DNA from: Streptomyces sp. R33
GTDB lineage: Bacteria; Actinomycetota; Actinomycetes; Streptomycetales; Streptomycetaceae
Reading direction: 5' to 3'
Length of the DNA stretch: 64,000 nt
Assembly: GCF_041200175.1 (NCBI RefSeq)
Contig: NZ_CP165727.1
Coordinates: 3,075,501-3,139,500, forward strand
A program made the position numbers and the translations under genes. The notes below the pieces were generated by a model. It was not told where the DNA came from and searched no databases. It saw only the letters and a list, made by a program, of their open reading frames with translations. Position 1 is the stretch's first letter. Every line of letters starts with the position of its first letter. Of the stretch, positions 1-64,000 are shown in pieces.

Positions 1-4
1 CGGT

Positions 5-997
5 TCAGCTGCCCTTGGGGTCGAGTGCGTCACGCAGCCCGTCCCCGAAGAGGTTGAACGCCAGGACGGTGATGAAGATCGTGATACCCGGGACCACCAT
101 GTACGCGGGGTCGTCCTGGTAGATGGGGATGGCGTCGGAGAGCATCTTTCCCCAGGAGGCGGTGGGCGGCTTGACGCCGGCACCGAGGAAGCTGAGGGCC
201 GCCTCCGTCAGGATGTTGGTCGGGATGAGCAGCGTCGAGTAGACGAGGATCGGCGCGACCAGATTGGGCAGCAGCTCCTTGATCAGGATGTAGCCGCGGC
301 CCGCCCCGAGGCTGCGGGCGGCCTCGACGTACTCGCGCTCCCGCAGGGAGATCGTCTGGCCCCGGACGATACGGCCGATGTACGGCCAGCCGAAGAAGCC
401 GATGACGACGATCAGTACGCCCATCCGTACGCCCGAACCCTCGAACCCCCAGAGGGAGTTGGGGACGACGGAGACCAGGGCGATGGTGAACAGCAGCTGC
501 GGGAAGGCCAGCAGCAGGTCCATCAGACGGCTGATGATGCCGTCGACCCAGCCGCCGAGGAACCCGGCGAGGGCGCCGAGCAGGCTGCCTATGGTGACCG
601 ACACGAAGGCCGACAGGAAGGCGACGACCAGGGAGATGCGGGCGCCGTAGACGATCCGGCTGAACACGTCGCGGCCGTTGGTGGGTTCGACGCCGAGCAG
701 GAAGTCGGAGCTCATCCCGCCGAAGGATCCGAGCGGTGTGCCCAGGTCCGGGTCGATCAAGTCCTCGTGGAACTCGTTGGGCGGGTGGCCCAGCAGGCTC
801 ACGATCTGCGGTGCGAAGACCGCCACCAGGATCAGGAAGATCACGACCACGCCGCCGGTCAGCGCGACCTTGTCGCGCTTGAGCCGCATCCAGGCGATGC
901 GGCCGGGCGAGCGGCCTTCGATGGCCTTGGCAGGGACGTCGGCTACGGACACGGGTGCGGGTGATTCCGCGCTCGTGTCATGCAGTGGTGCCGTCAT
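5..997 (-). CDS. ABC transporter permease, DppC/OppC type
   Basis: Inner-membrane permease subunit of a peptide/nickel (Dpp/Opp) importer, 330 aa, about the family's usual length. An N-terminal OppC_N-like segment with one membrane helix (about residues 43-65) is followed by an extracytoplasmic stretch and five further hydrophobic segments. The cytoplasmic coupling loop (EAA motif) reads EAARSLGAG. I chose the ATG at 997 because the Dpp-like sequence begins there and a G-rich stretch (GAGGGG) lies upstream; the frame is open to 1147 without homology-like sequence. A DppC subunit needs a DppB partner, a binding protein and ATPases, none of which lie to its right, so they should be off the left edge. 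The substrate cannot be told from this subunit. Confidence 0.93.
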   Translation of the reverse strand: MTAPLHDTSAESPAPVSVADVPAKAIEGRSPGRIAWMRLKRDKVALTGGVVVIFLILVAVFAPQIVSLLGHPPNEFHEDLIDPDLGTPLGSFGGMSSDFLLGVEPTNGRDVFSRIVYGARISLVVAFLSAFVSVTIGSLLGALAGFLGGWVDGIISRLMDLLLAFPQLLFTIALVSVVPNSLWGFEGSGVRMGVLIVVIGFFGWPYIGRIVRGQTISLREREYVEAARSLGAGRGYILIKELLPNLVAPILVYSTLLIPTNILTEAALSFLGAGVKPPTASWGKMLSDAIPIYQDDPAYMVVPGITIFITVLAFNLFGDGLRDALDPKGS

Positions 998-1413
998 CGT
1001 GGTGGGGACCCCTCTCGGCCGACGGGTTGCCGGCCCATGCCCGCCGCTGTGGCGGCGTTGGTGCGGAGTGGCGCTCGGAGTGCGTGGTGACACGCAGGAC
1101 GCGTGCTGAGGTGCAAGAACTGCAGGAAGTGCTGTGCAAAGCCACAAGCAAAATTCATGTACGGAACCGGTCTTCGAAGGACTGACCGGCTCTTGGGTGG
1201 GGAGTCTTCATCGGCGCTGCGATCAGCCGCCAGACCCGCAGATGAATGGATGCGCAACCGTGATGTGAGGGTCGAGTTCCCGTTATCCGGACTTCGCTCT
1301 CGCCTGAGCGGATCAAGACCGTCCGTTCGGTACGCAATCGGACATGGCGCCCAACTCGCGGTAGGAGCATGCGTTTTGGCTCCACAACAGCGATGAAATC
1401 CGGACAAGCCGAA
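998..1413. other. Intergenic region upstream of the permease
   Basis: About 415 bases without a convincing gene. Open frames here have poor third-position GC bias and no recognisable protein. The stretch is less GC-rich than its flanks and should hold the promoter of the leftward permease operon. I could not fix -35 and -10 elements with confidence. Confidence 0.5.
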
Positions 1414-1443
1414 GGCCGCAGGGAACGGTGGTTCCCTGCGGCC
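1414..1443 (-). terminator. Hairpin terminator after the sseB-like gene
   Basis: Perfect 13-bp stem (1414-1426 pairs with 1431-1443) around a GGTG loop, 60 bases past the stop of the leftward sseB-like gene at 1504. It would separate that transcript from the permease operon. There is no clear U tract, as is common in Streptomyces. Confidence 0.75.
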
Positions 1444-1503
1444 TCAGGTCTTCCGGACACGGCTGTCTCAGTGGCCGGGCAGACCCCGGCGGGCAGCCCC
1501 GGG

Positions 1504-2244
1504 TCAGTACGCGGGGGCCTGGCCCTCGCGGTCGTAGAAAGGGCGGCTCTGGGCGCGCAGCCACATCGCGACGGGATCGTGCTCGTCCGCCAGCGCCACC
1601 GTGCACACCGGCACGCCCTCGGGGACCGCGCCGACCGACTGGCGCATCATCTCCCGTACGGATTCCAGCGCGGGCCCGGAGGCGTCGTACAGGTCGAGCC
1701 CGACCGCGAGGTAGGGCGAGCCCAGCGAGGGCTGCACCCAGGCGCGGCGCAGCGAGCGGACGGCGGGGGTGCGGTGCGCGTGCTGGGTCAGCAGCCCGTA
1801 GAACTGCGGGAGCTCCAGGGCGGGCTCGGACAGCCGCAGCGGGCCGGCCGGCATCCGGTCGAGACCGGTGGCGATCCGGCGCAGGTCGGCCCAGGGGATG
1901 CCGAGGCCGCCGCCCTGGGCGTGCGGGTTGAGCCACAGGCCCCAGCGGTCCGGGTAGAGGGCGCGGGCGATGTCCCGGCCGGTGACCACCTCGTAGCCCC
2001 GGCTCCAGCCGCTGGCGGCCAGTTCCTGGGGGGAGGTCACGCACGGCGCGTACCCGAGGCCCTCGACCTCCATGCCGCCGTACTGGGCGTCCGGGGAGCC
2101 CGGCTGCCCCTGCCAGAGCAGCATCCACAGGCGGCCCTCGGCGAGGGCGTGCAGAAGCGACTCGTAGCTCTCGTAGCGCCCGGGAGTCACCTGGCGCAAC
2201 ATGTGCTCGAGCTGCCCGGCCGCGGCCGTGCCTGACGCACTCAC
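1504..2244 (-). CDS. SseB family protein (enhanced serine sensitivity), copy 1
   Basis: Soluble cytoplasmic protein of 246 aa resembling the SseB family, named for the serine-sensitivity effect of E. coli sseB; its biochemical role is not established. No signal peptide or membrane segment is visible. The N-terminal half has the SseB-N pattern with an aromatic LWMLLWQG strand, and the C-terminal half the SseB-C pattern, ending in the AQSRPFYDREG region. It is the downstream member of a tandem pair with the gene at 2306-3040, whose C terminus ends in the similar RVRPFYLP. Only about 60 bases separate the two, so they are probably co-transcribed. They sit next to the glycine/serine genes, which fits a role in serine homeostasis; that is inference. 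Confidence 0.85.
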   Translation of the reverse strand: MSASGTAAAGQLEHMLRQVTPGRYESYESLLHALAEGRLWMLLWQGQPGSPDAQYGGMEVEGLGYAPCVTSPQELAASGWSRGYEVVTGRDIARALYPDRWGLWLNPHAQGGGLGIPWADLRRIATGLDRMPAGPLRLSEPALELPQFYGLLTQHAHRTPAVRSLRRAWVQPSLGSPYLAVGLDLYDASGPALESVREMMRQSVGAVPEGVPVCTVALADEHDPVAMWLRAQSRPFYDREGQAPAY

Positions 2245-2305
2245 CCGGTACTCCTTCTTCGTCTGCCCGTCGTCCCACCCGTATCCGCACCCAGCTTAAG
2301 CGGCC

Positions 2306-3040
2306 CTACGGCAGGTAGAAGGGGCGTACGCGCGTAACGATGAAGTCGACCACCGGGTCCTGCGCGGCGTCCAGGAGGATCAACTGCACGGGCCAGGGCG
2401 GCGGTACCCGGGTCAGGGCCCGGCCGAGGGCGTCCATCGGGGCGTTCCGCATCTCGGGCTCCCATCCCAGCAGCCGGACGCCGATGTAGAGCTCCGGGTC
2501 CCCGCCCTCGACGCTGGCGAGGCAGCGGTGGGCGGCGGCGACCACGCCGGTCGCGCGGAACTCCTCGGCGGCGGCGGTCAGGAAGTCCACCGGGTCTTCC
2601 TGCCAGTCGGGCTCGTAGAGCCGGACGCGGCCGCCGGTGGCGGGGCCGTCGAGCGGGGTCCGGCCGATGCGGCAGAGCTCCGCAACGGCGGGCGGGGGCA
2701 GCGGGACGCCGACGGCGCCCTCGGGGTTCACGGCGATGCCGAGCTGCGGGGGCAGCCCCCGGGCGAACTCGACGGCCGGGGCGACGGCGAAGTCCATGGC
2801 GGGTCCGGCGCAGGCGCGGAACTGGGCCTCGGAGCTGTAGACGGGGACGTACGCGGCCCCGGCGATCTCCATGGTGGGGAGCACGAGGCCGGCCGCGTCC
2901 GGGCCGCCACCGCCGGGCAGGGGCACCCAGAGCAGGCTCCGGCCGAGCACCTCGACGATCCGGGCCCCGGCGTCCGCCTGCCCGAGCGCCGCCCCGAGCA
3001 CCTGCTCCAGCTCGTTGTCCGGCCAGCCGCCGCCCTGCAT
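2306..3040 (-). CDS. SseB family protein (enhanced serine sensitivity), copy 2
   Basis: Paralogue of the gene at 1504-2244, 244 aa, upstream in the same leftward unit. It begins MQGGGWPDNELEQVL and carries an N-terminal SseB domain (strands around SLLWVPLPG and PVYSSEAQF, residues about 30-120) and an SseB C-terminal domain (residues about 130-244). No catalytic motif can be pointed to. The ATG at 3040 is supported by a GGAGG-like sequence just upstream. The two copies differ enough to be old duplicates rather than a recent repeat. Function beyond the family name is unknown. Confidence 0.85.
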   Translation of the reverse strand: MQGGGWPDNELEQVLGAALGQADAGARIVEVLGRSLLWVPLPGGGGPDAAGLVLPTMEIAGAAYVPVYSSEAQFRACAGPAMDFAVAPAVEFARGLPPQLGIAVNPEGAVGVPLPPPAVAELCRIGRTPLDGPATGGRVRLYEPDWQEDPVDFLTAAAEEFRATGVVAAAHRCLASVEGGDPELYIGVRLLGWEPEMRNAPMDALGRALTRVPPPWPVQLILLDAAQDPVVDFIVTRVRPFYLP

Positions 3041-3113
3041 GTACGCCTCCGTTGATTTCGCCCCACGCTGTCGGCCCGAGGTTAACGGCTCGCGCCCCGC
3101 CCTCTTCCGGGGG

Positions 3114-3779
3114 CTATGCCGAGTCCTGCCGGAACGCTATGCGGGTCACGGACGCGGCCGAGCCGCGGTCCAGGAGGACCGCCGACGTGCAGCCCGCGGG
3201 GAGGCGGCCCGATTCCGCTTCGCGCAGCAGCCGGGCCACCGCGCCCCGATGGCGGGCGAAGGCGTACGCCGACACCCCCCGCCCCCGCGCCGCCTGCCCG
3301 GACAGGGCCTCCTCGGGGGTGGTGTCCAGCAGCAGCAGGTGCAGCGCCCGGCCCCGCCGCCGTGCGGCCGCGGCCAGCAGGCTCCGCACCCAGCTCTGCG
3401 TCCCGCAGTCGTGCACCACCGCGGAGGCCCCGGAACGCAGCGTCCGCCACAGCCCCCAGTAGTGCGCGAAGCGGACCAGCGGCCGGTAGACCGCGTACGG
3501 CAGCGCCCGCGGCATCCGCCGCTCCCAGCGCTCGCGCACGTCCTGGGAGTCGATGCCGCCACCCTGCACCGCCCGCTTGATCAGCGTGCTCTTGCCGCCG
3601 CCGGGCAGGCCGGACACCACGACGATGTCCCCTTCGGCGAAGCCGAGCCACTGCGGTCCGTGCGGCCCCCGGCCGCGCAGGTCGCGTACGGGACCGCCGG
3701 CGGAGCGCGCCCGCCGCGCCGCCGGCACTCCCTCCACGGCTCCCGTCCCGGTCGCCGCCAGCACTCCGAATCTCCGCAC
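3114..3779 (-). CDS. AAA/P-loop ATPase (kinase-like)
   Basis: Cytoplasmic P-loop NTPase of 221 aa. The Walker A motif GLPGGGKST lies at about residues 58-66 after a strand reading DIVVVSG. The rest resembles small AAA_33-type nucleotide or sugar kinases: a mid-protein strand ASAVVHDCGTQ could be the Walker B equivalent, and LHLLLLDTTPEEAL carries the adenine-pocket pattern. The GTG at 3779 was chosen because a GGGGGAAGG ribosome site stands 8 bases before it. It lies about 75 bases upstream of the sseB pair on the same strand and may head that operon. The substrate is unknown. Confidence 0.8.
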   Translation of the reverse strand: MRRFGVLAATGTGAVEGVPAARRARSAGGPVRDLRGRGPHGPQWLGFAEGDIVVVSGLPGGGKSTLIKRAVQGGGIDSQDVRERWERRMPRALPYAVYRPLVRFAHYWGLWRTLRSGASAVVHDCGTQSWVRSLLAAAARRRGRALHLLLLDTTPEEALSGQAARGRGVSAYAFARHRGAVARLLREAESGRLPAGCTSAVLLDRGSAASVTRIAFRQDSA

Positions 3780-3987
3780 AGTGATCGCCTTCCCCCATCG
3801 GGCCCGCAGGGCCCCTCATGCCCACTGAGTGTAAAGAGACGGTAATCCGGCACCGCCCGGTTCCGGCCTGAGCTTCCGGGCACCTGACCGGTCCGTACGT
3901 TCTTTCGGGCCCGACCGCCCGATCACCCGGACGGCGTGCAATGATGTGCGCCATCTGGACCAACTGCATACCGGCCGCTTGAATCCG

Positions 3988-4224
3988 CGCGGGAGAGTCC
4001 CGGCAGGCCGTGAGGCCGTGCCCGGGCGCCGAAGGAGCAAGTTCCTCCCTTGAATCTCTCAGGCCCCGTACCGCGTGGATGAGGCAGATCTGAAAAGCGA
4101 GCCGCGCCGCCGTCCCTCACGACGGCATCCGCGTGCGCTCCACCCAAGGTGCAAGTCGAGGTTCCCCGGGTCCGACCGGGAACTCTCGGCGAACCTCTCA
4201 GGTTCCGATGACAGATGGGGAGGA
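3988..4224 (+). ncRNA. Tandem glycine riboswitch (gcvT element)
   Basis: Two successive glycine aptamers in the gcvT leader. Aptamer 1 (about 3988-4098) has GGGAGAG, then GCGCCGAAGGAGCAAG and AATCTCTCAGG. Aptamer 2 (about 4115-4224) has CCAAGGTGCAAG, ACTCTCGGCGAACCTCTCAGG and a closing GACAGATGGGGAGG. This CTCTCAGG-type core and its duplication define the family, which usually activates gcv expression when glycine is abundant. It ends about 45 bases before the gcvT start. No strong intrinsic terminator is visible between aptamer 2 and gcvT, so control of translation is plausible. Confidence 0.95.
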
Positions 4225-4267
4225 TCGTCCTCGTCATGTCATGCCCTGGGACCCGGGAGCCACACCC

Positions 4268-5383
4268 ATGAGCACTGCCCCCCGCCTGACCGCCCTCGAT
4301 GCGCTGCACCGTTCGCTCGGTGCGACCATGACCGATTTCGCGGGCTGGGACATGCCCCTGCGGTACGCCAGTGAGCGCGACGAGCACAACGCCGTCCGCA
4401 CCAAGGCCGGTCTGTTCGACCTGTCCCACATGGGCGAGATCACGCTGACCGGCCCGGAGGCCGTCAAGGCCCTGGACTACGCGCTGGTCGGCAACATCTC
4501 CACCGTCGGCGTCGGCCGCGCCCGCTACACGCACATCTGCCAGGAGGACGGCGGGATCGTCGACGACCTGATCGTCTACCGCCTGGGCGAGACCGAGTAC
4601 ATGGTCGTCGCGAACGCCTCCAACGCCCAGGTCGTCCTGGACGCCCTGACCGAGCGCGCCGCCGGGTTCGACACCGAGGTCCGCGACGACCGCGACGCGT
4701 ACGCGCTGATCGCCGTCCAGGGCCCGGAGTCCCCCGGCATCCTCGCCTCCCTCACGGACGCCGACCTGGACGGCCTGAAGTACTACGCCGGCCTGCCGGG
4801 CACCGTCGCGGGCGTGCCCGCGCTGATCGCGCGTACGGGCTACACGGGCGAGGACGGCTTCGAGCTGTTCGTCGCCCCCGAGCACGCCGTCGAGCTGTGG
4901 CAGGCGCTGACCAAGGCCGGCGAGGGCGTCGGCCTGGTCCCGGCGGGCCTGTCCTGCCGGGACACCCTGCGCCTGGAGGCGGGCATGCCGCTGTACGGGC
5001 ACGAGCTGACCACCTCCCTCACCCCGTTCGACGCGGGGCTGGGCCGGGTCGTGAAGTTCGAGAAGGAGGGCGAGTTCGTGGGCCGCGCCGCCCTGGAGGC
5101 CGCCGCCGAGCGCGCCGCCACGAACCCGCCGCGCAAGCTGGTCGGCCTGATCGCCGAGGGCCGCCGCGTCCCGCGCGCCGGCTTCCCCGTCGTGGCCGGC
5201 GGGCAGGTCATCGGCGAGGTCACGTCGGGTGCCCCGTCCCCGACGCTGGGCAAGCCGATCGCGATGGCGTACGTGGACGCGGCGCACGCCGCGCCCGGCA
5301 CCTCCGGCGTCGGCGTGGACATTCGCGGTACGCATGAGCCGTACGAGGTCGTGGCCCTGCCGTTCTACAAGCGGCAGAAGTAG
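4268..5383 (+). CDS. gcvT: Glycine cleavage system T protein (aminomethyltransferase)
   Basis: T protein of the cytoplasmic glycine cleavage complex: it takes the aminomethyl group from lipoyl-GcvH, transfers the C1 unit to tetrahydrofolate and releases ammonia. It is 371 aa, the family length. The folate-binding GCV_T domain covers residues about 8-260, with the conserved catalytic aspartate in GGIVDD (D99/D100), and the C-terminal barrel covers 280-365. The ATG at 4268 gives the family N terminus; the frame is open back to 4133 but that part is riboswitch. It is first in the gcvT-gcvH-glyA run under the glycine riboswitch. The decarboxylase gene gcvP is not in the window. Confidence 0.97.
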   Translation: MSTAPRLTALDALHRSLGATMTDFAGWDMPLRYASERDEHNAVRTKAGLFDLSHMGEITLTGPEAVKALDYALVGNISTVGVGRARYTHICQEDGGIVDDLIVYRLGETEYMVVANASNAQVVLDALTERAAGFDTEVRDDRDAYALIAVQGPESPGILASLTDADLDGLKYYAGLPGTVAGVPALIARTGYTGEDGFELFVAPEHAVELWQALTKAGEGVGLVPAGLSCRDTLRLEAGMPLYGHELTTSLTPFDAGLGRVVKFEKEGEFVGRAALEAAAERAATNPPRKLVGLIAEGRRVPRAGFPVVAGGQVIGEVTSGAPSPTLGKPIAMAYVDAAHAAPGTSGVGVDIRGTHEPYEVVALPFYKRQK

Positions 5384-5506
5384 CGCCCGTACCCGTACCG
5401 GCTCCCCGTCGACGCCGTGAGCGCGTCGTACGGGCGCCGTACCGGCCGTCTCAGCACGCAAGACCACTGTTCGTATCCACTCCCCCGCATCCAGGAGAAT
5501 CAGGTC

Positions 5507-5887
5507 ATGAGCAACCCCCAGCAGCTGCGTTACAGCAAGGAGCACGAGTGGCTGTCGACCGCCGAGGACGGCGTCGCGACGGTCGGCATCACGGAGTTCG
5601 CGGCCAACGCGCTCGGTGACGTCGTCTACGCCCAGCTCCCCGAGGTCGGCGACACGGTGACCGCGGGCGAGACCTGCGGCGAGCTGGAGTCGACCAAGTC
5701 CGTCAGCGACCTGTACTCCCCCGTCACCGGTGAGGTCGTCGAGGCCAACCAGGACGTCGTGGACGACCCGGCGCTCGTGAACAGCGCCCCGTTCGAGGGC
5801 GGCTGGCTGTTCAAGGTGCGCGTCGCGGAGGAGCCGGCCGACCTGCTCTCCGCCGACGAGTACGCCAAGCTCACCGCCGGTAACTGA
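5507..5887 (+). CDS. gcvH: Glycine cleavage system H protein
   Basis: Lipoyl carrier protein of the glycine cleavage complex, 126 aa. It shuttles the aminomethyl intermediate from the P protein to GcvT. The lipoylated lysine is K64 in [10 protein letters not shown], and the flanking hairpin [11 protein letters not shown] is intact. The ATG at 5507 follows an AGGAGAATCAG ribosome site; the frame is open upstream to 5417 but without family similarity. It lies 123 bases after gcvT and 15 before glyA, so the three genes probably form one riboswitch-controlled transcript. Confidence 0.97.
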
Positions 5888-5902
5888 CCCCAGGGGATCC
5901 TG

Positions 5903-7159
5903 ATGTCCGTACTGAACACCCCCCTCCACGAGCTCGACCCCGACGTCGCCGCCGCCGTCGACGCCGAGCTCGCCCGCCAGCAGTCCACCCTGGAAATGAT
6001 CGCGTCGGAGAACTTCGCTCCGGTCGCCGTCATGGAGGCCCAGGGCTCGGTCCTGACCAACAAGTACGCCGAGGGCTACCCGGGCCGCCGCTACTACGGC
6101 GGCTGCGAGCACGTCGACGTCGTCGAGCAGATCGCGATCGACCGCATCAAGGCGCTGTTCGGCGCCGAGGCCGCGAACGTCCAGCCGCACTCGGGTGCGC
6201 AGGCGAACGCGGCCGCGATGTTCGCGCTGCTGAAGCCGGGCGACACGATCATGGGCCTGAACCTGGCCCACGGCGGTCACCTGACCCACGGCATGAAGAT
6301 CAACTTCTCCGGCAAGCTCTACAACGTGGTCCCGTACCACGTCGACGAGACCGGCGAGGTCGACATGGCCGAGGTCGAGCGCCTCGCCAAGGAGTCCAAG
6401 CCGCAGCTGATCGTCGCCGGCTGGTCCGCCTACCCGCGCCAGCTGGACTTCGCCGCCTTCCGCCGCATCGCGGACGAGGTCGGCGCGTACCTGATGGTCG
6501 ACATGGCGCACTTCGCCGGCCTGGTGGCCGCGGGCCTGCACCCGAACCCGGTGCCGCACGCCCACGTCGTCACCACCACCACGCACAAGACCCTCGGCGG
6601 TCCGCGCGGCGGCGTCATCCTGTCGACGCAGGAGCTGGCCAAGAAGATCAACTCCGCGGTCTTCCCGGGTCAGCAGGGCGGCCCGCTGGAGCACGTGATC
6701 GCGGCCAAGGCGGTCTCCTTCAAGGTGGCGGCCTCGCCCGAGTTCAAGGAGCGCCAGGAGCGCACCCTCGAGGGCGCGAAGATCCTCGCCGAGCGCCTGG
6801 TCCAGGACGACGTCAAGGCCGTGGGCGTGGACGTCCTCACCGGCGGCACCGACGTGCACCTGGTCCTGGTCGACCTGCGCAACTCCGAGCTCGACGGGCA
6901 GCAGGCCGAGGACCGCCTCCACGAGGTCGGCATCACGGTCAACCGCAACGCGATCCCGAACGACCCGCGGCCGCCGATGGTCACCTCGGGTCTGCGGATC
7001 GGTACGCCGGCCCTCGCGACCCGCGGTTTCGACGCCGAGGCCTTCACCGAGGTCGCCGAGATCATCGCGCAGGCGCTGAAGCCGGCCTACGACAGCGAGG
7101 CCCTCAAGGCCCGCGTCTCCGCGCTCGCCGCGAAGTTCCCGCTGTACCCGTCGCTCTAG
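5903..7159 (+). CDS. glyA: Serine hydroxymethyltransferase
   Basis: PLP-dependent cytoplasmic enzyme interconverting glycine plus 5,10-methylene-THF with serine plus THF. It is 418 aa, the full family length. The PLP Schiff-base lysine is K229 in [10 protein letters not shown], preceded by the cofactor-binding strand DMAHFAGLV. The substrate-binding segment EMIASENF (residues about 31-38) and the glycine-rich [11 protein letters not shown] are intact. An AGGGGATCCTG ribosome site precedes the ATG. It lies 15 bases after gcvH, so the C1 unit released by GcvT can be used at once to make serine. A strong hairpin follows the stop. Confidence 0.97.
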
Positions 7160-7172
7160 GTGACGGCTTGGG

Positions 7173-7206
7173 AGGGCCCGGCCTGGTGTCACAGGGCCGG
7201 GCCCTT
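7173..7206 (+). terminator. Terminator after glyA
   Basis: GC-rich inverted repeat AGGGCCCGGCC / GGGCCGGGCCCTT with a short loop, starting 14 bases past the glyA stop. It should end the gcvT-gcvH-glyA transcript. Confidence 0.85.
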
Positions 7207-7377
7207 CCTGTGTGACACGAGCCATACCCGAGCGCCGTCCGGCCACCATCTCGGGCAGACGAAACGTTCACCTCGCCACGTTAAGCTCGACTGTCGGACA
7301 AAATCCGAACAATCCCCCCTCGTACGTTCCACCCCGCCTGCCCCTCCACCCACGAGCAGACAAGGGAGTCCGCCACC

Positions 7378-8760
<1,383 letters not shown>

Positions 8761-8779
8761 TCCGGCAGGCATGACGAGT

Positions 8780-8810
8780 GAGGGGCCCGGCGCCATGCGC
8801 CGGGCCCCTC
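8780..8810 (+). terminator. Terminator after sdaA
   Basis: Perfect 14-bp stem (8780-8793 with 8797-8810) around a CAT loop, 20 bases past the sdaA stop. Confidence 0.88.
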
Positions 8811-8910
8811 CGCGTCGCCCCCACAACGGGCAGGACTCGCAGGTCATTTGAGGTTTGCGGGGAGTTGATCACGCTTGAGGGCGAACCCTCGACCGCAGGC
8901 TGGTTTCTCG

Positions 8911-9036
8911 ATGATCCAGCAGGTCGCCACCGGTTCCGGGGCGTCCAACCAGAGCAACGGCGCCCAGGCCAACGGCGCCGGCTTCACCGCCATCGGGCAG
9001 TCCAACGACTCGTTCGTCTTCAACCCCGTCCCGTAA
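8911..9036 (+). CDS. Small hypothetical protein (41 aa)
   Basis: Unrecognised small ORF beginning MIQQVATGSGASNQSNGA and ending NPVP. It is rich in Asn, Gly, Gln and Ser, with the alternating pattern SNGAQANGAGF, and has no Lys, Arg, Cys or membrane segment. Support for real coding: nearly every codon ends in G or C, the frame fills the gap between the sdaA terminator (ends 8810) and a second strong hairpin (starts 9049), and the stop is 12 bases before that hairpin. The ATG at 8911 has no good ribosome site. A TTG at 8875 in the same frame, after GGGGAG, would add 12 residues. No function is assigned. Confidence 0.6.
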   Translation: MIQQVATGSGASNQSNGAQANGAGFTAIGQSNDSFVFNPVP

Positions 9037-9048
9037 CGGACCGGTGAC

Positions 9049-9085
9049 GCAGCGGCCCGCCCTTCCCTGGAGGGCGGGCCGCTGC
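9049..9085 (+). terminator. Terminator after the small ORF
   Basis: Perfect 15-bp stem (9049-9063 with 9071-9085) and 7-base loop, starting 12 bases after the stop at 9036. Its presence implies a transcript ending here that is distinct from sdaA. Confidence 0.88.
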
Positions 9086-9216
9086 ACGTTCCTGTGCGAA
9101 GACGGGCCCAGCGGCCCTCCGGGTCGGGACCTTCGGCCCGCGGGGGCGGCCTGGAGGTGGGCTAGCTTGCCCGGGAGGGCGGATTCCCCCCGTAAGCCGA
9201 CAGAGAGGTGGAGCGC

Positions 9217-9634
9217 ATGCACGGCGCGGACGGTATCGAGCACCACGTCCTCCCGCTCCGGCTGGAGGCCTCGCCCGCGCCCCTGCCGCTGCTCGGGGCC
9301 TTCACCTACCGCTGCGACCGGCCCTACCGAGCTGGCCCTCGACTTCCGGGGCGCCGGGATGCACGTGGCGCGCTGGGTGTTCTCCCGGGACCTGCTGCTC
9401 GACGGGGAGACCTGCGCGAGGGGCGAGGGGGACGTCCAGGTGTGGCCGCGGTGGCAGGGCAGGGAGCCGCGCGTGTTCCTCGCCTTCACCAACGGCGAGC
9501 GCAGCTGCGTGGTGTCCGCCCGGGCGAAGGACGTGCGCGCGCTGTGCCGACGGCTGGTCGCGCTGGTGCCGCGGGGCGAGGAGCAGCGGTACTACGACCT
9601 CGACGCCGAGCTGAGCACGCTTCTGCCCCGGTAA
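9217..9634 (+). pseudogene. SsgA-family sporulation/cell-division regulator, frame disrupted
   Basis: Resembles the SsgA-like proteins, small sporulating-actinomycete regulators of septum site and cell-wall processes. Codons 1-37 (from ATG 9217, after GAGAGGTGGAG) encode MHGADGIEHH... to YRCDRPY. The rest of the domain continues in the next frame from 9329: ELALDFRGAG, ARWVFSRDLLLDG, GEGDVQVWP and AELSTLLPR. This order of elements (cysteine-containing strand, then W(V/T)F-RELL-like, then GDV-VWP) is the family pattern. Removing one base near 9321-9328 gives about 138 aa, the normal length. It is therefore a recent frameshift, a sequencing error or, less likely, programmed shifting. No other break is seen. 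Confidence 0.75.
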
Positions 9635-9750
9635 ATAGTGACCCGTCCCGTTTCTTTTGGTTTCGGGTGGTTTGGGTGCAACCATGAGCCCGCCGGGAGT
9701 GTCCTCAGCAGTGACACCGGTCCCCGCCTCCGAAGAATCAGGGGGACGTC

Positions 9751-10251
9751 ATGAACCACCTCCGCCGCCGGCAGCTCGTGGCCCTTGCCACAGGTGCGCT
9801 GCTCACCGCCGGGATCACCCTCGCCGCGCCGGCCTCGGCCGTCGTCCGGCCCACGCCGCTCGTCGTCAATGCCCGCTGGGGCGGGCACTGCACGTACGAC
9901 CGGATCGTCATCGACCTGCGGGGACACGTCCCCGGGGTCACCGTCACCCGCGTGCCGAAGCTGGTCCAGGACGGGTCCGGCAAGTCCGTCCCGCTGGCCG
10001 GGAAGCACTTCCTGCAGATCCGCCTGCATCCCGCCGCCGCGCACAACCGCGCGGGCGACAGCACGTACCACGGGCCGAAGCTCGTCAAGATCTACCTGCC
10101 CCAGCTCAAGGGGCTCGCGATGACCGGCGACTTCGAGGGGTACGTCACCTTCGGCGCCGCCTTCCACAGCAAGCCCTCCTTCACCTCCTTCAAGCTGCAC
10201 GGGCCCGAGCGGTTCGTGCTGGACGTCGCGCACCGCAACGTGTGCCGGTGA
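9751..10251 (+). CDS. Exported AMIN-like domain protein
   Basis: Secreted protein of 166 aa. A clear signal peptide (MNHLRRRQLVALATG, hydrophobic core to about residue 28, cut near APASA) precedes one compact domain with the pattern seen in actinobacterial AMIN-like proteins: CTYDRIVIDLRG near the start, then beta strands through HFLQIRLHPA, PKLVKIYLPQL and EGYVTFGAAF, ending GPERFVLDVAH. AMIN-type domains usually bind peptidoglycan or envelope components; the ligand here is unknown. Two cysteines (in HCTYD and the C-terminal NVCR) could form a disulfide. A ribosome site GGGGGACGTC precedes the ATG, and a strong hairpin follows. Confidence 0.8.
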   Translation: MNHLRRRQLVALATGALLTAGITLAAPASAVVRPTPLVVNARWGGHCTYDRIVIDLRGHVPGVTVTRVPKLVQDGSGKSVPLAGKHFLQIRLHPAAAHNRAGDSTYHGPKLVKIYLPQLKGLAMTGDFEGYVTFGAAFHSKPSFTSFKLHGPERFVLDVAHRNVCR

Positions 10252-10256
10252 AGCCG

Positions 10257-10293
10257 GGGGGTGGGCGGGTGCCCGGGGCGCCCGCCCACCCCC
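10257..10293 (+). terminator. Terminator after the AMIN-like gene
   Basis: Perfect 13-bp stem GGGGGTGGGCGGG / CCCGCCCACCCCC with an 11-base loop, starting 5 bases after the stop. Confidence 0.85.
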
Positions 10294-10385
10294 GCGTACG
10301 GGGTCAGGTCACCGGATGAACGCCCGGCCGCTGCCGGCGCAGCCGGAGTCGGCGCCGGCCGACGTACCGGCGTGAGAGGCAGCGC

Positions 10386-11135
10386 CTACCGGTGCTCGGG
10401 GTTCGGGAAGTCGAAGCGGCAGCCGGCGTCCCACTCCGAGCGCTGGTTGCCGTGCGCCGGGATCCCGCCGGAGCGCTTCAGCAGGGCCGCCAGGTGCATG
10501 AGGTTCCACGACATGAAGGTCGTGTTCCGGTTGGTGAAGTCGTTCTCGGGGCCGCCCGAGCCGGGGTCGAGGTACGAGGGCCCGGGCCCCGCCTCGCCGA
10601 TCCAGCCCGCGTCGGCCTGCGGCGGGATGGCGTAGCCGAGGTGCTGGAGGCTGTAGAGGACGTTCATGGCGCAGTGCTTCACACCGTCCTCGTTGCCGGT
10701 GATCAGGGCGCCGCCGACACGGCCGTAATAGGCGTACTGGCCCTGGGCGTTCAGGATCGAGGAGCAGGCGTAGAGCCGCTCGATGACCTGCTTCATGACG
10801 GAGCTGTTGTCGCCGAGCCAGATGGGGCCGCACAGCACGAGGATGTCGGCGTCCATGATCTGGCTGTACAGGACGGGCCACTGGTCGGTTTCCCAGCCGT
10901 GGTCGGTCATGTCGGGCCAGACGCCGGTGGCGATGTCGTGGTCGACGGCGCGGATCAGCGAGGTCCGGGCGCCGGCCGCCGCCATGACGGCGCGGCTCCG
11001 GTCGATCAGGCCCTCGGTGTTGCTGGTCTCGGGCGACCGTTTGAGGGTGCAGTTGACGTAGACGGCGGTCAGGTCGGAGTAGTCGTAGTCGGCGGCCACG
11101 CCGCCAGCCTGGGGGCCGGCCGGCGGCGCCGCCAC
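10386..11135 (-). CDS. Flavodoxin family / NAD(P)H-dependent FMN reductase-like protein
   Basis: Cytoplasmic flavodoxin-fold protein, about 249 aa from the GTG at 11135. The fold is shown by the first strand and phosphate loop region [21 protein letters not shown] and the strand [18 protein letters not shown], which is the FMN-contacting loop of FMN reductases, followed by MKQVIERLY. It probably binds FMN and passes electrons from NAD(P)H; the acceptor is unknown. The start is uncertain: no strong ribosome site precedes 11135, and a second GTG at 11099 ([10 protein letters not shown]) leaves the fold intact. It stands alone, back to back with the cobalamin riboswitch. Confidence 0.78.
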
Positions 11136-11231
11136 CGGGCCGCAGCCGTTCGGGGCGCCGGTCCGGGCCCGTTCGGCCCGCGCCGTTCGGGCCGGGTTGG
11201 TACCGGTCCGTCCGTCCGACTAGGGTCAGCT

Positions 11232-11402
11232 GGCCTTGGTGTACGGGAAACCGGTGGGAAACCGGTGCGGCCCTCGCCACTGTGAACGGGAAGTCCGGCT
11301 CCACTCCTTCGGGAAGCCACTGGGCGGCGCGGGAGGACCCGCACCGCCCGGGAAGGCGGAGCCAGGGCATCAGCACCCGTGAGCCAGGAGACCGGCCGGG
11401 GC
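11232..11402 (+). ncRNA. Cobalamin (B12) riboswitch
   Basis: Leader element before cbiM. Diagnostic parts are the repeated GGGAAACCGGTGGGAAACCGGTG segment followed by GCCCTCGCCACTGTGA, and the conserved B12 box GAGCCAGGAGACCGGCC at 11381-11397. The family normally shuts expression when adenosylcobalamin is plentiful. It ends about 40 bases before the cbiM start, where the GGTGCTGGAGAGGT ribosome-site region could be sequestered. Confidence 0.93.
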
Positions 11403-11443
11403 GCGTTGTCCATCCACGAGGTGCTGGAGAGGTCTCCCTACCC

Positions 11444-12136
11444 ATGCATATAGCCGAGGGGTTCCTGCCCCCTTTGCACGCGGTCGCCTGGGGCGCCGCA
11501 TCCGCTCCCTTCGTCGTCCACGGTGTCCGCGCCCTCACCCGCGAGGTGAAGGCCAACCCGGAGAGCACACTGCTGCTCGGGGCGTCCGGAGCGTTCACGT
11601 TCGTCCTGTCCGCATTGAAGATCCCGTCGGTGACGGGCAGTTGCTCGCACCCCACGGGGACCGGGCTCGGCGCGATCCTGTTCCGGCCGCCGATCATGGC
11701 GGTGCTCGGCACGATCACCCTCCTCTTCCAGGCGCTGCTGCTGGCGCACGGCGGCCTGACCACCCTCGGCGCGAACGTCTTCTCGATGGCGATCGCCGGG
11801 CCGTGGGCGGGGTACGGGGTCTACCTGCTGCTGAAGCGCTTCGGCGTCCCGCTGATGGTGACCGTCTTCTTCGGCGCCTTCTTCGCCGACCTGGTCACGT
11901 ACTGCGTGACCTCCGTGCAGCTGGCGCTGGCCTTCCCGGACCCGGGCAGCGGGTTCCTGGGCGCACTGGCGAAGTTCGGGGGCATCTTCGCCGTCACCCA
12001 GGTCCCGCTCGCGGTGAGCGAGGGCCTGCTGACGGTGCTCGTGATGCGGCTGCTCATGCAGTCGAGCAAGTCGGACCTGGTCCGGCTGGGCGTCGCGAAG
12101 CTGACCGGTCACAGCGAGCAGAAGACGGCGGTGTGA
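11444..12136 (+). CDS. cbiM: Cobalt ECF transporter S component CbiM
   Basis: Substrate-specific membrane subunit of a cobalt energy-coupling-factor importer, 230 aa. It starts with the diagnostic [10 protein letters not shown], where His2 is part of the metal site in CbiM/NikM structures, so the N terminus must be exact and the ATG at 11444 is secure. About seven membrane segments follow; the segment [16 protein letters not shown] carries the second metal-binding region. It lies behind a B12 riboswitch and overlaps cbiN by ATGA. The riboswitch argues for cobalt rather than nickel. Confidence 0.95.
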
Positions 12137-12510
12137 TGACCATGAGCCGGAACGCGAAGATCAACGGCCTGCTGCTGCTCCTGGTGGCGGCGCTGGCCGT
12201 ACTGCCGCTCGCGCTGGGGCTGGGCGAGGGCAAGGAGGAGCCGTTCACGGGCGCCGACGCGCAGGCGGAGGCGGCGATCAGCGAGCTGAAGCCGGACTAC
12301 GAGCCGTGGTTCTCGCCGCTGTACGAACCCCCCTCCGGGGAGGTGGAGTCGGCGCTGTTCGCCCTCCAGGCGGCGCTCGGCGCGGGCGTGCTCGCGTACT
12401 ACTTCGGCGTCCGCAAGGGCCGGCGGCAGGGCGCGGCTGCGGCGGCCGCCGCTGCGCCGGCGCCGGACGCCGCTGTGGCTGCGCCGGGCACCCCCGCCAC
12501 GGAGTCGTAG
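12136..12510 (+). CDS. cbiN: Cobalt ECF transporter accessory subunit CbiN
   Basis: Small membrane protein of 124 aa with two helices (about residues 9-28 and 69-86) and an extracytoplasmic segment GADAQAEAAISELKPDYEPWF typical of CbiN, which helps load the metal into CbiM. The ATG at 12136 overlaps the cbiM stop by ATGA; a second ATG two codons on is equally possible. The C-terminal tail after FGVRKGRRQG is an Ala/Pro low-complexity extension of some 30 residues, longer than in most relatives. It is translationally coupled to cbiM. Confidence 0.93.
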   Translation: MTMSRNAKINGLLLLLVAALAVLPLALGLGEGKEEPFTGADAQAEAAISELKPDYEPWFSPLYEPPSGEVESALFALQAALGAGVLAYYFGVRKGRRQGAAAAAAAAPAPDAAVAAPGTPATES

Positions 12511-12513
12511 GCG

Positions 12514-13263
12514 GTGCTGCCGATCGACGTGGCCGCGCACAGCAGTCGCTGGCGCGCCCGCCATCCGCTCGAGAAGGCCCTGCTGGGGCTGGGGCTGACG
12601 ATCACCGCCGTGTGCCTGCCGCCCTGGCCCGGCGGACCGCTGGTCGGCGCGGCGACGCTGGCCGTGCTGCTGGGCCCGGCCGGTGTGGCCGGGCGGCAGC
12701 TGTGGCGGGCCTTCCGGATCCCACTGGGCTTCTGCGTCACCGGCGCGCTGCCGCTGCTGGTCGCCGTCGGCGGGCCGGCCGGGCTCGTCTCGCTCGCCCC
12801 GGACGGCCCCCGGCATGCCGCGGAGCTGCTGCTGCGGACCTCGGCGGCGTCCCTCGGGGTGCTGCTGTTCGCCTTCACGACGCCCGTCTCGGACGTCCTG
12901 CCCCGGCTGGTCCGGGCGGGGGTGCCGGCGCCGGTGGTGGACGTGGCCCTGGTCATGTACCGCATCGGCTTCCTGCTGCTGGACTCGATGGCCCAGGTCC
13001 GGCGCGCCCAGGCGGCCCGCCTGGGGCAGTCGGGCCGGGCCGCGGTGTGGCGTTCGCTGGCCGGGCTCGCCGCGACCTCGTTCGTACGGGCCTTCGACCG
13101 CGCGGCGCGGCTCCAGGTGGGCCTGGCCGGGCGCGGCTACAACGGCGCGCTGCGGGTCCTCGTACCGGAGGCGGCCCTGTCGTGGCGGTTCCTGGCGGCC
13201 TCGGGGGCCCTGCTGGCGGCCTTGATCACCCTGACTCTCACCCTGAAGGGATTGTCCCTGTGA
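12514..13263 (+). CDS. cbiQ: Cobalt ECF transporter T component CbiQ
   Basis: Transmembrane coupling subunit of the ECF transporter, 249 aa. It has the hydrophobic helices of the family and the cytoplasmic coupling motifs near QVRRAQAARLGQSG and FDRAARLQVGLAGRGYNG, the second being the A-R-G helix that touches the ATPase. The GTG at 12514 lies 3 bases after the cbiN stop. The last codon overlaps the cbiO start by GTGA, so the complex is made by coupled translation. Confidence 0.93.
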   Translation: MLPIDVAAHSSRWRARHPLEKALLGLGLTITAVCLPPWPGGPLVGAATLAVLLGPAGVAGRQLWRAFRIPLGFCVTGALPLLVAVGGPAGLVSLAPDGPRHAAELLLRTSAASLGVLLFAFTTPVSDVLPRLVRAGVPAPVVDVALVMYRIGFLLLDSMAQVRRAQAARLGQSGRAAVWRSLAGLAATSFVRAFDRAARLQVGLAGRGYNGALRVLVPEAALSWRFLAASGALLAALITLTLTLKGLSL

Positions 13264-14081
13264 ACCCGTTGGTGGAACTGGCCGGTGCGGGCTACGCGTA
13301 CGAGGACGGCCCGGCGGTGCTGTCCGGCGTGGACTTCGCCATCGCGGAGGGCCGGGCGCTGGTCCTGCTGGGCCGCAACGGCAGCGGCAAGACCACGCTG
13401 ATGCGGCTGCTGAGCGGGGGCCTGCGGCCAGGCTCGGGGTCGCTGCGCCTGGACGGAACGGCGGTGTCGTACGACCGGGCGGGTCTGGTCCGGCTGCGTA
13501 CGTCCGTGCAGCTGGTGGTCCAGGACCCGGACGACCAGCTGTTCGCCGCTTCGGTGGAGCAGGACGTGTCCTTCGGCCCGATGAACATGGGGCTGGCGGT
13601 GGACGAGGTCCGGGCCCGGGTGGAGTCCGCACTCGCCGCGCTGGACATCACGGCGCTGCGGGACCGCCCGACGCACCTGCTCTCGTACGGGCAGCGCAAG
13701 CGCGCGGCGATCGCGGGCGCGGTGGCGATGGCTCCGCGGGTGCTGATCCTGGACGAGCCGACGGCGGGCCTGGACCCGGACGGTCAGGAGCGGCTGCTGG
13801 ACGTCCTGGCGGGGCTGCGGGCGGCCGGTACGACGGTGGTCATGGCCACGCACGACGTCGACCTGGCGGTCCGCTGGGCCGACGACGCGGCGGTGCTGAC
13901 CCCGTCGGGCATCCGCGTCGGCCCCGCGCAGGCCCTCCTCTCGGACCCGGAGCTCCTGGTCTCGGCGGGCCTGCGCCAGGCCTGGTCCCCTGCGGTGACG
14001 TCGTTCCTCCGCGCCCACGGCCTCCTGCCCCCGCACACCCCGGGCCCGAAGACCCCGGAGGCCCTGGCCGCCTGGCAGTAG
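13260..14081 (+). CDS. cbiO: Cobalt ECF transporter ATPase CbiO
   Basis: Cytoplasmic ABC ATPase powering CbiMNQ, 273 aa. Walker A is GRNGSGKTT (residues about 37-45), the Q loop is QDPDDQLF with the extra DDQ typical of ECF ATPases, the signature is LSYGQRKRAAIAG in place of LSGGQ, and Walker B is VLILDEPTAGLD. The switch histidine is in ATHDVDLA. The GTG at 13260 overlaps the cbiQ stop. A single ATPase gene suggests a homodimer. It is the last gene of the riboswitch-controlled cbi operon. Confidence 0.95.
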   Translation: MNPLVELAGAGYAYEDGPAVLSGVDFAIAEGRALVLLGRNGSGKTTLMRLLSGGLRPGSGSLRLDGTAVSYDRAGLVRLRTSVQLVVQDPDDQLFAASVEQDVSFGPMNMGLAVDEVRARVESALAALDITALRDRPTHLLSYGQRKRAAIAGAVAMAPRVLILDEPTAGLDPDGQERLLDVLAGLRAAGTTVVMATHDVDLAVRWADDAAVLTPSGIRVGPAQALLSDPELLVSAGLRQAWSPAVTSFLRAHGLLPPHTPGPKTPEALAAWQ

Positions 14082-14112
14082 CGTCCGTCCCTCCCCTCCC
14101 TAGGATGGCCGC

Positions 14113-14673
14113 ATGTCCCTGCCGCACGCCATCCTGACCGCCCTGTTGGAGAAGCCCTCGTCGGGGCTGGAGCTGACCCGGCGGTTCGACAGGTCGATCG
14201 GGTACTTCTGGTCCGCGACGCACCAGCAGATCTACCGCGAGCTCGGCCGGCTGGAGGAGGCCGGGCTGATCCGGGCGCTGCCCAGCGAGGTGCCCGTACG
14301 GGGGCAGAAGAAGCAGTACGAGGTGTTGGCCGGCGGGAGCGCGGAGCTCGCGCGGTGGGTCGGCGAGAGCCAGGACCCGAAGGCCATCCGGGATCCGCTG
14401 CTGCTGCGGATCCGGGCGGCCGCCGTGGTGGGGCCGCACGGGCTGGCCGGGGAGCTGCGGCGCCATCTCGATCTGCACCGGCGGCAGTTGGCGGTCTACG
14501 AGGCGATCGAGGAGAAGGACTTCCCGCCGGAGCGGGACTCCGACGAGGACCGGCTGCGCCGGCTGGTGCTGCACGGCGGCATCGGCCTGGAGACGTTCTG
14601 GCTGCGCTGGCTGGAGGAGGCCCTGGGCGAGGTCGAGGACATGGCGCCGCCGCCCGGCGGACCCCACTCCTGA
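14113..14673 (+). CDS. PadR family transcriptional regulator
   Basis: DNA-binding repressor-type protein of 186 aa. The winged-helix domain (about residues 1-80) starts MSLPHAILTALLEKPSSGLEL and includes the wing VRGQKKQYEVLAGG. The C-terminal Vir_act_alpha_C helical dimerisation domain runs through RRHLDLHRRQLAVYEAIEEKD. PadR proteins usually sense small aromatic or toxic compounds and repress a neighbouring gene; no obvious target lies next to it, as cbiO is a separate unit and the next gene faces it. Its stop is 28 bases before a bidirectional hairpin. Confidence 0.9.
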   Translation: MSLPHAILTALLEKPSSGLELTRRFDRSIGYFWSATHQQIYRELGRLEEAGLIRALPSEVPVRGQKKQYEVLAGGSAELARWVGESQDPKAIRDPLLLRIRAAAVVGPHGLAGELRRHLDLHRRQLAVYEAIEEKDFPPERDSDEDRLRRLVLHGGIGLETFWLRWLEEALGEVEDMAPPPGGPHS

Positions 14674-14701
14674 CCCCGGGAAGCCCGCCGGGCAGCGCAA
14701 T

Positions 14702-14737
14702 GCCCCCGCCCGCCCGGCAGGAGGGCGTGGCGGGGGC
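14702..14737. terminator. Bidirectional terminator between padR and the EF-hand gene
   Basis: GCCCCCGCC (14702-14710) pairs with GGCGGGGGC (14729-14737); the intervening bases can form an inner CGCCC/GGGCG stem. It lies between two convergent stops. Confidence 0.75.
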
Positions 14738-14746
14738 TCGCAGGGC

Positions 14747-14959
14747 TTACTTGTTCAGGGAGGCCCAGAACTCGTCGAAGCTCAGCAGGCCGTCGCCGTT
14801 GCTGTCCTTGGCCGCGACCACGGCGTCCGCGACGGCGCCGGTCACGTACGCGTCGCCCATCGCCTTCATGGCCGCGCTGTACTCGTCGGCCGTGACGAAG
14901 CCGTCACCGTCCGCGTCGAACTTGCCGAACGTCGCCCGCGCGCTCTCGATGTCAGCCAC
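14747..14959 (-). CDS. Small two-EF-hand calcium-binding protein
   Basis: Cytoplasmic calmodulin-like protein of 70 aa with two canonical EF loops: DADGDGFVTADE (residues 15-26) and DSNGDGLLSFDE (52-63). All calcium-ligand positions are filled and both loops end in the invariant Glu, so it should bind two calcium ions. Size and layout match the short Cab-type EF-hand proteins of Streptomyces such as CabD, implicated in calcium buffering or signalling during development. The ATG at 14959 has a ribosome site AAGGGGTGGATCC. It is monocistronic. Confidence 0.93.
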   Translation of the reverse strand: MADIESARATFGKFDADGDGFVTADEYSAAMKAMGDAYVTGAVADAVVAAKDSNGDGLLSFDEFWASLNK

Positions 14960-15138
14960 TGGGATCCACCCCTTCTCGGTGCTTGTTGACCGGCCAAGGG
15001 TAGCGGCAGCCGGGCACCGCCCCTCCCGCAGGTCCCGGAACCGGGCGTACGCCGCCTGCGCCGTCCGCGGGCGAAGGGCAGGAGGGTGTCCCGGGAGCCG
15101 TGCGGGCTCCCGGGGCGCCGCCGCGCCACCGCGTCCCG

Positions 15139-15180
15139 CGCTCCCCGCTCTCCGCTCCCCGCTCCCCGCTCCCCGCTCCC
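15139..15180. repeat. Tandem GCTCCCC repeat
   Basis: About six copies of the 7-base unit GCTCCCC, one imperfect (GCTCTCC), ending at the stop codon of the leftward gene at 15180. It lies in the 3-prime untranslated region. Confidence 0.8.
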
Positions 15181-16370
15181 TAGCGGAAGATCCCCGTGTG
15201 GCCGAGCGAGTAGCGGCCCGGCTGCGGGTAGACGGCCAGGCCGTGCGGGCCGCCGCCGACCCGGATCTTGGCGAGCTGCTCGCCGGTCGCCGTGTCGATC
15301 GCGTAAACCTCGGAGTTGTAGCGGCCCGAAAGCCACAGCACCTTGCCGTCGGCGGAGACGCCGCCCATGTCGGGGCTGCCGCCGTCGGGGAGCTCCCACT
15401 TCTTCGTGAGCTTGTTCTGCTTGAAGTCGAAGACGGAGATGCTGCCCTCGCCGCGGTTGGAGATGTACATCTCCTTGGAGTCGCGGCTGACGTACAGGCC
15501 GTGGGTTCCCTTCCCGGTGGGCAGCAGCTTGGGGATCTCGAACTTGTCGCCGCTGAGCACCCACATGCCGTGCGCCATCATGTCGGCGACGTAGAAGGTC
15601 TTCCCGTCCGGGGAGACCTTCACGTCCTGCGGCATCGCGCCCTCGAAGGGGAGCTTCTGCTGGGCGATGACCTCCATCTTCTCGGTGTCGACCTTGAGCA
15701 GCTCGCCGGAGAACTCGCAGCTCACGATGAAGTAGCGGCCGTCGGCGGAGAAGTCCGCGTGATTGACGCCGAAGCAGGTCACCGGGACGGTCTTGACGCG
15801 GTTCATCGTGTGCGGGTCGCGGAAGACCAGCTCGCGGTCCATGGAGGCCATCACGACCGCGTACTTGCCGTTCGGCGTGAAGTACAGGTTGTACGGGTCG
15901 TGCACCTCGACGGGTTCGCCGGCCTTGCCCGTGGCCGGGTTGATCGGCGTGAGCGTGTGGCCCCGGTTGTTGTTGACCCACAGGGTCTTCATGTCCCAGG
16001 ACGGCACCACGTGCTGGGGCTGGACGCCGACCGGGATGGTGTCGACGACCTTGTACGTCTTCGGGTCGATGACGGACACCGTGTTGGAGGTGGTGTTCGG
16101 CACGTAGACGCGGGACGGGAAGTCCCTCACCGCCGGGGCGAGATTGTTCGGCCGGTCGGCCGCGTACACGTCGTGCGGGTCGAGGAGCGGCGGCATCCCG
16201 GCCAGGCCCGGCGGGACGGCCGGGACGGCCTTGACGGGCTGCCGTGCCGGGGCTGCGGAGCCGAGCGCCTCGGCGGGCTCCTTGTCGGCCGATCCGCAGC
16301 CGGCCAGGGCGGCGAGGACCAGACCGGCCAGCAGCACGGTGGCCCTCCGGGGAAGGCGGGTGGTCGTCAT
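15180..16370 (-). CDS. YncE-like beta-propeller lipoprotein
   Basis: Exported protein of 396 aa. It has a lipoprotein signal (TTTRLPRR, hydrophobic core, lipobox LAALAGC with Cys at about 25), an Ala/Pro-rich linker to about residue 60, then a seven-bladed YVTN/YncE propeller. Blade repeats can be read as SRVYVPNTTSNTVSVID, KTLWVNNNRG, KYAVVMASMDRE, RYFIVSCEFSGE, KTFYVADMMAHG, KEMYISNRGEGSISVFD and KVLWLSGRYNSEVYAID. Propellers of this type bind ligands or proteins; no catalytic residues are evident. The ATG overlaps the stop of the deacetylase-like gene by ATGA, so the two exported proteins are made together. Confidence 0.85.
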   Translation of the reverse strand: MTTTRLPRRATVLLAGLVLAALAGCGSADKEPAEALGSAAPARQPVKAVPAVPPGLAGMPPLLDPHDVYAADRPNNLAPAVRDFPSRVYVPNTTSNTVSVIDPKTYKVVDTIPVGVQPQHVVPSWDMKTLWVNNNRGHTLTPINPATGKAGEPVEVHDPYNLYFTPNGKYAVVMASMDRELVFRDPHTMNRVKTVPVTCFGVNHADFSADGRYFIVSCEFSGELLKVDTEKMEVIAQQKLPFEGAMPQDVKVSPDGKTFYVADMMAHGMWVLSGDKFEIPKLLPTGKGTHGLYVSRDSKEMYISNRGEGSISVFDFKQNKLTKKWELPDGGSPDMGGVSADGKVLWLSGRYNSEVYAIDTATGEQLAKIRVGGGPHGLAVYPQPGRYSLGHTGIFR

Positions 16371-17158
16371 GAGGTCAGCAGCTCCGTGGTGGTCACCGCG
16401 CGCAGCTTGCGGCGCGCGAGTTCTTCGAGCAGGGGCGGCATCGCGTCGACCGTGTCCGCGTAGCCGAAGTGCAGGCTCACCACCGATCCGCTGCGGATCG
16501 TCCCGGTGACGGTGCGGATGACGGCCGCGGCGCCGGGCGAGGTGAAGTCGAGGGAGTCCACGTCGTACGACAGGACGTGCGGATAGCCCGCCCGCCGGGC
16601 CAGCTTCGTGACGAGGGGGGTGGCGTACTGGGTCTGGGAGGGCCGGAACCAGGTGCCGATGGAGCCGGTGAGCCGCTTGAGCCGCTGGGCGCAGCCGGTG
16701 ATCTCGGCATGGGCCTCCGCCTCGGGCAGGTCGTTGATCGCGAGGTGGCGCTGGGTGTGGTTGCCGAGCTCATGGCCGCCGTCCAGGACCCGGCGGGCCA
16801 TGTCCGGGTGGGCGTCGAGCCAGCTGCCGATCGCCAGTACGGTGACCCGCGCGCCCGCTCTTTCGGCTTCGGCCAGGACGGCCCGGGCGATGGCGGGGTC
16901 CCCGTTGCCGTGGAAGGTGAGGGCGACCCGGGGGCGGTCGCGCGGACCGTGCCCGATCTCGTCCGGCTGTCCGGGGAACCGGCGCGGGGCGGAGGCGACC
17001 GCCCGGCCGGGGCGTGCGGCCGGCCCGGTGGCCGGGGCGGCCTTGGCCGGGGGCGCGGAGGGGGCCGCGCCGCCGGGGCCGCAGGCGGCGGTGAGGGCGC
17101 CGGCGGCGACCGCCGCGCCGGCGCGGAGGGCGGATCGGCGGTCCGGGTAGCAGAGCAC
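16367..17158 (-). CDS. Polysaccharide deacetylase-like exported protein
   Basis: NodB-homology protein of about 263 aa, anchored outside the membrane. From the GTG at 17158 it begins VLCYPDRRSALRAG, a twin-arginine type signal with lipobox ALTAAC. Metal motif 2 is present as HTQRH within GHELGNHTQRHLAIND, motif 3 as WFRPSQTQ and motif 4 as LSYDVDSLDF. The usual motif 1 TFDDG is replaced by ALTFHGNGD, so a catalytic Asp is shifted or absent. It could remove acetyl groups from peptidoglycan or another glycan, or only bind them. It is coupled to the downstream propeller gene. The ribosome site is weak, so the start is tentative. Confidence 0.82.
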   Translation of the reverse strand: MLCYPDRRSALRAGAAVAAGALTAACGPGGAAPSAPPAKAAPATGPAARPGRAVASAPRRFPGQPDEIGHGPRDRPRVALTFHGNGDPAIARAVLAEAERAGARVTVLAIGSWLDAHPDMARRVLDGGHELGNHTQRHLAINDLPEAEAHAEITGCAQRLKRLTGSIGTWFRPSQTQYATPLVTKLARRAGYPHVLSYDVDSLDFTSPGAAAVIRTVTGTIRSGSVVSLHFGYADTVDAMPPLLEELARRKLRAVTTTELLTS

Positions 17159-17485
17159 CCGCCCATTTAAGTGGGGAATGACCCTGAAGATAACGATTGA
17201 CCCAATTCGGGACCTTCCCTGCAGTGCACCCGCACGAGGGAGTGTCCGGTATGCGATCAACGAATCACACACAGCGGCGGATAGTTATTCATTGATTGCG
17301 AGGCGAGTGGCCCACCTCACCTAGGATTTAGCTGGAAACTCTTAGTATTTGCACACTTATGTCCAAGTTGGGGCTTTTGGCGTTTGGTCGCCCGTCTGCC
17401 ATAGTCGGAATCACGGCTTCCCCATTGACCCGAGCGAAGTCACCACGCCGAGGATCACACCCCCTTCGATCCTCGGCGCACCCAT
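17159..17485. other. AT-richer intergenic region upstream of the deacetylase
   Basis: About 330 bases with noticeably lower GC than the flanks (for example around 17159-17200 and 17270-17365) and no coding-like frame. It should contain the promoter of the leftward deacetylase/propeller pair. Nothing else can be named. Confidence 0.5.
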
Positions 17486-17524
17486 GAAGCCCCCACGACG
17501 CCCCATCACGGCGACCGGGGGCTT
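17486..17524 (-). terminator. Terminator after the ATP-binding protein gene
   Basis: GAAGCCCCC and GGGGGCTTC arms separated by about 21 bases, 17 bases past the leftward stop at 17541. Confidence 0.75.
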
Positions 17525-17540
17525 CAGGCGTTCCGGGGAG

Positions 17541-18044
17541 TCAGCGGTCGGCCACCCGCATCTCGAACCAGGTGAACTTGCCGCGGGGCAGCAGGTCGGC
17601 GCCCCAGCGGTCGGAGAGCTTGTCGACGAGGAAGAGCCCCCGGCCCGTCGTGTCCATCTCGTGGACCGGCATCAGACAGGGCAGCCCGCGCGAGGGGTCG
17701 CGCACCTCGACCCGGATCCAGCCGCGCCGCCGCAGCATCCGTAAGCCGAAGGAGCGGGCGCCGGTGTGGCGGACCGCGTTGCCGACGAGCTCCGAGACCA
17801 GCAGGACGGTGTGCTCGGACACCTGCGGGGAGAAGCCCCAGAAGCGGATCACCACGTACTGGGTGAGCCGGCGGGCCGTGCTCGCCGACTCGGGCATGGA
17901 CGGGAGCGTCACTTCCGCCTCGGCCGGATTCCCGTACAACTCCAGTGCCTTGAGACCCTGTTCGTCCTCAAGAGCCGCCGTCAGCCGTACGGCGGAAGCG
18001 CTGCTGCGCTGCCGCGGCTGTTCCACACCCTCCAGGCCCGCCAT
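17541..18044 (-). CDS. ATP-binding protein, RsbW-like (HATPase_c_2)
   Basis: Cytoplasmic GHKL ATPase of about 167 aa with no histidine-phosphotransfer domain, as in anti-sigma factors or switch kinases of the RsbW/SpoIIAB group, which are very numerous in Streptomyces. The N box is SELVGNAVRHTG and the G2 region is TTGRGLFLVDKLSDRWG. The ATG at 18044 (MAGLEGVEQPRQRSS) is preferred; the frame is open to 18206 without family features. No sigma factor or anti-sigma antagonist gene is next to it, so its partner is unknown. Confidence 0.85.
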   Translation of the reverse strand: MAGLEGVEQPRQRSSASAVRLTAALEDEQGLKALELYGNPAEAEVTLPSMPESASTARRLTQYVVIRFWGFSPQVSEHTVLLVSELVGNAVRHTGARSFGLRMLRRRGWIRVEVRDPSRGLPCLMPVHEMDTTGRGLFLVDKLSDRWGADLLPRGKFTWFEMRVADR

Positions 18045-18272
18045 GAACCCATCATGGACGGCCGATACGCCCGTCCGGGCCGTTCCGCAGGAAAACACCC
18101 CCCGGAATGGTCGCTTCCAAGGGGGCGTCCCGTCATATGCGTTGGGCAACCGGAAGCCCGCGGAACCACCCTGATCTGCGGTGACACACCGCTCCCGGAC
18201 GATCACCCCGAGTGGATCTCCACAGCTCCTTAAGGTTTCTTTAAGGCCTGGCTAATCCACTCCCAGGGAGGA

Positions 18273-19040
18273 CTAGAGGAACTTCGCCTTGCCGGGGCCC
18301 TCCTCGACGAAGCTGCGCATGCCGCGCTCCCGGTCCTCGGTGGCGAACAGGCCCGCGAACCAGTTGCGTTCGATGGTCAGGCCGGTGTCGATGTCCGCCT
18401 CCAGACCCGCGTCCACGCACTCCTTGGCGGCGCGCAGCGCGATCGCCGGACCCTGGGCGAGCTTGGCGGCCCAGGCGTGCGCCTGCTCGTACACCTCCGC
18501 GGCGGGTACGACCCGGTCCACGAGCCCGAGCGTGAGCGCCTCGTCGGCCTTGACCATGCGGCCGGTGAAGATCAGGTCCTTGGCCCTGGACGGGCCGATC
18601 AGCCGGGACAGCCGCTGGGTGCCGCCGGCACCGGGGATCAGGCCGAGCAGGATCTCGGGCTGGCCGAGCTTCGCGTTGTCGGCGGCGATCCGGTAGTCGG
18701 CGCACAGTGCGAGCTCGCAGCCGCCGCCCAGGGCGTAGCCGGTGACGGCGGCGACGACGGGCTTGGGGATGCGCGCCACGGCCGTGAAGGCGTCCTGGAG
18801 CGCGCGGGACCGGGCGACCATCGCCGCGTGGTCCATCGTCTGCATCTCCTTGATGTCCGCGCCGGCCGCGAACACCTTCTCGCCGCCGTAGATGATCACC
18901 GCACGGACGTCGGCCCGGTCGGTGGCCTCCACGGCGAGCTCGCGCAGCCGGTCCTGGGTGGCGATGTCCAGGGCGTTCATGGGCGGCCGGTCCAGGCGGA
19001 GGGTGCCGACGCCTTCGGAGACTTCGAGAGAGAGGGTCAT
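18273..19040 (-). CDS. Enoyl-CoA hydratase/isomerase family protein
   Basis: Crotonase-fold cytoplasmic enzyme of 255 aa. The oxyanion-hole segments are VFAAGADIKEM and ALGGGCELALCADYRIA, and the two catalytic glutamates of hydratases are present (GGGCE and GQPEILLG followed by PGAGGTQRL), so hydration of trans-2-enoyl-CoA to 3-hydroxyacyl-CoA in beta-oxidation is likely. The C-terminal helix ends FVEEGPGKAKFL, typical of short-chain hydratases. It lies alone, without other fatty-acid genes. An AGAGAGAGGGT purine-rich stretch precedes or overlaps the start on this strand's opposite side only, so the start rests on family length. Confidence 0.92.
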   Translation of the reverse strand: MTLSLEVSEGVGTLRLDRPPMNALDIATQDRLRELAVEATDRADVRAVIIYGGEKVFAAGADIKEMQTMDHAAMVARSRALQDAFTAVARIPKPVVAAVTGYALGGGCELALCADYRIAADNAKLGQPEILLGLIPGAGGTQRLSRLIGPSRAKDLIFTGRMVKADEALTLGLVDRVVPAAEVYEQAHAWAAKLAQGPAIALRAAKECVDAGLEADIDTGLTIERNWFAGLFATEDRERGMRSFVEEGPGKAKFL

Positions 19041-19069
19041 ACGCGAAAGGTTAGCGGCGGTTAACGGGA

Positions 19070-19106
19070 AGTGGCCCGGTGCTGTGGGTCACAGCACCGG
19101 GCCACT
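19070..19106 (-). terminator. Terminator after L,D-transpeptidase 1
   Basis: Perfect 17-bp stem (19070-19086 with 19090-19106) around a GGT loop, 21 bases past the leftward stop at 19127. It is symmetrical, but no rightward gene ends here. Confidence 0.88.
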
Positions 19107-19126
19107 CGACTACCTACGGGAGGGGA

Positions 19127-20356
19127 CTACTTGATCCACTCCGCCCAGTCCATGTTCCAGCCGTTGAGGCCGTTGTCCGGGGCGATCTGCTTGTCCTTGG
19201 AGTTCTTCACGATGACGACGTCACCGATCAGCGACTCGTTGAAGAACCACGCGGCGGGCTGGTTGCCGTCTCCCGCACCGCGGACGTCCTTGAGGCCCAC
19301 GCAGCCGTGGCTGACGTTCTCGGAGCCGAACGTGCCCGAGGAGGCCCAGTAGTTGCCGTGGACGAAGGTGCCCGACTGCGACAGGCGCATGGCGTGCGGG
19401 ACGTCCGAGATGTCGTACTCGCCGCCGAAGCCGACGGTCGCGCCGTTCATCCGGGTCACCTTGTACTTCTCGCTGATGACCATCTGCCCGTTGTAGGTGG
19501 TCGTCGACGGGGCGCCCGCGGTGATCGGGACGTTCTTGAGCACCTGGCCGTCGCGGACGACCTGCATCGTGTGCTCGCTCGCGTCGACCGTGGAGACCTG
19601 CGAGCGGCCGATGGTGAAGGTGACCGTACGGGTCTGCTTGCCGTAGACGCCGGGACGGCCTTCGACTCCGTCCAGGGCGATCTTCACGGTGACCTTGGTG
19701 CCCGCGGCCCAGTACTTCTCGGGGCGGAAGTCGAGGCGGTCGTTGCCGAACCAGTGGCCCTCGACCGGCACGGACGGCTCGGCAGTCACCGTGATGGCCT
19801 TCTCGACGGCCTCGGGATTGGTGATGCCGCGGGTGAAGTTGAACGACACCGGCATGCCCACGCCGACGGTCTCGCCGTCCTCGGGCGTGTAGTGGCCGAC
19901 GAACGTGTTGGTGGGGGTCAGGGTGGTGAACGTGGTGTCCTTGGCGGACTCCCGGCCGGCCTCGTCCTTGGCCACGGCGTGCACCTTGTACTCGGTGGCG
20001 GCGGCCAGGTTGCGGGCGGGCTCCCAGCTCGCGCCGTCCGCGGCGAGCTTGCCGTCGACGGCGTTGCCCTTGCTGTCGGCGACGGTCACAGTGGTCAGCT
20101 TGCCGCCGGTGCTGGTTATCTTCAGGATGCCGCTGGTGGCGACCTCCTTGGCACCGTCGTCCGGCTTGACGCTGACGACGGCCTTGGACGCCTCGGTACC
20201 GGTCTTGCCGCCCCCGCCGCCCCCACCGTTGTCGCCGCCTCCGCCGCCGGTGTTGCCGCCTCCGCTGCACGCGCTCGTGAGCAGCAGTGCCGCTCCGAGC
20301 AGGAGGGCCGGCAGGCCGGTGCGGCGGGCGCGGCCGCGTATCGGCTGCACGTTCAC
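19127..20356 (-). CDS. L,D-transpeptidase lipoprotein 1 (YkuD, Ig-like domains)
   Basis: Envelope enzyme that forms 3-3 cross-links in peptidoglycan. Domains are a signal peptide with lipobox LLTSAC, a Gly/Thr low-complexity linker (residues about 30-60), two Ig-like domains of the LDT group, and a C-terminal YkuD domain. The catalytic signature is complete: HGNYWASS then SHGCVGL, with the nucleophilic Cys. A last Trp-rich segment NGLNGWNMDWAEW ends the protein. I prefer the GTG at 20356 because GGGGAGAACAAGA stands before it; an ATG at 20371 would add five residues. A paralogue lies directly upstream on the same strand. Confidence 0.93.
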   Translation of the reverse strand: MNVQPIRGRARRTGLPALLLGAALLLTSACSGGGNTGGGGGDNGGGGGGGKTGTEASKAVVSVKPDDGAKEVATSGILKITSTGGKLTTVTVADSKGNAVDGKLAADGASWEPARNLAAATEYKVHAVAKDEAGRESAKDTTFTTLTPTNTFVGHYTPEDGETVGVGMPVSFNFTRGITNPEAVEKAITVTAEPSVPVEGHWFGNDRLDFRPEKYWAAGTKVTVKIALDGVEGRPGVYGKQTRTVTFTIGRSQVSTVDASEHTMQVVRDGQVLKNVPITAGAPSTTTYNGQMVISEKYKVTRMNGATVGFGGEYDISDVPHAMRLSQSGTFVHGNYWASSGTFGSENVSHGCVGLKDVRGAGDGNQPAAWFFNESLIGDVVIVKNSKDKQIAPDNGLNGWNMDWAEWIK

Positions 20357-20512
20357 TCTTGTTCTCCCCATGTCCCCCGCGCGCGGACAGTCGCGCGCTT
20401 GCCGACAGGAAATCACATGGGGGGATCACGAAGAGAAACGGTCTTGTCACCGTTCCGTCCCAAGAACGGGGAAGGACCGGCGTGTCGCGCGGAGCCTCCG
20501 GTTCCGGGTGCC

Positions 20513-21742
20513 TCAGCCGAGGGCGGAGCCCGCGACCCAGTGCGCCCAGTCCATGTTCCAGCCGCCCAGCCCGTTGTTCGGGGCCACCGTCTTGTCCTGC
20601 GAGTTGACGACCTGCACCACGTCCCCGACCAGGGTCCGGTCGAAGAACCAGCCGGCCGGGGTGTCCGAACCCCCGCCCCTGTCGTCGCGCAGCCCCACGC
20701 AGCCGTGGCTGGTGTTGGTGGAGCCGAAGGTGTCGGGGCTGGCCCAGTAGTTCCCGTGCAGGAAGGTCCCGGAGGTGGTGAGCCGCATGGCGTGCGGGAC
20801 GTCGGGGATGTCGTACTCGCCGCCGAAGCCGACGGTCTGGCCGTTCATCCGGGTCACGTCGAACATCTCCAGCACCACCATCTTCCCGTTGTAGGTGGTG
20901 TTCTTGGGCGCTCCGGCGCTGATCGGGAGGGTGGAGATCAGCTTCCCGTCGCGGCGGACCTCCATCGTGTGCGCCTCGGCGTCCACGGTGGAGACCTGGG
21001 AGCGGCCGACGGTGAAGGTGATGGCCTTGTCCTGGATGCCGTACGAGCCGGGCGCGCCCTGCACGTCCCGCAGGTTCATCGTGACGGTGACCTCGGTGCC
21101 GGGCTTCCAGTACTCCCTGGGCCGGAAGTCGAGGCGCTCGTGGCCGAACCAGTGGCCGACGACCTCCACCGGGGGCTTGGAGGTGACGCTGATGGCCCGT
21201 TCGACGTCGGCGCGGTTCTCGATCGACCGGTTGAAGTTGAAGGAGACGATCATGCCGGTGCCGACGGTGGAGCGGTTCTCGGGCTTGAAGTAGCCGATGA
21301 ACCGTTCCTCGGGGACGTAGGTGGTGAAGGTGGTGTGCCGGGCCTGGCGGCGGTCGTGCCCGTCGAGGGCGACCGCGTCCACGGTGTACTTGGCGGCGAG
21401 GGCGAGTTTGCCGCCCGCCGGGTCGGGGCTCCAGCTGAGGCCGTCGGGGGCGATGGAGCCGGGGACGCGCTCCTCCTGGGCGTCCTCGACCTTGGTGACC
21501 ACGACCCGCTCGAGGCGGCCCTCGGGCACTCTGACCGTCAGCGGGCCTTCGGCCGGGACCCCCTTGGCGTTGTCCTCGGGGGTGATCCGGATGGCCTCGT
21601 CGGGCGACCGGGGTTTGCCGGGGAGCTGGATCTCGACCGGGGAACCGCCGCTGTCGGTGCATCCGGCCAGACCGCCCAGCAGGGCCGCCCATGCCGCCAC
21701 GGCGGCCAAGCCCGCCCCTGCCCGCCTCGTCAGAAGTGTCAC
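20513..21742 (-). CDS. L,D-transpeptidase lipoprotein 2 (YkuD, Ig-like domains)
   Basis: Paralogue of the gene at 19127-20356, 409 aa, with the same architecture: signal peptide with lipobox GGLAGC, Ig-like domains (FTTYVPEERFIGYF, HWFGHERLDFRPREYW) and a YkuD domain with LHGNYWASPDTFG and TSHGCVGLRDD, so the catalytic Cys/His are intact. It lacks the long Gly/Thr linker of copy 1 and has a short one. The GTG at 21742 follows GGAGGGATC. Both end with the same NGLGGWNMDWAHW-type tail. There is no terminator between the two, so they may be co-transcribed across a 156-base gap. Confidence 0.93.
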   Translation of the reverse strand: MTLLTRRAGAGLAAVAAWAALLGGLAGCTDSGGSPVEIQLPGKPRSPDEAIRITPEDNAKGVPAEGPLTVRVPEGRLERVVVTKVEDAQEERVPGSIAPDGLSWSPDPAGGKLALAAKYTVDAVALDGHDRRQARHTTFTTYVPEERFIGYFKPENRSTVGTGMIVSFNFNRSIENRADVERAISVTSKPPVEVVGHWFGHERLDFRPREYWKPGTEVTVTMNLRDVQGAPGSYGIQDKAITFTVGRSQVSTVDAEAHTMEVRRDGKLISTLPISAGAPKNTTYNGKMVVLEMFDVTRMNGQTVGFGGEYDIPDVPHAMRLTTSGTFLHGNYWASPDTFGSTNTSHGCVGLRDDRGGGSDTPAGWFFDRTLVGDVVQVVNSQDKTVAPNNGLGGWNMDWAHWVAGSALG

Positions 21743-21916
21743 GATCCCTCCAACGACCGGCCCCCTCCGGGGGAAACGTGAGCGCGGGCCACGTTCCGCG
21801 CAGATCTCTCCGGGCAGAACAGTGGGAAGGACCAGACGGGGGCGGGCCCAGGCCGGGACGCCGGGGCCGCACTCTCCCCTACCCCCGCCGGTACCCAGGA
21901 GCCGTGGAGGCGGGCA

Positions 21917-24214
21917 GTGTCGAGCGCAGCCGAGCAAGAGGCGGTGGATGCCGCCGTCATGGAGTCAGTGACCTCAGTGGAGTCGCCCGCCCCGCACGTC
22001 AACGGGCACAAGAGCGGACAGGTGGTCCTGGGCCGCGAGCCGGCCTTACGGGCCGTCACACGGCCGGGGCCCCCGGTGTGGCCGGGGTCATCGCACCCGC
22101 TCGGGGCTCGTTTTCGCACCGGCCCCGACGGGACGGCCGGCACGAACTTCGCGCTGTGGGCCCAGGGCGCGGAGGCGGTGGAGCTGTGCCTCTTCGACGC
22201 GGAGGGCGCCGAGACCCGCTGTGCGCTGACCGAGCTGACGCACGAGATCTGGCACGGCTTCCTGCCCGGCGTGCGCCCCGGGCAGCGCTACGGGTTCCGG
22301 GTGCACGGCCGCTGGGACCCGTGGACGGGGGCCCGGTTCAATCCGGCGAAGCTGCTGCTGGACCCGTACGCGCGGGCCGTCGACGGGGACTTCACGCTGC
22401 CGCCGGAGGTGTACGGGCACGTCCGCGACTGGCCGCAGCAGTACATCGCGGACACCGTGCGCGACGACCGCGACTCGGCGCCGTACGTCCCCAAGGGGGT
22501 CGTGGTCCACGATGACGACGACTGGGCGGACGACGTCCGGCCGAAGACCCCTTGGGCCGATTCCGTGATCTACGAGCTCCACGTGCGCGGGTTCACGATG
22601 GGCCATCCGGGTGTTCCCGAGGAGCTGCGCGGCACCTACGCGGGCCTCGCCCATCCGGCGGCGGTCGAACACCTGACCAGGCTCGGGGTGACGGCGGTCG
22701 AACTGCTGCCGGTGCACCAGTTCGCGCACGAGGACCACCTGCTGCGCCGGGGCCTGCGCAACTACTGGGGCTACAACTCGATCGGGTACTTCGCTCCGCA
22801 CGCCGGCTACTCCTCGTCCGGTACGGCCGGGCAGCAGGTCGGCGAGTTCAAGCGGATGGTGAAGGCCCTGCACGCGGCCGGGATCGAGGTCATCCTCGAC
22901 GTGGTCTACAACCACACGGCGGAGGCGGGCGAGCTGGGCCCGACGCTCTCGCTGCGCGGCATCGACAACCGGGGCTACTACCGGCTCCAGTCCGACCAGC
23001 GTCGGTACGCCGACTACACGGGCTGCGGGAACACCCTGCACGCCGGGCGGCCGCACGTGCTGCGCCTCATCACGGACTCCTTGCGCTACTGGGTCACGGA
23101 GATGGGGGTGGACGGCTTCCGCTTCGACCTGGCGGCGGCGCTGGCCCGCTCGATGCACGACGTGGACATGCTCTCGCCGTTCCTCGCGGTCATCGCCCAG
23201 GACCCGGTGCTGCGGCGGGTCAAGCTGATCGCCGAGCCGTGGGACGTGGGCTCGGGCGGCTACCAGGTGGGGGCGTTCCCGCCGCTGTGGACGGAGTGGA
23301 ACGACCGGTACCGGGATGCCGTACGGGACTTCTGGCGGGGTGCGCTGCCGGACGTACGGGATCTCGGGTACCGGCTGTCGGGCTCGAGCGACCTGTACGC
23401 GTGGGGCGGGCGGCGGCCGTACGCCTCGGTGAACTTCGTGACGGCCCACGACGGGTTCACCCTGCGCGACCTGGTGTCGTACGAGCGCAAGCACAACGAG
23501 GCCAACGGGGAGGCGGGCCGCGACGGGACCAACGACAACCGCTCGTGGAACTGCGGGGCCGAAGGGGAGACGGACGACGCCCGGATCGGGGTGCTGCGGC
23601 GGCGGCAGCTGCGCAACCTGCTGACCACGCTGCTGCTGTCCACCGGGGTACCGATGCTGGTGGCCGGGGACGAGTTCGGGCGGACGCAGGGCGGCAACAA
23701 CAACGCGTACTGCCAGGACAACGAGACGGGATGGGTGGACTGGTCGCTGCTGGAGGACCCGGCCTGGCGGGAGCTGTGCGCGCTGGCCGCGCGGCTGGTG
23801 GCGCTGCGCCAGGAGCATCCGGTGCTGCGCCGGCGGGCGTTCTTCTCGGGGCGGCCGCAGGGCGCGGACGGGCTGCGGGACCTGGCCTGGTTCACGCCGG
23901 CGGGCGCGGAGATGACCGAGCGGGACTGGTACGCGCCGGCCGCCGCGCTCGGGATGTACCTGTCGGGGCGGGACATCCCGGGGCGCGACGAGCAGGGGCG
24001 GCAGGTGACCGACGACAGCTTCCTGGCGCTGCTGCACGCCGGGGACCGGCCGGTGGCGTGGGTGCTGCCGGGCGCGCCCTGGGCGGCGGGGTACGAACTG
24101 GTGCTGGACACCGCGCGGGAGGACCAGGCGGCGCCTCCCGGCACCCGGTTCCGGGGCGGGGAGACGCTGACGGTGCCGGCCCGGTCGGTACTGCTGCTGC
24201 GGGTGGTGGACTGA
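21917..24214 (+). CDS. glgX: Glycogen debranching enzyme GlgX
   Basis: Cytoplasmic GH13/CBM48 enzyme that hydrolyses alpha-1,6 branches of phosphorylase-limited glycogen, 765 aa. The CBM48 N domain (residues about 50-160) contains GTNFALWAQGAEAVELCLFD. The GH13 barrel has GVTAVELLPVHQF, the nucleophile region VDGFRFDLAAAL, the acid region LIAEPWDVGSGGYQ and FVTAHDGFTLRDLV. The insert NEANGEAGRDGTNDNRSWNCG is the GlgX hallmark. The GTG at 21917 follows GGAGGCGGGCA; the first 50 residues are poorly conserved. It works upstream of the glucan genes at 49-60 kb but is a separate unit. Confidence 0.95.
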   Translation: MSSAAEQEAVDAAVMESVTSVESPAPHVNGHKSGQVVLGREPALRAVTRPGPPVWPGSSHPLGARFRTGPDGTAGTNFALWAQGAEAVELCLFDAEGAETRCALTELTHEIWHGFLPGVRPGQRYGFRVHGRWDPWTGARFNPAKLLLDPYARAVDGDFTLPPEVYGHVRDWPQQYIADTVRDDRDSAPYVPKGVVVHDDDDWADDVRPKTPWADSVIYELHVRGFTMGHPGVPEELRGTYAGLAHPAAVEHLTRLGVTAVELLPVHQFAHEDHLLRRGLRNYWGYNSIGYFAPHAGYSSSGTAGQQVGEFKRMVKALHAAGIEVILDVVYNHTAEAGELGPTLSLRGIDNRGYYRLQSDQRRYADYTGCGNTLHAGRPHVLRLITDSLRYWVTEMGVDGFRFDLAAALARSMHDVDMLSPFLAVIAQDPVLRRVKLIAEPWDVGSGGYQVGAFPPLWTEWNDRYRDAVRDFWRGALPDVRDLGYRLSGSSDLYAWGGRRPYASVNFVTAHDGFTLRDLVSYERKHNEANGEAGRDGTNDNRSWNCGAEGETDDARIGVLRRRQLRNLLTTLLLSTGVPMLVAGDEFGRTQGGNNNAYCQDNETGWVDWSLLEDPAWRELCALAARLVALRQEHPVLRRRAFFSGRPQGADGLRDLAWFTPAGAEMTERDWYAPAAALGMYLSGRDIPGRDEQGRQVTDDSFLALLHAGDRPVAWVLPGAPWAAGYELVLDTAREDQAAPPGTRFRGGETLTVPARSVLLLRVVD

Positions 24215-24254
24215 AGGGGCGCGGGGCGGGCCGAGGGGACGGGCGTAACGGCCG

Positions 24255-24767
24255 CTATTTCTCCTGCTTCTCCTCGACGTGCCGCAGCATCCGCTTGAGG
24301 AGGGCGGAGAGTGCGGCCCGCTCCCCGTCGTCGAGGGGGTCGACCATCTCGGCCTCGGCGATGCCGCGCCAGCGCATGGCCTCGGTCCAGCGCCGGTGGC
24401 CGTCGTCGGTCAGCTCCACGTCGACCCGGCGCCGGTCCCCCAAGGCGCGTACCCGGCGGACCAGCCCGGACTTCTCGAGTGTGTCGAGGCGGCCGGTCAT
24501 GCCGGCCGGGGAGAGCAGCAGTTCGGCGGCGAGTTCGGCGGAGGGGGCCCGCCAGGGCGTGCCGCGGGAGGCGAGCCGGTGCATGGTCTCGAACTCGAAC
24601 TCCTGCAGTCCGGTCTCGGCGAGGGCCCGTTCCTTGCCGTACTTCACGTGCTTGGCCAGGAGCTGGATCCGCGTGATGACCGCCTCGGTGGGCACGTCGA
24701 AGGGGACCTTGCCGCTCCAGCGGGCGATGTGCCGGTCGACCGAATCCTCGGCGTACTCCGTGTCCAT
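24255..24767 (-). CDS. MarR family transcriptional regulator
   Basis: Dimeric winged-helix repressor of 170 aa. The ATG at 24767 gives MDTEYAEDSVDRHIAR. Helices 1-2 lead to the DNA-binding domain APSAELAAELLLSPAGMTGRLDTLEKSGLV with the wing RVRALGDRRRVDVELTDDG, the classic MarR wing. The family represses a divergent neighbour and itself and is released by small ligands. Here it is divergent from an MFS pump, with two palindromes between the starts (24799-24825), so the pump is the likely target. Confidence 0.92.
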   Translation of the reverse strand: MDTEYAEDSVDRHIARWSGKVPFDVPTEAVITRIQLLAKHVKYGKERALAETGLQEFEFETMHRLASRGTPWRAPSAELAAELLLSPAGMTGRLDTLEKSGLVRRVRALGDRRRVDVELTDDGHRRWTEAMRWRGIAEAEMVDPLDDGERAALSALLKRMLRHVEEKQEK

Positions 24768-24798
24768 GGTCGGAAGTATCGCACCTCGGGCTCGATAG

Positions 24799-24825
24799 TT
24801 CGTTGACGAATGATTCGCTGGCGAA
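24799..24825. promoter_or_regulatory. Tandem operator between marR and the MFS gene
   Basis: Two consecutive TTCG-N4-CGAA palindromes, TTCGTTGACGAA (24799-24810) and TTCGCTGGCGAA (24814-24825), separated by TGA and so repeating every 15 bases. They lie 32 bases upstream of the marR start and 16 bases upstream of the MFS start, where they would cover both promoters. Binding by the MarR protein is inferred from position and symmetry. Confidence 0.7.
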
Positions 24826-24840
24826 ATATTGTCTGCTGTC

Positions 24841-26040
24841 ATGACCTCGTCGATCTGGCGGCTTCTCGCCGGGCGCACCTTCGCGGCCTTCGCCAGCGCC
24901 CTCATCCCCACCACCCTCACCCTGGCCGTCGTGCGCACCGGTTCGGCCGCAGACCTCGGCCTCGTGCTCGCGAGCGAACTGCTCCCGATGCTGCTCCTGC
25001 TGCCCGTCGCGGGGGTGGCCGCCGACCGCTTCCCCGCCCGGCGGGTCGTCCTGGCCGCCGACCTGGTGCGCGCCGCCGCGCAGGGCGCGACCGGGGCGCT
25101 GCTGCTGGCCGGTCCGGTGCGGATCCCGGAGCTCGCGGCCCTGGCGGCGGTCACCGGCGCCGGCGTCGCCTTCGGGAACCCCTCGGCCCGCACGCTCGTC
25201 GCCTCAGCCGTCCCCGCCGGGAGCCGGCTGCGGGTCAACTCCCGGCTCGGAGTGGCGACCGGGCTCGCGCAGATGGCGGGCCCCGCCGCCGCGGGCACGA
25301 TGATGCTGGCCCTCGGGGCCGGCTGGTCCTCCCTGCTGACCGGCGCACTGTTCGCCGCCTCCGCGCTCACGCTCGGCGGGCTGCGGACGGCTTCGGCGCC
25401 GCTCGTGCGCACCCGCGCCGGGTTCACCGCCGAACTGCGGGCCGGGTGGTCCGAGACCCGGCGCCACCCCTGGTTCCTGGCCAACGTGCTCGCCCACGGG
25501 GTCTGGCACCTCGCGGCCGGTCTGCTGCTCACCCTGGGGCCGCTGATCGCCGTGGAGAGCCTGGGCGGGGCGGCGACCTGGGTGGTCATCGCCCAGGTGG
25601 GCACGGCCGGCATGCTCGTCGGGGTCTGGGCCGCCGGCCGGCTGCCCGTGCGGCGGCCGCTGTACGGGGTGGCCGTCGGGGCCTCGGCGCAGGCCCTGCC
25701 GCTCACGGCCCTCGCGCTGCGGCTGCCCGTGGCGGTGACGGCCACGGCCTTCTTCGTGGCGATGTTCGGCCTGGGCGTGCTGAGTCCCCTGTGGGAGACG
25801 GAGATGCAGCGCCGGATCCCGCTGGAGACGCTGGGCCGGGTCGGCTCCTTCGACACCCTGATCTCCTTCGCCGCCCGGCCGCTGGGACTTGCGGTCGCGG
25901 CGCCGCTGGCGGGGGTCACCGGGACCGCGGCGCCGCTGCTGGTGGCGGCCGCCCTGAGCGCCGCCGCGAACCTGTCCGTACTGCTGCTCCCGGACGTGCG
26001 CAGGGAACCGGAGCGGGAACCCTCACTCGCCCTGCGATGA
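24841..26040 (+). CDS. MFS transporter (probable efflux)
   Basis: Integral membrane protein of 399 aa with about 12 hydrophobic segments and the MFS A-like loop GVAADRFPARRVV between segments 2 and 3. The signature resembles the MFS_3/enterobactin-exporter-like group, whose substrates vary. The start at ATG 24841 has no ribosome site; with the operator only 16 bases upstream the message may be nearly leaderless, and a TTG at 24829 is possible. Control by the divergent MarR protein is likely. The substrate is unknown. Confidence 0.88.
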   Translation: MTSSIWRLLAGRTFAAFASALIPTTLTLAVVRTGSAADLGLVLASELLPMLLLLPVAGVAADRFPARRVVLAADLVRAAAQGATGALLLAGPVRIPELAALAAVTGAGVAFGNPSARTLVASAVPAGSRLRVNSRLGVATGLAQMAGPAAAGTMMLALGAGWSSLLTGALFAASALTLGGLRTASAPLVRTRAGFTAELRAGWSETRRHPWFLANVLAHGVWHLAAGLLLTLGPLIAVESLGGAATWVVIAQVGTAGMLVGVWAAGRLPVRRPLYGVAVGASAQALPLTALALRLPVAVTATAFFVAMFGLGVLSPLWETEMQRRIPLETLGRVGSFDTLISFAARPLGLAVAAPLAGVTGTAAPLLVAAALSAAANLSVLLLPDVRREPEREPSLALR

Positions 26041-26101
26041 TGTGCCCTCGTACACACGTGCACCCGTACACGTGTGCCGCCGCAGGAAATCAGGGGTACG
26101 C

Positions 26102-26824
26102 ATGGCGAAGGTGGGGACCGCGCTGCGGGAGCTGCGCGGGGCGCAGAAGTCGGCGAAGGGGGTGTCGCTCTATTCGCGGTTCGTCAACCGGCCCGCGGGG
26201 CGCTACCTGGCCGCCGTGTCGTACGCGCTCGGGCTGACCCCGAACCAGGTGACGCTGGTCAGCGCCGCCTTCAGCTTCGCCGCCGTGGCCGCCGTCGCGC
26301 TCGTCGCGCCCTCCTGGGGGCTGGGCGTCGCCGTATGGGCCGCGCTCGCCGTCGGCTTCGCGTTCGACTCCGCCGACGGGCAGCTGGCCCGGCTGCGCGG
26401 GGGCGGCAGCGCGGCGGGCGAATGGCTCGACCACGTCGTGGACTGCGCCAAGCTGACCGCCCTGCACACCTGCGTGCTGATCGCGTTCCACCGCTTCCCC
26501 GAGGCGTACGGGACGGGCGGGGACGGCTGGCTGCTGGTGCCGCTGGGCTTCCAGTTCGCCTCGGTCGTCACCTTCTTCGGCGGGCTGCTGACCGAGAAGC
26601 TCAAGCCCAAGCCGGCGCCCGGGAGCCCGGCCGCCGCACCGTCGACGGTGCGTGCGGTGGCGCTGCTGCCCGTGGACTACGGGGTGTTCTGCCTGGTGTT
26701 CCTGGTGCTCGGGGGCGGGGGGCTGTTCCGCTGGGCGTACGCGGGGCTCGGCGCGGTCGCCGCGCTGTTCCTGCTGGCGTTCCTCGCGAAGTGGTTCCGG
26801 GAGCTCAGCGCCGTTCCGCGCTGA
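26102..26824 (+). CDS. CDP-alcohol phosphatidyltransferase family protein
   Basis: Integral membrane enzyme of 240 aa that transfers a phospho-alcohol from a CDP donor to an acceptor. The complete family motif D-x2-DG-x2-AR-x8-G-x3-D-x3-D is present from DSADGQLARLRGG to the two Asp of EWLDHVVD (residues about 93-118), so it should be active. Five or six hydrophobic segments surround it. The ATG at 26102 was chosen as the start of the conserved MAKVGTALRELRGAQ. It converges on a cytidylyltransferase gene, so it may use a CDP-alcohol made by that enzyme. The exact substrate is unknown. Confidence 0.88.
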   Translation: MAKVGTALRELRGAQKSAKGVSLYSRFVNRPAGRYLAAVSYALGLTPNQVTLVSAAFSFAAVAAVALVAPSWGLGVAVWAALAVGFAFDSADGQLARLRGGGSAAGEWLDHVVDCAKLTALHTCVLIAFHRFPEAYGTGGDGWLLVPLGFQFASVVTFFGGLLTEKLKPKPAPGSPAAAPSTVRAVALLPVDYGVFCLVFLVLGGGGLFRWAYAGLGAVAALFLLAFLAKWFRELSAVPR

Positions 26825-26870
26825 GCGTTTCCGTACCCGCAGCCGCTCCCCCGGCCTTCGGGCTCCGTAC

Positions 26871-26898
26871 CCGCTCAGCGGCGCTCGGCGCTGAGCGG
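26871..26898. terminator. Inverted repeat at the convergent ends
   Basis: CCGCTCAGCG (26871-26880) pairs with CGCTGAGCGG (26889-26898), overlapping the last codons of the leftward cytidylyltransferase gene. It may end either transcript; assignment is weak. Confidence 0.45.
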
Positions 26899-27360
26899 TT
26901 CTGACAGTGCGTCCAGCGCCCGGCGCAGCTGGGTGCTGGAGGTGTGCACCGTGTAGGGGAAGTAGACGACGTCGACGCCGACGGCGGCGAAGTCCTTCTC
27001 CAGCTTGTCGCCCTTGGGGGTGCCCCTCCAGTCGTCGCCCTTGAAGATCACGTCGAAGCGGACCTGTCTCCAGGTCTCCACCTTGTCCGGGACCGTTTCG
27101 ACGAACGCCGCGTCCACGTACTTCACGCTGCGGACGATTTCGAGCCGCTCGACGAGCGGGATCATCGGGCGCCTGCCCTTGGCCAGTTCCGCCATCTCGT
27201 CGGAGACCACCCCGGCCACCAGGTAGTCGCACTGACTCCGGGCGTGGCGAAGGATGTTGAGATGTCCGATGTGGAACAGATCGTAAGCACCCGGGGCATA
27301 CCCGACTCGGTACGGTCTGTGCGCGGGTGCGCCAAGTTCGGACATGTCGTGCTCCGTCAT
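26875..27360 (-). CDS. Cytidylyltransferase family protein (TagD-like)
   Basis: Cytoplasmic nucleotidyltransferase of 161 aa. The GxYDxxHxGH nucleotide-binding motif is intact as GAYDLFHIGHLNIL (residues about 24-37), and the strand DYLVAGVVSDE, the KGRRPMIPLVERLEIV segment and HTSSTQLRRAL fit glycerol-3-phosphate or ethanolamine-phosphate type cytidylyltransferases. It would make a CDP-activated polyol or amino alcohol from CTP. Its partner is probably the CDP-alcohol phosphotransferase facing it. The ATG at 27360 follows GGGGGGTAACAC. It is divergent from the glycosyltransferase at 27487. Confidence 0.85.
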   Translation of the reverse strand: MTEHDMSELGAPAHRPYRVGYAPGAYDLFHIGHLNILRHARSQCDYLVAGVVSDEMAELAKGRRPMIPLVERLEIVRSVKYVDAAFVETVPDKVETWRQVRFDVIFKGDDWRGTPKGDKLEKDFAAVGVDVVYFPYTVHTSSTQLRRALDALSEPLSAERR

Positions 27361-27486
27361 GTGTTACCCCCCAGCGGCCACACCCCCCGGTGTGGCGGAT
27401 TAGCAGACAATAGCGTGCACGTTCCACAGCCTGTCGGTGAACGAATAGGGTGACGAGCGCATCATCCAGGGGAGAAGGGACGTTCA

Positions 27487-28722
27487 GTGTCGAGATCCGG
27501 TCACCGGCGCCTACTGCTGGTTTCCACCAATTACGCTCCCGAGCACGCGGGGATTGGGCCGTACGCCACCCAGATCGCGGAGCACTGGGCGGATCTCGGC
27601 CATGACACCCACGTCCTCGCCGGCATGCCGCACTATCCGTCATGGTCGTTGGAGCCGGAGTACAAGGGGGCGCTCCGGCGCACGGAACGGCGCGCGGGGG
27701 TCACTGTGCACCGGCGTGCACACACCGTGCCGCCCCGCCAGACCGCCGTCAAGCGGGCCCTGTTCGAAGGATCGATTCTGCTGCACGGCACCGTGGCCCC
27801 GCCCCGCATGCCGCGCCCGGACGCGGTCATGGCCCAGATGCCAAGCCTGGCCGGCGGCGTCGTCGCCGCCCGGCTCGCCGCGCGCTGGAAGGTCCCGTAC
27901 ATCCCCGTCGTCCAGGACCTGATGGGCGCGGCCGCCGCGCAGAGCGGGATCAGCGGCGGCGACAAGGCGGCCGCGATCGCGGGGCGCGCGGAGGCGTACG
28001 CCCTGAAGCGGGCCACCCTGGTCGGCGTCATCCACGAGACCTTCGTGGACCGGGTCGTCGGCATGGGCGTGGACCCGAAGAAGATCCGCCTCGTCCCCAA
28101 CTGGTCCCACGTCCCGCAGCCCACCAGGCCGCGCGGCCAGACCCGCCGCCACCTGGGCTGGGCACCCGGCCAGCCGGTCGTCCTGCACTCCGGGAACATG
28201 GGCCTCAAGCAGGGCCTCGAGGTGCTCGTCGGCGCCGCCCGCCTCGATCCGGGGGTCCGTTTCGTCCTCATGGGCGACGGCAGCCAGCGCTCGGCCCTCG
28301 CCGACCTCGCGGCCGACGTACCGAATCTGGACATCATCCCCCCTGCCGCCGACGGAGAGTTCCCGGATATCCTCGCGGCGGCGGATGTGCTCGCCGTGAC
28401 GCAGCACGCGGCCGTGCTCGACATGAGCGTGCCGTCCAAACTGACCTCCTACTTCCAGGCCGGCCGGCCCGTCGTCGCCTCCGTCGCGGCGGAAGGCGGT
28501 ACCGCCCAGGAAGTGGAACGCTCGGGCGCAGGGGTGCTCGTACCACCGGAGGACCCCCACGCCCTGCTGAAGGCCGTACGGGCCCTCGCCGAGGACCCCG
28601 AGGGCGCGGATGCACTCGGGGCGGCCGGGCCGCGCCACGTGGCGGCCCACCTGAGCCGTGACGCGGGCCTGGCCCGCATCGACGCACTGATAGACGAAGC
28701 ACTTGGGGGTCCGCAGCCGTGA
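27487..28722 (+). CDS. Glycosyltransferase family 4 (WcaI-like)
   Basis: Cytoplasmic or membrane-associated GT-B glycosyltransferase, 411 aa, probably adding a sugar to the lipid-linked repeat unit. The N-terminal donor-side segment reads VSTNYAPEHAGIGPYATQIAE, and the C-terminal GT4 domain has VVLHSGNMGLKQGLEVL and the conserved nucleotide-sugar region LDMSVPSKLTSYFQAGRPVVAS. The layout matches the colanic acid WcaI-type group. The GTG at 27487 follows GGGGAGAAGGG. It overlaps the wzz-like gene by GTGA, opening a translationally coupled operon GT-wzz-wzx. The sugar is not readable. Confidence 0.9.
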   Translation: MSRSGHRRLLLVSTNYAPEHAGIGPYATQIAEHWADLGHDTHVLAGMPHYPSWSLEPEYKGALRRTERRAGVTVHRRAHTVPPRQTAVKRALFEGSILLHGTVAPPRMPRPDAVMAQMPSLAGGVVAARLAARWKVPYIPVVQDLMGAAAAQSGISGGDKAAAIAGRAEAYALKRATLVGVIHETFVDRVVGMGVDPKKIRLVPNWSHVPQPTRPRGQTRRHLGWAPGQPVVLHSGNMGLKQGLEVLVGAARLDPGVRFVLMGDGSQRSALADLAADVPNLDIIPPAADGEFPDILAAADVLAVTQHAAVLDMSVPSKLTSYFQAGRPVVASVAAEGGTAQEVERSGAGVLVPPEDPHALLKAVRALAEDPEGADALGAAGPRHVAAHLSRDAGLARIDALIDEALGGPQP

Positions 28723-30512
28723 TCGAGACGAACCGCCCTGCAGCGGTCCCGGCGGAGGACGAACCGGATCTCCTCAGGGACCAGTTCAAGCAGCTCCTGC
28801 GCTACCGCCGCCTCCTCGGGGCGGGTGTCGGCATCGGCCTGCTGGGCGGCGTCTACCTCGGCATCTCCACGGCCGACACCTACGTCGCGACCGCGGACAT
28901 CGTGCTGCGCGCACCCACCGACGACCCCTTCAACCCGAGCCTCGCGCCCGACAAGGCGATCAACATCGGCTCGGAGCGGCAGGTCGCGCTCAGCTCCTCC
29001 ATAGCCAACGAGGCCGCCAAGAAGCTCGGCGTGTCCTCGAAGGACTTCGCCGGCCTGCGCAGCGGCCTCCAGGTGACCAACCCGCCGCAGACGATGGTGC
29101 TGCGCTTCACGTACACCGCGTCCTCCCCCAAGCAGGCCGCGACCCGCGCCAACGCGATGACCGAGGCCTACCTGCTCAAGCGGCAGGAGTCCCTCGACGT
29201 CACCCGCGACAAGATGGTCAAGGGGTACCAGGAGCAGCGCGATCCGGTCGCCAAGAACCTCGACGAGCTCGTCAAGCAGATCAACGCCATGCCGGCCGGT
29301 CCGGGGCGCGACGCCGCGTACTCCTCGAAGACGGACCTCCAGAGCAAGGTCAACACGCTCAACAGCAACATCGCGAAGCTCCAGGCCCTGGACATGACCC
29401 CGGGCCGGGTCACCAGCGCCGCGACCCCGCCGTCCGACACCGACGGCCCGGGCATCCCGATGTCGCTCGCGCTCGGCGCGGCCGTGGGCCTCGCGCTCGG
29501 TCTGCTCGCCGCGTGGGTGCGGCTCGTCTTCGACCCGGCGCCGCGCTCCGAGGGCGACGTGGCGCGGGCCCTGCGCGCGCCCGTGCTCGGCTACCTGCCG
29601 CGGGCCAAGACCATCGGCGGACCGCTGCTCGCGGCCGGCGAGGAAGACCCCCGGCTCGCCGAGGAGTTCCGCTCGGTGGCCTTCCGGCTCGCCTACGACT
29701 CCCGCTTCGCCGACCGGCGCCGGCTGCTCGTCGTCGCCCCGCGCGGCAGCAGCGAGACAGCCGCCGCGGCGGCCGTGAACCTGGCCGCCTCCTTCGCGGA
29801 GACCGGCAAGGACGTCCTCCTCATCGAGGCCGACCTGCGCACCCCGGTGCTGGCCAGCCAGCTGCCGACCGGTGCGGGCGGCCGGCCGCGCTGGAGCCAG
29901 ACGCCGGGCAGCCCGGCCGCCGGCGGGCAGGCCGCCGCGCACGGCGACTCCGACTGGCCCGACGGACGCCAGCTCGTCGTCGACGCCGGGGAGTCCGGCG
30001 CCTTCGACCTGATCCCGGGCGAGCCGGTCCGCAACGTGGCCCGTGCGCTGACCTCCCCGCGCGCCACCCGGCTGATCTCCGAGGCCGACTCCCCCAACTC
30101 CACCGTCGTCGTGCTCGCGCCGCCCGTGCTCTCGTACGCCGACGCCCTCGCGCTCGTCGACCGCGTCGACGGGGTCCTGGTCGTCTGCGACCCGCGCGCC
30201 GTCCACCGCAGCGACCTGTCCCGGATCCGCGAGCTGATCAGCGGCGCCGGCGGCACGGTGCTCGGCGCGGTGCTGCACGCCCCGCTGCCCGGCGAGAAGC
30301 GCAGCCGCGGGGGCCGCGGCGGCAAGTCGAAGGCTGCGGGCGCCCCGGCCGCTGCGGCCCGGCCGTCCGCGCCGCAGCCGCAGCCGCAGCCGCTCACGCG
30401 GCAGCCGAACCAGCCGCACCAGGCGAACCGGCAGGCCGAGCCGGAGCAGCACATCCCGGGCGACGGCACGGACACGGTGGCCCTGCGCACGGTGCGCATG
30501 GGCCGCAGATGA
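28719..30512 (+). CDS. Wzz-type chain-length protein fused to a degenerate BY-kinase domain
   Basis: Inner-membrane protein of 597 aa. TM1 (residues about 33-50) and TM2 (about 248-267) flank an extracytoplasmic Wzz domain that should set polymer chain length. A cytoplasmic P-loop-like domain follows. Its Walker A equivalent reads APRGSSETAAAA (about 340-351), where BY-kinases have GxGKST, so the phosphate-binding Lys is missing. The Walker A-prime strand VLLIEADLRTP is intact. The Gln/Pro-rich tail has no tyrosine cluster. It may regulate the polymerase without kinase activity. It overlaps its neighbours by GTGA and ATGA. Confidence 0.88.
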   Translation: MIETNRPAAVPAEDEPDLLRDQFKQLLRYRRLLGAGVGIGLLGGVYLGISTADTYVATADIVLRAPTDDPFNPSLAPDKAINIGSERQVALSSSIANEAAKKLGVSSKDFAGLRSGLQVTNPPQTMVLRFTYTASSPKQAATRANAMTEAYLLKRQESLDVTRDKMVKGYQEQRDPVAKNLDELVKQINAMPAGPGRDAAYSSKTDLQSKVNTLNSNIAKLQALDMTPGRVTSAATPPSDTDGPGIPMSLALGAAVGLALGLLAAWVRLVFDPAPRSEGDVARALRAPVLGYLPRAKTIGGPLLAAGEEDPRLAEEFRSVAFRLAYDSRFADRRRLLVVAPRGSSETAAAAAVNLAASFAETGKDVLLIEADLRTPVLASQLPTGAGGRPRWSQTPGSPAAGGQAAAHGDSDWPDGRQLVVDAGESGAFDLIPGEPVRNVARALTSPRATRLISEADSPNSTVVVLAPPVLSYADALALVDRVDGVLVVCDPRAVHRSDLSRIRELISGAGGTVLGAVLHAPLPGEKRSRGGRGGKSKAAGAPAAAARPSAPQPQPQPLTRQPNQPHQANRQAEPEQHIPGDGTDTVALRTVRMGRR

Positions 30513-31723
30513 GCCGGCGCGGCCTCGCCGCCGTCTCCTCGGTCCTGGACCAGGCCGCATCCAGCGCCACCAACATCCTGGTACTGGTGCTGGCCGCCCG
30601 GCTGTCTTCGGCGTCCGGCTTCGCCGACTTCTCGATGGTGTACGTGACGTTCAGCGTGCTCCTCGGGCTGAACATGGCGTACGTCGGCCAGACGGTGGTG
30701 CTGGAGAAGGACGAGGACCGGCTGGGCGCGGTGTGCCGCTCGGGCCTCGCGTTCACCGCGGCCGCCTCGGCGGCGGTGGGCGCGGCGCTGGTCGTCGTCG
30801 GCCTCGCCCTGCCCGGGGCCGGCGGCCGGGCCTTCCTCGCGCTGGGCCTCGTACTGCCGCTGGTGCTCGTCCAGGACGGGCTGCGGTACTGCTTCTCCGC
30901 GCTGCGCACACCCGAGCGGGCGCTGGCCGCGGACGCGCTGCGGCTCGCGTGCGTCGTCGCCGCGCTGCTGCTGCAGCCCGAAGGGGCCTCGCCGGGACGG
31001 CTGGTGCTGGTGTGGGGCGTCTCGGCGCTTCCGGCGCTGGCGCTGGGCCTGTGGCTGCTGCGCCCGTACGTGCGCGGCGCTGCCGCGGACCTGCGGCCGT
31101 ACCTGCGGCGCGGGCACCTGGGGCAGCGGTTCGTCGTCGAGTTCGCGGTGGGCAACGGCTCGAGCCAGCTGGCGGTGCTCGGCCTCGGGCTGTTCGCCAC
31201 GCCGCTGGCGGTGGGCGCGCTGCGGGGTGCGACCACGCTTTTCGGTCCGCTGAACGTGCTGTTCAACTCGGCGAACGCGTTCGGGCCGCCGGTGGTGGGG
31301 CGGGCTTCGGGCAAGCGGGGCGTGGTCCGGCTGACGCTGCTGATGGGCGGTGTGCTGGCGGTGCTCGGTGCCGGGTGGGGGGCGGTCCTGTACGCGCTTC
31401 CGGCGGGGGTGGGCCGACAGCTGCTGGGCGACACGTGGGGGTCGGCTTCCGCTCTGCTCCCGGCGACGGGTGCCCAGTACGCGGTGATGGGGCTGGGCAC
31501 GTGCGCCCTGCTGACCCTGCGGGTGCTGGCCCCCAAGGCCACGCTGTCCCTGCAGGTGGTCTTCTCGGCCCTCTCGGTGGCGCTGCTGCTGGGCGGATAC
31601 GCGCTGGGGGGCGTGACCGGCGCCGCGTGGGGCCTGGCGGCGGGCTCGGCCCTCAAGGCCGCGGCGGCCTGGCTCCGCGTCTCCCGCATCCCGGCCCCGG
31701 TCCCGGTCACGACCGCCGCCTGA
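30509..31723 (+). CDS. Wzx-like polysaccharide flippase (MATE/MOP family)
   Basis: Polytopic membrane protein of 404 aa with about 12 hydrophobic segments, no other domain and few charged residues. It begins MSRRGLAAVSSVLDQAASS and has the N-terminal polysaccharide-synthesis (Wzx/RfbX) pattern SGFADFSMVYVTFSVLLG. It would flip the lipid-linked repeat unit across the membrane. The ATG overlaps the wzz stop (ATGA), supporting coupled expression with the chain-length protein. A hairpin follows at 31726. Identity as flippase rests on family resemblance and neighbourhood. Confidence 0.8.
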   Translation: MSRRGLAAVSSVLDQAASSATNILVLVLAARLSSASGFADFSMVYVTFSVLLGLNMAYVGQTVVLEKDEDRLGAVCRSGLAFTAAASAAVGAALVVVGLALPGAGGRAFLALGLVLPLVLVQDGLRYCFSALRTPERALAADALRLACVVAALLLQPEGASPGRLVLVWGVSALPALALGLWLLRPYVRGAAADLRPYLRRGHLGQRFVVEFAVGNGSSQLAVLGLGLFATPLAVGALRGATTLFGPLNVLFNSANAFGPPVVGRASGKRGVVRLTLLMGGVLAVLGAGWGAVLYALPAGVGRQLLGDTWGSASALLPATGAQYAVMGLGTCALLTLRVLAPKATLSLQVVFSALSVALLLGGYALGGVTGAAWGLAAGSALKAAAAWLRVSRIPAPVPVTTAA

Positions 31724-31725
31724 CC

Positions 31726-31750
31726 CCGGGGGCCGCGCCCCGGCCCCCGG
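31726..31750. terminator. Bidirectional terminator between wzx and wzy
   Basis: Perfect 9-bp stem CCGGGGGCC / GGCCCCCGG between the convergent wzx-like and wzy-like genes. Confidence 0.75.
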
Positions 31751-31776
31751 CCGCGCCGCTGCGCGGGCAGGGGGGG

Positions 31777-33300
31777 TCAGCGGAGGGTGGTGGACCGGTC
31801 CTGGCGGTACGTCGCGACCAGCGCCAGGCAGAGGCCGGCTATCGCCACGCGCCCGGACGCCTGCAGCAGCGGCCCCCGCAGCAGGATGAACGAGTAGCCC
31901 GCCACCAGCGGGACCACCACCGAGATCAGGCTCCCCGGCGGGGACCTGCGCGTGGCGCGCTTCGCGTAGCGGCGGTCCACGCGCGCCGAGGCGTAGCCCA
32001 GACCCAGCAGCCCGGCCCCCATCCCGAGCGACCCGAAGTCGAGCCACAGCTCGGCCCAGATCGGCGACGACAGGTTCGTGTTGACCGTCCCCATCCACTG
32101 GCCGACCATCACGCCCGTGTCCCGGGGCTTGCCCGGCCACACCGAGCGCGGCACCGCGAAGAAGACCGACCCCGCGAGCTGGCGCCCGTAGGAGTGCCCG
32201 GGCCCGGAGTTCGAGAAGGTGATGGTGTTCGCGAACATGCCGATCTGGTCGTAGTCCTTCAGCGCCATCGGCTCCAGGAACGACGTCGTCTCGACCGGCT
32301 TGTAGTTCTTCTCGTCGTACCGGAAGCGGTCCGCGAACGGGAACACGAGCAGGGCGATCACGACCGCCATCGACAGCGCGACCCGGTACATCGCGGCGCT
32401 CACCGGGAAAACGGTGAAGAGCAGCGCGAACATGACCGTGAGGAACCAGTACCGCGGGTTCGAGATGGGGTTGTTGACCACCAGGTTCAGCAGGGCGAGC
32501 GCCCCCCAGGTGACGATGATCGAGACCTTGCGGCGGGCGTACGTCGAGGTGATCAGCCAGCGCGTGTACAGCAGCAGGGCGAGCAGCGCCGGGACGGTGC
32601 CGAAGCCGCGCAGCAGGGCCTGGCCGGCCTGGCCGTCGCCGTTGGAGACGCCGGCCTCCTCGATGCCCGCGATGATTTCCTGCCGGCTGGAGAAGAAGAC
32701 CGCAGGGCCGCCGAGCTTCATGATGAAGGCCGCGCTGCACAGGAAAGCGATGGCGGTGAGCAGTTGGAGGCGGCGCCGGTGGGCCATGACCGGGCGCGGC
32801 TCCTTCTGGGAGCCGCCGGCGCGGCCGGCCGGCCGGTGCCGGGCGAGCAGGACGCCGACGTCGAACGCCGTGCAGCCGAGCAGGACCAGGCCGATGGCGA
32901 TGGTGAGGTCGGAGCGGGGGCCGACCACGGGGGTCGGGACCCGGCCGAGGACGGCCTGCGCGAGCGGGGCGACGCCCATCGCCATGTAGACGAACAGCCA
33001 GAAGGAACCCTGGAGCAGCTTGCGGCGGCTGGTCAGGACCATCGCGGAGAGCCGGGCGCCCGCGTACATCGTGAGCAGGAGCTGGAGCCAGAAGGCCGCG
33101 TCGCGCTGGCCGTCGCCGCGCTGGACGGCCACGACGAGCGGCAGGAAGACGGTGAAGCCGAGGATGAGCGGGACGGACAGGGCGCGCGAGAGCAGGGTGC
33201 GCGGGGTGGTGACGCGGCCCCACTTGTGCTCGTCCTCGAGCTCGGGAACCGGCGGGGTCACGGGGGGCTTGCGTATGTCCGTTGCCACTGCTGCCCCCAC
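31777..33300 (-). CDS. Wzy-like oligosaccharide repeat-unit polymerase
   Basis: Membrane protein of about 507 aa with ten or more hydrophobic segments. One long loop, FRYDEKNYKPVETTSF through FFAVPRSVWPGKP, resembles the large periplasmic loop of O-antigen/EPS polymerases, including the P-R-S-x-W-P-x-K-P segment conserved in this group. It would join repeat units outside the membrane. It is oriented against the GT-wzz-wzx operon, so it has its own promoter. The start could be GTG 33300 or GTG 33288 (VATDIRK), the second after a GGGGG stretch. Confidence 0.78.
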   Translation of the reverse strand: MGAAVATDIRKPPVTPPVPELEDEHKWGRVTTPRTLLSRALSVPLILGFTVFLPLVVAVQRGDGQRDAAFWLQLLLTMYAGARLSAMVLTSRRKLLQGSFWLFVYMAMGVAPLAQAVLGRVPTPVVGPRSDLTIAIGLVLLGCTAFDVGVLLARHRPAGRAGGSQKEPRPVMAHRRRLQLLTAIAFLCSAAFIMKLGGPAVFFSSRQEIIAGIEEAGVSNGDGQAGQALLRGFGTVPALLALLLYTRWLITSTYARRKVSIIVTWGALALLNLVVNNPISNPRYWFLTVMFALLFTVFPVSAAMYRVALSMAVVIALLVFPFADRFRYDEKNYKPVETTSFLEPMALKDYDQIGMFANTITFSNSGPGHSYGRQLAGSVFFAVPRSVWPGKPRDTGVMVGQWMGTVNTNLSSPIWAELWLDFGSLGMGAGLLGLGYASARVDRRYAKRATRRSPPGSLISVVVPLVAGYSFILLRGPLLQASGRVAIAGLCLALVATYRQDRSTTLR

Positions 33301-33370
33301 CCCATGTGCCTGGTCCGCGCGCAGTCTAGTCTGAGCGGGCGGCGCCCGGGGAGGCGCGCCTGTGGGGGGA

Positions 33371-33391
33371 CCCCCGGACGCAGTCCGGGGG
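33371..33391. repeat. Perfect inverted repeat
   Basis: CCCCCGGAC / GTCCGGGGG around GCA, 9-bp stem, preceded by GTGGGGGGA, between the divergent wzy-like and acetyltransferase genes. It may be an attenuator or a dispersed palindrome. Confidence 0.7.
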
Positions 33392-33413
33392 AGAGCACGA
33401 TGAGGGGCGACAG

Positions 33414-33953
33414 TTGCGTGATCTTCCTGCCTTCACGCTGGCCGGGTACGACAAGGGGCGCGGGCTGCTGACGCAGGCGCTCTGGTTCGCGGTGATGAAC
33501 ACGCTGTTCATGGCGTGGTTCTGTCCGGCCCGGCTGCGGGTGGCGCTGCTGCGGGCGTTCGGCGCGCAGATCGGCGAGGGCGTGCTGATCCGGCACCGGG
33601 TGCGGGTGCTGTGGCCGTGGAAGCTCACCGTCGGGGACCACACGTGGATCGGCGAGGGCGCCTGGCTGCTGAACCTGGAGCCGGTGACCATCGGGGCGAA
33701 CGTGTGCATCTCGCAGGAAGCCATGCTGTGCACCGGTTCGCACGACCACCGGGCCGCCGACTTCCGCTACCGCAACGCGCCGATCGTGGTCGAGGACGGT
33801 GCGTGGGTGGCCGTACGGGCGACCGTGCTGGCCGGGGTCACGATGGGCCGCTGCGCGGTGGCGGGCGCCGGTTCGGTGGTCCACAGAAACCTTCCTGCAC
33901 TGACCCTGCAGACGATGGACGGGCAGCGCCGCCCGGTCGAGGAGCCCAAGTGA
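33414..33953 (+). CDS. WcaF-like acetyltransferase (left-handed beta-helix)
   Basis: Acyl-CoA-dependent O-acetyltransferase of 179 aa, probably acetylating a sugar of the repeat unit. The N-terminal part has a hydrophobic helix (LLTQALWFAVMNTLFMAWF). Hexapeptide repeats follow: IGEGVLIRHRV, VGDHTWIGEGAWL, IGANVCISQEA, VVEDGAWVAVRATVLAGVTMG. The catalytic His lies in CTGSHDHRAADF. The pattern fits the putative colanic acid WcaF group. The TTG start at 33414 follows GAGGGGCGACAG; an ATG at 33400 is in another frame. It overlaps the next glycosyltransferase by GTGA. Confidence 0.88.
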   Translation: MRDLPAFTLAGYDKGRGLLTQALWFAVMNTLFMAWFCPARLRVALLRAFGAQIGEGVLIRHRVRVLWPWKLTVGDHTWIGEGAWLLNLEPVTIGANVCISQEAMLCTGSHDHRAADFRYRNAPIVVEDGAWVAVRATVLAGVTMGRCAVAGAGSVVHRNLPALTLQTMDGQRRPVEEPK

Positions 33954-35065
33954 GAGTCCTGCACGCCGTCACGCTCCACTCCCCCTCGCACGCCTTCGGC
34001 GGGCCGGTCCGGGTCGCGCTGAACCTGGCCGGGGGGCTGCGTGCGCGCGGCCACGAGGCCGGCCTGCTGGCGCTCGGCGAGGGCTTCCCGGATCCGTGGC
34101 CCACCTCCGTGGAGGGGGTGCCGGCGAAGCTGTTCCCGGCCCGGCGCATCCTGCCCCTGGGCTTCAGCGGGATGACCTCGCCGGCCCTGCTGGCCTCGGC
34201 GGGCCGGCTGGTCCGGGACGCGGACGTGGTCCACGTCCACCTGGCGCGGGACCTGGTCACGCTGCCGGTGGCCCTGGCGGCGCTGCGGGCCGGCAAGCCC
34301 CTGGTGCTGCAGACCCACGGGATGGTGGACCCGAGCGAGAAGCTGCTGGCCAAGGTGCTGGACGCGGTGGCCGTGCGCCGGCTGCTGCGCGGCGCGGACG
34401 CGGTGCTGTACCTGACCCCGCACGAACGGGAGGGCCTCGACGCGGTGGTGGGCGCCCCGCTGCCGGGGGCGGTCCGGCTCGTGAACGGCACCACGGCACA
34501 GAAGGAGCGCCCGGCGCTCGCCGGTCCCCCGCGCATCCTGTACTCGGCGCGCCTGCAGGCCCGTAAGCGCCCGGTGGACTTCGTGGACGCGGCCCCGGCG
34601 ATCCTGGCGGCGCACCCGGACGCGGAGTTCGTGGTGGCCGGCCCGGACGAGGGCGAACTGCCGGCGGTGAAGGCGCGCATAGGGGAGCTGGGCCTGACGT
34701 CCCGCTTCACGGTCCCGGGGGCCCTGTCCACTGCCGAGGTCCTGACGGAGCTGCGCCGGGCGCACGTCTATGTCCTCCCCTCGGTGGACGAGCCGTTCCC
34801 GATGTCGGTGCTGGAGGCGCTGTCGGTGGGCGTGCCGACGGTGGTCACCCACTCCAACGGGCTGGCCCGCGACATCGCGACCGCGAGCGCCGGCCACGCG
34901 GTCACCCCGGGCCCCGCCGGCGTCGCGGAGGCGGTCCTCGCCCTCCTGGACCCCGCCGAGAACGCCAAGGCCTCGGCCGCGGCCCGCGAACTGGCCACGG
35001 AGTCCTTCTCGATGGACGCGGTCCTGGACACCCTGATCCCGGTCTACGAGGCGGCCCAGCGCTGA
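33950..35065 (+). CDS. Glycosyltransferase family 4
   Basis: GT-B glycosyltransferase of 371 aa. N-terminal acceptor domain: VTLHSPSHAFGGPVRVALNLAGGL and DADVVHVHLARDL. C-terminal donor domain: RILYSARLQARKRPVDFVDA and the E-x7-E type catalytic region EPFPMSVLEALSVGVPTVV, so it should be active and retaining. The GTG at 33950 overlaps the acetyltransferase stop by GTGA. Together the two genes form a small operon that probably adds and decorates one residue of the exopolysaccharide. The donor and acceptor sugars cannot be told from sequence. Confidence 0.9.
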   Translation: MRVLHAVTLHSPSHAFGGPVRVALNLAGGLRARGHEAGLLALGEGFPDPWPTSVEGVPAKLFPARRILPLGFSGMTSPALLASAGRLVRDADVVHVHLARDLVTLPVALAALRAGKPLVLQTHGMVDPSEKLLAKVLDAVAVRRLLRGADAVLYLTPHEREGLDAVVGAPLPGAVRLVNGTTAQKERPALAGPPRILYSARLQARKRPVDFVDAAPAILAAHPDAEFVVAGPDEGELPAVKARIGELGLTSRFTVPGALSTAEVLTELRRAHVYVLPSVDEPFPMSVLEALSVGVPTVVTHSNGLARDIATASAGHAVTPGPAGVAEAVLALLDPAENAKASAAARELATESFSMDAVLDTLIPVYEAAQR

Positions 35066-35077
35066 CGCGCCGGCGCG

Positions 35078-35290
35078 CTACACCTCGCGGTGGGTTTCGT
35101 CCACCACCGGGAGGGCCGCCGTGCGGCGGCGTTTGAAGACGCTCGCGTAGACGGCGAGTCCGATGGCGCCGGCCGCCATCATGATCAGGCCGACGACGTC
35201 CAGGTTGACGCTCTCCATCTTCCAGTCCGTCGCGAAGGTGAGGATGGCCCCCACCACGATCAGCGCGATGCAGCCGCCGATGCCTCCCAT
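35078..35290 (-). CDS. Small membrane protein (DUF6458-like)
   Basis: 70-aa protein of two membrane helices, GCIALIVVGAILTFATDW (about residues 5-22) and VVGLIMMAAGAIGLAVYASVF, separated by KMESVNLD, with a basic cytoplasmic tail. The size and the MGGIGG start match a widespread actinobacterial family of unknown function (DUF6458). The ATG at 35290 follows GGAGGCGAATCAC. It lies between EPS genes but probably is not part of them. Confidence 0.8.
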   Translation of the reverse strand: MGGIGGCIALIVVGAILTFATDWKMESVNLDVVGLIMMAAGAIGLAVYASVFKRRRTAALPVVDETHREV

Positions 35291-35347
35291 GTGATTCGCC
35301 TCCACAGTCGTGGTCGTCAGACCCCGCGGTTACCCGGGAAGCGCATA

Positions 35348-35392
35348 CGAAAACGCCGCCCCCGGCCCGGAGTCCGGGCGGGAGCGGCGTTC
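35348..35392 (-). terminator. Terminator after the lipoprotein gene
   Basis: AACGCCGC / GCGGCGTT outer stem with an inner CCCGG/CCGGG stem, 18 bases past the leftward stop at 35410. Confidence 0.75.
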
Positions 35393-35409
35393 TCGTACGT
35401 GCCGGGAGG

Positions 35410-36087
35410 CTACGCCGGGATCCAGGCGTAGCAGCCCGTCGACGTGAACGTCGCCGTGCCCGACGGGATCGTGGCCGTGATCTTGTCGCCGGCCTTCGGG
35501 GTGGTTTCCGGGCCCGAGGCCAGGACGGCGCCGTCCTTGCCCTTGGCCTCCCAGGTGCACGTCGTGCTCTGGGTCAGCGCCCGGTACGTGCCCGCCGCGG
35601 GCGACTCGCGGGTGCCGTCGGCGAAGCCCTTGGACGCCGCGTCCAGGATCGGCTTCTGCTCCGGGCACAGGTACGTGATCGCGTCCTTCGCGCCCGGGAT
35701 CTCACCCGCGATGATGGACCCGGTCGCCGCGTCCTTGTCGCGCTTGGCGGTGCGCTCCACCCGCTGGCAGGACTCCTGGCCGGTCTGCAGCACCGCCGCC
35801 GGGTCCATCTTCTCCGGGACCCGCCCGCTCAGGTACTGCTTCTCGTTGGGCTTGAAGCTGCCCGTCTTCGGGGTGAGCTTCGCGTCCGGCAGGACCGGGC
35901 CCGTCGGCTTCGCGTCGGGCGAGGCCGGCGCAGCCGTGGCGTCCGCCGGGTCCGGGGCCGCCGACGAGGCCGGCGGCTTCGGCTTCGCCGCCGCGGCGTC
36001 GGCCTTGCCGTCGCCGCCCGAGCTGCAGGCGGTCAGGGTCAGAGCTGCGGCCAGCAGAACAGCAGCCGCGGCGGAGCGTCGGTACAT
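35410..36087 (-). CDS. Putative lipoprotein of unknown function
   Basis: 225 aa, exported. The signal peptide MYRRSAAAAVLLAAALTLTAC has a perfect lipobox (LTAC) with Cys21. A long Ala/Pro/Asp linker to about residue 70 is followed by a folded domain with five cysteines (ESCQRVE, TYLCPEQK, TTCTWEAKG, TGCYAWIP) and a C-terminal beta-sandwich feel (GTATFTSTGCYAWIP). I do not recognise the family. It sits next to the LamG surface protein, and the pair are transcribed leftward but are separated by a hairpin, so joint function is only a possibility. Confidence 0.7.
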   Translation of the reverse strand: MYRRSAAAAVLLAAALTLTACSSGGDGKADAAAAKPKPPASSAAPDPADATAAPASPDAKPTGPVLPDAKLTPKTGSFKPNEKQYLSGRVPEKMDPAAVLQTGQESCQRVERTAKRDKDAATGSIIAGEIPGAKDAITYLCPEQKPILDAASKGFADGTRESPAAGTYRALTQSTTCTWEAKGKDGAVLASGPETTPKAGDKITATIPSGTATFTSTGCYAWIPA

Positions 36088-36124
36088 CTCTAGGGCTCCT
36101 GTATTACGTGCCGGTTGGGATAGG

Positions 36125-36165
36125 GGTGCGGGGCCCGGCCGAGTTTCGCGCCGGGCCCCGCATCC
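36125..36165 (-). terminator. Terminator after the LamG protein gene
   Basis: Perfect 13-bp stem TGCGGGGCCCGGC (36127-36139) / GCCGGGCCCCGCA (36150-36162), 10-base loop, 13 bases past the leftward stop. Confidence 0.85.
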
Positions 36166-36174
36166 GTCAGACGG

Positions 36175-38952
36175 TTACTTCGGGCCGAAGGTGAGGACGA
36201 GCTGCGGAGCGGCGTCCGCTGCCGTCGACTCCATGGACCAGATCCACAGCGGGTCGGTGCCCGTGCTCGTCAGGGCCAGGCTGTAGCTGCTGCCCAGCAC
36301 CGGGGAGAGCGCGGCGGTGTCCAGCGGGGTGCTCTGGATCGCCGAGCCGTCCGGCACGCTCGCGAACGCGCCGAGCGGGGTGGTGCCCAGGGTCGGCTTG
36401 TTGTTGAACGTCGTGCTCGCACCGCTCCAGGCGCCGGTGACCGGGACCACGGACACCTTGTCGGCCGTACCGGCGCTCGCCTGGGTCGACGTCTTGATCT
36501 GGAGCGCGGCGGACTTCAGGACCTGCCCGGCCGGCGCGGCCGGCAGGTTGAAGCGCAGGTACGTCTCGTACGCCGAGGTGCCGCGGACGGCCAGCGAGGT
36601 GCTCGCGCCGTTGGCCGCGCTCGGGGCGCCCTGGTTGATGTAGGTGTCCTCGGTCGCGGAGACCTTGGAGACCGTGTCGGAGGGCGCCTTGGCCAGGTCG
36701 TAGTGGTTCTTGGCCTGGGCCGCGGTGAGCGCCTTCGGGTACACGGCCGTCTCGTCGATCTGGCCGGCGAAGAAGTTGCTCGTCGGCTTGGTCGGCCAGC
36801 TGCCGAGGTTGTCGCCGCCGACGTGCCAGTAGCCCTCGTACGAGATGGCGCTGGTGACGTTCAGCGTGCCCTTGCTCTGGCCGTCGACGATCAGCTCCAT
36901 GCCGCCCGCACCCAGGGTGCCGACGACGTGGTGCCACTTGTTGTCGTTGTACGTGTCGAACAGACCGGTGGAGACGGTGCGCGTCGAGCCGTTGTAGACG
37001 CCGAAGACCAGACGACCGGTGTTGGTCATGTAGATCTGCTTGTCGTACGTGCCGCTGTTGCGCGCGGTGTTGTTGCCGAAGCCGATCAGCTTGCCGCCGC
37101 GCGTGGTGTTCGTCTTGAACCAGGTCTCGACCGAGAAGGCACTGCCCACGGTCTGGCGGTGGTCGCTGTACACCTGCTGGCTGGTGCCGTTGAAGCCCAT
37201 CGCCGTGCTGGCGCCGCTGATCGCGCCGGGCGTCTGGCGCAGGGCCGGGGCGTTGAGCTGGATGCCGCTGGTGTTGCCGCTCTCCGAGGAGTCGGCGACG
37301 TACGGGCTGATGGTGTCGTCGTAGCGCCAGTACAGGTTGGCGCCGTCGGCGCGGACCTGGTTCGGGTACGCCTGCACCGAGCTCGGGACCGTGACCGAGG
37401 CCGTGGCCGACAGGGCGCTGGTGTTGCCCGCCGCGTCGGTGGCCGTCACGCGGTAGGTGTACGACTGGCCGGCCTTGACCGTGGTGTCGTTCCAGGAGGC
37501 CTGGGGACGCTCCCACTCCAGGGACTCGGCGGCGACCGTGGCGATCGGGCTGGCGGAGCCGTTGCGATAGATGCGGTAGGTCAGCTTGCTGTCGTCCGCG
37601 TCGTAGCTGGTGCGCCAGCGGACCTGGACCTCACCGGGCTTGACGCTGCCGGCGCTCGCGACCGGGGTCGTCGGGGCGCCGACGTCGCCGGTGGAGGCGA
37701 AACGGGTGAGCGCCTGCTGCGGCTTGCCGTTGATGGCGGTGAACTCACCGCCGGCCCACATGTACTTGACGTCGCCCTTCTCGGCGATCGTCATGGCGCG
37801 CGGGCCGATGCCCTCGCCGAGGCCGTCGTTGGCGGTGGGGTGCCAGCCGAGCTTGCGCGGGCTGCGCACGAAACCGTCCACGGGCGCCGGGGACGCGCCT
37901 TCGTAGTTGGTCAGCTGCGCGTTGAAGAAGTTGCGCTTGCCGTCGGGGAACTGTCCCTCGAGCGAGCAGTCGTGCGCGTGCGAGGAGCTGTAGAGCACTC
38001 CGTCGTACGGGAGCACGGCCTGGGTCGCGCCGAGGCAGCGGTCGCGCCACTTCTCGCTGAAGTCGCTCAGCCTGAGGCCGATGCGGCCGTCGAAGACGCC
38101 GCCGCCGGAACCCTCGTTGCCGGTGTAGAAGCCGGTCGAGTCGGTGGCGATGTCCTTGACCACGGAGTTCGACGGGATGTTGCTGTACGTCTTGGCGACC
38201 GCGCCCGTGGTGGCGTTCACGACGGCCAGGGCGTGCGTGTTGGAGCCGTTGACCGAGAAGAAGTCGCCGCCCAGGAGCGCGTTCTTGCCGTCCGGGGTGA
38301 TCTCGATCGCGCGGCCGGGCTCGTCGGCGTTGGCGACGAAGGGCTTGAGCGCACCGGAGCCGGCATCGACCGCGGCGAACCGCTCGCGGGTCTGGCCCTC
38401 GACGGTGCCGAAGTCGCCGGCCGCGTACAGGGTGTCGTCCGTGACGGCGAGGTCGCGCACGGTGGCGGGGAAGCCCGGGTGGAAGGAGGCCTTGGGGGTG
38501 CAGCTCTCGATGTCGATCGCCGCGACGCTGGAGACCGGGGTGCCGTTGACGGCGCCGAAGTAGCCGCCCGCGTACAGGGTCTTCTTGTCCTTGGAGACGG
38601 CCAGGGCACGGACGGTCGCGCTGCCGTCGCCGATGGTGAAGGCGAGCTTGCACGAGGTCGGCTTGCCCGTCGCGGCGTCCAGCGCCACGAAGTTCACGGC
38701 TTCCTGCTCGGCGCCGCTGGTGCCGTCGGGCGGACGGACGGCCGAGAAGGTGCCGCCCGCGAAGACGGTGCCGTTCGCCTGGGCCATCGCAAAGACGATG
38801 CCGTTGGGCTGCCAGGTGGGCAGCTCGTCGGCGGTGAATGCCACGGGAGGCGTGATGGCGGACGCCTCGGGCATCAGCACCAGACCTATGCCGGTGCCGG
38901 CGCCGGCCAGTGACAGGACGAGGGCAGCAGTCAGCCCTCTGGATCTACGCAT
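36175..38952 (-). CDS. Large exported LamG/FN3 surface protein
   Basis: 925-aa secreted protein. From ATG 38952 (after GGGGGGCTC) it has a Sec signal (MRRSRGLTAALVLSLAG, cut near EASA). Next comes a propeller-like region (residues about 35-420) with repeats such as GTVFAGGTFSAV, KTLYAGGYFGAVNG, LYAAGDFGTVEG and ALLGGDFFSVNG. A fibronectin-III domain (about 425-525: GEVQVRWRTSYD to YTYRVTATDAAGN), a LamG/concanavalin-like domain (about 540-735: FSVETWFKTN, KWHHVVGTL, IDETAVYPKALT) and a DNRLRE/CBM96-like C-terminal domain (EDTYINQG, YLRFNLPA, LVLTFGPK) follow. It probably binds a glycan; no catalytic residues seen. It lies inside the EPS region. Confidence 0.85.
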   Translation of the reverse strand: MRRSRGLTAALVLSLAGAGTGIGLVLMPEASAITPPVAFTADELPTWQPNGIVFAMAQANGTVFAGGTFSAVRPPDGTSGAEQEAVNFVALDAATGKPTSCKLAFTIGDGSATVRALAVSKDKKTLYAGGYFGAVNGTPVSSVAAIDIESCTPKASFHPGFPATVRDLAVTDDTLYAAGDFGTVEGQTRERFAAVDAGSGALKPFVANADEPGRAIEITPDGKNALLGGDFFSVNGSNTHALAVVNATTGAVAKTYSNIPSNSVVKDIATDSTGFYTGNEGSGGGVFDGRIGLRLSDFSEKWRDRCLGATQAVLPYDGVLYSSSHAHDCSLEGQFPDGKRNFFNAQLTNYEGASPAPVDGFVRSPRKLGWHPTANDGLGEGIGPRAMTIAEKGDVKYMWAGGEFTAINGKPQQALTRFASTGDVGAPTTPVASAGSVKPGEVQVRWRTSYDADDSKLTYRIYRNGSASPIATVAAESLEWERPQASWNDTTVKAGQSYTYRVTATDAAGNTSALSATASVTVPSSVQAYPNQVRADGANLYWRYDDTISPYVADSSESGNTSGIQLNAPALRQTPGAISGASTAMGFNGTSQQVYSDHRQTVGSAFSVETWFKTNTTRGGKLIGFGNNTARNSGTYDKQIYMTNTGRLVFGVYNGSTRTVSTGLFDTYNDNKWHHVVGTLGAGGMELIVDGQSKGTLNVTSAISYEGYWHVGGDNLGSWPTKPTSNFFAGQIDETAVYPKALTAAQAKNHYDLAKAPSDTVSKVSATEDTYINQGAPSAANGASTSLAVRGTSAYETYLRFNLPAAPAGQVLKSAALQIKTSTQASAGTADKVSVVPVTGAWSGASTTFNNKPTLGTTPLGAFASVPDGSAIQSTPLDTAALSPVLGSSYSLALTSTGTDPLWIWSMESTAADAAPQLVLTFGPK

Positions 38953-39197
38953 GAGCCCCCCAGGGCAGTTGCCCGGTTTGATGGCTTGAACTATCCGAAC
39001 AGCCATATGTACTGGCGCAGACTAGGGCTCCTGCGAGGACCCGGTCACCTCCCTTGACCCATTGCATACCAACTTGGAATGAACGGTTCAGGTTGGAGGG
39101 CGCGCAGCGGACATACGACAGGTTTGCCCCGGCCACATCCACCGATACCAGTGGAGATGACCGGGACACGGCAAATCGTAGGGGAAATATAAGGCTT
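38953..39197. other. Promoter region of the LamG gene
   Basis: 245 bases between the LamG start and the gmd stop, AT-richer than the flanks. The segment CCAACTTGGAATGAACGG with a downstream AGGTTGG shows partial symmetry and may hold a regulator site. No gene is seen. Confidence 0.4.
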
Positions 39198-40211
39198 TCA
39201 GCGGTCGATGCGGACCGTCACGCCCGCCAACTGGTCCTCGACCTGCCGGATGTCGGCGTCGACCATGATCCGAGCCAACTCGGCCACCAGCACCGTCGGC
39301 TTCCAGCCAAGCAGTTGATGGGCCTTGGAGGCGTCGCCGATGAGGGCGTCGACCTCGCTCGGGCGCTCGTACTTGGGGTCGTAGCGCACGTGCTCGGCCC
39401 AGTCGAGGCCCGCGTGGGCGAAGGACGACTCGACGAACTCGCGGACCGTGGCGGCCACTCCCGTGGCGACGACGTAGTCGGTCGGTTCGTCCTGCTGGAG
39501 CATCCGCCACATGGCGTCCACGTACTCGGGGGCGTAGCCCCAGTCGCGGACCGCGTCGAGGTTGCCGAGGTAGAGGTGCTCCTGCAGACCGGCCTTGATG
39601 CGGGCGACGGCGCGGGTGATCTTGCGGGTCACGAAGGTCTCGCCGCGGCGCGGGGACTCGTGGTTGAAGAGGATCCCGTTGACGGCGAACATGTCGTACG
39701 CCTCGCGGTAGTTCACCGTGGTCCAGTACGCGAAGACCTTGGCGGCGCCGTACGGGCTGCGCGGGTGGAACGGGGTCTTCTCGTTCTGCGGCGGCGGGGT
39801 GGCCCCGAACATCTCCGAGGACGAGGCCTGGTAGATCCGGGTGTCCACGCCGCTGGCCCGGATCGCCTCGAGCAGCCGCAGGGCGCCGAGGCCGGTCACG
39901 TCGCCGGTGTAGAGGGGAGCGTCGAAGGACACCCGCACATGGGACTGGGCGCCGAGGTTGTAGACCTCGTCGGGCCTGATCTCGCGGAGCAGGTTCACGA
40001 GCGCCACACCGTCGGAGAGGTCGGCGTGGTGCAGGACGAAGGACCGGTTGGCGGTCTGCGGGTCCTGGTAGATGTGGTCGATGCGCTCGGTGTTGAAGCT
40101 GGAGGACCGCCGCACGAGGCCGTGCACCGTGTAGCCCTTGGAGAGCAGCAGCTCGGAGAGGTAGGAGCCGTCCTGCCCGGTGACGCCGGTTATCAGTGCG
40201 GTCTTGCCCAT
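39198..40211 (-). CDS. gmd: GDP-mannose 4,6-dehydratase
   Basis: Cytoplasmic SDR enzyme converting GDP-D-mannose to GDP-4-keto-6-deoxymannose, 337 aa, the family length. The Rossmann motif is [15 protein letters not shown] (residues about 8-22), the catalytic triad lies in SSSEMFG and [10 protein letters not shown], and the substrate segment is [17 protein letters not shown], diagnostic for Gmd. The ATG at 40211 was chosen at MGKTALITG. It is divergent from fcl, 285 bases apart; together they make GDP-L-fucose. An alternative end product from Gmd alone, GDP-rhamnose, would need another reductase not seen here. Confidence 0.96.
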
Positions 40212-40496
40212 GTGGGTCCCCCTGGGGGTCGTATCGGTCTGTTCTGGTGAGGCAGGGCCTCGGGGGCGGCGGTGCGGCCCGCCGGTGGGGCCGTACCTCG
40301 CGGTGACGGGGTCCCGCCCGCCCGGCCGGGGGCTGCGCCCCGGTTTTCGCGCCGGACCTGACGGCGTGCGTACGGCCGCGGGGCCCAAGGGGCTGGATGC
40401 GTACCGTACACGGCATCTCCCCGCCCCCTTCGGGCGGATTGCGCCGCGGCGGACCTCGTCTGCTGCCCGCGGCGGCGGACTGGCATCATCGGCGGT

Positions 40497-41441
40497 ATGA
40501 CAAGTTCGCTGCCGCTCCTGCCCCCGAACGCCCGCGTCTTCGTCGCGGGCCACCGCGGCCTCGTGGGCTCCGCGGTCGCCCGCCGGCTCACCGCCGACGG
40601 CCACGAGGTGCTCACCCGGGGCCGCGCCGACCTCGACCTGCGCGATGCCGCCGCGACCGGGGCGTACCTGAAGGACGTCCGCCCCGACGCCGTCGTGCTG
40701 GCCGCCGCCAAGGTCGGCGGGATCATGGCCAACAGCACCTACCCGGTGCAGTTCCTCGAGGACAACCTCAAGATCCAGCTCAGCGTGATCGCCGGTGCGC
40801 ACGAGGCCGGCGTGGGCCGTCTGCTGTTCCTGGGCTCCTCGTGCATCTATCCGAAGCTCGCCCCGCAGCCCATCAGCGAGGACGCCCTGCTGACGGGCCC
40901 GCTGGAGCCGACCAACGAGGCGTACGCCCTGGCGAAGATCGCCGGCATCGTCCAGGTCCAGTCGTACCGCAAGCAGTACGGGGCCTCGTACATCTCGGCG
41001 ATGCCCACGAACCTCTACGGGCCGGGCGACAACTTCGACCTCGAGACCTCGCACGTGCTGCCCGCCCTGATCCGACGCTTCCACGAATCGGCCGCCGAGG
41101 GCCGCGACGAGGTCACGCTGTGGGGCAGCGGCACCCCGCGCCGGGAGTTCCTGCACGTGGACGACCTGGCGGCCGCCTGCGCGGTGCTGCTGGGCAGTTA
41201 CGACGGTGACGAGCCGGTCAACATCGGCTGCGGAGAGGACCTCACCATCAAGGCCCTCGCCGAGACCGTCGCCGAGGTGACCGGCTTCCGCGGCCGGCTC
41301 GTCTGGGACACGTCCAAGCCGGACGGCACGCCGCGCAAGCTCCTGGACGTCACCCGTCTGACCTCGCTCGGCTGGAAGCCGGAGATCGGACTGCGGGAGG
41401 GCATCGCCGCCACCTACCGGTGGTGGCGCGAGCAGGGCTGA
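40497..41441 (+). CDS. fcl: GDP-L-fucose synthase
   Basis: Epimerase/reductase (GMER) that turns GDP-4-keto-6-deoxymannose into GDP-L-fucose, 314 aa. The NADPH Rossmann motif is [16 protein letters not shown], the active site is GSSCIYPK plus YALAKI (Y/K pair), and [10 protein letters not shown] and [14 protein letters not shown] match Fcl. The ATG at 40497 gives [18 protein letters not shown]. With gmd it supplies GDP-fucose for the adjacent glycosyltransferases. gmd and fcl are divergent here rather than in one operon, which is less usual than the tandem order of enteric clusters. Confidence 0.96.
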
Positions 41442-41466
41442 ACGCAGCGGCACGTGGTGCGGCCCC

Positions 41467-42954
41467 TCAGTACGCTCCGCGACCGTCGACGACGGCGCGG
41501 AGGGTACGGCCCATGACGTCGACGTCACTGGTGAAGGACCAGTTGTCGACGTACTGCAGGTCGAGCTGGATCGTCTCGTCCCAGGACAGGTCGGAGCGTC
41601 CGCTGATCTGCCAGAGTCCGGTCATGCCCGGCCGCACGGTGAGCCGGCGCAGCTCGACCTCGTCGTACTGGGCCACCTCCTCCGGCAGCGGCGGGCGCGG
41701 GCCGACGAGCGACATGTGCCCGCTCAGCACGTTGAACAGCTGGGGCAGTTCGTCCATGGAGGTGCGGCGCAGCAGCCGGCCCACCCGGGTCACCCGGGGG
41801 TCGCGGCGGATCTTGAACATCAGGCCGTCGTTCTCGTTGGCCCCGGACAGCTCGTTCTTGAGCCGGTCCGCGTCCACGACCATGGTGCGGAACTTCCACA
41901 TGACGAACGGCACCCCGTCGCGCCCGATGCGCCGCTGGCGGTAGAACGCCGGGCCGCGCGAGCCGAGCCGGATCGCCAGGACGATGCCGAGGAAGACCGG
42001 GGAGAGCAGCAGCAGTCCGAGCGCGGCCCCCGCGCGGTCGAGGACCGACTTGAGCAGGGTCTGGACGCCGCGGCTCACCGGCGGAGCCACCCGCAGTACG
42101 GCGAGCCCGCCCGCGGACAGCGTCTCCAGCCGCTTGACGGAGACCTCCACGAGGCCGGGGAAGACGGCGAGTTCGAGGCCCGCGTCGTGCAGCGCCCAGG
42201 CGACCCTGCGCAGCCGCTCCCCCGCGATCCGCGCGCCGGGGGCGACCAGCACCAGGTCGGCGTGGTGGCTGCGGACGGCGCCGAGCACCGCGGCGGAGTC
42301 CGCGTTCGGGGCCTCGGGCGCGGCGGCGTCGAGCCGGGCCGCGACGGGCACCCCGCCCTCGAGCGGGCCGGGGCCGACCGGCACCACTCCGACGACGACG
42401 TACGGGTGGTCGGTGCGCGCGGCCAGGTGCTCGATGACGGACTCGGCGGCGCCGGGTTCACCGACCAGCAGGACCCGGCTGACGGCGTGCGCCTCGCGGC
42501 GGGCCGCCGAGAGGTGACGGTAGGTCAGCTTGTGGCAGGCCACGGTGATGAGGAGGGCGGGCAGCAGGGCGCCGAGCGCGGACAGCCGGGGGGTGCTCTC
42601 ACCGGTCACCACGCGGGCCACGGCCAGGACACCGATCAGAATCAGCCAGTCGTGTACGACGGGCAGCACACCGCGTGATTCTCCGAGGACGCGGGCCGCG
42701 TACCGCCGGCGCACCGCCTGCACGCCGGTCCATGCCAGGGCCGCGCCGAGGGCGCAGTACACCGGCCGGACCTGCTGCGCCGCATGGAAGACCAGCCCTA
42801 CGGGGACCGCGGCGCCGAGGAAGTCGGCCGTGAGGGCAGCGGGCAGGTACCAACGGGCCTTGTCGCCGAGCCGCCTCGCCGGGGCGGCCGCGAGCCGTGC
42901 CGATTCGGCGGCTCCTGCGGCCAGTCTTTGCGCAGGAAAATGGACATGCCTCAT
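41467..42954 (-). CDS. Polyprenyl glycosylphosphotransferase (EPS initiating sugar transferase)
   Basis: Membrane enzyme of 495 aa that starts the repeat unit by moving a sugar-1-phosphate to undecaprenyl phosphate. The N-terminal half has four or five hydrophobic segments and a CoA-binding-like domain ([16 protein letters not shown]). The C-terminal catalytic Bac_transf domain has one hydrophobic segment, then [43 protein letters not shown] and [14 protein letters not shown]. The D-E pair in MDELPQ is catalytic. The ATG at 42954 follows GGGGGGCCC. It is the key first step of the EPS pathway and the last EPS gene here. Confidence 0.93.
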
Positions 42955-43334
42955 GGGCCCCCCTGGCACGTGGTCTATGACAGTGGCGCGTGCCCATGGC
43001 TTCCCCTGGCGACGGACAACTGGCGCACCGGGAAACAGTACGACAAACACCCGTACGACAAATGCCGATTGCCGGAACGGGGCCTCTTGTTGCGCAAGTG
43101 TTAGCAACCGGTACCAACCGTTCCAGATATCGGGCCCCCCTTCGCACGCGAAGGTGAATGGTTCGGATACCGGATACGTCTCATCGGTCAACGAACCGTT
43201 TCCAGCCAACCTTTTGACGCGGCCCTGACATTGGAGCCGGCAGCTGGCACTCTTCGATCCGTTCTTCGCACCAGCCTGCTCTGCCCGGAGGCCCACCCAG
43301 CCGTCCGGAACCCCCCTTGCAGAAGGAGTCTGCG
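42955..43334. other. Divergent promoter region between the sugar transferase and the M4 protease
   Basis: About 380 non-coding bases. Two exact 10-base direct repeats GTACGACAAA stand at 43038-43047 and 43053-43062, and two near-copies of AACCGTT(T)CCAG at about 43117 and 43195. These could be binding sites for a shared regulator. Both divergent genes must be promoted here. Confidence 0.5.
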
Positions 43335-45602
43335 TTGAGTCACACCCCCCACAGGCGTGCCACCGCGGCCGGCGCTCTCGTTGCCGCCGCCGCACTGCTC
43401 GCCGTCGGCATCCAGGCCGGCACCGCCACCGCCGACGCCACCGCGTCGCAGGCACGCAACGCCGCTCAGCCCAACCCGGGTGCGGCCGCCGTCAATCTCA
43501 GCCCCTCCGAGCGTGCGACGCTCATAGCCGACGCCAACTCGACCACCGTCCAGGCGGCCAAGGCCCTCGGCCTCGGCGAGCAGGAGAAGCTGGTCGTCCG
43601 GGACGTCGTCAAGGACGCCGACGGCACCACGCACACCACCTACGAGCGCACCTACGGCGGACTCCCCGTGCTCGGCGGCGACCTGACGGTCCATGCCAAG
43701 GCCGGCGTCACCAAGAGCATCACCAAGGCCACCAACCACGAGATCAAGGTCGCCGACACCACGGCCACGGTCACCCCGGCCGCCGCCGAGGGCCAGGCCG
43801 TCTCCGCGGCGAACGCCGAGGGCTCCAAGGACGCCAAGGCCTCCAAGACCGCCCGCAAGGTGATCTGGGCCGCCGAGGGCGCCCCCGTCCTCGCCTACGA
43901 GACCGTCGTGGGCGGCCTCCAGGACGACGGCACCCCGAGCGAGCTGCACGTGATCACCAACGCCAAGACCGGCGCGAAGATCACCCAGTGGCAGGCCATC
44001 GAGACCGGCACCGGCAACACCATGTACAGCGGCCAGGTCACGCTGGGCACCTCGCAGTCGGGCAGCAACTGGACGCTGACCGACGCCGCGCGCGGCGGCC
44101 ACAAGACCTACAACCTCAACGGCGGCAGCTCCGGCACCGGCACCCTCTTCAGCAACACCACCAACATCTTCGGCAACGGCGCCGCCTCCAACAAGGAGAC
44201 CGCCGGTGCGGATGCGCACTACGGTGCACAGCTGACGTGGGACTACTACAAGAACGTGCACGGCCGCAACGGCCTGCGCAACGACGGCGTGGCCCCGTAC
44301 AGCCGGGTCCACTACGGCAACGCGTACGTGAACGCGTTCTGGGACGACTCCTGCTTCTGCATGACGTACGGCGACGGTACGAGCAACTCGCACCCGCTGA
44401 CGTCCATCGACGTGGCCGCCCACGAGATGACCCACGGCCTCACCTCGGTCACCGGCAACATGACCTACAGCGGTGAGCCCGGCGGCCTGAACGAGGCGAC
44501 CTCCGACATCATGGCGGCCGCCGTCGAGTTCTACGCCAACAACCCGCAGGACGTCGGCGACTACCTGGTCGGCGAGAAGATCGACATCAACGGCGACGGC
44601 ACCCCGCTGCGCTACATGGACAAGCCGAGCAAGGACGGCGGCTCCAAGGACGCGTGGTACTCGGGCATCGGCGGCATCGACGTCCACTACTCCTCGGGCC
44701 CGGCCAACCACTGGTACTACCTGGCATCCGAGGGCTCCGGCGCCAAGGTCATCAACGGGGTGAGCTACAACTCGCCGACCTCCGACGGCCTCCCGGTCAC
44801 CGCGATCGGCCGTGACGCCGCCTCGAAGATCTGGTTCCGCGCGCTGACGGTGGGCTACTTCAAGTCGAACACCAACTACGCGGCCGCCCGCACCGCGACC
44901 CTGCAGGCCGCTGCCGACCTGTACGGCGCCGGCTCGACCACGTACAACAACGTGGCCAACGCCTGGGCGGGCATCAACGTCGGTCCGCGCATCGTCAACG
45001 GCGTCTCGGTCACCCCGATCGCCAACCAGACCACCCAGATCAACACCGCTGTGAGCCTTCAGGTCCAGGCGACCAGCACCAACCCGGGTGCGCTGAGCTA
45101 CGCGGCGACCGGCCTGCCGGCCGGCCTGTCGATCAACTCCTCGACCGGTCTGATCTCGGGCACGGCGACCACCGCGGGCACGTCCAACGTGACCGTGACG
45201 GTGACCGACTCGGCGAGCCAGACGGGCACGGCGGCCTTCACCTGGACCGTCGGCACGTCCCAGCAGAACGTGTTCGAGAACACGAACGACTACCAGATCG
45301 CGGACAACGCGACCGTCGAGTCACCGATCGCCGTGACCCGCACGGGCAACGCCCCGAGCACCCTCAAGGTGGACGTGAACATTGTCCACACCTACGTCGG
45401 TGACCTGCGGGTCGACCTGGTCGCCCCCGACGGCACCGTCTACAACCTGCGCAACCGCTCCGGCGGCAGCGCGGACAACATCGTCCAGAGCTTCACCGTG
45501 AACGCCTCGTCCGAGGTGGCCCAGGGCACCTGGAAGCTCCGCGTGGCGGACCTCGCCAGCCTGGACACCGGCTACATCAACAGCTGGAAGCTCACCTTCT
45601 GA
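43335..45602 (+). CDS. Secreted M4 (thermolysin-like) metalloprotease with P domain
   Basis: Extracellular zinc neutral protease, 755 aa. Signal peptide, then an FTP/PepSY-type propeptide (residues about 50-210, TTYERTYGGLPVLGGDL), a Peptidase_M4 catalytic domain with HEMTH at 363-367 and the third zinc ligand Glu387 in GGLNEATSD, an Ig-like (He_PIG) domain (about 560-635) and a C-terminal P/proprotein-convertase domain (FENTNDYQIADNA to NSWKLTF). All zinc and catalytic residues are intact. The TTG at 43335 follows AGAAGGAG; an earlier TTG at 43317 overlaps that site. A strong hairpin follows. Confidence 0.95.
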   Translation: MSHTPHRRATAAGALVAAAALLAVGIQAGTATADATASQARNAAQPNPGAAAVNLSPSERATLIADANSTTVQAAKALGLGEQEKLVVRDVVKDADGTTHTTYERTYGGLPVLGGDLTVHAKAGVTKSITKATNHEIKVADTTATVTPAAAEGQAVSAANAEGSKDAKASKTARKVIWAAEGAPVLAYETVVGGLQDDGTPSELHVITNAKTGAKITQWQAIETGTGNTMYSGQVTLGTSQSGSNWTLTDAARGGHKTYNLNGGSSGTGTLFSNTTNIFGNGAASNKETAGADAHYGAQLTWDYYKNVHGRNGLRNDGVAPYSRVHYGNAYVNAFWDDSCFCMTYGDGTSNSHPLTSIDVAAHEMTHGLTSVTGNMTYSGEPGGLNEATSDIMAAAVEFYANNPQDVGDYLVGEKIDINGDGTPLRYMDKPSKDGGSKDAWYSGIGGIDVHYSSGPANHWYYLASEGSGAKVINGVSYNSPTSDGLPVTAIGRDAASKIWFRALTVGYFKSNTNYAAARTATLQAAADLYGAGSTTYNNVANAWAGINVGPRIVNGVSVTPIANQTTQINTAVSLQVQATSTNPGALSYAATGLPAGLSINSSTGLISGTATTAGTSNVTVTVTDSASQTGTAAFTWTVGTSQQNVFENTNDYQIADNATVESPIAVTRTGNAPSTLKVDVNIVHTYVGDLRVDLVAPDGTVYNLRNRSGGSADNIVQSFTVNASSEVAQGTWKLRVADLASLDTGYINSWKLTF

Positions 45603-45649
45603 CCCCACCGGGGCAGGTGATGCGAAGCGGCTGACCCCATGAAGACGCG

Positions 45650-45682
45650 GGGCCGTCCGGGAGAGACCCTCCCGGACGGCCC
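45650..45682 (+). terminator. Terminator after the M4 protease
   Basis: Perfect 14-bp stem (45650-45663 with 45669-45682), loop AGACC. It lies between convergent genes. Confidence 0.88.
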
Positions 45683-45718
45683 TGTTCCATGTGGTGCCGG
45701 AGCCTTCGGGTCAGAAGG

Positions 45719-46354
45719 TCAGCCCACGTGCTTGAAGATGAAGTCGAAGAGGTCGTGCCCGTGCCCGCGGTGCTCGTCGCGGCCGCCGTGCTGCTTGCCG
45801 TGCTCCTCTTCCTGGCCGTGCTCCTGCTCCCGGCCGTGCTCTTCCTCCTGGCCGTGCTCCTCCTCCCGGCCCTGCTCCTGCTCCCGGCCGTGCTCCTCCT
45901 CCTGACCGTGCTCCTGTCGCGCCTGCTGCTGCTCCGGCCCGTCCATGGGCGCGCGGTGGGTGCGGCGGTCGTCGCGCCAGTCGTCACGGCGGTCGTCGTC
46001 ATTGCGGACGTGGACCGGCACGAAAGTCGCCGAGAGGACCGCAACGTCGTGCACCGTGTCGCCCGGCTGCAGCTCCCGCTCCACCCGGCCGTTGCAGCCG
46101 TGGTTCGGGTAGAGCACGGCCCGTGATTCGGTGTCGTTGTGCACCGCCGTCGCGGGGCGGCTGCGCGAGGTGTCCGTCAGCTCGTAGCAGGTGTCGTTGT
46201 CCGCCGGCCGGATCTGCGCGCGCACGTCGTTGTCGATGATGTACTCCAGCCGGCCGAGGTCATCCTCGCCGCCGCCTGCCATCGACGGGCCGGCGGTGGG
46301 CAGGACGAGGGCAAGGGCACCGAGGAGCGCTGCGGCGGTGGGGCGAAGACGCAT
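45719..46354 (-). CDS. Exported protein with E/H/Q/G hexapeptide repeats
   Basis: 211-aa secreted protein. Signal peptide MRLRPTAAALLGALALVLPT (cut near SMAG). A compact domain (residues about 30-118) has the pair CYELTD and NHGCNGRVERELQPGDTV and may be disulfide-linked; its family is the small peptidase-inhibitor-like exported proteins of Streptomyces, which I do not recognise more closely. Then comes an acidic and basic stretch (NDDDRRDDWRDDRR), a six-residue repeat HG(Q/R)E(E/Q)E about six times over (149-190) and the tail DEHRGHGHDLFDFIFKHVG. The His-rich repeat suggests metal binding or interaction; function unknown. Confidence 0.72.
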   Translation of the reverse strand: MRLRPTAAALLGALALVLPTAGPSMAGGGEDDLGRLEYIIDNDVRAQIRPADNDTCYELTDTSRSRPATAVHNDTESRAVLYPNHGCNGRVERELQPGDTVHDVAVLSATFVPVHVRNDDDRRDDWRDDRRTHRAPMDGPEQQQARQEHGQEEEHGREQEQGREEEHGQEEEHGREQEHGQEEEHGKQHGGRDEHRGHGHDLFDFIFKHVG

Positions 46355-46519
46355 GGGGAGGCAGTCCGTTCTGTGGGCAATGAATGCCGGTCCGGTGGCA
46401 TCCAGCGGGCAGCGTAGGAGCGCCCCCCTGCACCGAAACGATTCGGCATGCCCAGCGCGTGCGCGGGTTCACCCTCCTGGATCGGCGGCCTGCGCCCGTA
46501 CGGTCCCACCCCGCGCCCT

Positions 46520-48073
46520 TCACGCGGACGCGCGTTCGGACTCCGGGGCGGCCGCGCCGGCCGGCCCCGCCGGAGCCGGTACGGGAGCCGCAGCCGCAGC
46601 CGGGACGGACGCCGGAGCCTGCGCCGCCGTGCGGACCAGGACGAACACCACGAGTGCGCCGGCCAGCCCCATCAGCCCGGAGACCAGGAACGTCCCCCGC
46701 AGCCCGCTCGCGAAGGCCTCCTCCACCCAGACCCGGGCGGCGGGCCCCGCGGCCAGCAGCTCCCCCGCCCGGCCGGAGGCCAGCGCCTCGGCGGCGGCGG
46801 GCCCCTGGCCGGAGCCGGCTAGCCCGTCCTTCAGCCCGGCCTGGAAGACCGCGCCGAGCACGGCGATGCCGAGCGCCATGCCCAGCTGCCGGGCGGTGTT
46901 GAGGGCCCCGCCGGCCATGCCCGCACGGGCCGGGGCCACGGCCCCCATCGCGGCGGCCGCCAGCGCCGGGGTTGCCATGCCCACACCGAAGCCGGTCACC
47001 ACCAGCCCCGGGACCAGGGCCTGCCAGCCGTCCCCGGCATCCGTCATCCAGGCCTGGAGCAGTGCGCCCGACCCGATCAGCAGCAGCCCGCCGCCGATGG
47101 TCAGCCGCGCCGGAGCCCCGTGCAGCAGCCGCCCGGCCACCGCCGAGACGGCGAACGCGGCCAGGCTCAGCGGCACCAGCACCAGTCCGGCGGAGACCGG
47201 GCCCATCCCCTCGGCGGACTGCAGCCACAGGGAGACGTACATCAGGTACGAGAAGGCGGCGCCGGACAGCAGCAGCGCCCCGGCCATGACGCCGACGAAG
47301 GTGCGGCTGCGGAACAGCGAGAGGTCCAGCATCGGTCGGGAGCTGCGCAGTTCGACCAGGACGAAGGCGGCGATGGCGGCCGCACCGAGGCCGAACAGGC
47401 CGAGGGTGGCTCCGCCGGTCCAGCCGTTCTCGCCGACCCGGATCAGGGCGTAGGTGACGGCCGCCGCGCCGGTGGTGAAGGCGGCCATGCCGGGAAGGTC
47501 GAGCCCCTTGGCGCGCGGATCGCGGGACTCGGCGACCGCCCGCAGGGTCACGTACACGGCCAGGGCGCAGACCGGCAGGTTGATGAAGAAGATCCAGCGC
47601 CAGCCGAAGTGCTCGGTCAGCAGCCCGCCGATGATCGGTCCGGCCGCGGCGGCCGCGCCGTTGACCGCACCCCAGACGCCGAAGGCGATCCCGCGGTCGC
47701 GCCCCTGGTAGGCACTGCTGAGCAGGGCCATGGTGGTGGCGAACATCGCGGCGCCGCCGATGCCCTGGACGGCGCGGAAGGCGATCAGCGCGGCCGGTCC
47801 GGTGGCCAGCCCGCAGGCGAGGGAGGCGGCGGCGAAGAGCCCGAGCCCGCCGAGGTAGACGCTGCGGCGGCCGATCCGGTCGGCGAGGGAGCCGGCGCCG
47901 AGCAGCAGGGCGGCGAGGGCCAGGGCGTAGCCGTCCATGACCCACTGGAGTGCGGAGAAGGAAGTGTGCATGTCGGCGGTCATGTCGGGCAGGGCGACCA
48001 TCACGATCGTGACGTCGACCAGGAGCATGAACGCCCCGAGGCACACCGCGGTCAGCGGGAGCCATTTACGCAT
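46520..48073 (-). CDS. DHA2-family MFS multidrug efflux transporter
   Basis: Membrane drug:proton antiporter of 517 aa with about 14 hydrophobic segments, the DHA2 (EmrB/QacA) number. The signature loop is GSLADRIGRRSVYLGGLGL, and the antiporter motif region is IGGAAMFATTMALLSSAYQ. It starts MRKWLPLTAVCLGAF after a GAGGAG site, at ATG 48073. The Ala-rich, Pro-rich C-terminal tail (APASVPAAAAAPVPAPAG) is long. The divergent Lrp-like regulator is the probable controller; the substrate is unknown. Confidence 0.9.
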   Translation of the reverse strand: MRKWLPLTAVCLGAFMLLVDVTIVMVALPDMTADMHTSFSALQWVMDGYALALAALLLGAGSLADRIGRRSVYLGGLGLFAAASLACGLATGPAALIAFRAVQGIGGAAMFATTMALLSSAYQGRDRGIAFGVWGAVNGAAAAAGPIIGGLLTEHFGWRWIFFINLPVCALAVYVTLRAVAESRDPRAKGLDLPGMAAFTTGAAAVTYALIRVGENGWTGGATLGLFGLGAAAIAAFVLVELRSSRPMLDLSLFRSRTFVGVMAGALLLSGAAFSYLMYVSLWLQSAEGMGPVSAGLVLVPLSLAAFAVSAVAGRLLHGAPARLTIGGGLLLIGSGALLQAWMTDAGDGWQALVPGLVVTGFGVGMATPALAAAAMGAVAPARAGMAGGALNTARQLGMALGIAVLGAVFQAGLKDGLAGSGQGPAAAEALASGRAGELLAAGPAARVWVEEAFASGLRGTFLVSGLMGLAGALVVFVLVRTAAQAPASVPAAAAAPVPAPAGPAGAAAPESERASA

Positions 48074-48100
48074 GTGGGTTCTCCTCGGGGACCCGAAGGC

Positions 48101-48130
48101 CCGGCAGGGGCCGGCAGGGCCGGCAGGGGG
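48101..48130. repeat. CCGGCAGGG triple repeat
   Basis: Three consecutive copies of CCGGCAGGG(G) in the 146-base divergent region between the efflux gene and the Lrp-like regulator, 28 bases upstream of the efflux start. Possible operator, or simple repeat. Confidence 0.6.
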
Positions 48131-48219
48131 TTGGCGGTGGCTCCAAACTCTCAGCCGCACGGCCGATCCCCCATCCACACGCCCCCGGCTGCCGGATTTC
48201 ACCCATCGCGGCCCCTGTC

Positions 48220-49236
48220 ATGATGGATTCCATGACCGCACCCGTAGAACTGGACGCCCTCGACAAGGGGCTGATGCAGGCCCTGATGCTCGACGGCCGG
48301 GCCCCCTTCAGCCGGATCGCCGAGGTGCTCGAGGTCTCCGACCAGACGGTGGTGCGCCGCTACCGCAGGCTGCGGACCTCGGGCCTGATCCGGGTGGTCG
48401 GGCTGCCGCTGGGCAGCCGCGTCGGCCTGTTCGAGTCCTGGCTGCGGGTGCAGTGCACGCCCGACGCCGCTCTCGCGGTGGCCGGGGCGCTGGCCCGGCG
48501 GCCGGACATCTCCTGGGTGAAACTCGGATCCGGCGGTACCGAGATCAGCTGTCTGACCAAGGCCCGCACCCGGCAGGACCGCGACGGCCTGCTGCTGGAG
48601 AAGCTCCCGCGCACCCGGCGGGTGACCGGGGTCAGCGCCCAGACCATCCTGCGGGTGCACACCCGGGGCTCAGCGGGGTGGTGCGGCCTGGACACCCTGC
48701 GGCCCGGGCAGGTCGCGGCGTTGACGCGGCCCCCCGTGGCGCCCGGGCAGGAGCGGTACACCCTGGACGAGTCCGAGCTCGCACTGCTGGCGGTGCTCGC
48801 CCAGGACGGCCGGGCGGGCTATCCCGAGCTGGCCCGCGCCTCCGGCCTGTCGGAGTCCACCGCGCGCCGCCGGCTGGACCGGCTGCGGGAGCTGCGGGCG
48901 CTGCACTTCGATCTGGAGCTCGTTCCGTCGACCCTGGGCTTCGAGGCGGAGGCGACGCTGATGCTGACCGCGGAGCCGGCTCGGCTGGCGGAGGCGGGCG
49001 CCGCGCTCGCCGGCCACCCGGAAGTGCCGTTCGCGGCCGCGGTGTCCGGCACGGCCAACCTGATGGCCACGGTGGTGTGCCGGGACACCGACGCGCTGTA
49101 CACGTACCTGACCGAGCGGATCGGCTCGGTGCCCGGCATCCGGCACGTGGAGCTGATCCCGACCCTGCGCAACATCAAGCGGGCCGGGATGCTGGTGGAG
49201 GGCGGGCGGCTGGTGGACCCGCCGCCCGCCCCCTGA
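48220..49236 (+). CDS. Two-lobed Lrp/AsnC family regulator
   Basis: DNA-binding regulator of 338 aa, about twice the usual Lrp length. It holds two HTH-AsnC/RAM modules in a row. Module 1 is LDALDKGLMQALMLDGRAPFS with recognition helix SDQTVVRRYRRLRTSGLI; module 2 is LDESELALLAVLAQDGRAGYP with SESTARRRLDRLRELRALHF. The second RAM-like domain contains FEAEATLMLTAEPA and IRHVELIPTLRNIKRAGML. Three in-frame ATGs (48220, 48223, 48232) compete; none has a strong ribosome site. It probably controls the divergent DHA2 pump in response to a small molecule. Confidence 0.9.
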   Translation: MMDSMTAPVELDALDKGLMQALMLDGRAPFSRIAEVLEVSDQTVVRRYRRLRTSGLIRVVGLPLGSRVGLFESWLRVQCTPDAALAVAGALARRPDISWVKLGSGGTEISCLTKARTRQDRDGLLLEKLPRTRRVTGVSAQTILRVHTRGSAGWCGLDTLRPGQVAALTRPPVAPGQERYTLDESELALLAVLAQDGRAGYPELARASGLSESTARRRLDRLRELRALHFDLELVPSTLGFEAEATLMLTAEPARLAEAGAALAGHPEVPFAAAVSGTANLMATVVCRDTDALYTYLTERIGSVPGIRHVELIPTLRNIKRAGMLVEGGRLVDPPPAP

Positions 49237-49239
49237 CCG

Positions 49240-49256
49240 GGCCGTCTCCGACGGCC
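49240..49256. terminator. Short bidirectional hairpin between the Lrp gene and glgP
   Basis: GGCCGTC TCC GACGGCC, 7-bp stem, between convergent stops; it overlaps the first base of the leftward stop. Confidence 0.6.
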
Positions 49257-51910
49257 TAGCGCAGCACCACGCCGCCCCCCGCGCCCGTGTCACCGGCTGC
49301 GTCGGCCTCCACCGGGGCCGCGACCAGCCCCAGTTCGGCCGGCGTGGCCAGCAGCGGGTGCGCGGGCAGGATGCGCACGGTGTAGCCGTAGGGCCCCGTG
49401 CGGTCGAGGGCGAGCGGGCCCTCGTACATCCAGCGGCCCTCCAGGTCGGGCCCGGCGGCCGGCTTGAGCGGGAAGGTCCGCCCGTCGCGGATCACGTCGT
49501 GCGGATCCACCCGGCCGGCGACGGCCTGCACCTCCACGTCCTCGGGGGTGAGCGCGTCCAGCGCCACCCGTACCCGCAGCGTGAGGGTGGCCCCGAGCTC
49601 GGCGGTGCCGTTCACGGGAGCCGCGGCCAGCGCCTCCACGTGCTCGACGGCGACCCGCGGCCAGGCCGCCCGGACCCGGCCCTTCCACCAGGCCAGGTCC
49701 CGTGCCGCGTCCGGGTTCAGGGCCCGGTGGGCGCGCGCGGCCGGCACGTACAGCCGCTCCACGTACTCCCGCACCATGCGCCCCGCGAGCACCTTCGGCC
49801 CCAGCGAGACGAGGGTGCGCCGGACCATCTCGATCCACCGCACCGGCAGTCCGGTGCGGCCCACCCGGTCGTAGAACCGCGGCGCGACCCGGCCCTCGAT
49901 CAACTCGTAGAGGGCGCCCGCCTCCAGGTCGTCGCGCCGGTCCTCGTCCGTCCCGAGCCCGTCGGCCGTCGGGATGGCCCAGCCGAAGTCCGGCTCGAAC
50001 CACTCGTCCCACCAGCCGTCCAGCACGGACAGGTTGAGGCAGCCGTTGAGCGCCGCCTTCATCCCGCTCGTCCCGCAGGCCTCCAGCGGGCGCAGCGGGT
50101 TGTTCAGCCAGACGTCGCAGCCCGGGTAGAGCTTCTGCGCCATGGCCATGCCGTAGTCGGGCAGGAAGACGATCCGGTGCCGCACCCGCGGGTCGTCCGC
50201 GAACCGCACCAGCTCCTGCACGAGCCGCTTGCCCCCGTCGTCGGCCGGGTGCGCCTTGCCCGCGACGACGATCTGGACGGGCCGCTCGGGGTCGAGCAGC
50301 AGCCTGCGCAGCCGCTCGGGGTCGCGCAGCATCAGCGTGAGCCGCTTGTACGAGGGCACGCGCCGGGCGAACCCGATGGTGAGCACGTCCGGGTCGAGTA
50401 CGGAGTCCACCCAGCCGAGTTCGGCTTCGGCGGCCCCGCGCTGGAGCCACGAGGCCCGCAGCCGGTCGCGCACCTCCTGCACCAGCTGCTCGCGCAGCCC
50501 GCGCCGCAGGTCCCAGATGTCCTGGTCGGCGATGTCGGCGACCGCGTCCCAGCGCTGGGAGCCGCCCACCGACAGGGCGTCCTCGGTCCGCCCGGCGCCG
50601 ATCTGGCGGGCTCCGAGGCGGACGACCTCGGGGGCCACCCAGGTCGGGGCGTGCACACCGTTGGTCACGGAGGTGATGGGCACGTCGGCCGGGTCGAAGC
50701 CCGGCCAGAGCCCGGCGAACATGCCCCGGCTGACCGCCCCGTGCAGGGTCGAGACCCCGTTGGCGCGCTGGGCCAGGCGCAGGCCCATCACCGCCATGTT
50801 GAACACCCCGGGGTCGCCGCCGGGATAGGACTCGGCGCCCAGTTCCATGATCCGGTCGACCGGGAGGGCGGCCAGCTCCGCGCCGGGCCCGAAGTGCCGG
50901 GCGACCAGGGCCCGCTCGAAGCGGTCGATGCCGGCGGGGACCGGTGTGTGCGTGGTGAACACGGTCCCGGCGCGCACCGCCTCGACGGCGGCGTCGAAGC
51001 CGAGTCCCTGCTCCCCTTCCAGTTCCCTTATGCGTTCGAGTCCGAGGAACCCGGCGTGGCCCTCGTTCGTGTGGAACACCTCGGGGTCGGGGTGCCCGGC
51101 GATCCGGCAGTACGTGCGCACCGCGCGCACGCCTCCGATGCCGAGCAGCATCTCCTGGAGGAGGCGGTGGTCGCTGCCGCCTCCGTAGAGCCGGTCGGTC
51201 ACCTCCCTGGCGCCGGCGTCGTTGTCCTCGACGTCGGAGTCCAGGAGCAGCAGCGGCACCCGGCCGACGCGGGCCTGCCAGATGTGCGCGTGCAGGGCCC
51301 GGCCGCCCGGCAGGCTCAGGGACACCCGGGCCGGTGCCCCGTCGGTGTCCCGCAGCAGGGACACGGGGAGCTCGTTGGGGTCGAGGACGGGATAGTGCTC
51401 CTGCTGCCAGCCGTCACGGGAAAGGGACTGGCGGAAGTACCCGTGCCGGTAAAGCAGTCCCACGCCGATCAGCGGGACGCCGAGGTCGCTGGCGGCCTTG
51501 AGGTGGTCCCCGGCGAGGATCCCGAGCCCGCCGGAGTACTGCGGCAGGGCGGCGGTGATCCCGAACTCGGGAGAGAAGTAGGCGATCCCGGCGGGCAGCT
51601 CGGGGCCGTTCTCATGGCTCTGGTACCACCTCCCGCCGTGGACGTAGTCGTCGAGGTCGGCGGCGACGACGGCGAGCCGGCGCAGGAAGCGCCGGTCGCC
51701 GGCCAGTTCCTCGAGCCGGGGGGCGGAGACTGCGCCGAGCAGCCGGACGGGATCGCCGCCGGCGGCCTGCCAGCCCTCGGGGTCGACGGATTGGAAGAGT
51801 TCACGGGTCTCGGCATGCCACGACCAGCGCAGATTGCGCGCGAGGTCGGCCAGCGGCAGCAATGGTTCCGGGAGAACGGGGCGCACGGTGAATCGACGGA
51901 TAGCCTTCAC
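49256..51910 (-). CDS. glgP: Alpha-glucan phosphorylase (GT35)
   Basis: Cytoplasmic PLP enzyme releasing glucose-1-phosphate from alpha-1,4-glucan ends, 884 aa. A DUF3417 N domain (residues about 12-115, LPLADLARNLRWSWHAET) precedes the phosphorylase core. The PLP-lysine segment is GTSGMKAALNGCLNLSVLDGWW and the phosphate-binding region is ARRVPSYKRLTLML. It belongs to the short alpha-glucan family phosphorylases rather than the GlgP/MalP form. The GTG at 51910 follows GAAGGTAGAAC; the frame is open further upstream. It faces away from glgE with a 750-base divergent gap. It supplies glucose-1-phosphate and breaks down the glucan that glgE-glgB make. Confidence 0.95.
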   Translation of the reverse strand: MKAIRRFTVRPVLPEPLLPLADLARNLRWSWHAETRELFQSVDPEGWQAAGGDPVRLLGAVSAPRLEELAGDRRFLRRLAVVAADLDDYVHGGRWYQSHENGPELPAGIAYFSPEFGITAALPQYSGGLGILAGDHLKAASDLGVPLIGVGLLYRHGYFRQSLSRDGWQQEHYPVLDPNELPVSLLRDTDGAPARVSLSLPGGRALHAHIWQARVGRVPLLLLDSDVEDNDAGAREVTDRLYGGGSDHRLLQEMLLGIGGVRAVRTYCRIAGHPDPEVFHTNEGHAGFLGLERIRELEGEQGLGFDAAVEAVRAGTVFTTHTPVPAGIDRFERALVARHFGPGAELAALPVDRIMELGAESYPGGDPGVFNMAVMGLRLAQRANGVSTLHGAVSRGMFAGLWPGFDPADVPITSVTNGVHAPTWVAPEVVRLGARQIGAGRTEDALSVGGSQRWDAVADIADQDIWDLRRGLREQLVQEVRDRLRASWLQRGAAEAELGWVDSVLDPDVLTIGFARRVPSYKRLTLMLRDPERLRRLLLDPERPVQIVVAGKAHPADDGGKRLVQELVRFADDPRVRHRIVFLPDYGMAMAQKLYPGCDVWLNNPLRPLEACGTSGMKAALNGCLNLSVLDGWWDEWFEPDFGWAIPTADGLGTDEDRRDDLEAGALYELIEGRVAPRFYDRVGRTGLPVRWIEMVRRTLVSLGPKVLAGRMVREYVERLYVPAARAHRALNPDAARDLAWWKGRVRAAWPRVAVEHVEALAAAPVNGTAELGATLTLRVRVALDALTPEDVEVQAVAGRVDPHDVIRDGRTFPLKPAAGPDLEGRWMYEGPLALDRTGPYGYTVRILPAHPLLATPAELGLVAAPVEADAAGDTGAGGGVVLR

Positions 51911-52660
51911 ACGTTCTACCTTCGCAGGCGATTGCGGATCGAAGCGGCCGCACCACGCTGTGCGTCCGCGCATCACCCCGGGAAGGCTAGCTTCCCCGCG
52001 CCCCGCCCTGCCACGGTGCCTCGTGCGCAGAACCCGGTCGCCCCCGTGCCCCGTGAGCCGTCCGTCCGGTCCGGGTCACCGGGAAGGGTGATGGGGCCCG
52101 CGGTGAGCGGAACCACCGTACGAGTGGCACGCAACGGGAATGTTCCCGGAAAAAAGACGAGGCGGATTCAGGACGTTCCGGCGGGCGCACCGGCACGCGA
52201 ATCCACCGGGACGGGCCTCTTGACGCCTCCTCCGGAGAGCGCCGTCACTCCGGACATTCAGCTTTCACCACCCCAAATCACCGGTCACGGATGGTGCCTC
52301 TGGTGCTCGTGGGACGGAGGTGTCACGACGTACATCCGTTAGTCGTGACCGACTTGACTGAGCCTCAGCGGATGTCGGCCAGGGGCTTGGTCCGGGCCGC
52401 GTCACTACGTACGAGTAGTTAACCAAGAGCACTGATTGGGCGGGGCGAGAGTGGGCAGGGCTCCCCGCGTACACGCACGGCACCCCCGCCCTACCACCTC
52501 TCCCGCCACCCGAGTGAACGCGGACAGGAGCGGCCATGCCCGCAGCCCAGCCGTCTTCTGAGCGGCTAGAAACAGAGCGAACAGAGCGTGCACGACCAGC
52601 CGGTGCTCCGGCTGGGCTGTTGTCACCGAGCCCTGCGAACTGCCCCCAGGTGAGCCCATC
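51911..52660. other. Long divergent region between glgP and glgE
   Basis: About 750 bases without a convincing gene. It contains an 8-bp inverted repeat (52322-52349), AT-richer sequence around 52380-52440, a duplicated ACAGAGCG at about 52570-52590 and a short CAGCCG / CGGCTG hairpin in the glgE leader (about 52600). It should hold promoters for both glucan transcripts. Confidence 0.5.
52322..52349. promoter_or_regulatory. Inverted repeat upstream of glgE
   Basis: GTCACGAC (52322-52329) and GTCGTGAC (52342-52349), an exact 8-bp inverted repeat with a 12-base centre. The arm spacing suits a dimeric regulator site about 310 bases before glgE. Confidence 0.5.
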
Positions 52661-54651
52661 ATGATCGGTCGCATTCCCGTGCTGGACGTCCGCCCCGCCG
52701 TCGACTGCGGTGCCAGACCCGCCAAGGCGGTCGTGGACGAGGTCTTCGAGATCTCCGCCACCGTGTTCCGCGAGGGCCACGACGCCGTCGCCGCCCATGT
52801 CGTGCTCCGCGACCCGAGCGGGCGGCTGCGGCCCCCCGTGCCGATGCGCGAGCTGGCGCCCGGCACCGACCGGTGGGGGGCGCGGGTCTCCGCCGAGGTC
52901 GAGGGGAGGTGGACGTACACCGTCGAGGCCTGGAGCGACCCCGTCGCCACCTGGCAGGCCCACGCCGCCATCAAGATCCCCGCGGGGATCGACACCGGGC
53001 TGACCCTGCTCGAGGGCGCCGAGCTCTACGAGCGGGCCGGCTCCAGGATCCCGAAGAAGGACGGGCGCGAGCACGTGCTGGCCGCCGCCGAGGCGATGCG
53101 CGACGAGGACCGCGCGGTGTCGCTGCGCTACTCCGCCGCCCTCGCGCCCCCGGTGCAGGCCGCCCTCGCCCGGCGCCCGTACCGCGAGCTGGTCTCCGCC
53201 TCCAAGGCCCTGCCGCTGGTCGTGGAGCGCAAGCGGGCCCTCTTCGGCTCCTGGTACGAGATGTTCCCGCGCTCCGAGGGGGCCGTCGTCGAGCCCGGCG
53301 AGCAGCCCGTGAGCGGCACGTTCCGCAGCGCCGCCGACCGGCTGCCGGCCATCGCCGCGATGGGCTTCGACGTGGTGTACCTGCCACCGATCCACCCCAT
53401 TGGGAGTACGTATCGCAAGGGGCCGAACAACACTCTTTCGGCTGGAAGTTGGGATCCCGGTGTGCCGTGGGCCATCGGCTCCACCGAGGGCGGCCACGAC
53501 GCGGTCCACCCCGAGCTCGGCACGATCGAGGACTTCGACGCCTTCGTCGCCCGCGCCCGCGAGCTGCGCATGGAGATCGCGCTCGACTTCGCACTCCAGT
53601 GCTCCCCGGACCACCCGTGGGTGGAGAAGCACCCCGAGTGGTTCCGCCACCGGGCCGACGGGACGATCGCGTACGCGGAGAACCCGCCGAAGAAGTACCA
53701 GGACATCTACCCGATCCACTTCGACACCGACATGGCCGGGATCGTCGAGGAGACGGTCCGGATCCTGCGGTACTGGATGGACCACGGCGTCCGCATCTTC
53801 CGGGTGGACAATCCGCACACGAAGCCGGTCGTCTTCTGGCAGAAGGTGATCGCGGACATCAACAAGTCCGACCCCGACGTGATCTTCCTGGCGGAGGCCT
53901 TCACCCGGCCCGCCATGATGCGCGCGCTCGCCGCGATCGGCTTCCAGCAGTCGTACACGTACTTCACCTGGCGCAACACCAAGGCCGAGCTGACCGAGTA
54001 CCTGACCGAGCTCGCGGACACCCGCTCCGCCGCCGTCATGCGGCCGAACTTCTTCGTCAACACGCCCGACATCCTCCACGAGTACCTCCAGCACGGCGGC
54101 CGTCCGGCCTTCGAGGTGCGCGCCGTCCTGGCCGCCACCCTCTCCCCCACCTGGGGCGTCTACGCCGGCTACGAGCTGTGCGAGAACACCCCGGTCCGGG
54201 AGGGCAGCGAGGAGTACCTGAACTCCGAGAAGTACGAGTTCCGGCCGCGCGACTGGGCGGCCGCGGACCGCGAGGGCCGCACCATCGCCCCGCTGATCAC
54301 CGCCCTCAACCGGATGCGCCGCCGCAACCCGGCGCTCCAGCAGCTGCGCGACATCCATTTCCACACGACCGACAACGACCAGGTGATCGCCTATTCGAAG
54401 CATGCCGGCGCCAATTCCGTACTGGTGGTCGTCAACCTCGATCCGCACCACACCCAGGAGGCGACGGTCTCGTTGGACATGCCGGTACTCGGCCTCGACT
54501 GGCACGGGTCCCTCGCGGTGCGCGACGAGCTCACCGGCGAGACCTACCACTGGGGCAGGGCCAACTACGTGCGCCTGGAACCGGGCCGCACGCCCGCCCA
54601 CGTACTGGCGGCCCTGCGACCGTCCCCGCCCACCGGAGGGTCACCCACCAC

Positions 54652-54655
<4 letters not shown>
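52661..54655 (+). CDS. glgE: Alpha-1,4-glucan:maltose-1-phosphate maltosyltransferase
   Basis: GH13_3 cytoplasmic enzyme that extends alpha-1,4-glucan with maltosyl units from maltose-1-phosphate, 664 aa. An N-terminal beta-sandwich (residues 1-115), a helical linker, and the barrel follow. The nucleophile is D383 in RVDNPHTKP and the acid/base is E412 in LAEAFTRP; their 29-residue spacing equals that of characterised Streptomyces GlgE (D394/E423). The GlgE-specific segment [10 protein letters not shown]-like [15 protein letters not shown] is present. The ATG at 52661 begins [10 protein letters not shown]. The stop overlaps treS by ATGA. Confidence 0.97.
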
Positions 54656-56346
<1,691 letters not shown>

Positions 56347-56499
56347 CCGCCGAGTACGGGGTGGGCGGCGCGAATGGGTCAATCGCCCGCCCCTGTACGG
56401 ATCATCCTGACCCGACACTCGTACACCACCGGAGAAGCACTGACGCCATCCGGGACACTCTCCGCATTCTGTGACGGCCCGGGGAAAGGACGCGACGCC

Positions 56500-58023
56500 A
56501 TGTCGGAGGCTGCATCCGCCGGGACGACGAGCACGACCGGACTCAGTCCGCTGGAGCCGATGCTGCGGGACTGGCTGCCGGTCCAGCGCTGGTTCGCCGG
56601 CAAGGGCCGGCGCATCGGCCGGCTCCGGATGATCTCGGCGGCCGATCTGCTGCCGCCGGGTTCCTCCCCACGGCTGGTCCACCTGCTCCTCGACGTCGAC
56701 GGCGACTGCTACCAACTGCTGCTCGGCGTCCGCCCCGCGCTGCCGCCGGCCCTGGCGCCCGCCCTGATCGGGCGCGCCGAGCAGGGCCCGTACGCCGGCC
56801 AGTACGTGTACGAGGGTCTGGGTGACCCGCGGCTGGCGGCCCTGCTGCTGGAACGATTGCGCGCACCCGGCACCCTCGGCCCGCTGCGGTTCGACCGCGA
56901 CCCGATGGCGCTGATCCCGGCGGCGCTCACCCCCCGGCCCCTGTCCGGGGAACAGACCAACTCCTCGCTGATCTACGGGGATTCGCACATCCTGAAGGTG
57001 TTCCGCCGGGTCGGCCCCGGGGTCAATCCGGACCTGGAGCTGCCCCGGGCGCTGGCCGCCGCCGGATGCGCCCGCGTGCCCGCGCCGGTCGCCTGGTACG
57101 AGGCCGAGCTGCCCGGCGCGGAGCCGCTGACCCTGGGCGTGCTCCAGCCCTATCTGCGCGGCTCCGACGACGGCTGGCAGCTCGCGCTGCGCCGGCTCGG
57201 CGCCGGGGCCGACTTCACCGCCGAGGCGCATGCGCTGGGCCGGGCCACCGCCGAGGTGCACAGTGCGCTCGCCGCCGCCCTGCCCACGGTCGCGCTGGGC
57301 CCGGAGCAGACCGCCCGGCTCGCCTCCGGGATGACGGCCCGGCTGGCGGCCACCGCCCGCGAGGTGCCCGCGCTGCGGCCCTACGAGGCCGGGCTGCGCG
57401 GGGCGTTCGACGCGCTGGCCGCCTCCCGCGGGGCCGGGGTGCCCGCCCAGCGGATCCACGGGGACCTGCACCTTGGCCAGACGCTGCGGACCGCCGACGG
57501 CAGCTGGGCGCTGATCGACTTCGAGGGCGAGCCGGCCCGGCCGCTGGCCGACCGCCGCCGCCCCGAACCCGCCGTGCGCGACATCGCCGGGATACTGCGC
57601 TCGTTCGACTACGCGGCCCGCTCCCACCGCCCCTTCGCCCCCGCCTGGGCGGACGCCTGCCGGGCCGCCTTCTGCGAGGGCTACGCCCGCACCACCGGCC
57701 GCGACCCGCGCGAGGACCCCGTACTGCTGCGCGCGTACGAGACCGACAAGGCGGTGTACGAAGCGCGTTACGAGTCCCGGCACCGCCCCGACTGGCTGCA
57801 CGTCCCCATGGCCGCGATCCGGCGGCTCGCCTCCGGCACGGACCGGGGATTCGGCCGGGCGCTGCCGGGCCCGGGCTCCACAGCCCGCCCGGGGCAGTCC
57901 CACCGGCCCGGCCCCGGCCCCGCCGCGGGACCCGGCCCGGGCGCCGGGCCCGGCCCCGGCGAAGGCTTCTCCTCGCTCTCCCCCCACCCCCGCCCGCAGC
58001 CGCCTAGGAGGCCGCACACGTGA
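56500..58023 (+). CDS. pep2: Maltokinase (Pep2)
   Basis: Phosphorylates maltose with ATP to maltose-1-phosphate, the GlgE donor; 507 aa. An N-terminal cap ([18 protein letters not shown]) is followed by an aminoglycoside-phosphotransferase-like kinase fold with catalytic loop [11 protein letters not shown] and metal segment [10 protein letters not shown]. The ATG at 56500 ([10 protein letters not shown]) follows GGGGAAAGGA; the frame is open back to 56374. The last 45 residues are an unusual Gly/Pro-rich tail ([18 protein letters not shown]) beyond the kinase domain. The stop overlaps glgB by GTGA. In some actinobacteria pep2 is fused to treS; here it is separate. Confidence 0.95.
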
Positions 58024-60347
58024 GCCCCGCCCGTCAGTCACCGTCCACCACCCCGCCGTCCGCGGCCCCGGCCAAGGCTCCGGCTCCGGCCGCCGCCCAG
58101 GGCCGCGGAGCACCGGCCGCGTCAGCGCCGCGCAAGGCCCAGACACCGCGCGCCCGGCGGGCTCCCGCGCACGGGGTGCGGCCGGCGCCCGCGCTCGGCG
58201 CCGAGGAACGGGCCCGGCTGCTGGAGGGCCGCCACCACGACCCACACGGGGTGCTGGGCGCCCGGACCCGGCGGGACGGGGTGGTCTTCCGTGTGCTGCG
58301 CCCGTACGCCAAGTCGGTCACGGTCGTCGCCAAGGGGCTGCGGGCCGAGCTCCTCGACGACGGCGACGGGCTGTTCTCGGGGCTGCTGCCGCTGACCGGC
58401 GTGCCGGACTACCGGCTGCTGGTCACGTACGACGGCGACGAGCTCGAGGTGCACGACCCGTACCGGTTCCTGCCCGCGGTCGGCGAGCTGGACCTGCACC
58501 TGATCGGCGAGGGCCGGCACGAGGAGCTGTGGAACGCGCTCGGGGCCCGCCCGATGGAGCACCAGGGCGTGGCCGGCACCCGGTTCACGGTGTGGGCGCC
58601 GAACGCCCAGGGGGTGCGGGTCACCGGGGACTTCTCGTACTGGAACCCGGTCGCGTACCCGATGCGCTCGCTGGGCGCCTCCGGGGTGTGGGAGCTGTTC
58701 CTGCCGGGGGTGGGCGAGGGCACGCTCTACAAGTACGACATCACCCGCCCGGACGGCAGCCACACCCTGCGCGCCGACCCGATGGCCCGGCACACGGAGG
58801 TCCCGCCGGCCACCGCCTCGGTGGTGACCGCGTCCCGGTACGAGTGGCAGGACGCGCAGTGGATGGCGCGGCGCGGCGCCCGCCCCACGCACCAGGCACC
58901 GTTCTCGGTGTACGAGGTGCACCTGGCGTCCTGGCGGCCGGGGCTCTCGTACCGGCAGCTGGCCGAGCAGCTCCCGCCGTACGTGAAGGAGCTCGGCTTC
59001 ACGCACGTGGAGTTCATGCCGGTCGCCGAGCACCCCTTCGGCGGCTCGTGGGGCTACCAGGTCACCGGGTTCTACGCGCCGACGTCGAGAATGGGCAGCC
59101 CGGACGATTTCCGGATGCTGGTGGACGCGCTGCACCAGGCGGGGATCGGGGTGATCGTCGACTGGGTTCCCGCGCACTTCCCGCGCGACGAGTGGGCGCT
59201 CGCGGAGTTCGACGGGCGGCCGCTGTACGAGCACCACGACCCGCGGCGGGCCGCGCACCCGGACTGGGGGACGCTGGAGTTCGACTACGGCCGCAAGGAG
59301 GTCCGCAACTTCCTCGTCGCCAACGCCGTGTACTGGTGCCAGGAGTTCCACGTGGACGGGCTGCGGGTGGACGCGGTGGCCTCGATGCTCTACCTGGACT
59401 ACTCGCGGGGCGAGGGCGAGTGGGCGCCGAACGAGCACGGCGGGCGGGAGAACTGGGACGCGGTGGCACTGCTCCAGGAGATGAACGCGACGGTGTACCG
59501 GCGCTGTCCGGGCGTGGTGACGATCGCGGAGGAGTCCACGGCCTGGGAGGGCGTGACCCGGCCGACGGACGCGGGCGGGCTCGGCTTCGGGCTGAAGTGG
59601 AACATGGGCTGGATGCACGACACCCTGCGGTACGCGACGAAGGATCCGGTGCACCGCAAGTACCACCACCACGACATGACGTTCGGGATGATCTACGCGT
59701 ACAGCGAGAACTACGTGCTGCCGATCTCGCACGACGAGGTGGTGCACGGCAAGGGCTCGCTGGTGTCGAAGATCCCCGGGGACTGGTGGCAGCAGCGGGC
59801 CATACACCGCGCGTACCTGGGCTTCATGTGGGCCCACCCGGGCAAGCAACTGCTGTTCATGGGCCAGGAGTTCGCCCAGGGCTCGGAGTGGTCGGAGTCG
59901 CACGGGCCGGACTGGTGGCTGCTGGACTCCTCGTACTCGGCGGCCGGCGACCACCGGGGCGTACGCGACCTCGTGCGCGACCTGAACCACACGTACGCGG
60001 CGGCGCCCGCGCTGTGGGAGCAGGACACGGTGCCGGAGGGCTTCGCCTGGGTGGAAGCGGACGCGGTGGAGGACAACGTCTTCGCGTTCCTGCGCTACGC
60101 ACAGGACGGCTCGCCGCTGCTGTGCGTGTCGAACTTCTCGCCGGTGGTGCGGCACGGCTACCGGATCGGCGTCCCGGAGGAGGTGCCGTGGTGGCGGGAG
60201 GTCCTGAACACGGACCTGGAGCAGTACGGCGGCAGCGGCGTGCGCCATCTGCAGCCCCTGCGGCCCGAGCCCGTGCCCGCGCAGGGCCGTCCGGCGAGCC
60301 TGCGCATGACCCTCCCGCCCCTGGCGACGGTCTGGCTCAGGCCGTGA
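58020..60347 (+). CDS. glgB: 1,4-alpha-glucan branching enzyme
   Basis: GH13_9 cytoplasmic enzyme making alpha-1,6 branches in glycogen, 775 aa. A low-complexity Ala/Pro/Arg leader (residues 1-60) precedes two N-terminal CBM48-type sandwiches ([38 protein letters not shown]). The barrel has [18 protein letters not shown], nucleophile [15 protein letters not shown], acid [12 protein letters not shown] and [16 protein letters not shown]. The GTG at 58020 overlaps the pep2 stop. It is the last gene of the coupled glgE-treS-pep2-glgB operon. It ends convergently with, and overlaps by 11 bases, the thioredoxin gene. Confidence 0.96.
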
Positions 60348-60633
60348 CGGCCATCTGCTTGACGGGCTCGCCATCGCGGAAGACGAGCAGGGTCGGCATG
60401 GACAGCACCCCGTACCGGACGACGGTGGCGGGGTTGCCGTCCGCGTCGATCTGCACGACCTTGAGGCGGTCGGCCTGCTCGGCGGCGACGGCGGACAGCA
60501 CGGGCGCGAGCTGCCGGCAGGGCCCGCACCAGTCCGCGGTGAACTCCACGAGGACGGGCCGGCCCCGCTCGGCGAGCACCTCCGCCTCGAAGTCCAGGTC
60601 GGTCACTTCGGCGACACCCTTGGCGTGGATCAT
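60337..60633 (-). CDS. Thioredoxin
   Basis: Small cytoplasmic disulfide reductase of 98 aa with the active site [12 protein letters not shown] (Cys at about residues 27 and 30) and the cis-proline segment [12 protein letters not shown], so it should be functional. The ATG at 60633 ([10 protein letters not shown]) follows AGGGAAGAG. It sits 17 bases after the merR-type gene and is very likely co-transcribed with it, so the regulator probably controls this thioredoxin. The C terminus overlaps the end of glgB on the other strand. Confidence 0.95.
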
Positions 60634-60650
60634 CTCTTCCCTTCCCCTTC

Positions 60651-61046
60651 TCACGGTCCGGTCATTTCACAGCGCGGCGACGCCGCCTCGCCGGCGGCCT
60701 CCTCGGCGGCGGTGAGCTGCCGCGCGACCTGCTCCCGTACGTCGGCCAGCTGGCCGATCAGCCCGTCGAGCTCGGCGAGCTTGCGCCGGTACACGGCCAG
60801 GGACGCGGGACAAGAGTCCCCCGCGGGATGGCCGGCGCGCAGGCAGTCGACGAACGGGCGGGTCTCCTCCAGCTCGAAGCCGAAGTCCTGGAGCATGCGG
60901 ATCTGGCGCAGCAGCCGCAGGTCGTCCTCGTCGTAGGCGCGGTAGCCGTTGCCGGTGCGGCGCGCGGGCAGCAGTCCGCGCGACTCGTAGTACCGCAGGG
61001 TCCGCGTGGTGGTCCCCGCCTGCTCCGCCAGTTCGCCGATGCGCAT
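60651..61046 (-). CDS. MerR family transcriptional regulator
   Basis: DNA-distorting activator/repressor of 131 aa. The N-terminal winged HTH is MRIGELAEQAGTTTRTLRYYESRGLL with the wing NGYRAYDEDDL; a long dimerisation helix follows; the effector domain has two cysteines (FVDCLRAGHPAGDSC and a final RCEMTGP), giving three near the C terminus. Metal or redox sensing is possible. The ATG at 61046 is the family start. A perfect palindrome lies just upstream (61061-61080), the usual MerR operator position. It is in an operon with the thioredoxin gene. Confidence 0.92.
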   Translation of the reverse strand: MRIGELAEQAGTTTRTLRYYESRGLLPARRTGNGYRAYDEDDLRLLRQIRMLQDFGFELEETRPFVDCLRAGHPAGDSCPASLAVYRRKLAELDGLIGQLADVREQVARQLTAAEEAAGEAASPRCEMTGP

Positions 61047-61060
61047 GCGCCGACGGTAGT

Positions 61061-61080
61061 CCTTGACGCCGACGTCAAGG
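61061..61080. promoter_or_regulatory. Operator palindrome upstream of merR
   Basis: CCTTGACG-CCGA-CGTCAAGG, two 8-base arms in exact inverted repeat, 14 bases before the merR start. MerR proteins bind such dyads between -35 and -10 of their target promoters. Autoregulation is inferred. Confidence 0.75.
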
Positions 61081-61106
61081 CAAGGAGCGGCTTCGGGGTG
61101 AGGGGT

Positions 61107-61139
61107 GGGGCCCTCGCCACCCCCGTATGCGAGGGCCCC
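61107..61139. other. Hairpin upstream of the merR operator
   Basis: Perfect 11-bp stem GGGGCCCTCGC (61107-61117) / GCGAGGGCCCC (61129-61139). No gene clearly ends here on either strand, so it may be an attenuator or the end of an unidentified short transcript. The rest of the gap to 61405 shows no convincing gene. Confidence 0.6.
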
Positions 61140-61405
61140 CGACATGGATCACGCACCGGGCGGGAGCTCGGTTCAGGAGGGGGAGCGGGAGATCGCGTGG
61201 AGATCCGTGGAGATCGTGCGCAGGGGTATCGCAACGGCAGGGGGGAACCGTACGCTTGCCAATGGATCTAGAAACGATCCGATTACCGGACGGTCGCCGA
61301 GAAACCCGGCCAAAGCGTCGAACTCCATAGGACGTTCCTACGAGTTCTGGGCTTGTTTGAACGGTCTGTAGTCGCCGCCCCTTGGGCACTCCTACGGTGT
61401 GCCCT

Positions 61406-62089
61406 GTGCACTCCAGCCCTCCCTTCAATGCCCCCGCAGCGCGTCGCCTCCGCGCAGCCCTGGGCATGGCTCCCGGTCATGTCGCCTATGGCCTGCGTGC
61501 CCAGTACGGACTGATCGTCGAGCCCGAGACCGTGATGGCCTGGGAGCGTGGCGAGATATCGCCGAATTCCGCGGAGCTCACGGCGCTCGCGGGCGTGCTC
61601 TGGTGCGCCCCCGGCGAGCTGCTCGCGGAGCCCGTGACCTTGCGGGAGCACCGGATGGCCCGCGGCCTGGCCGCGGACGAGCTGGCCCGGCGGATCGGGC
61701 TGGAGACGACCGCATACCAGAAGATGGAGGACACCGGGCGCTGGAAGGGCAACGAACGGCAGTCCGTGGCCCTGGCGCAGGTGCTCGGGCTTTCGCTGGC
61801 CCAGTTCGTGGCGGCGACCGGCAAGCAGGACGAGCTCGCCGAGCTGCTGCGCAACGCGGTGACCACGCGCTGGCAGGCGTACGTGAAGCCGCTGGCCAAG
61901 CTGCTCCCGGTGCCGAAGCAGCACCTGGAGCCGGTGCTGGAGCGGCTGCACGCGGACTACCAGTCGAAGATGGTGGCCACCTTGAGCTGGGGCGGCGCCT
62001 CGGGCGCGGCCGGCGCGGGGGACGCCGGCCGGGAGTTCCTGGCCGACATCGTGGCCCACTTCTGGGCCTTCGCGGGCGGCGCCCGCTAG
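61406..62089 (+). CDS. Helix-turn-helix DNA-binding protein
   Basis: Cytoplasmic DNA-binding protein of about 227 aa with two HTH (Xre-like) units. Unit 1 covers ARRLRAALGMAPGHVAYGLR to VMAWERGEISP; unit 2 covers MARGLAADELARRIGLETT to EDTGRWKGNERQSVALAQVL. The C-terminal half is helical (LAELLRNAVTTRWQAYVKPL) with a short Gly/Ala linker near the end. Starts GTG 61406, GTG 61397 and TTG 61382 are all possible and no ribosome site decides. It is convergent with pfkA. Its target is unknown. Confidence 0.82.
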   Translation: MHSSPPFNAPAARRLRAALGMAPGHVAYGLRAQYGLIVEPETVMAWERGEISPNSAELTALAGVLWCAPGELLAEPVTLREHRMARGLAADELARRIGLETTAYQKMEDTGRWKGNERQSVALAQVLGLSLAQFVAATGKQDELAELLRNAVTTRWQAYVKPLAKLLPVPKQHLEPVLERLHADYQSKMVATLSWGGASGAAGAGDAGREFLADIVAHFWAFAGGAR

Positions 62090-62111
62090 GGGGTGTCGTC
62101 GGCGGGGCGGG

Positions 62112-63137
62112 TCAGAAGACGGACTCGGCCTCGTACATGCGCTCCTCCGGGACCGTCTTCAGTTCGGTGACCGCCTGGGCCAGCGGGGCCATCACGATGT
62201 CGGTGCCGCGCAGGGCGGTCATGTTGCCGAAGTCGCCGCGGTGGACGGCCTCCACGGCGTGCCAGCCGAAGCGGGTGGCCAGGACCCGGTCGTACGCGGT
62301 GGGGACGCCGCCGCGCTGGACGTGGCCGAGGATGACGGGGCGGGCCTCCTTGCCGAGGCGGTGCTCCAGCTCGGTGGCGAGGCGGTTGCCGATGCCGGCG
62401 AAGCGCTCGTGGCCGTAGGCGTCGATCGCGCCGCGCTCGTACGGCATGGAGCCCTCGGCGGGGTGCGCGCCCTCGGCGACGCAGATGACGGCGAACTTCT
62501 TACCGCGGGAGAATCGTTCCTCCACCATCTTCACCAGGTCGTCCACCTCGAAGTGGCGCTCCGGCAGGCAGATCCCGTGGGCGCCGCCGGCCATGCCGGA
62601 CTCCAGGGCGATCCAGCCCGCGTGCCGGCCCATGACCTCGACGACCATCACGCGCTGGTGCGATTCGGCGGTGGTCTTGAGGCGGTCGATGGCCTCGGTG
62701 GCGACCATGACGGCGGTGTCGAAACCGAAGGTGCGGTCGGTGGAGGAGATGTCGTTGTCGATGGTCTTCGGCACGCCGACGACCGGCATCCCGGCGTCCG
62801 ACAGCATCCGGGCGGCGGTCAGGGTGCCCTCGCCGCCGATCGGAATGAGGGCGTCGATACCGTAGCGCGTCGCCAATTCCTGCGCGTTCTCGGCGGCTTC
62901 GTGCAGCCGTGCGCGCTCCATGCGGGCCGAGCCGAGGATGGTGCCGCCGCGGGCGAGGATGCCGCTGACGGCGTTGATGTCGAGGGGCCGGTGGTGGCCG
63001 TCCAGGAGGCCCTTGAAGCCGTCCTCGAAGCCGATGACTTCGTCGCCGTGGCCGACCACGGCGCGGTGCACGACCGAACGGATGACAGCGTTCAGGCCCG
63101 GGCAGTCGCCGCCTGCGGTGAGAACTCCGATACGCAT
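62112..63137 (-). CDS. pfkA: 6-phosphofructokinase (ATP-type)
   Basis: Glycolytic phosphofructokinase of 341 aa, standard length. The ATP/Mg region reads GVLTAGGDCPGLNAVIRS, the substrate loop is VVGVPKTIDNDISSTDRTFGFDTA (T-I-D-N-D catalytic motif), and VEVMGRHAGWIAL is present. The nucleotide-specificity loop is PIGGEGTL: the Gly after Glu fits ATP, whereas PPi-dependent enzymes have Asp there, and the usual D of GGDGS is E. The ATG at 63137 (MRIGVLTAGG) was chosen; the frame is open to 63200. It is divergent from pta. Confidence 0.95.
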   Translation of the reverse strand: MRIGVLTAGGDCPGLNAVIRSVVHRAVVGHGDEVIGFEDGFKGLLDGHHRPLDINAVSGILARGGTILGSARMERARLHEAAENAQELATRYGIDALIPIGGEGTLTAARMLSDAGMPVVGVPKTIDNDISSTDRTFGFDTAVMVATEAIDRLKTTAESHQRVMVVEVMGRHAGWIALESGMAGGAHGICLPERHFEVDDLVKMVEERFSRGKKFAVICVAEGAHPAEGSMPYERGAIDAYGHERFAGIGNRLATELEHRLGKEARPVILGHVQRGGVPTAYDRVLATRFGWHAVEAVHRGDFGNMTALRGTDIVMAPLAQAVTELKTVPEERMYEAESVF

Positions 63138-63445
63138 CGTGCTGTGTCTCCTGCTCCTGGTCGTACCGGGCCGTACGCGTGCGGGCGGACAGCCGTACAT
63201 CTGAAGGGCGTATTGGTGAAGCCCTGTCCGATTGTTCCACGGGCCGGGGATGCGGCGCGTCCTGTGGCGCTCCGCCGACCAGGCCTTTCGGCCCCTCCCG
63301 CCAGACCTTTCCCGGCGGGCGCCCTATCTGCCCGCCGAGGTATTGTCAAGAGGTCAAGGCCACCCCATCGGGGGAATTCGACTCGGATCCGCCCGCCGGC
63401 CCGGCGGGCGGCACCCACATCCAGACCATGGGACGGAGAGCACGC
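63138..63445. other. Divergent promoter region between pfkA and pta
   Basis: About 308 bases with no gene. A short direct repeat GTCAAGAGGTCAAGG lies at about 63345-63359, and a CGGGCG-rich palindromic stretch near 63310. It should contain both promoters. Confidence 0.5.
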
Positions 63446-64000
63446 GTGACGCGCAGCGTGTACGTGACCGGTATCGATCGGGGGGACGGCCGGCAGGTCG
63501 TCGAGCTGGGGATCATGGAGCTGCTGACCCGGCAGACGGCGCGGGTCGGCGTCTACCGCCCGTTGCTGCACGACGGACCGGACCGGCTCTTCGACCTCCT
63601 CAAGGCCCGCTACCGGATCGACCAGGACGCCCGGGCGGCGTACGGCATGGAGTACCACGAGGCCTCCGCCATCCTGGCCGAGAAGGGCACCGACGAGCTC
63701 GTCTCCCGCCTGGTGGACGGCTACCACCGGGTGGCCCGCGACTACGAGGTCATGCTCGTCCTCGGCACCGACTACGCCGATACGAACCTCCCCGACGAGC
63801 TGGCGCTGAACGCCCGCCTCGCCAACGAGCTGGGGGCCGTGATGGTGCCCGTCGTCGGCGGCACCAAGCAGCCCGCCGAGGCCGTGCGCGCCGAGGCCCA
63901 GAGCGCGTTCCGCGCGTACGAGAGCCTGGGCTGCCACGTCGTCGCGATGGTGGTCAACCGGGTGGCCGCCGAGGACCGGGACGCCATAGCCGAGCGGCTG
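63446..64000 (+). CDS. pta: Phosphate acetyltransferase, N-terminal part
   Basis: First 185 codons of a gene cut by the right edge. GTG 63446 (after GGACGGAGAG) begins MTRSVYVTGIDRGDGRQVVELG. The visible part is the P-loop-like AAA_26 domain found at the N terminus of long Pta proteins (VYVTGIDRGDGRQVV, GVYRPLLHDGPDRLFDLLK, VMLVLGTDYADTNLPDELALNARLANELG, HVVAMVVNR); the DRTGG and PTA_PTB domains would lie to the right. Pta converts acetyl-CoA and phosphate to acetyl phosphate and usually precedes ackA. The P-loop lacks a Lys (GIDRGDGRQVV), so nucleotide binding may be lost. Confidence 0.88.
   Translation, partial: MTRSVYVTGIDRGDGRQVVELGIMELLTRQTARVGVYRPLLHDGPDRLFDLLKARYRIDQDARAAYGMEYHEASAILAEKGTDELVSRLVDGYHRVARDYEVMLVLGTDYADTNLPDELALNARLANELGAVMVPVVGGTKQPAEAVRAEAQSAFRAYESLGCHVVAMVVNRVAAEDRDAIAERL

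Follow-up and report, generated by a model that had tools for sequence, protein, structure and literature searches.

The window analyzed here, 64 kb of DNA from Streptomyces sp. R33, carries a Wzx/Wzy-type exopolysaccharide gene set (Table 1). An open frame on its forward strand, running from a GTG at 28719 to a TGA at 30512, encodes a protein of 597 amino acids. The start of this pcp gene overlaps the end of the upstream glycosyltransferase gene (at 28722) by GTGA, and its own end overlaps by ATGA a putative flippase frame that starts at 30509; both junctions had been called correctly in the original prediction, which was made from the DNA letters. The same GTGA start context recurs in 52 of 55 related loci (hand count), and the three exceptions (L053, L054, and L056) are close relatives in which our script probably chose a wrong TTG start. 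A frameshift or a wrong start in the window gene was ruled out, as the whole protein is spanned by the frame, the overlaps, and homology. A gene on the reverse strand was also rejected; that strand is open here too, yet homology is found only in the forward frame.

Table 1. Features of the exopolysaccharide locus and of the protein encoded at 28719..30512 (window coordinates)
Feature	Coordinates	Strand	Evidence
PCP-2a-like (Wzz/Wzc-type) protein with C-terminal BY-pseudokinase domain, 597 aa	28719..30512	+	
Predicted transmembrane helix 1, residues 30-52	28806..28874	+	AF2 helix H30-52; hydrophobic sequence
Extracytoplasmic Wzz domain, residues about 53-244	28875..29450	+	AF2 pLDDT blocks 63-94; Foldseek Wzc/WzzE/KpsE; dN/dS
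Predicted transmembrane helix 2, residues 245-271	29451..29531	+	AF2 helix H245-271
BY-pseudokinase domain, residues about 278-522	29550..30284	+	VIA Z 18.1 to 4jlv/2ved/7nhr/3la6; dN/dS
EX2RX2R oligomerisation motif remnant, E315-X2-R318-X2-A321, second Arg lost	29661..29681	+	
Walker A remnant, residues 340-351, APRGSSETAAAA, A348 at Lys position	29736..29771	+	
Walker A', residues 366-376, VLLIEADLRTP, nearly intact	29814..29846	+	Counts in 61 orthologues; dN/dS
Walker B remnant, residues 463-469, VVVLAPP, L466 at Asp position	30105..30125	+	
Gln/Pro-rich linker without Tyr, residues 523-577, drifting	30285..30449	+	dN/dS 0.922
Conserved C-terminal peptide, residues 578-597, HIPGDGTDTVALRTVRMGRR	30450..30509	+	dN/dS 0.313
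CDP-alcohol phosphatidyltransferase, conserved neighbour	26102..26824	+	
Cytidylyltransferase-like protein, conserved neighbour	26875..27360	-	
Glycosyltransferase, GTGA overlap with pcp gene	27487..28722	+	
Putative Wzx flippase, ATGA overlap with pcp gene	30509..31723	+	Context; original prediction
Putative Wzy repeat-unit polymerase	31777..33300	-	Weak TIGR04370, below cut-off
WcaF-family EPS acetyltransferase	33414..33953	+	NF007797 200 bits, cut-off 192
Glycosyltransferase	33950..35065	+	
NAD-dependent sugar epimerase/dehydratase	40497..41441	+	
Initiating sugar-phosphate transferase	41467..43455	-	Pfam Bac_transf

The 55 related loci come from 54 records titled Streptomyces and one titled "Actinobacteria bacterium OV450." All 55 keep the CDP-alcohol transferase, the nucleotidyltransferase, and the first glycosyltransferase; 54 have the flippase, 47 the polymerase, 45 the acetyltransferase, and 44 the second glycosyltransferase. 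Of the eight loci without a polymerase, six are short records; L031 and L040 are full length yet also lack it. The best polymerase match in L012, L035, and L055 lies at the opposite end of the locus. Pfam and NCBIfam searches with the putative flippase of the window gave no match. We take the initiating sugar-phosphate transferase to be of the WbaP/WcaJ type.

The protein has the layout of a PCP-2a co-polymerase: two transmembrane helices, placed from the AF2 model and the sequence, enclose an extracytoplasmic domain, a BY-kinase-like domain is fused behind them, and the gene sits in a Wzx/Wzy cluster. A Pfam search with the protein gave nothing above cut-off, and NCBIfam returned weak matches to polysaccharide-tyrosine autokinases (TIGR01007, 50 bits against a cut-off of 108). 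Searched against the PDB with phmmer, the protein matched CapAB (7e-10) and Wzc (4e-9), and a profile of 37 orthologues matched Wzc at 9e-14. Judged by sequence comparison, its kinship to the CapAB/Wzc family exceeds chance. A full-length AF2 model built from orthologues only had a mean pLDDT of 63.7 and was poor at residues 373-471, although its best PDB matches in Foldseek were Wzc chains (E 5.6e-16). Because this model was modest, the cytoplasmic domain was modelled alone (pLDDT 69.3, pTM 0.72), from an alignment of 34 rows of which 8 are other BY-kinase-like proteins and could bias the model toward a kinase fold; the family-only model had already placed Wzc first. The domain model superposed on the CapAB and Wzc kinase domains with a VIA Z of 18.1 (rmsd 3.0-3.8, 214-226 residues aligned), the next family being MinD at Z 8.1, and Foldseek matched it to 4jlv at 2.5e-11. 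By VIA and Foldseek on this predicted model, the cytoplasmic half has a BY-kinase fold, and the original description of a Wzz protein with a BY-kinase-like cytoplasmic half is borne out by phmmer, profile, and fold.

A second protein of the same genome, L002, is a sequence-intact BY-kinase (GEGKTST, VDADLR, VIVDTAP, and a YGYGYGD tail). Its P-loop PGEGKT aligns, with equal loop length, to S344-S345-E346-T347-A348-A349 of the window protein, within residues 340-351 (APRGSSETAAAA), where Walker A would be; the glycines are replaced by S345 and T347, the Lys by A348, and the Thr by A349. The missing Lys, which had been predicted, is thus confirmed, and it is kept in none of 61 orthologues (Ala in 58, Ser in 2, Pro in 1). 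The 11 outgroup BY-kinase-like proteins, which are an uneven sample because they were found by searches with the window protein, have Lys (6) or Arg (5) at this position. Two further losses had escaped the original prediction. VIVDTAP of L002 aligns to V463-V464-V465-L466-A467-P468-P469, and the Walker B Asp, here L466, is found in 0/61 orthologues (Leu in 57, Val in 4) versus 11/11 of the outgroup. The EX2RX2R motif is the oligomerisation (ring) motif of BY-kinases; its second Arg is Ala in all 61 orthologues (A321 in the window protein) versus Arg in all 11 outgroup proteins. The tail was rightly predicted to be Gln/Pro-rich and free of Tyr: none follows residue 522, and the orthologues have zero (36), one (24), or two (1) in this region. 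Since Walker A, Walker B, the Tyr cluster, and the ring motif all depart from the BY-kinase pattern, we file the domain as a BY pseudokinase rather than a BY-kinase. These losses also speak against an active kinase that would control the oligomeric state, as expected of a PCP-2a protein.

Walker A' is the motif that has stayed. It had been described as intact; VLLIEADLRTP is indeed present, but E370 replaces the first Asp when VDADLR of L002 is aligned to I369-E370-A371-D372-L373-R374. The first position is Glu in 60 of the 61 orthologues and Asp in one, whereas D372 and R374 are each kept in 60. This change alone is no evidence of disablement, because Glu also occurs in 2/11 outgroup proteins; the Lys-bearing relative L064 shows the same Asp-to-Glu change. 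With a median dN/dS of 0.000, A' (residues 365-378) is the slowest-evolving stretch. Its retention counts against a purely structural role, as it may reflect some remaining capacity to bind nucleotide or metal. One could imagine a nucleotide-gated switch in which A' holds ATP or another nucleotide and no phosphotransfer follows, and the former P-loop of the window protein does keep its length. Both P-loop glycines, the Lys, the Thr, and the Walker B Asp are gone, however, and we consider such a switch unlikely. Nor is A' indispensable in all members, as the distant orthologue L081 has lost it.

The presence of L002 suggests a further alternative, namely that this kinase and its phosphatase act on the window co-polymerase in trans and keep it under control by Tyr phosphorylation. 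The search for a cognate kinase elsewhere in the genome, suggested with the original prediction, thus found a candidate with intact motifs and a Tyr tail, next to a phosphatase-like gene that is presumably a low-molecular-weight Tyr phosphatase (by its CX5R-type motif). L002, however, carries a Wzz half of its own and lies in another cluster, and the tail of the window protein offers no Tyr target, nor do those of its orthologues offer more than the one or two counted above. We regard phosphorylation by L002 as very unlikely. The phosphatase-type gene adjoins three of six Lys-bearing relatives (L002, L062, and L083), and with one query at E 0.01 neither the 64-kb window nor the family loci gave a homologue of it; given that single query, and canonical loci shorter than the family loci, this absence is supportive only. 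A third protein of the genome, L073, is short, Wzz-like, and without a kinase domain.

A kinase half stripped of its catalytic motifs might instead be a decaying relic without function, leaving only the Wzz half to matter, and the further decay of L081 would fit such a history. Selection on the gene argues against it. Given as medians over non-independent pairs (Nei-Gojobori) of 55 sequences, with hand-chosen region borders, dN/dS was 0.24 for the N-terminus and first transmembrane helix, 0.557 for the extracytoplasmic domain (residues 53-245), 0.22 for the second helix and juxtamembrane segment, 0.226 for the pseudokinase domain (residues 301-522), 0.922 for the linker (residues 523-577), and 0.313 for the last 20 residues. 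Purifying selection is therefore stronger on the kinase half than on the Wzz half, reaching 0.14 at the former P-loop and 0.06 at the former Walker B, and the frame remains open through the kinase half in the orthologues extracted. The dead kinase domain is under purifying selection and is maintained in a conserved cluster; that it is a mere relic strikes us as very improbable indeed.

The last 20 residues are constrained, unlike the linker before them. Median dS over these codons is 0.57, not below that of other regions, which suggests that it is the protein that is constrained, rather than the overlapping beginning of the downstream gene. GDGTDTVALRTVR is almost invariant (T586 in 54/55, R597 in 55/55), and the C-terminal end is related in L058 (53%) and unrelated in L060, L061, and L081. 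A partner protein probably docks on this C-terminal peptide. Streptomyces possess Hanks-type Ser/Thr kinases, and control could conceivably have shifted from autophosphorylation of tail tyrosines to the Thr peptide DTVALRTVR (T586), which such a kinase would phosphorylate in trans and an FHA-type or other partner would read, with the dead domain as docking frame. We offer this as a speculation with long odds against it.

The degenerate motifs are common to all 61 orthologues, which rules out a recent loss in one strain. In a tree of 35 of the 72 aligned rows, built without the Walker A columns and labelled (K, R, or lost) by hand from the alignment, all 24 Lys-less rows lie together beyond a branch of length 2.08 with 100/100 support, and bootstrapping recovered the Lys-less clade in 100% of trees. 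A warning from the tree program concerned L084, which joins the clade by long branches; L084 sits on the outgroup side. Clade members extend to two other genera of the family (L060, at 57% identity; L061, at 46%), and L081 is a same-genus member at 39%. Two loci were set aside: L039, whose contig ends inside the gene, from dN/dS, alignments, and counts, and L059, with tandem proteins that lack most of the domain, from tree and counts. The partial gene of L039 has the same degenerate loop. Orthologues occur in 4/14 other Streptomyces genomes sampled, in 2/14 from other genera of the family, and in 0/4 from other families of the order; the patchy distribution across Streptomyces counts against the scaffold role that we favor below. 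Among plasmids, a single weak Weissella match was found.

The domain fits the description of a BY pseudokinase: it has the fold, lacks the catalytic residues and the Tyr tail, and is conserved in a lineage. The pseudokinase reading of the original prediction is supported by several separate motif losses, by conservation, and by the fold, but the loss is not peculiar to this fusion. The alignment of relatives proposed as a check does show every orthologue with the same degenerate loop, the reason being that the whole family is degenerate. As the Lys is missing throughout, the loss is ancient and fixed.

Comparable proteins are described in PMC12004946. Wzc of Escherichia coli and CapAB of Staphylococcus aureus share layout and fold with the window protein; both have kinase activity and a tail rich in Tyr (PMC12004946), whereas the window protein has neither the Walker A Lys nor the Walker B Asp and no Tyr cluster. 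EcpK of Myxococcus xanthus, which works with the PCP-2 protein EpsV, likewise shows the BY-kinase fold while missing Walker A, Walker B, and the Tyr tail, serves a Wzx/Wzy pathway, and is conserved across a lineage. It differs in being a separate protein, in having lost A', which the Streptomyces family retains, and in ending in a basic helix where the Streptomyces protein has a conserved Thr-containing peptide (PMC12004946). The pseudokinase HfsB of the HfsB/HfsA pair of Caulobacter crescentus, similar by description, is also a separate protein and is required for a Wzx/Wzy polysaccharide. EcpK and HfsB are proposed to act as scaffolds for their co-polymerases independently of Tyr phosphorylation, and some Gram-negative pathways are argued to run without cycles of it (PMC12004946). 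Closest in architecture, a Wzz half and a dead kinase in a single chain, are the fused PCP-2/BY-pseudokinase proteins SMc01795, BCETI_6000729, Mlr8439, and VV1_2305 (PMC12004946, after Cuthbertson et al.), which are Gram-negative and likened here by description. Neither "Streptomyces" nor "Actino" occurs in the text of PMC12004946, and PMC13390465 describes Wzz proteins in Actinoplanes and lacks the word "tyrosine." We recognized no description of the present family in Streptomyces in the open-licence literature searched. BY pseudokinases as a kind are thus already known, and the Streptomyces branch is apparently undescribed.

According to the standard model, control of capsule and exopolysaccharide length depends on phosphorylation cycles at Tyr residues of the co-polymerase. 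The explanation we favor, and consider likely, is that the fused BY pseudokinase is a phosphorylation-independent scaffold of a Wzx/Wzy-type exopolysaccharide co-polymerase; the kinase-shaped domain probably works as a structure and not as an enzyme. The gene product would be the co-polymerase of such a pathway, and its cytoplasmic BY-kinase fold, by its motifs, would no longer be able to act as a kinase. The domain may pack beneath the membrane in a Wzc/CapAB-like assembly, although a Wzc-like octamer is not assured because one Arg of the ring motif is gone. Protein contacts, rather than Tyr phosphorylation cycles, would then hold or pace the assembly of co-polymerase with Wzy and Wzx, as has been proposed for EcpK and HfsB. 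A Streptomyces family with a dead yet conserved fused kinase would extend phosphorylation-independent control to Gram-positive actinomycetes, and a one-chain system whose genome also encodes an intact paralogue should make the scaffold and kinase roles separable by experiment.

In the window protein the Thr-containing C-terminal peptide (window 30450-30509) is conserved, against a tail that otherwise drifts freely. L063, a Wzz/BY-kinase fusion of another family, ends somewhat alike (ETTLQLR).

Other Wzz proteins are encoded elsewhere in the same genome (see table). Genes resembling those for a phosphatase and a glycosyltransferase adjoin the sequence-intact kinase gene; the gene for the short protein L073 likewise has a glycosyltransferase-like neighbour. 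In the tandem pair L059, from another sampled genome (G004), the kinase fold is reduced to scraps in both members; the window protein lacks a close orthologue there. Within the exopolysaccharide region of the window sits a 943-aa protein which is possibly a surface protein that binds the polymer.

Locations of the 943-aa protein and of other Wzz-like proteins
Feature	Location	Strand	Description
943-aa protein	window 36175-39006	-	laminin-G-like, CBM96 and weak beta-propeller matches
L002/L078	own genome, C1 about 1718255-1719310		BY-kinase fusion, intact in sequence, Tyr tail present
L073	own genome, C1 5097788-5098135		236-aa Wzz-like protein, short and lacking a kinase domain
L059	G004:C2:6620373-6621431	minus	two Wzz-like proteins in tandem

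Other Wzz/BY-kinase fusions from Streptomycetaceae (L063, L066, L067, L069 and also L084) carry Arg at the position of the Walker A Lys, and in the alignment their P-loops read GDGRT, ADGRT or GEGRT. The Walker B Asp is present in these proteins, which have at most one tail Tyr (0-1), and the Lys itself is retained in a near relative, L065. Since the tree requires two to three changes at this position, loss of the Walker A Lys looks to have been a repeated event within the Streptomycetaceae.
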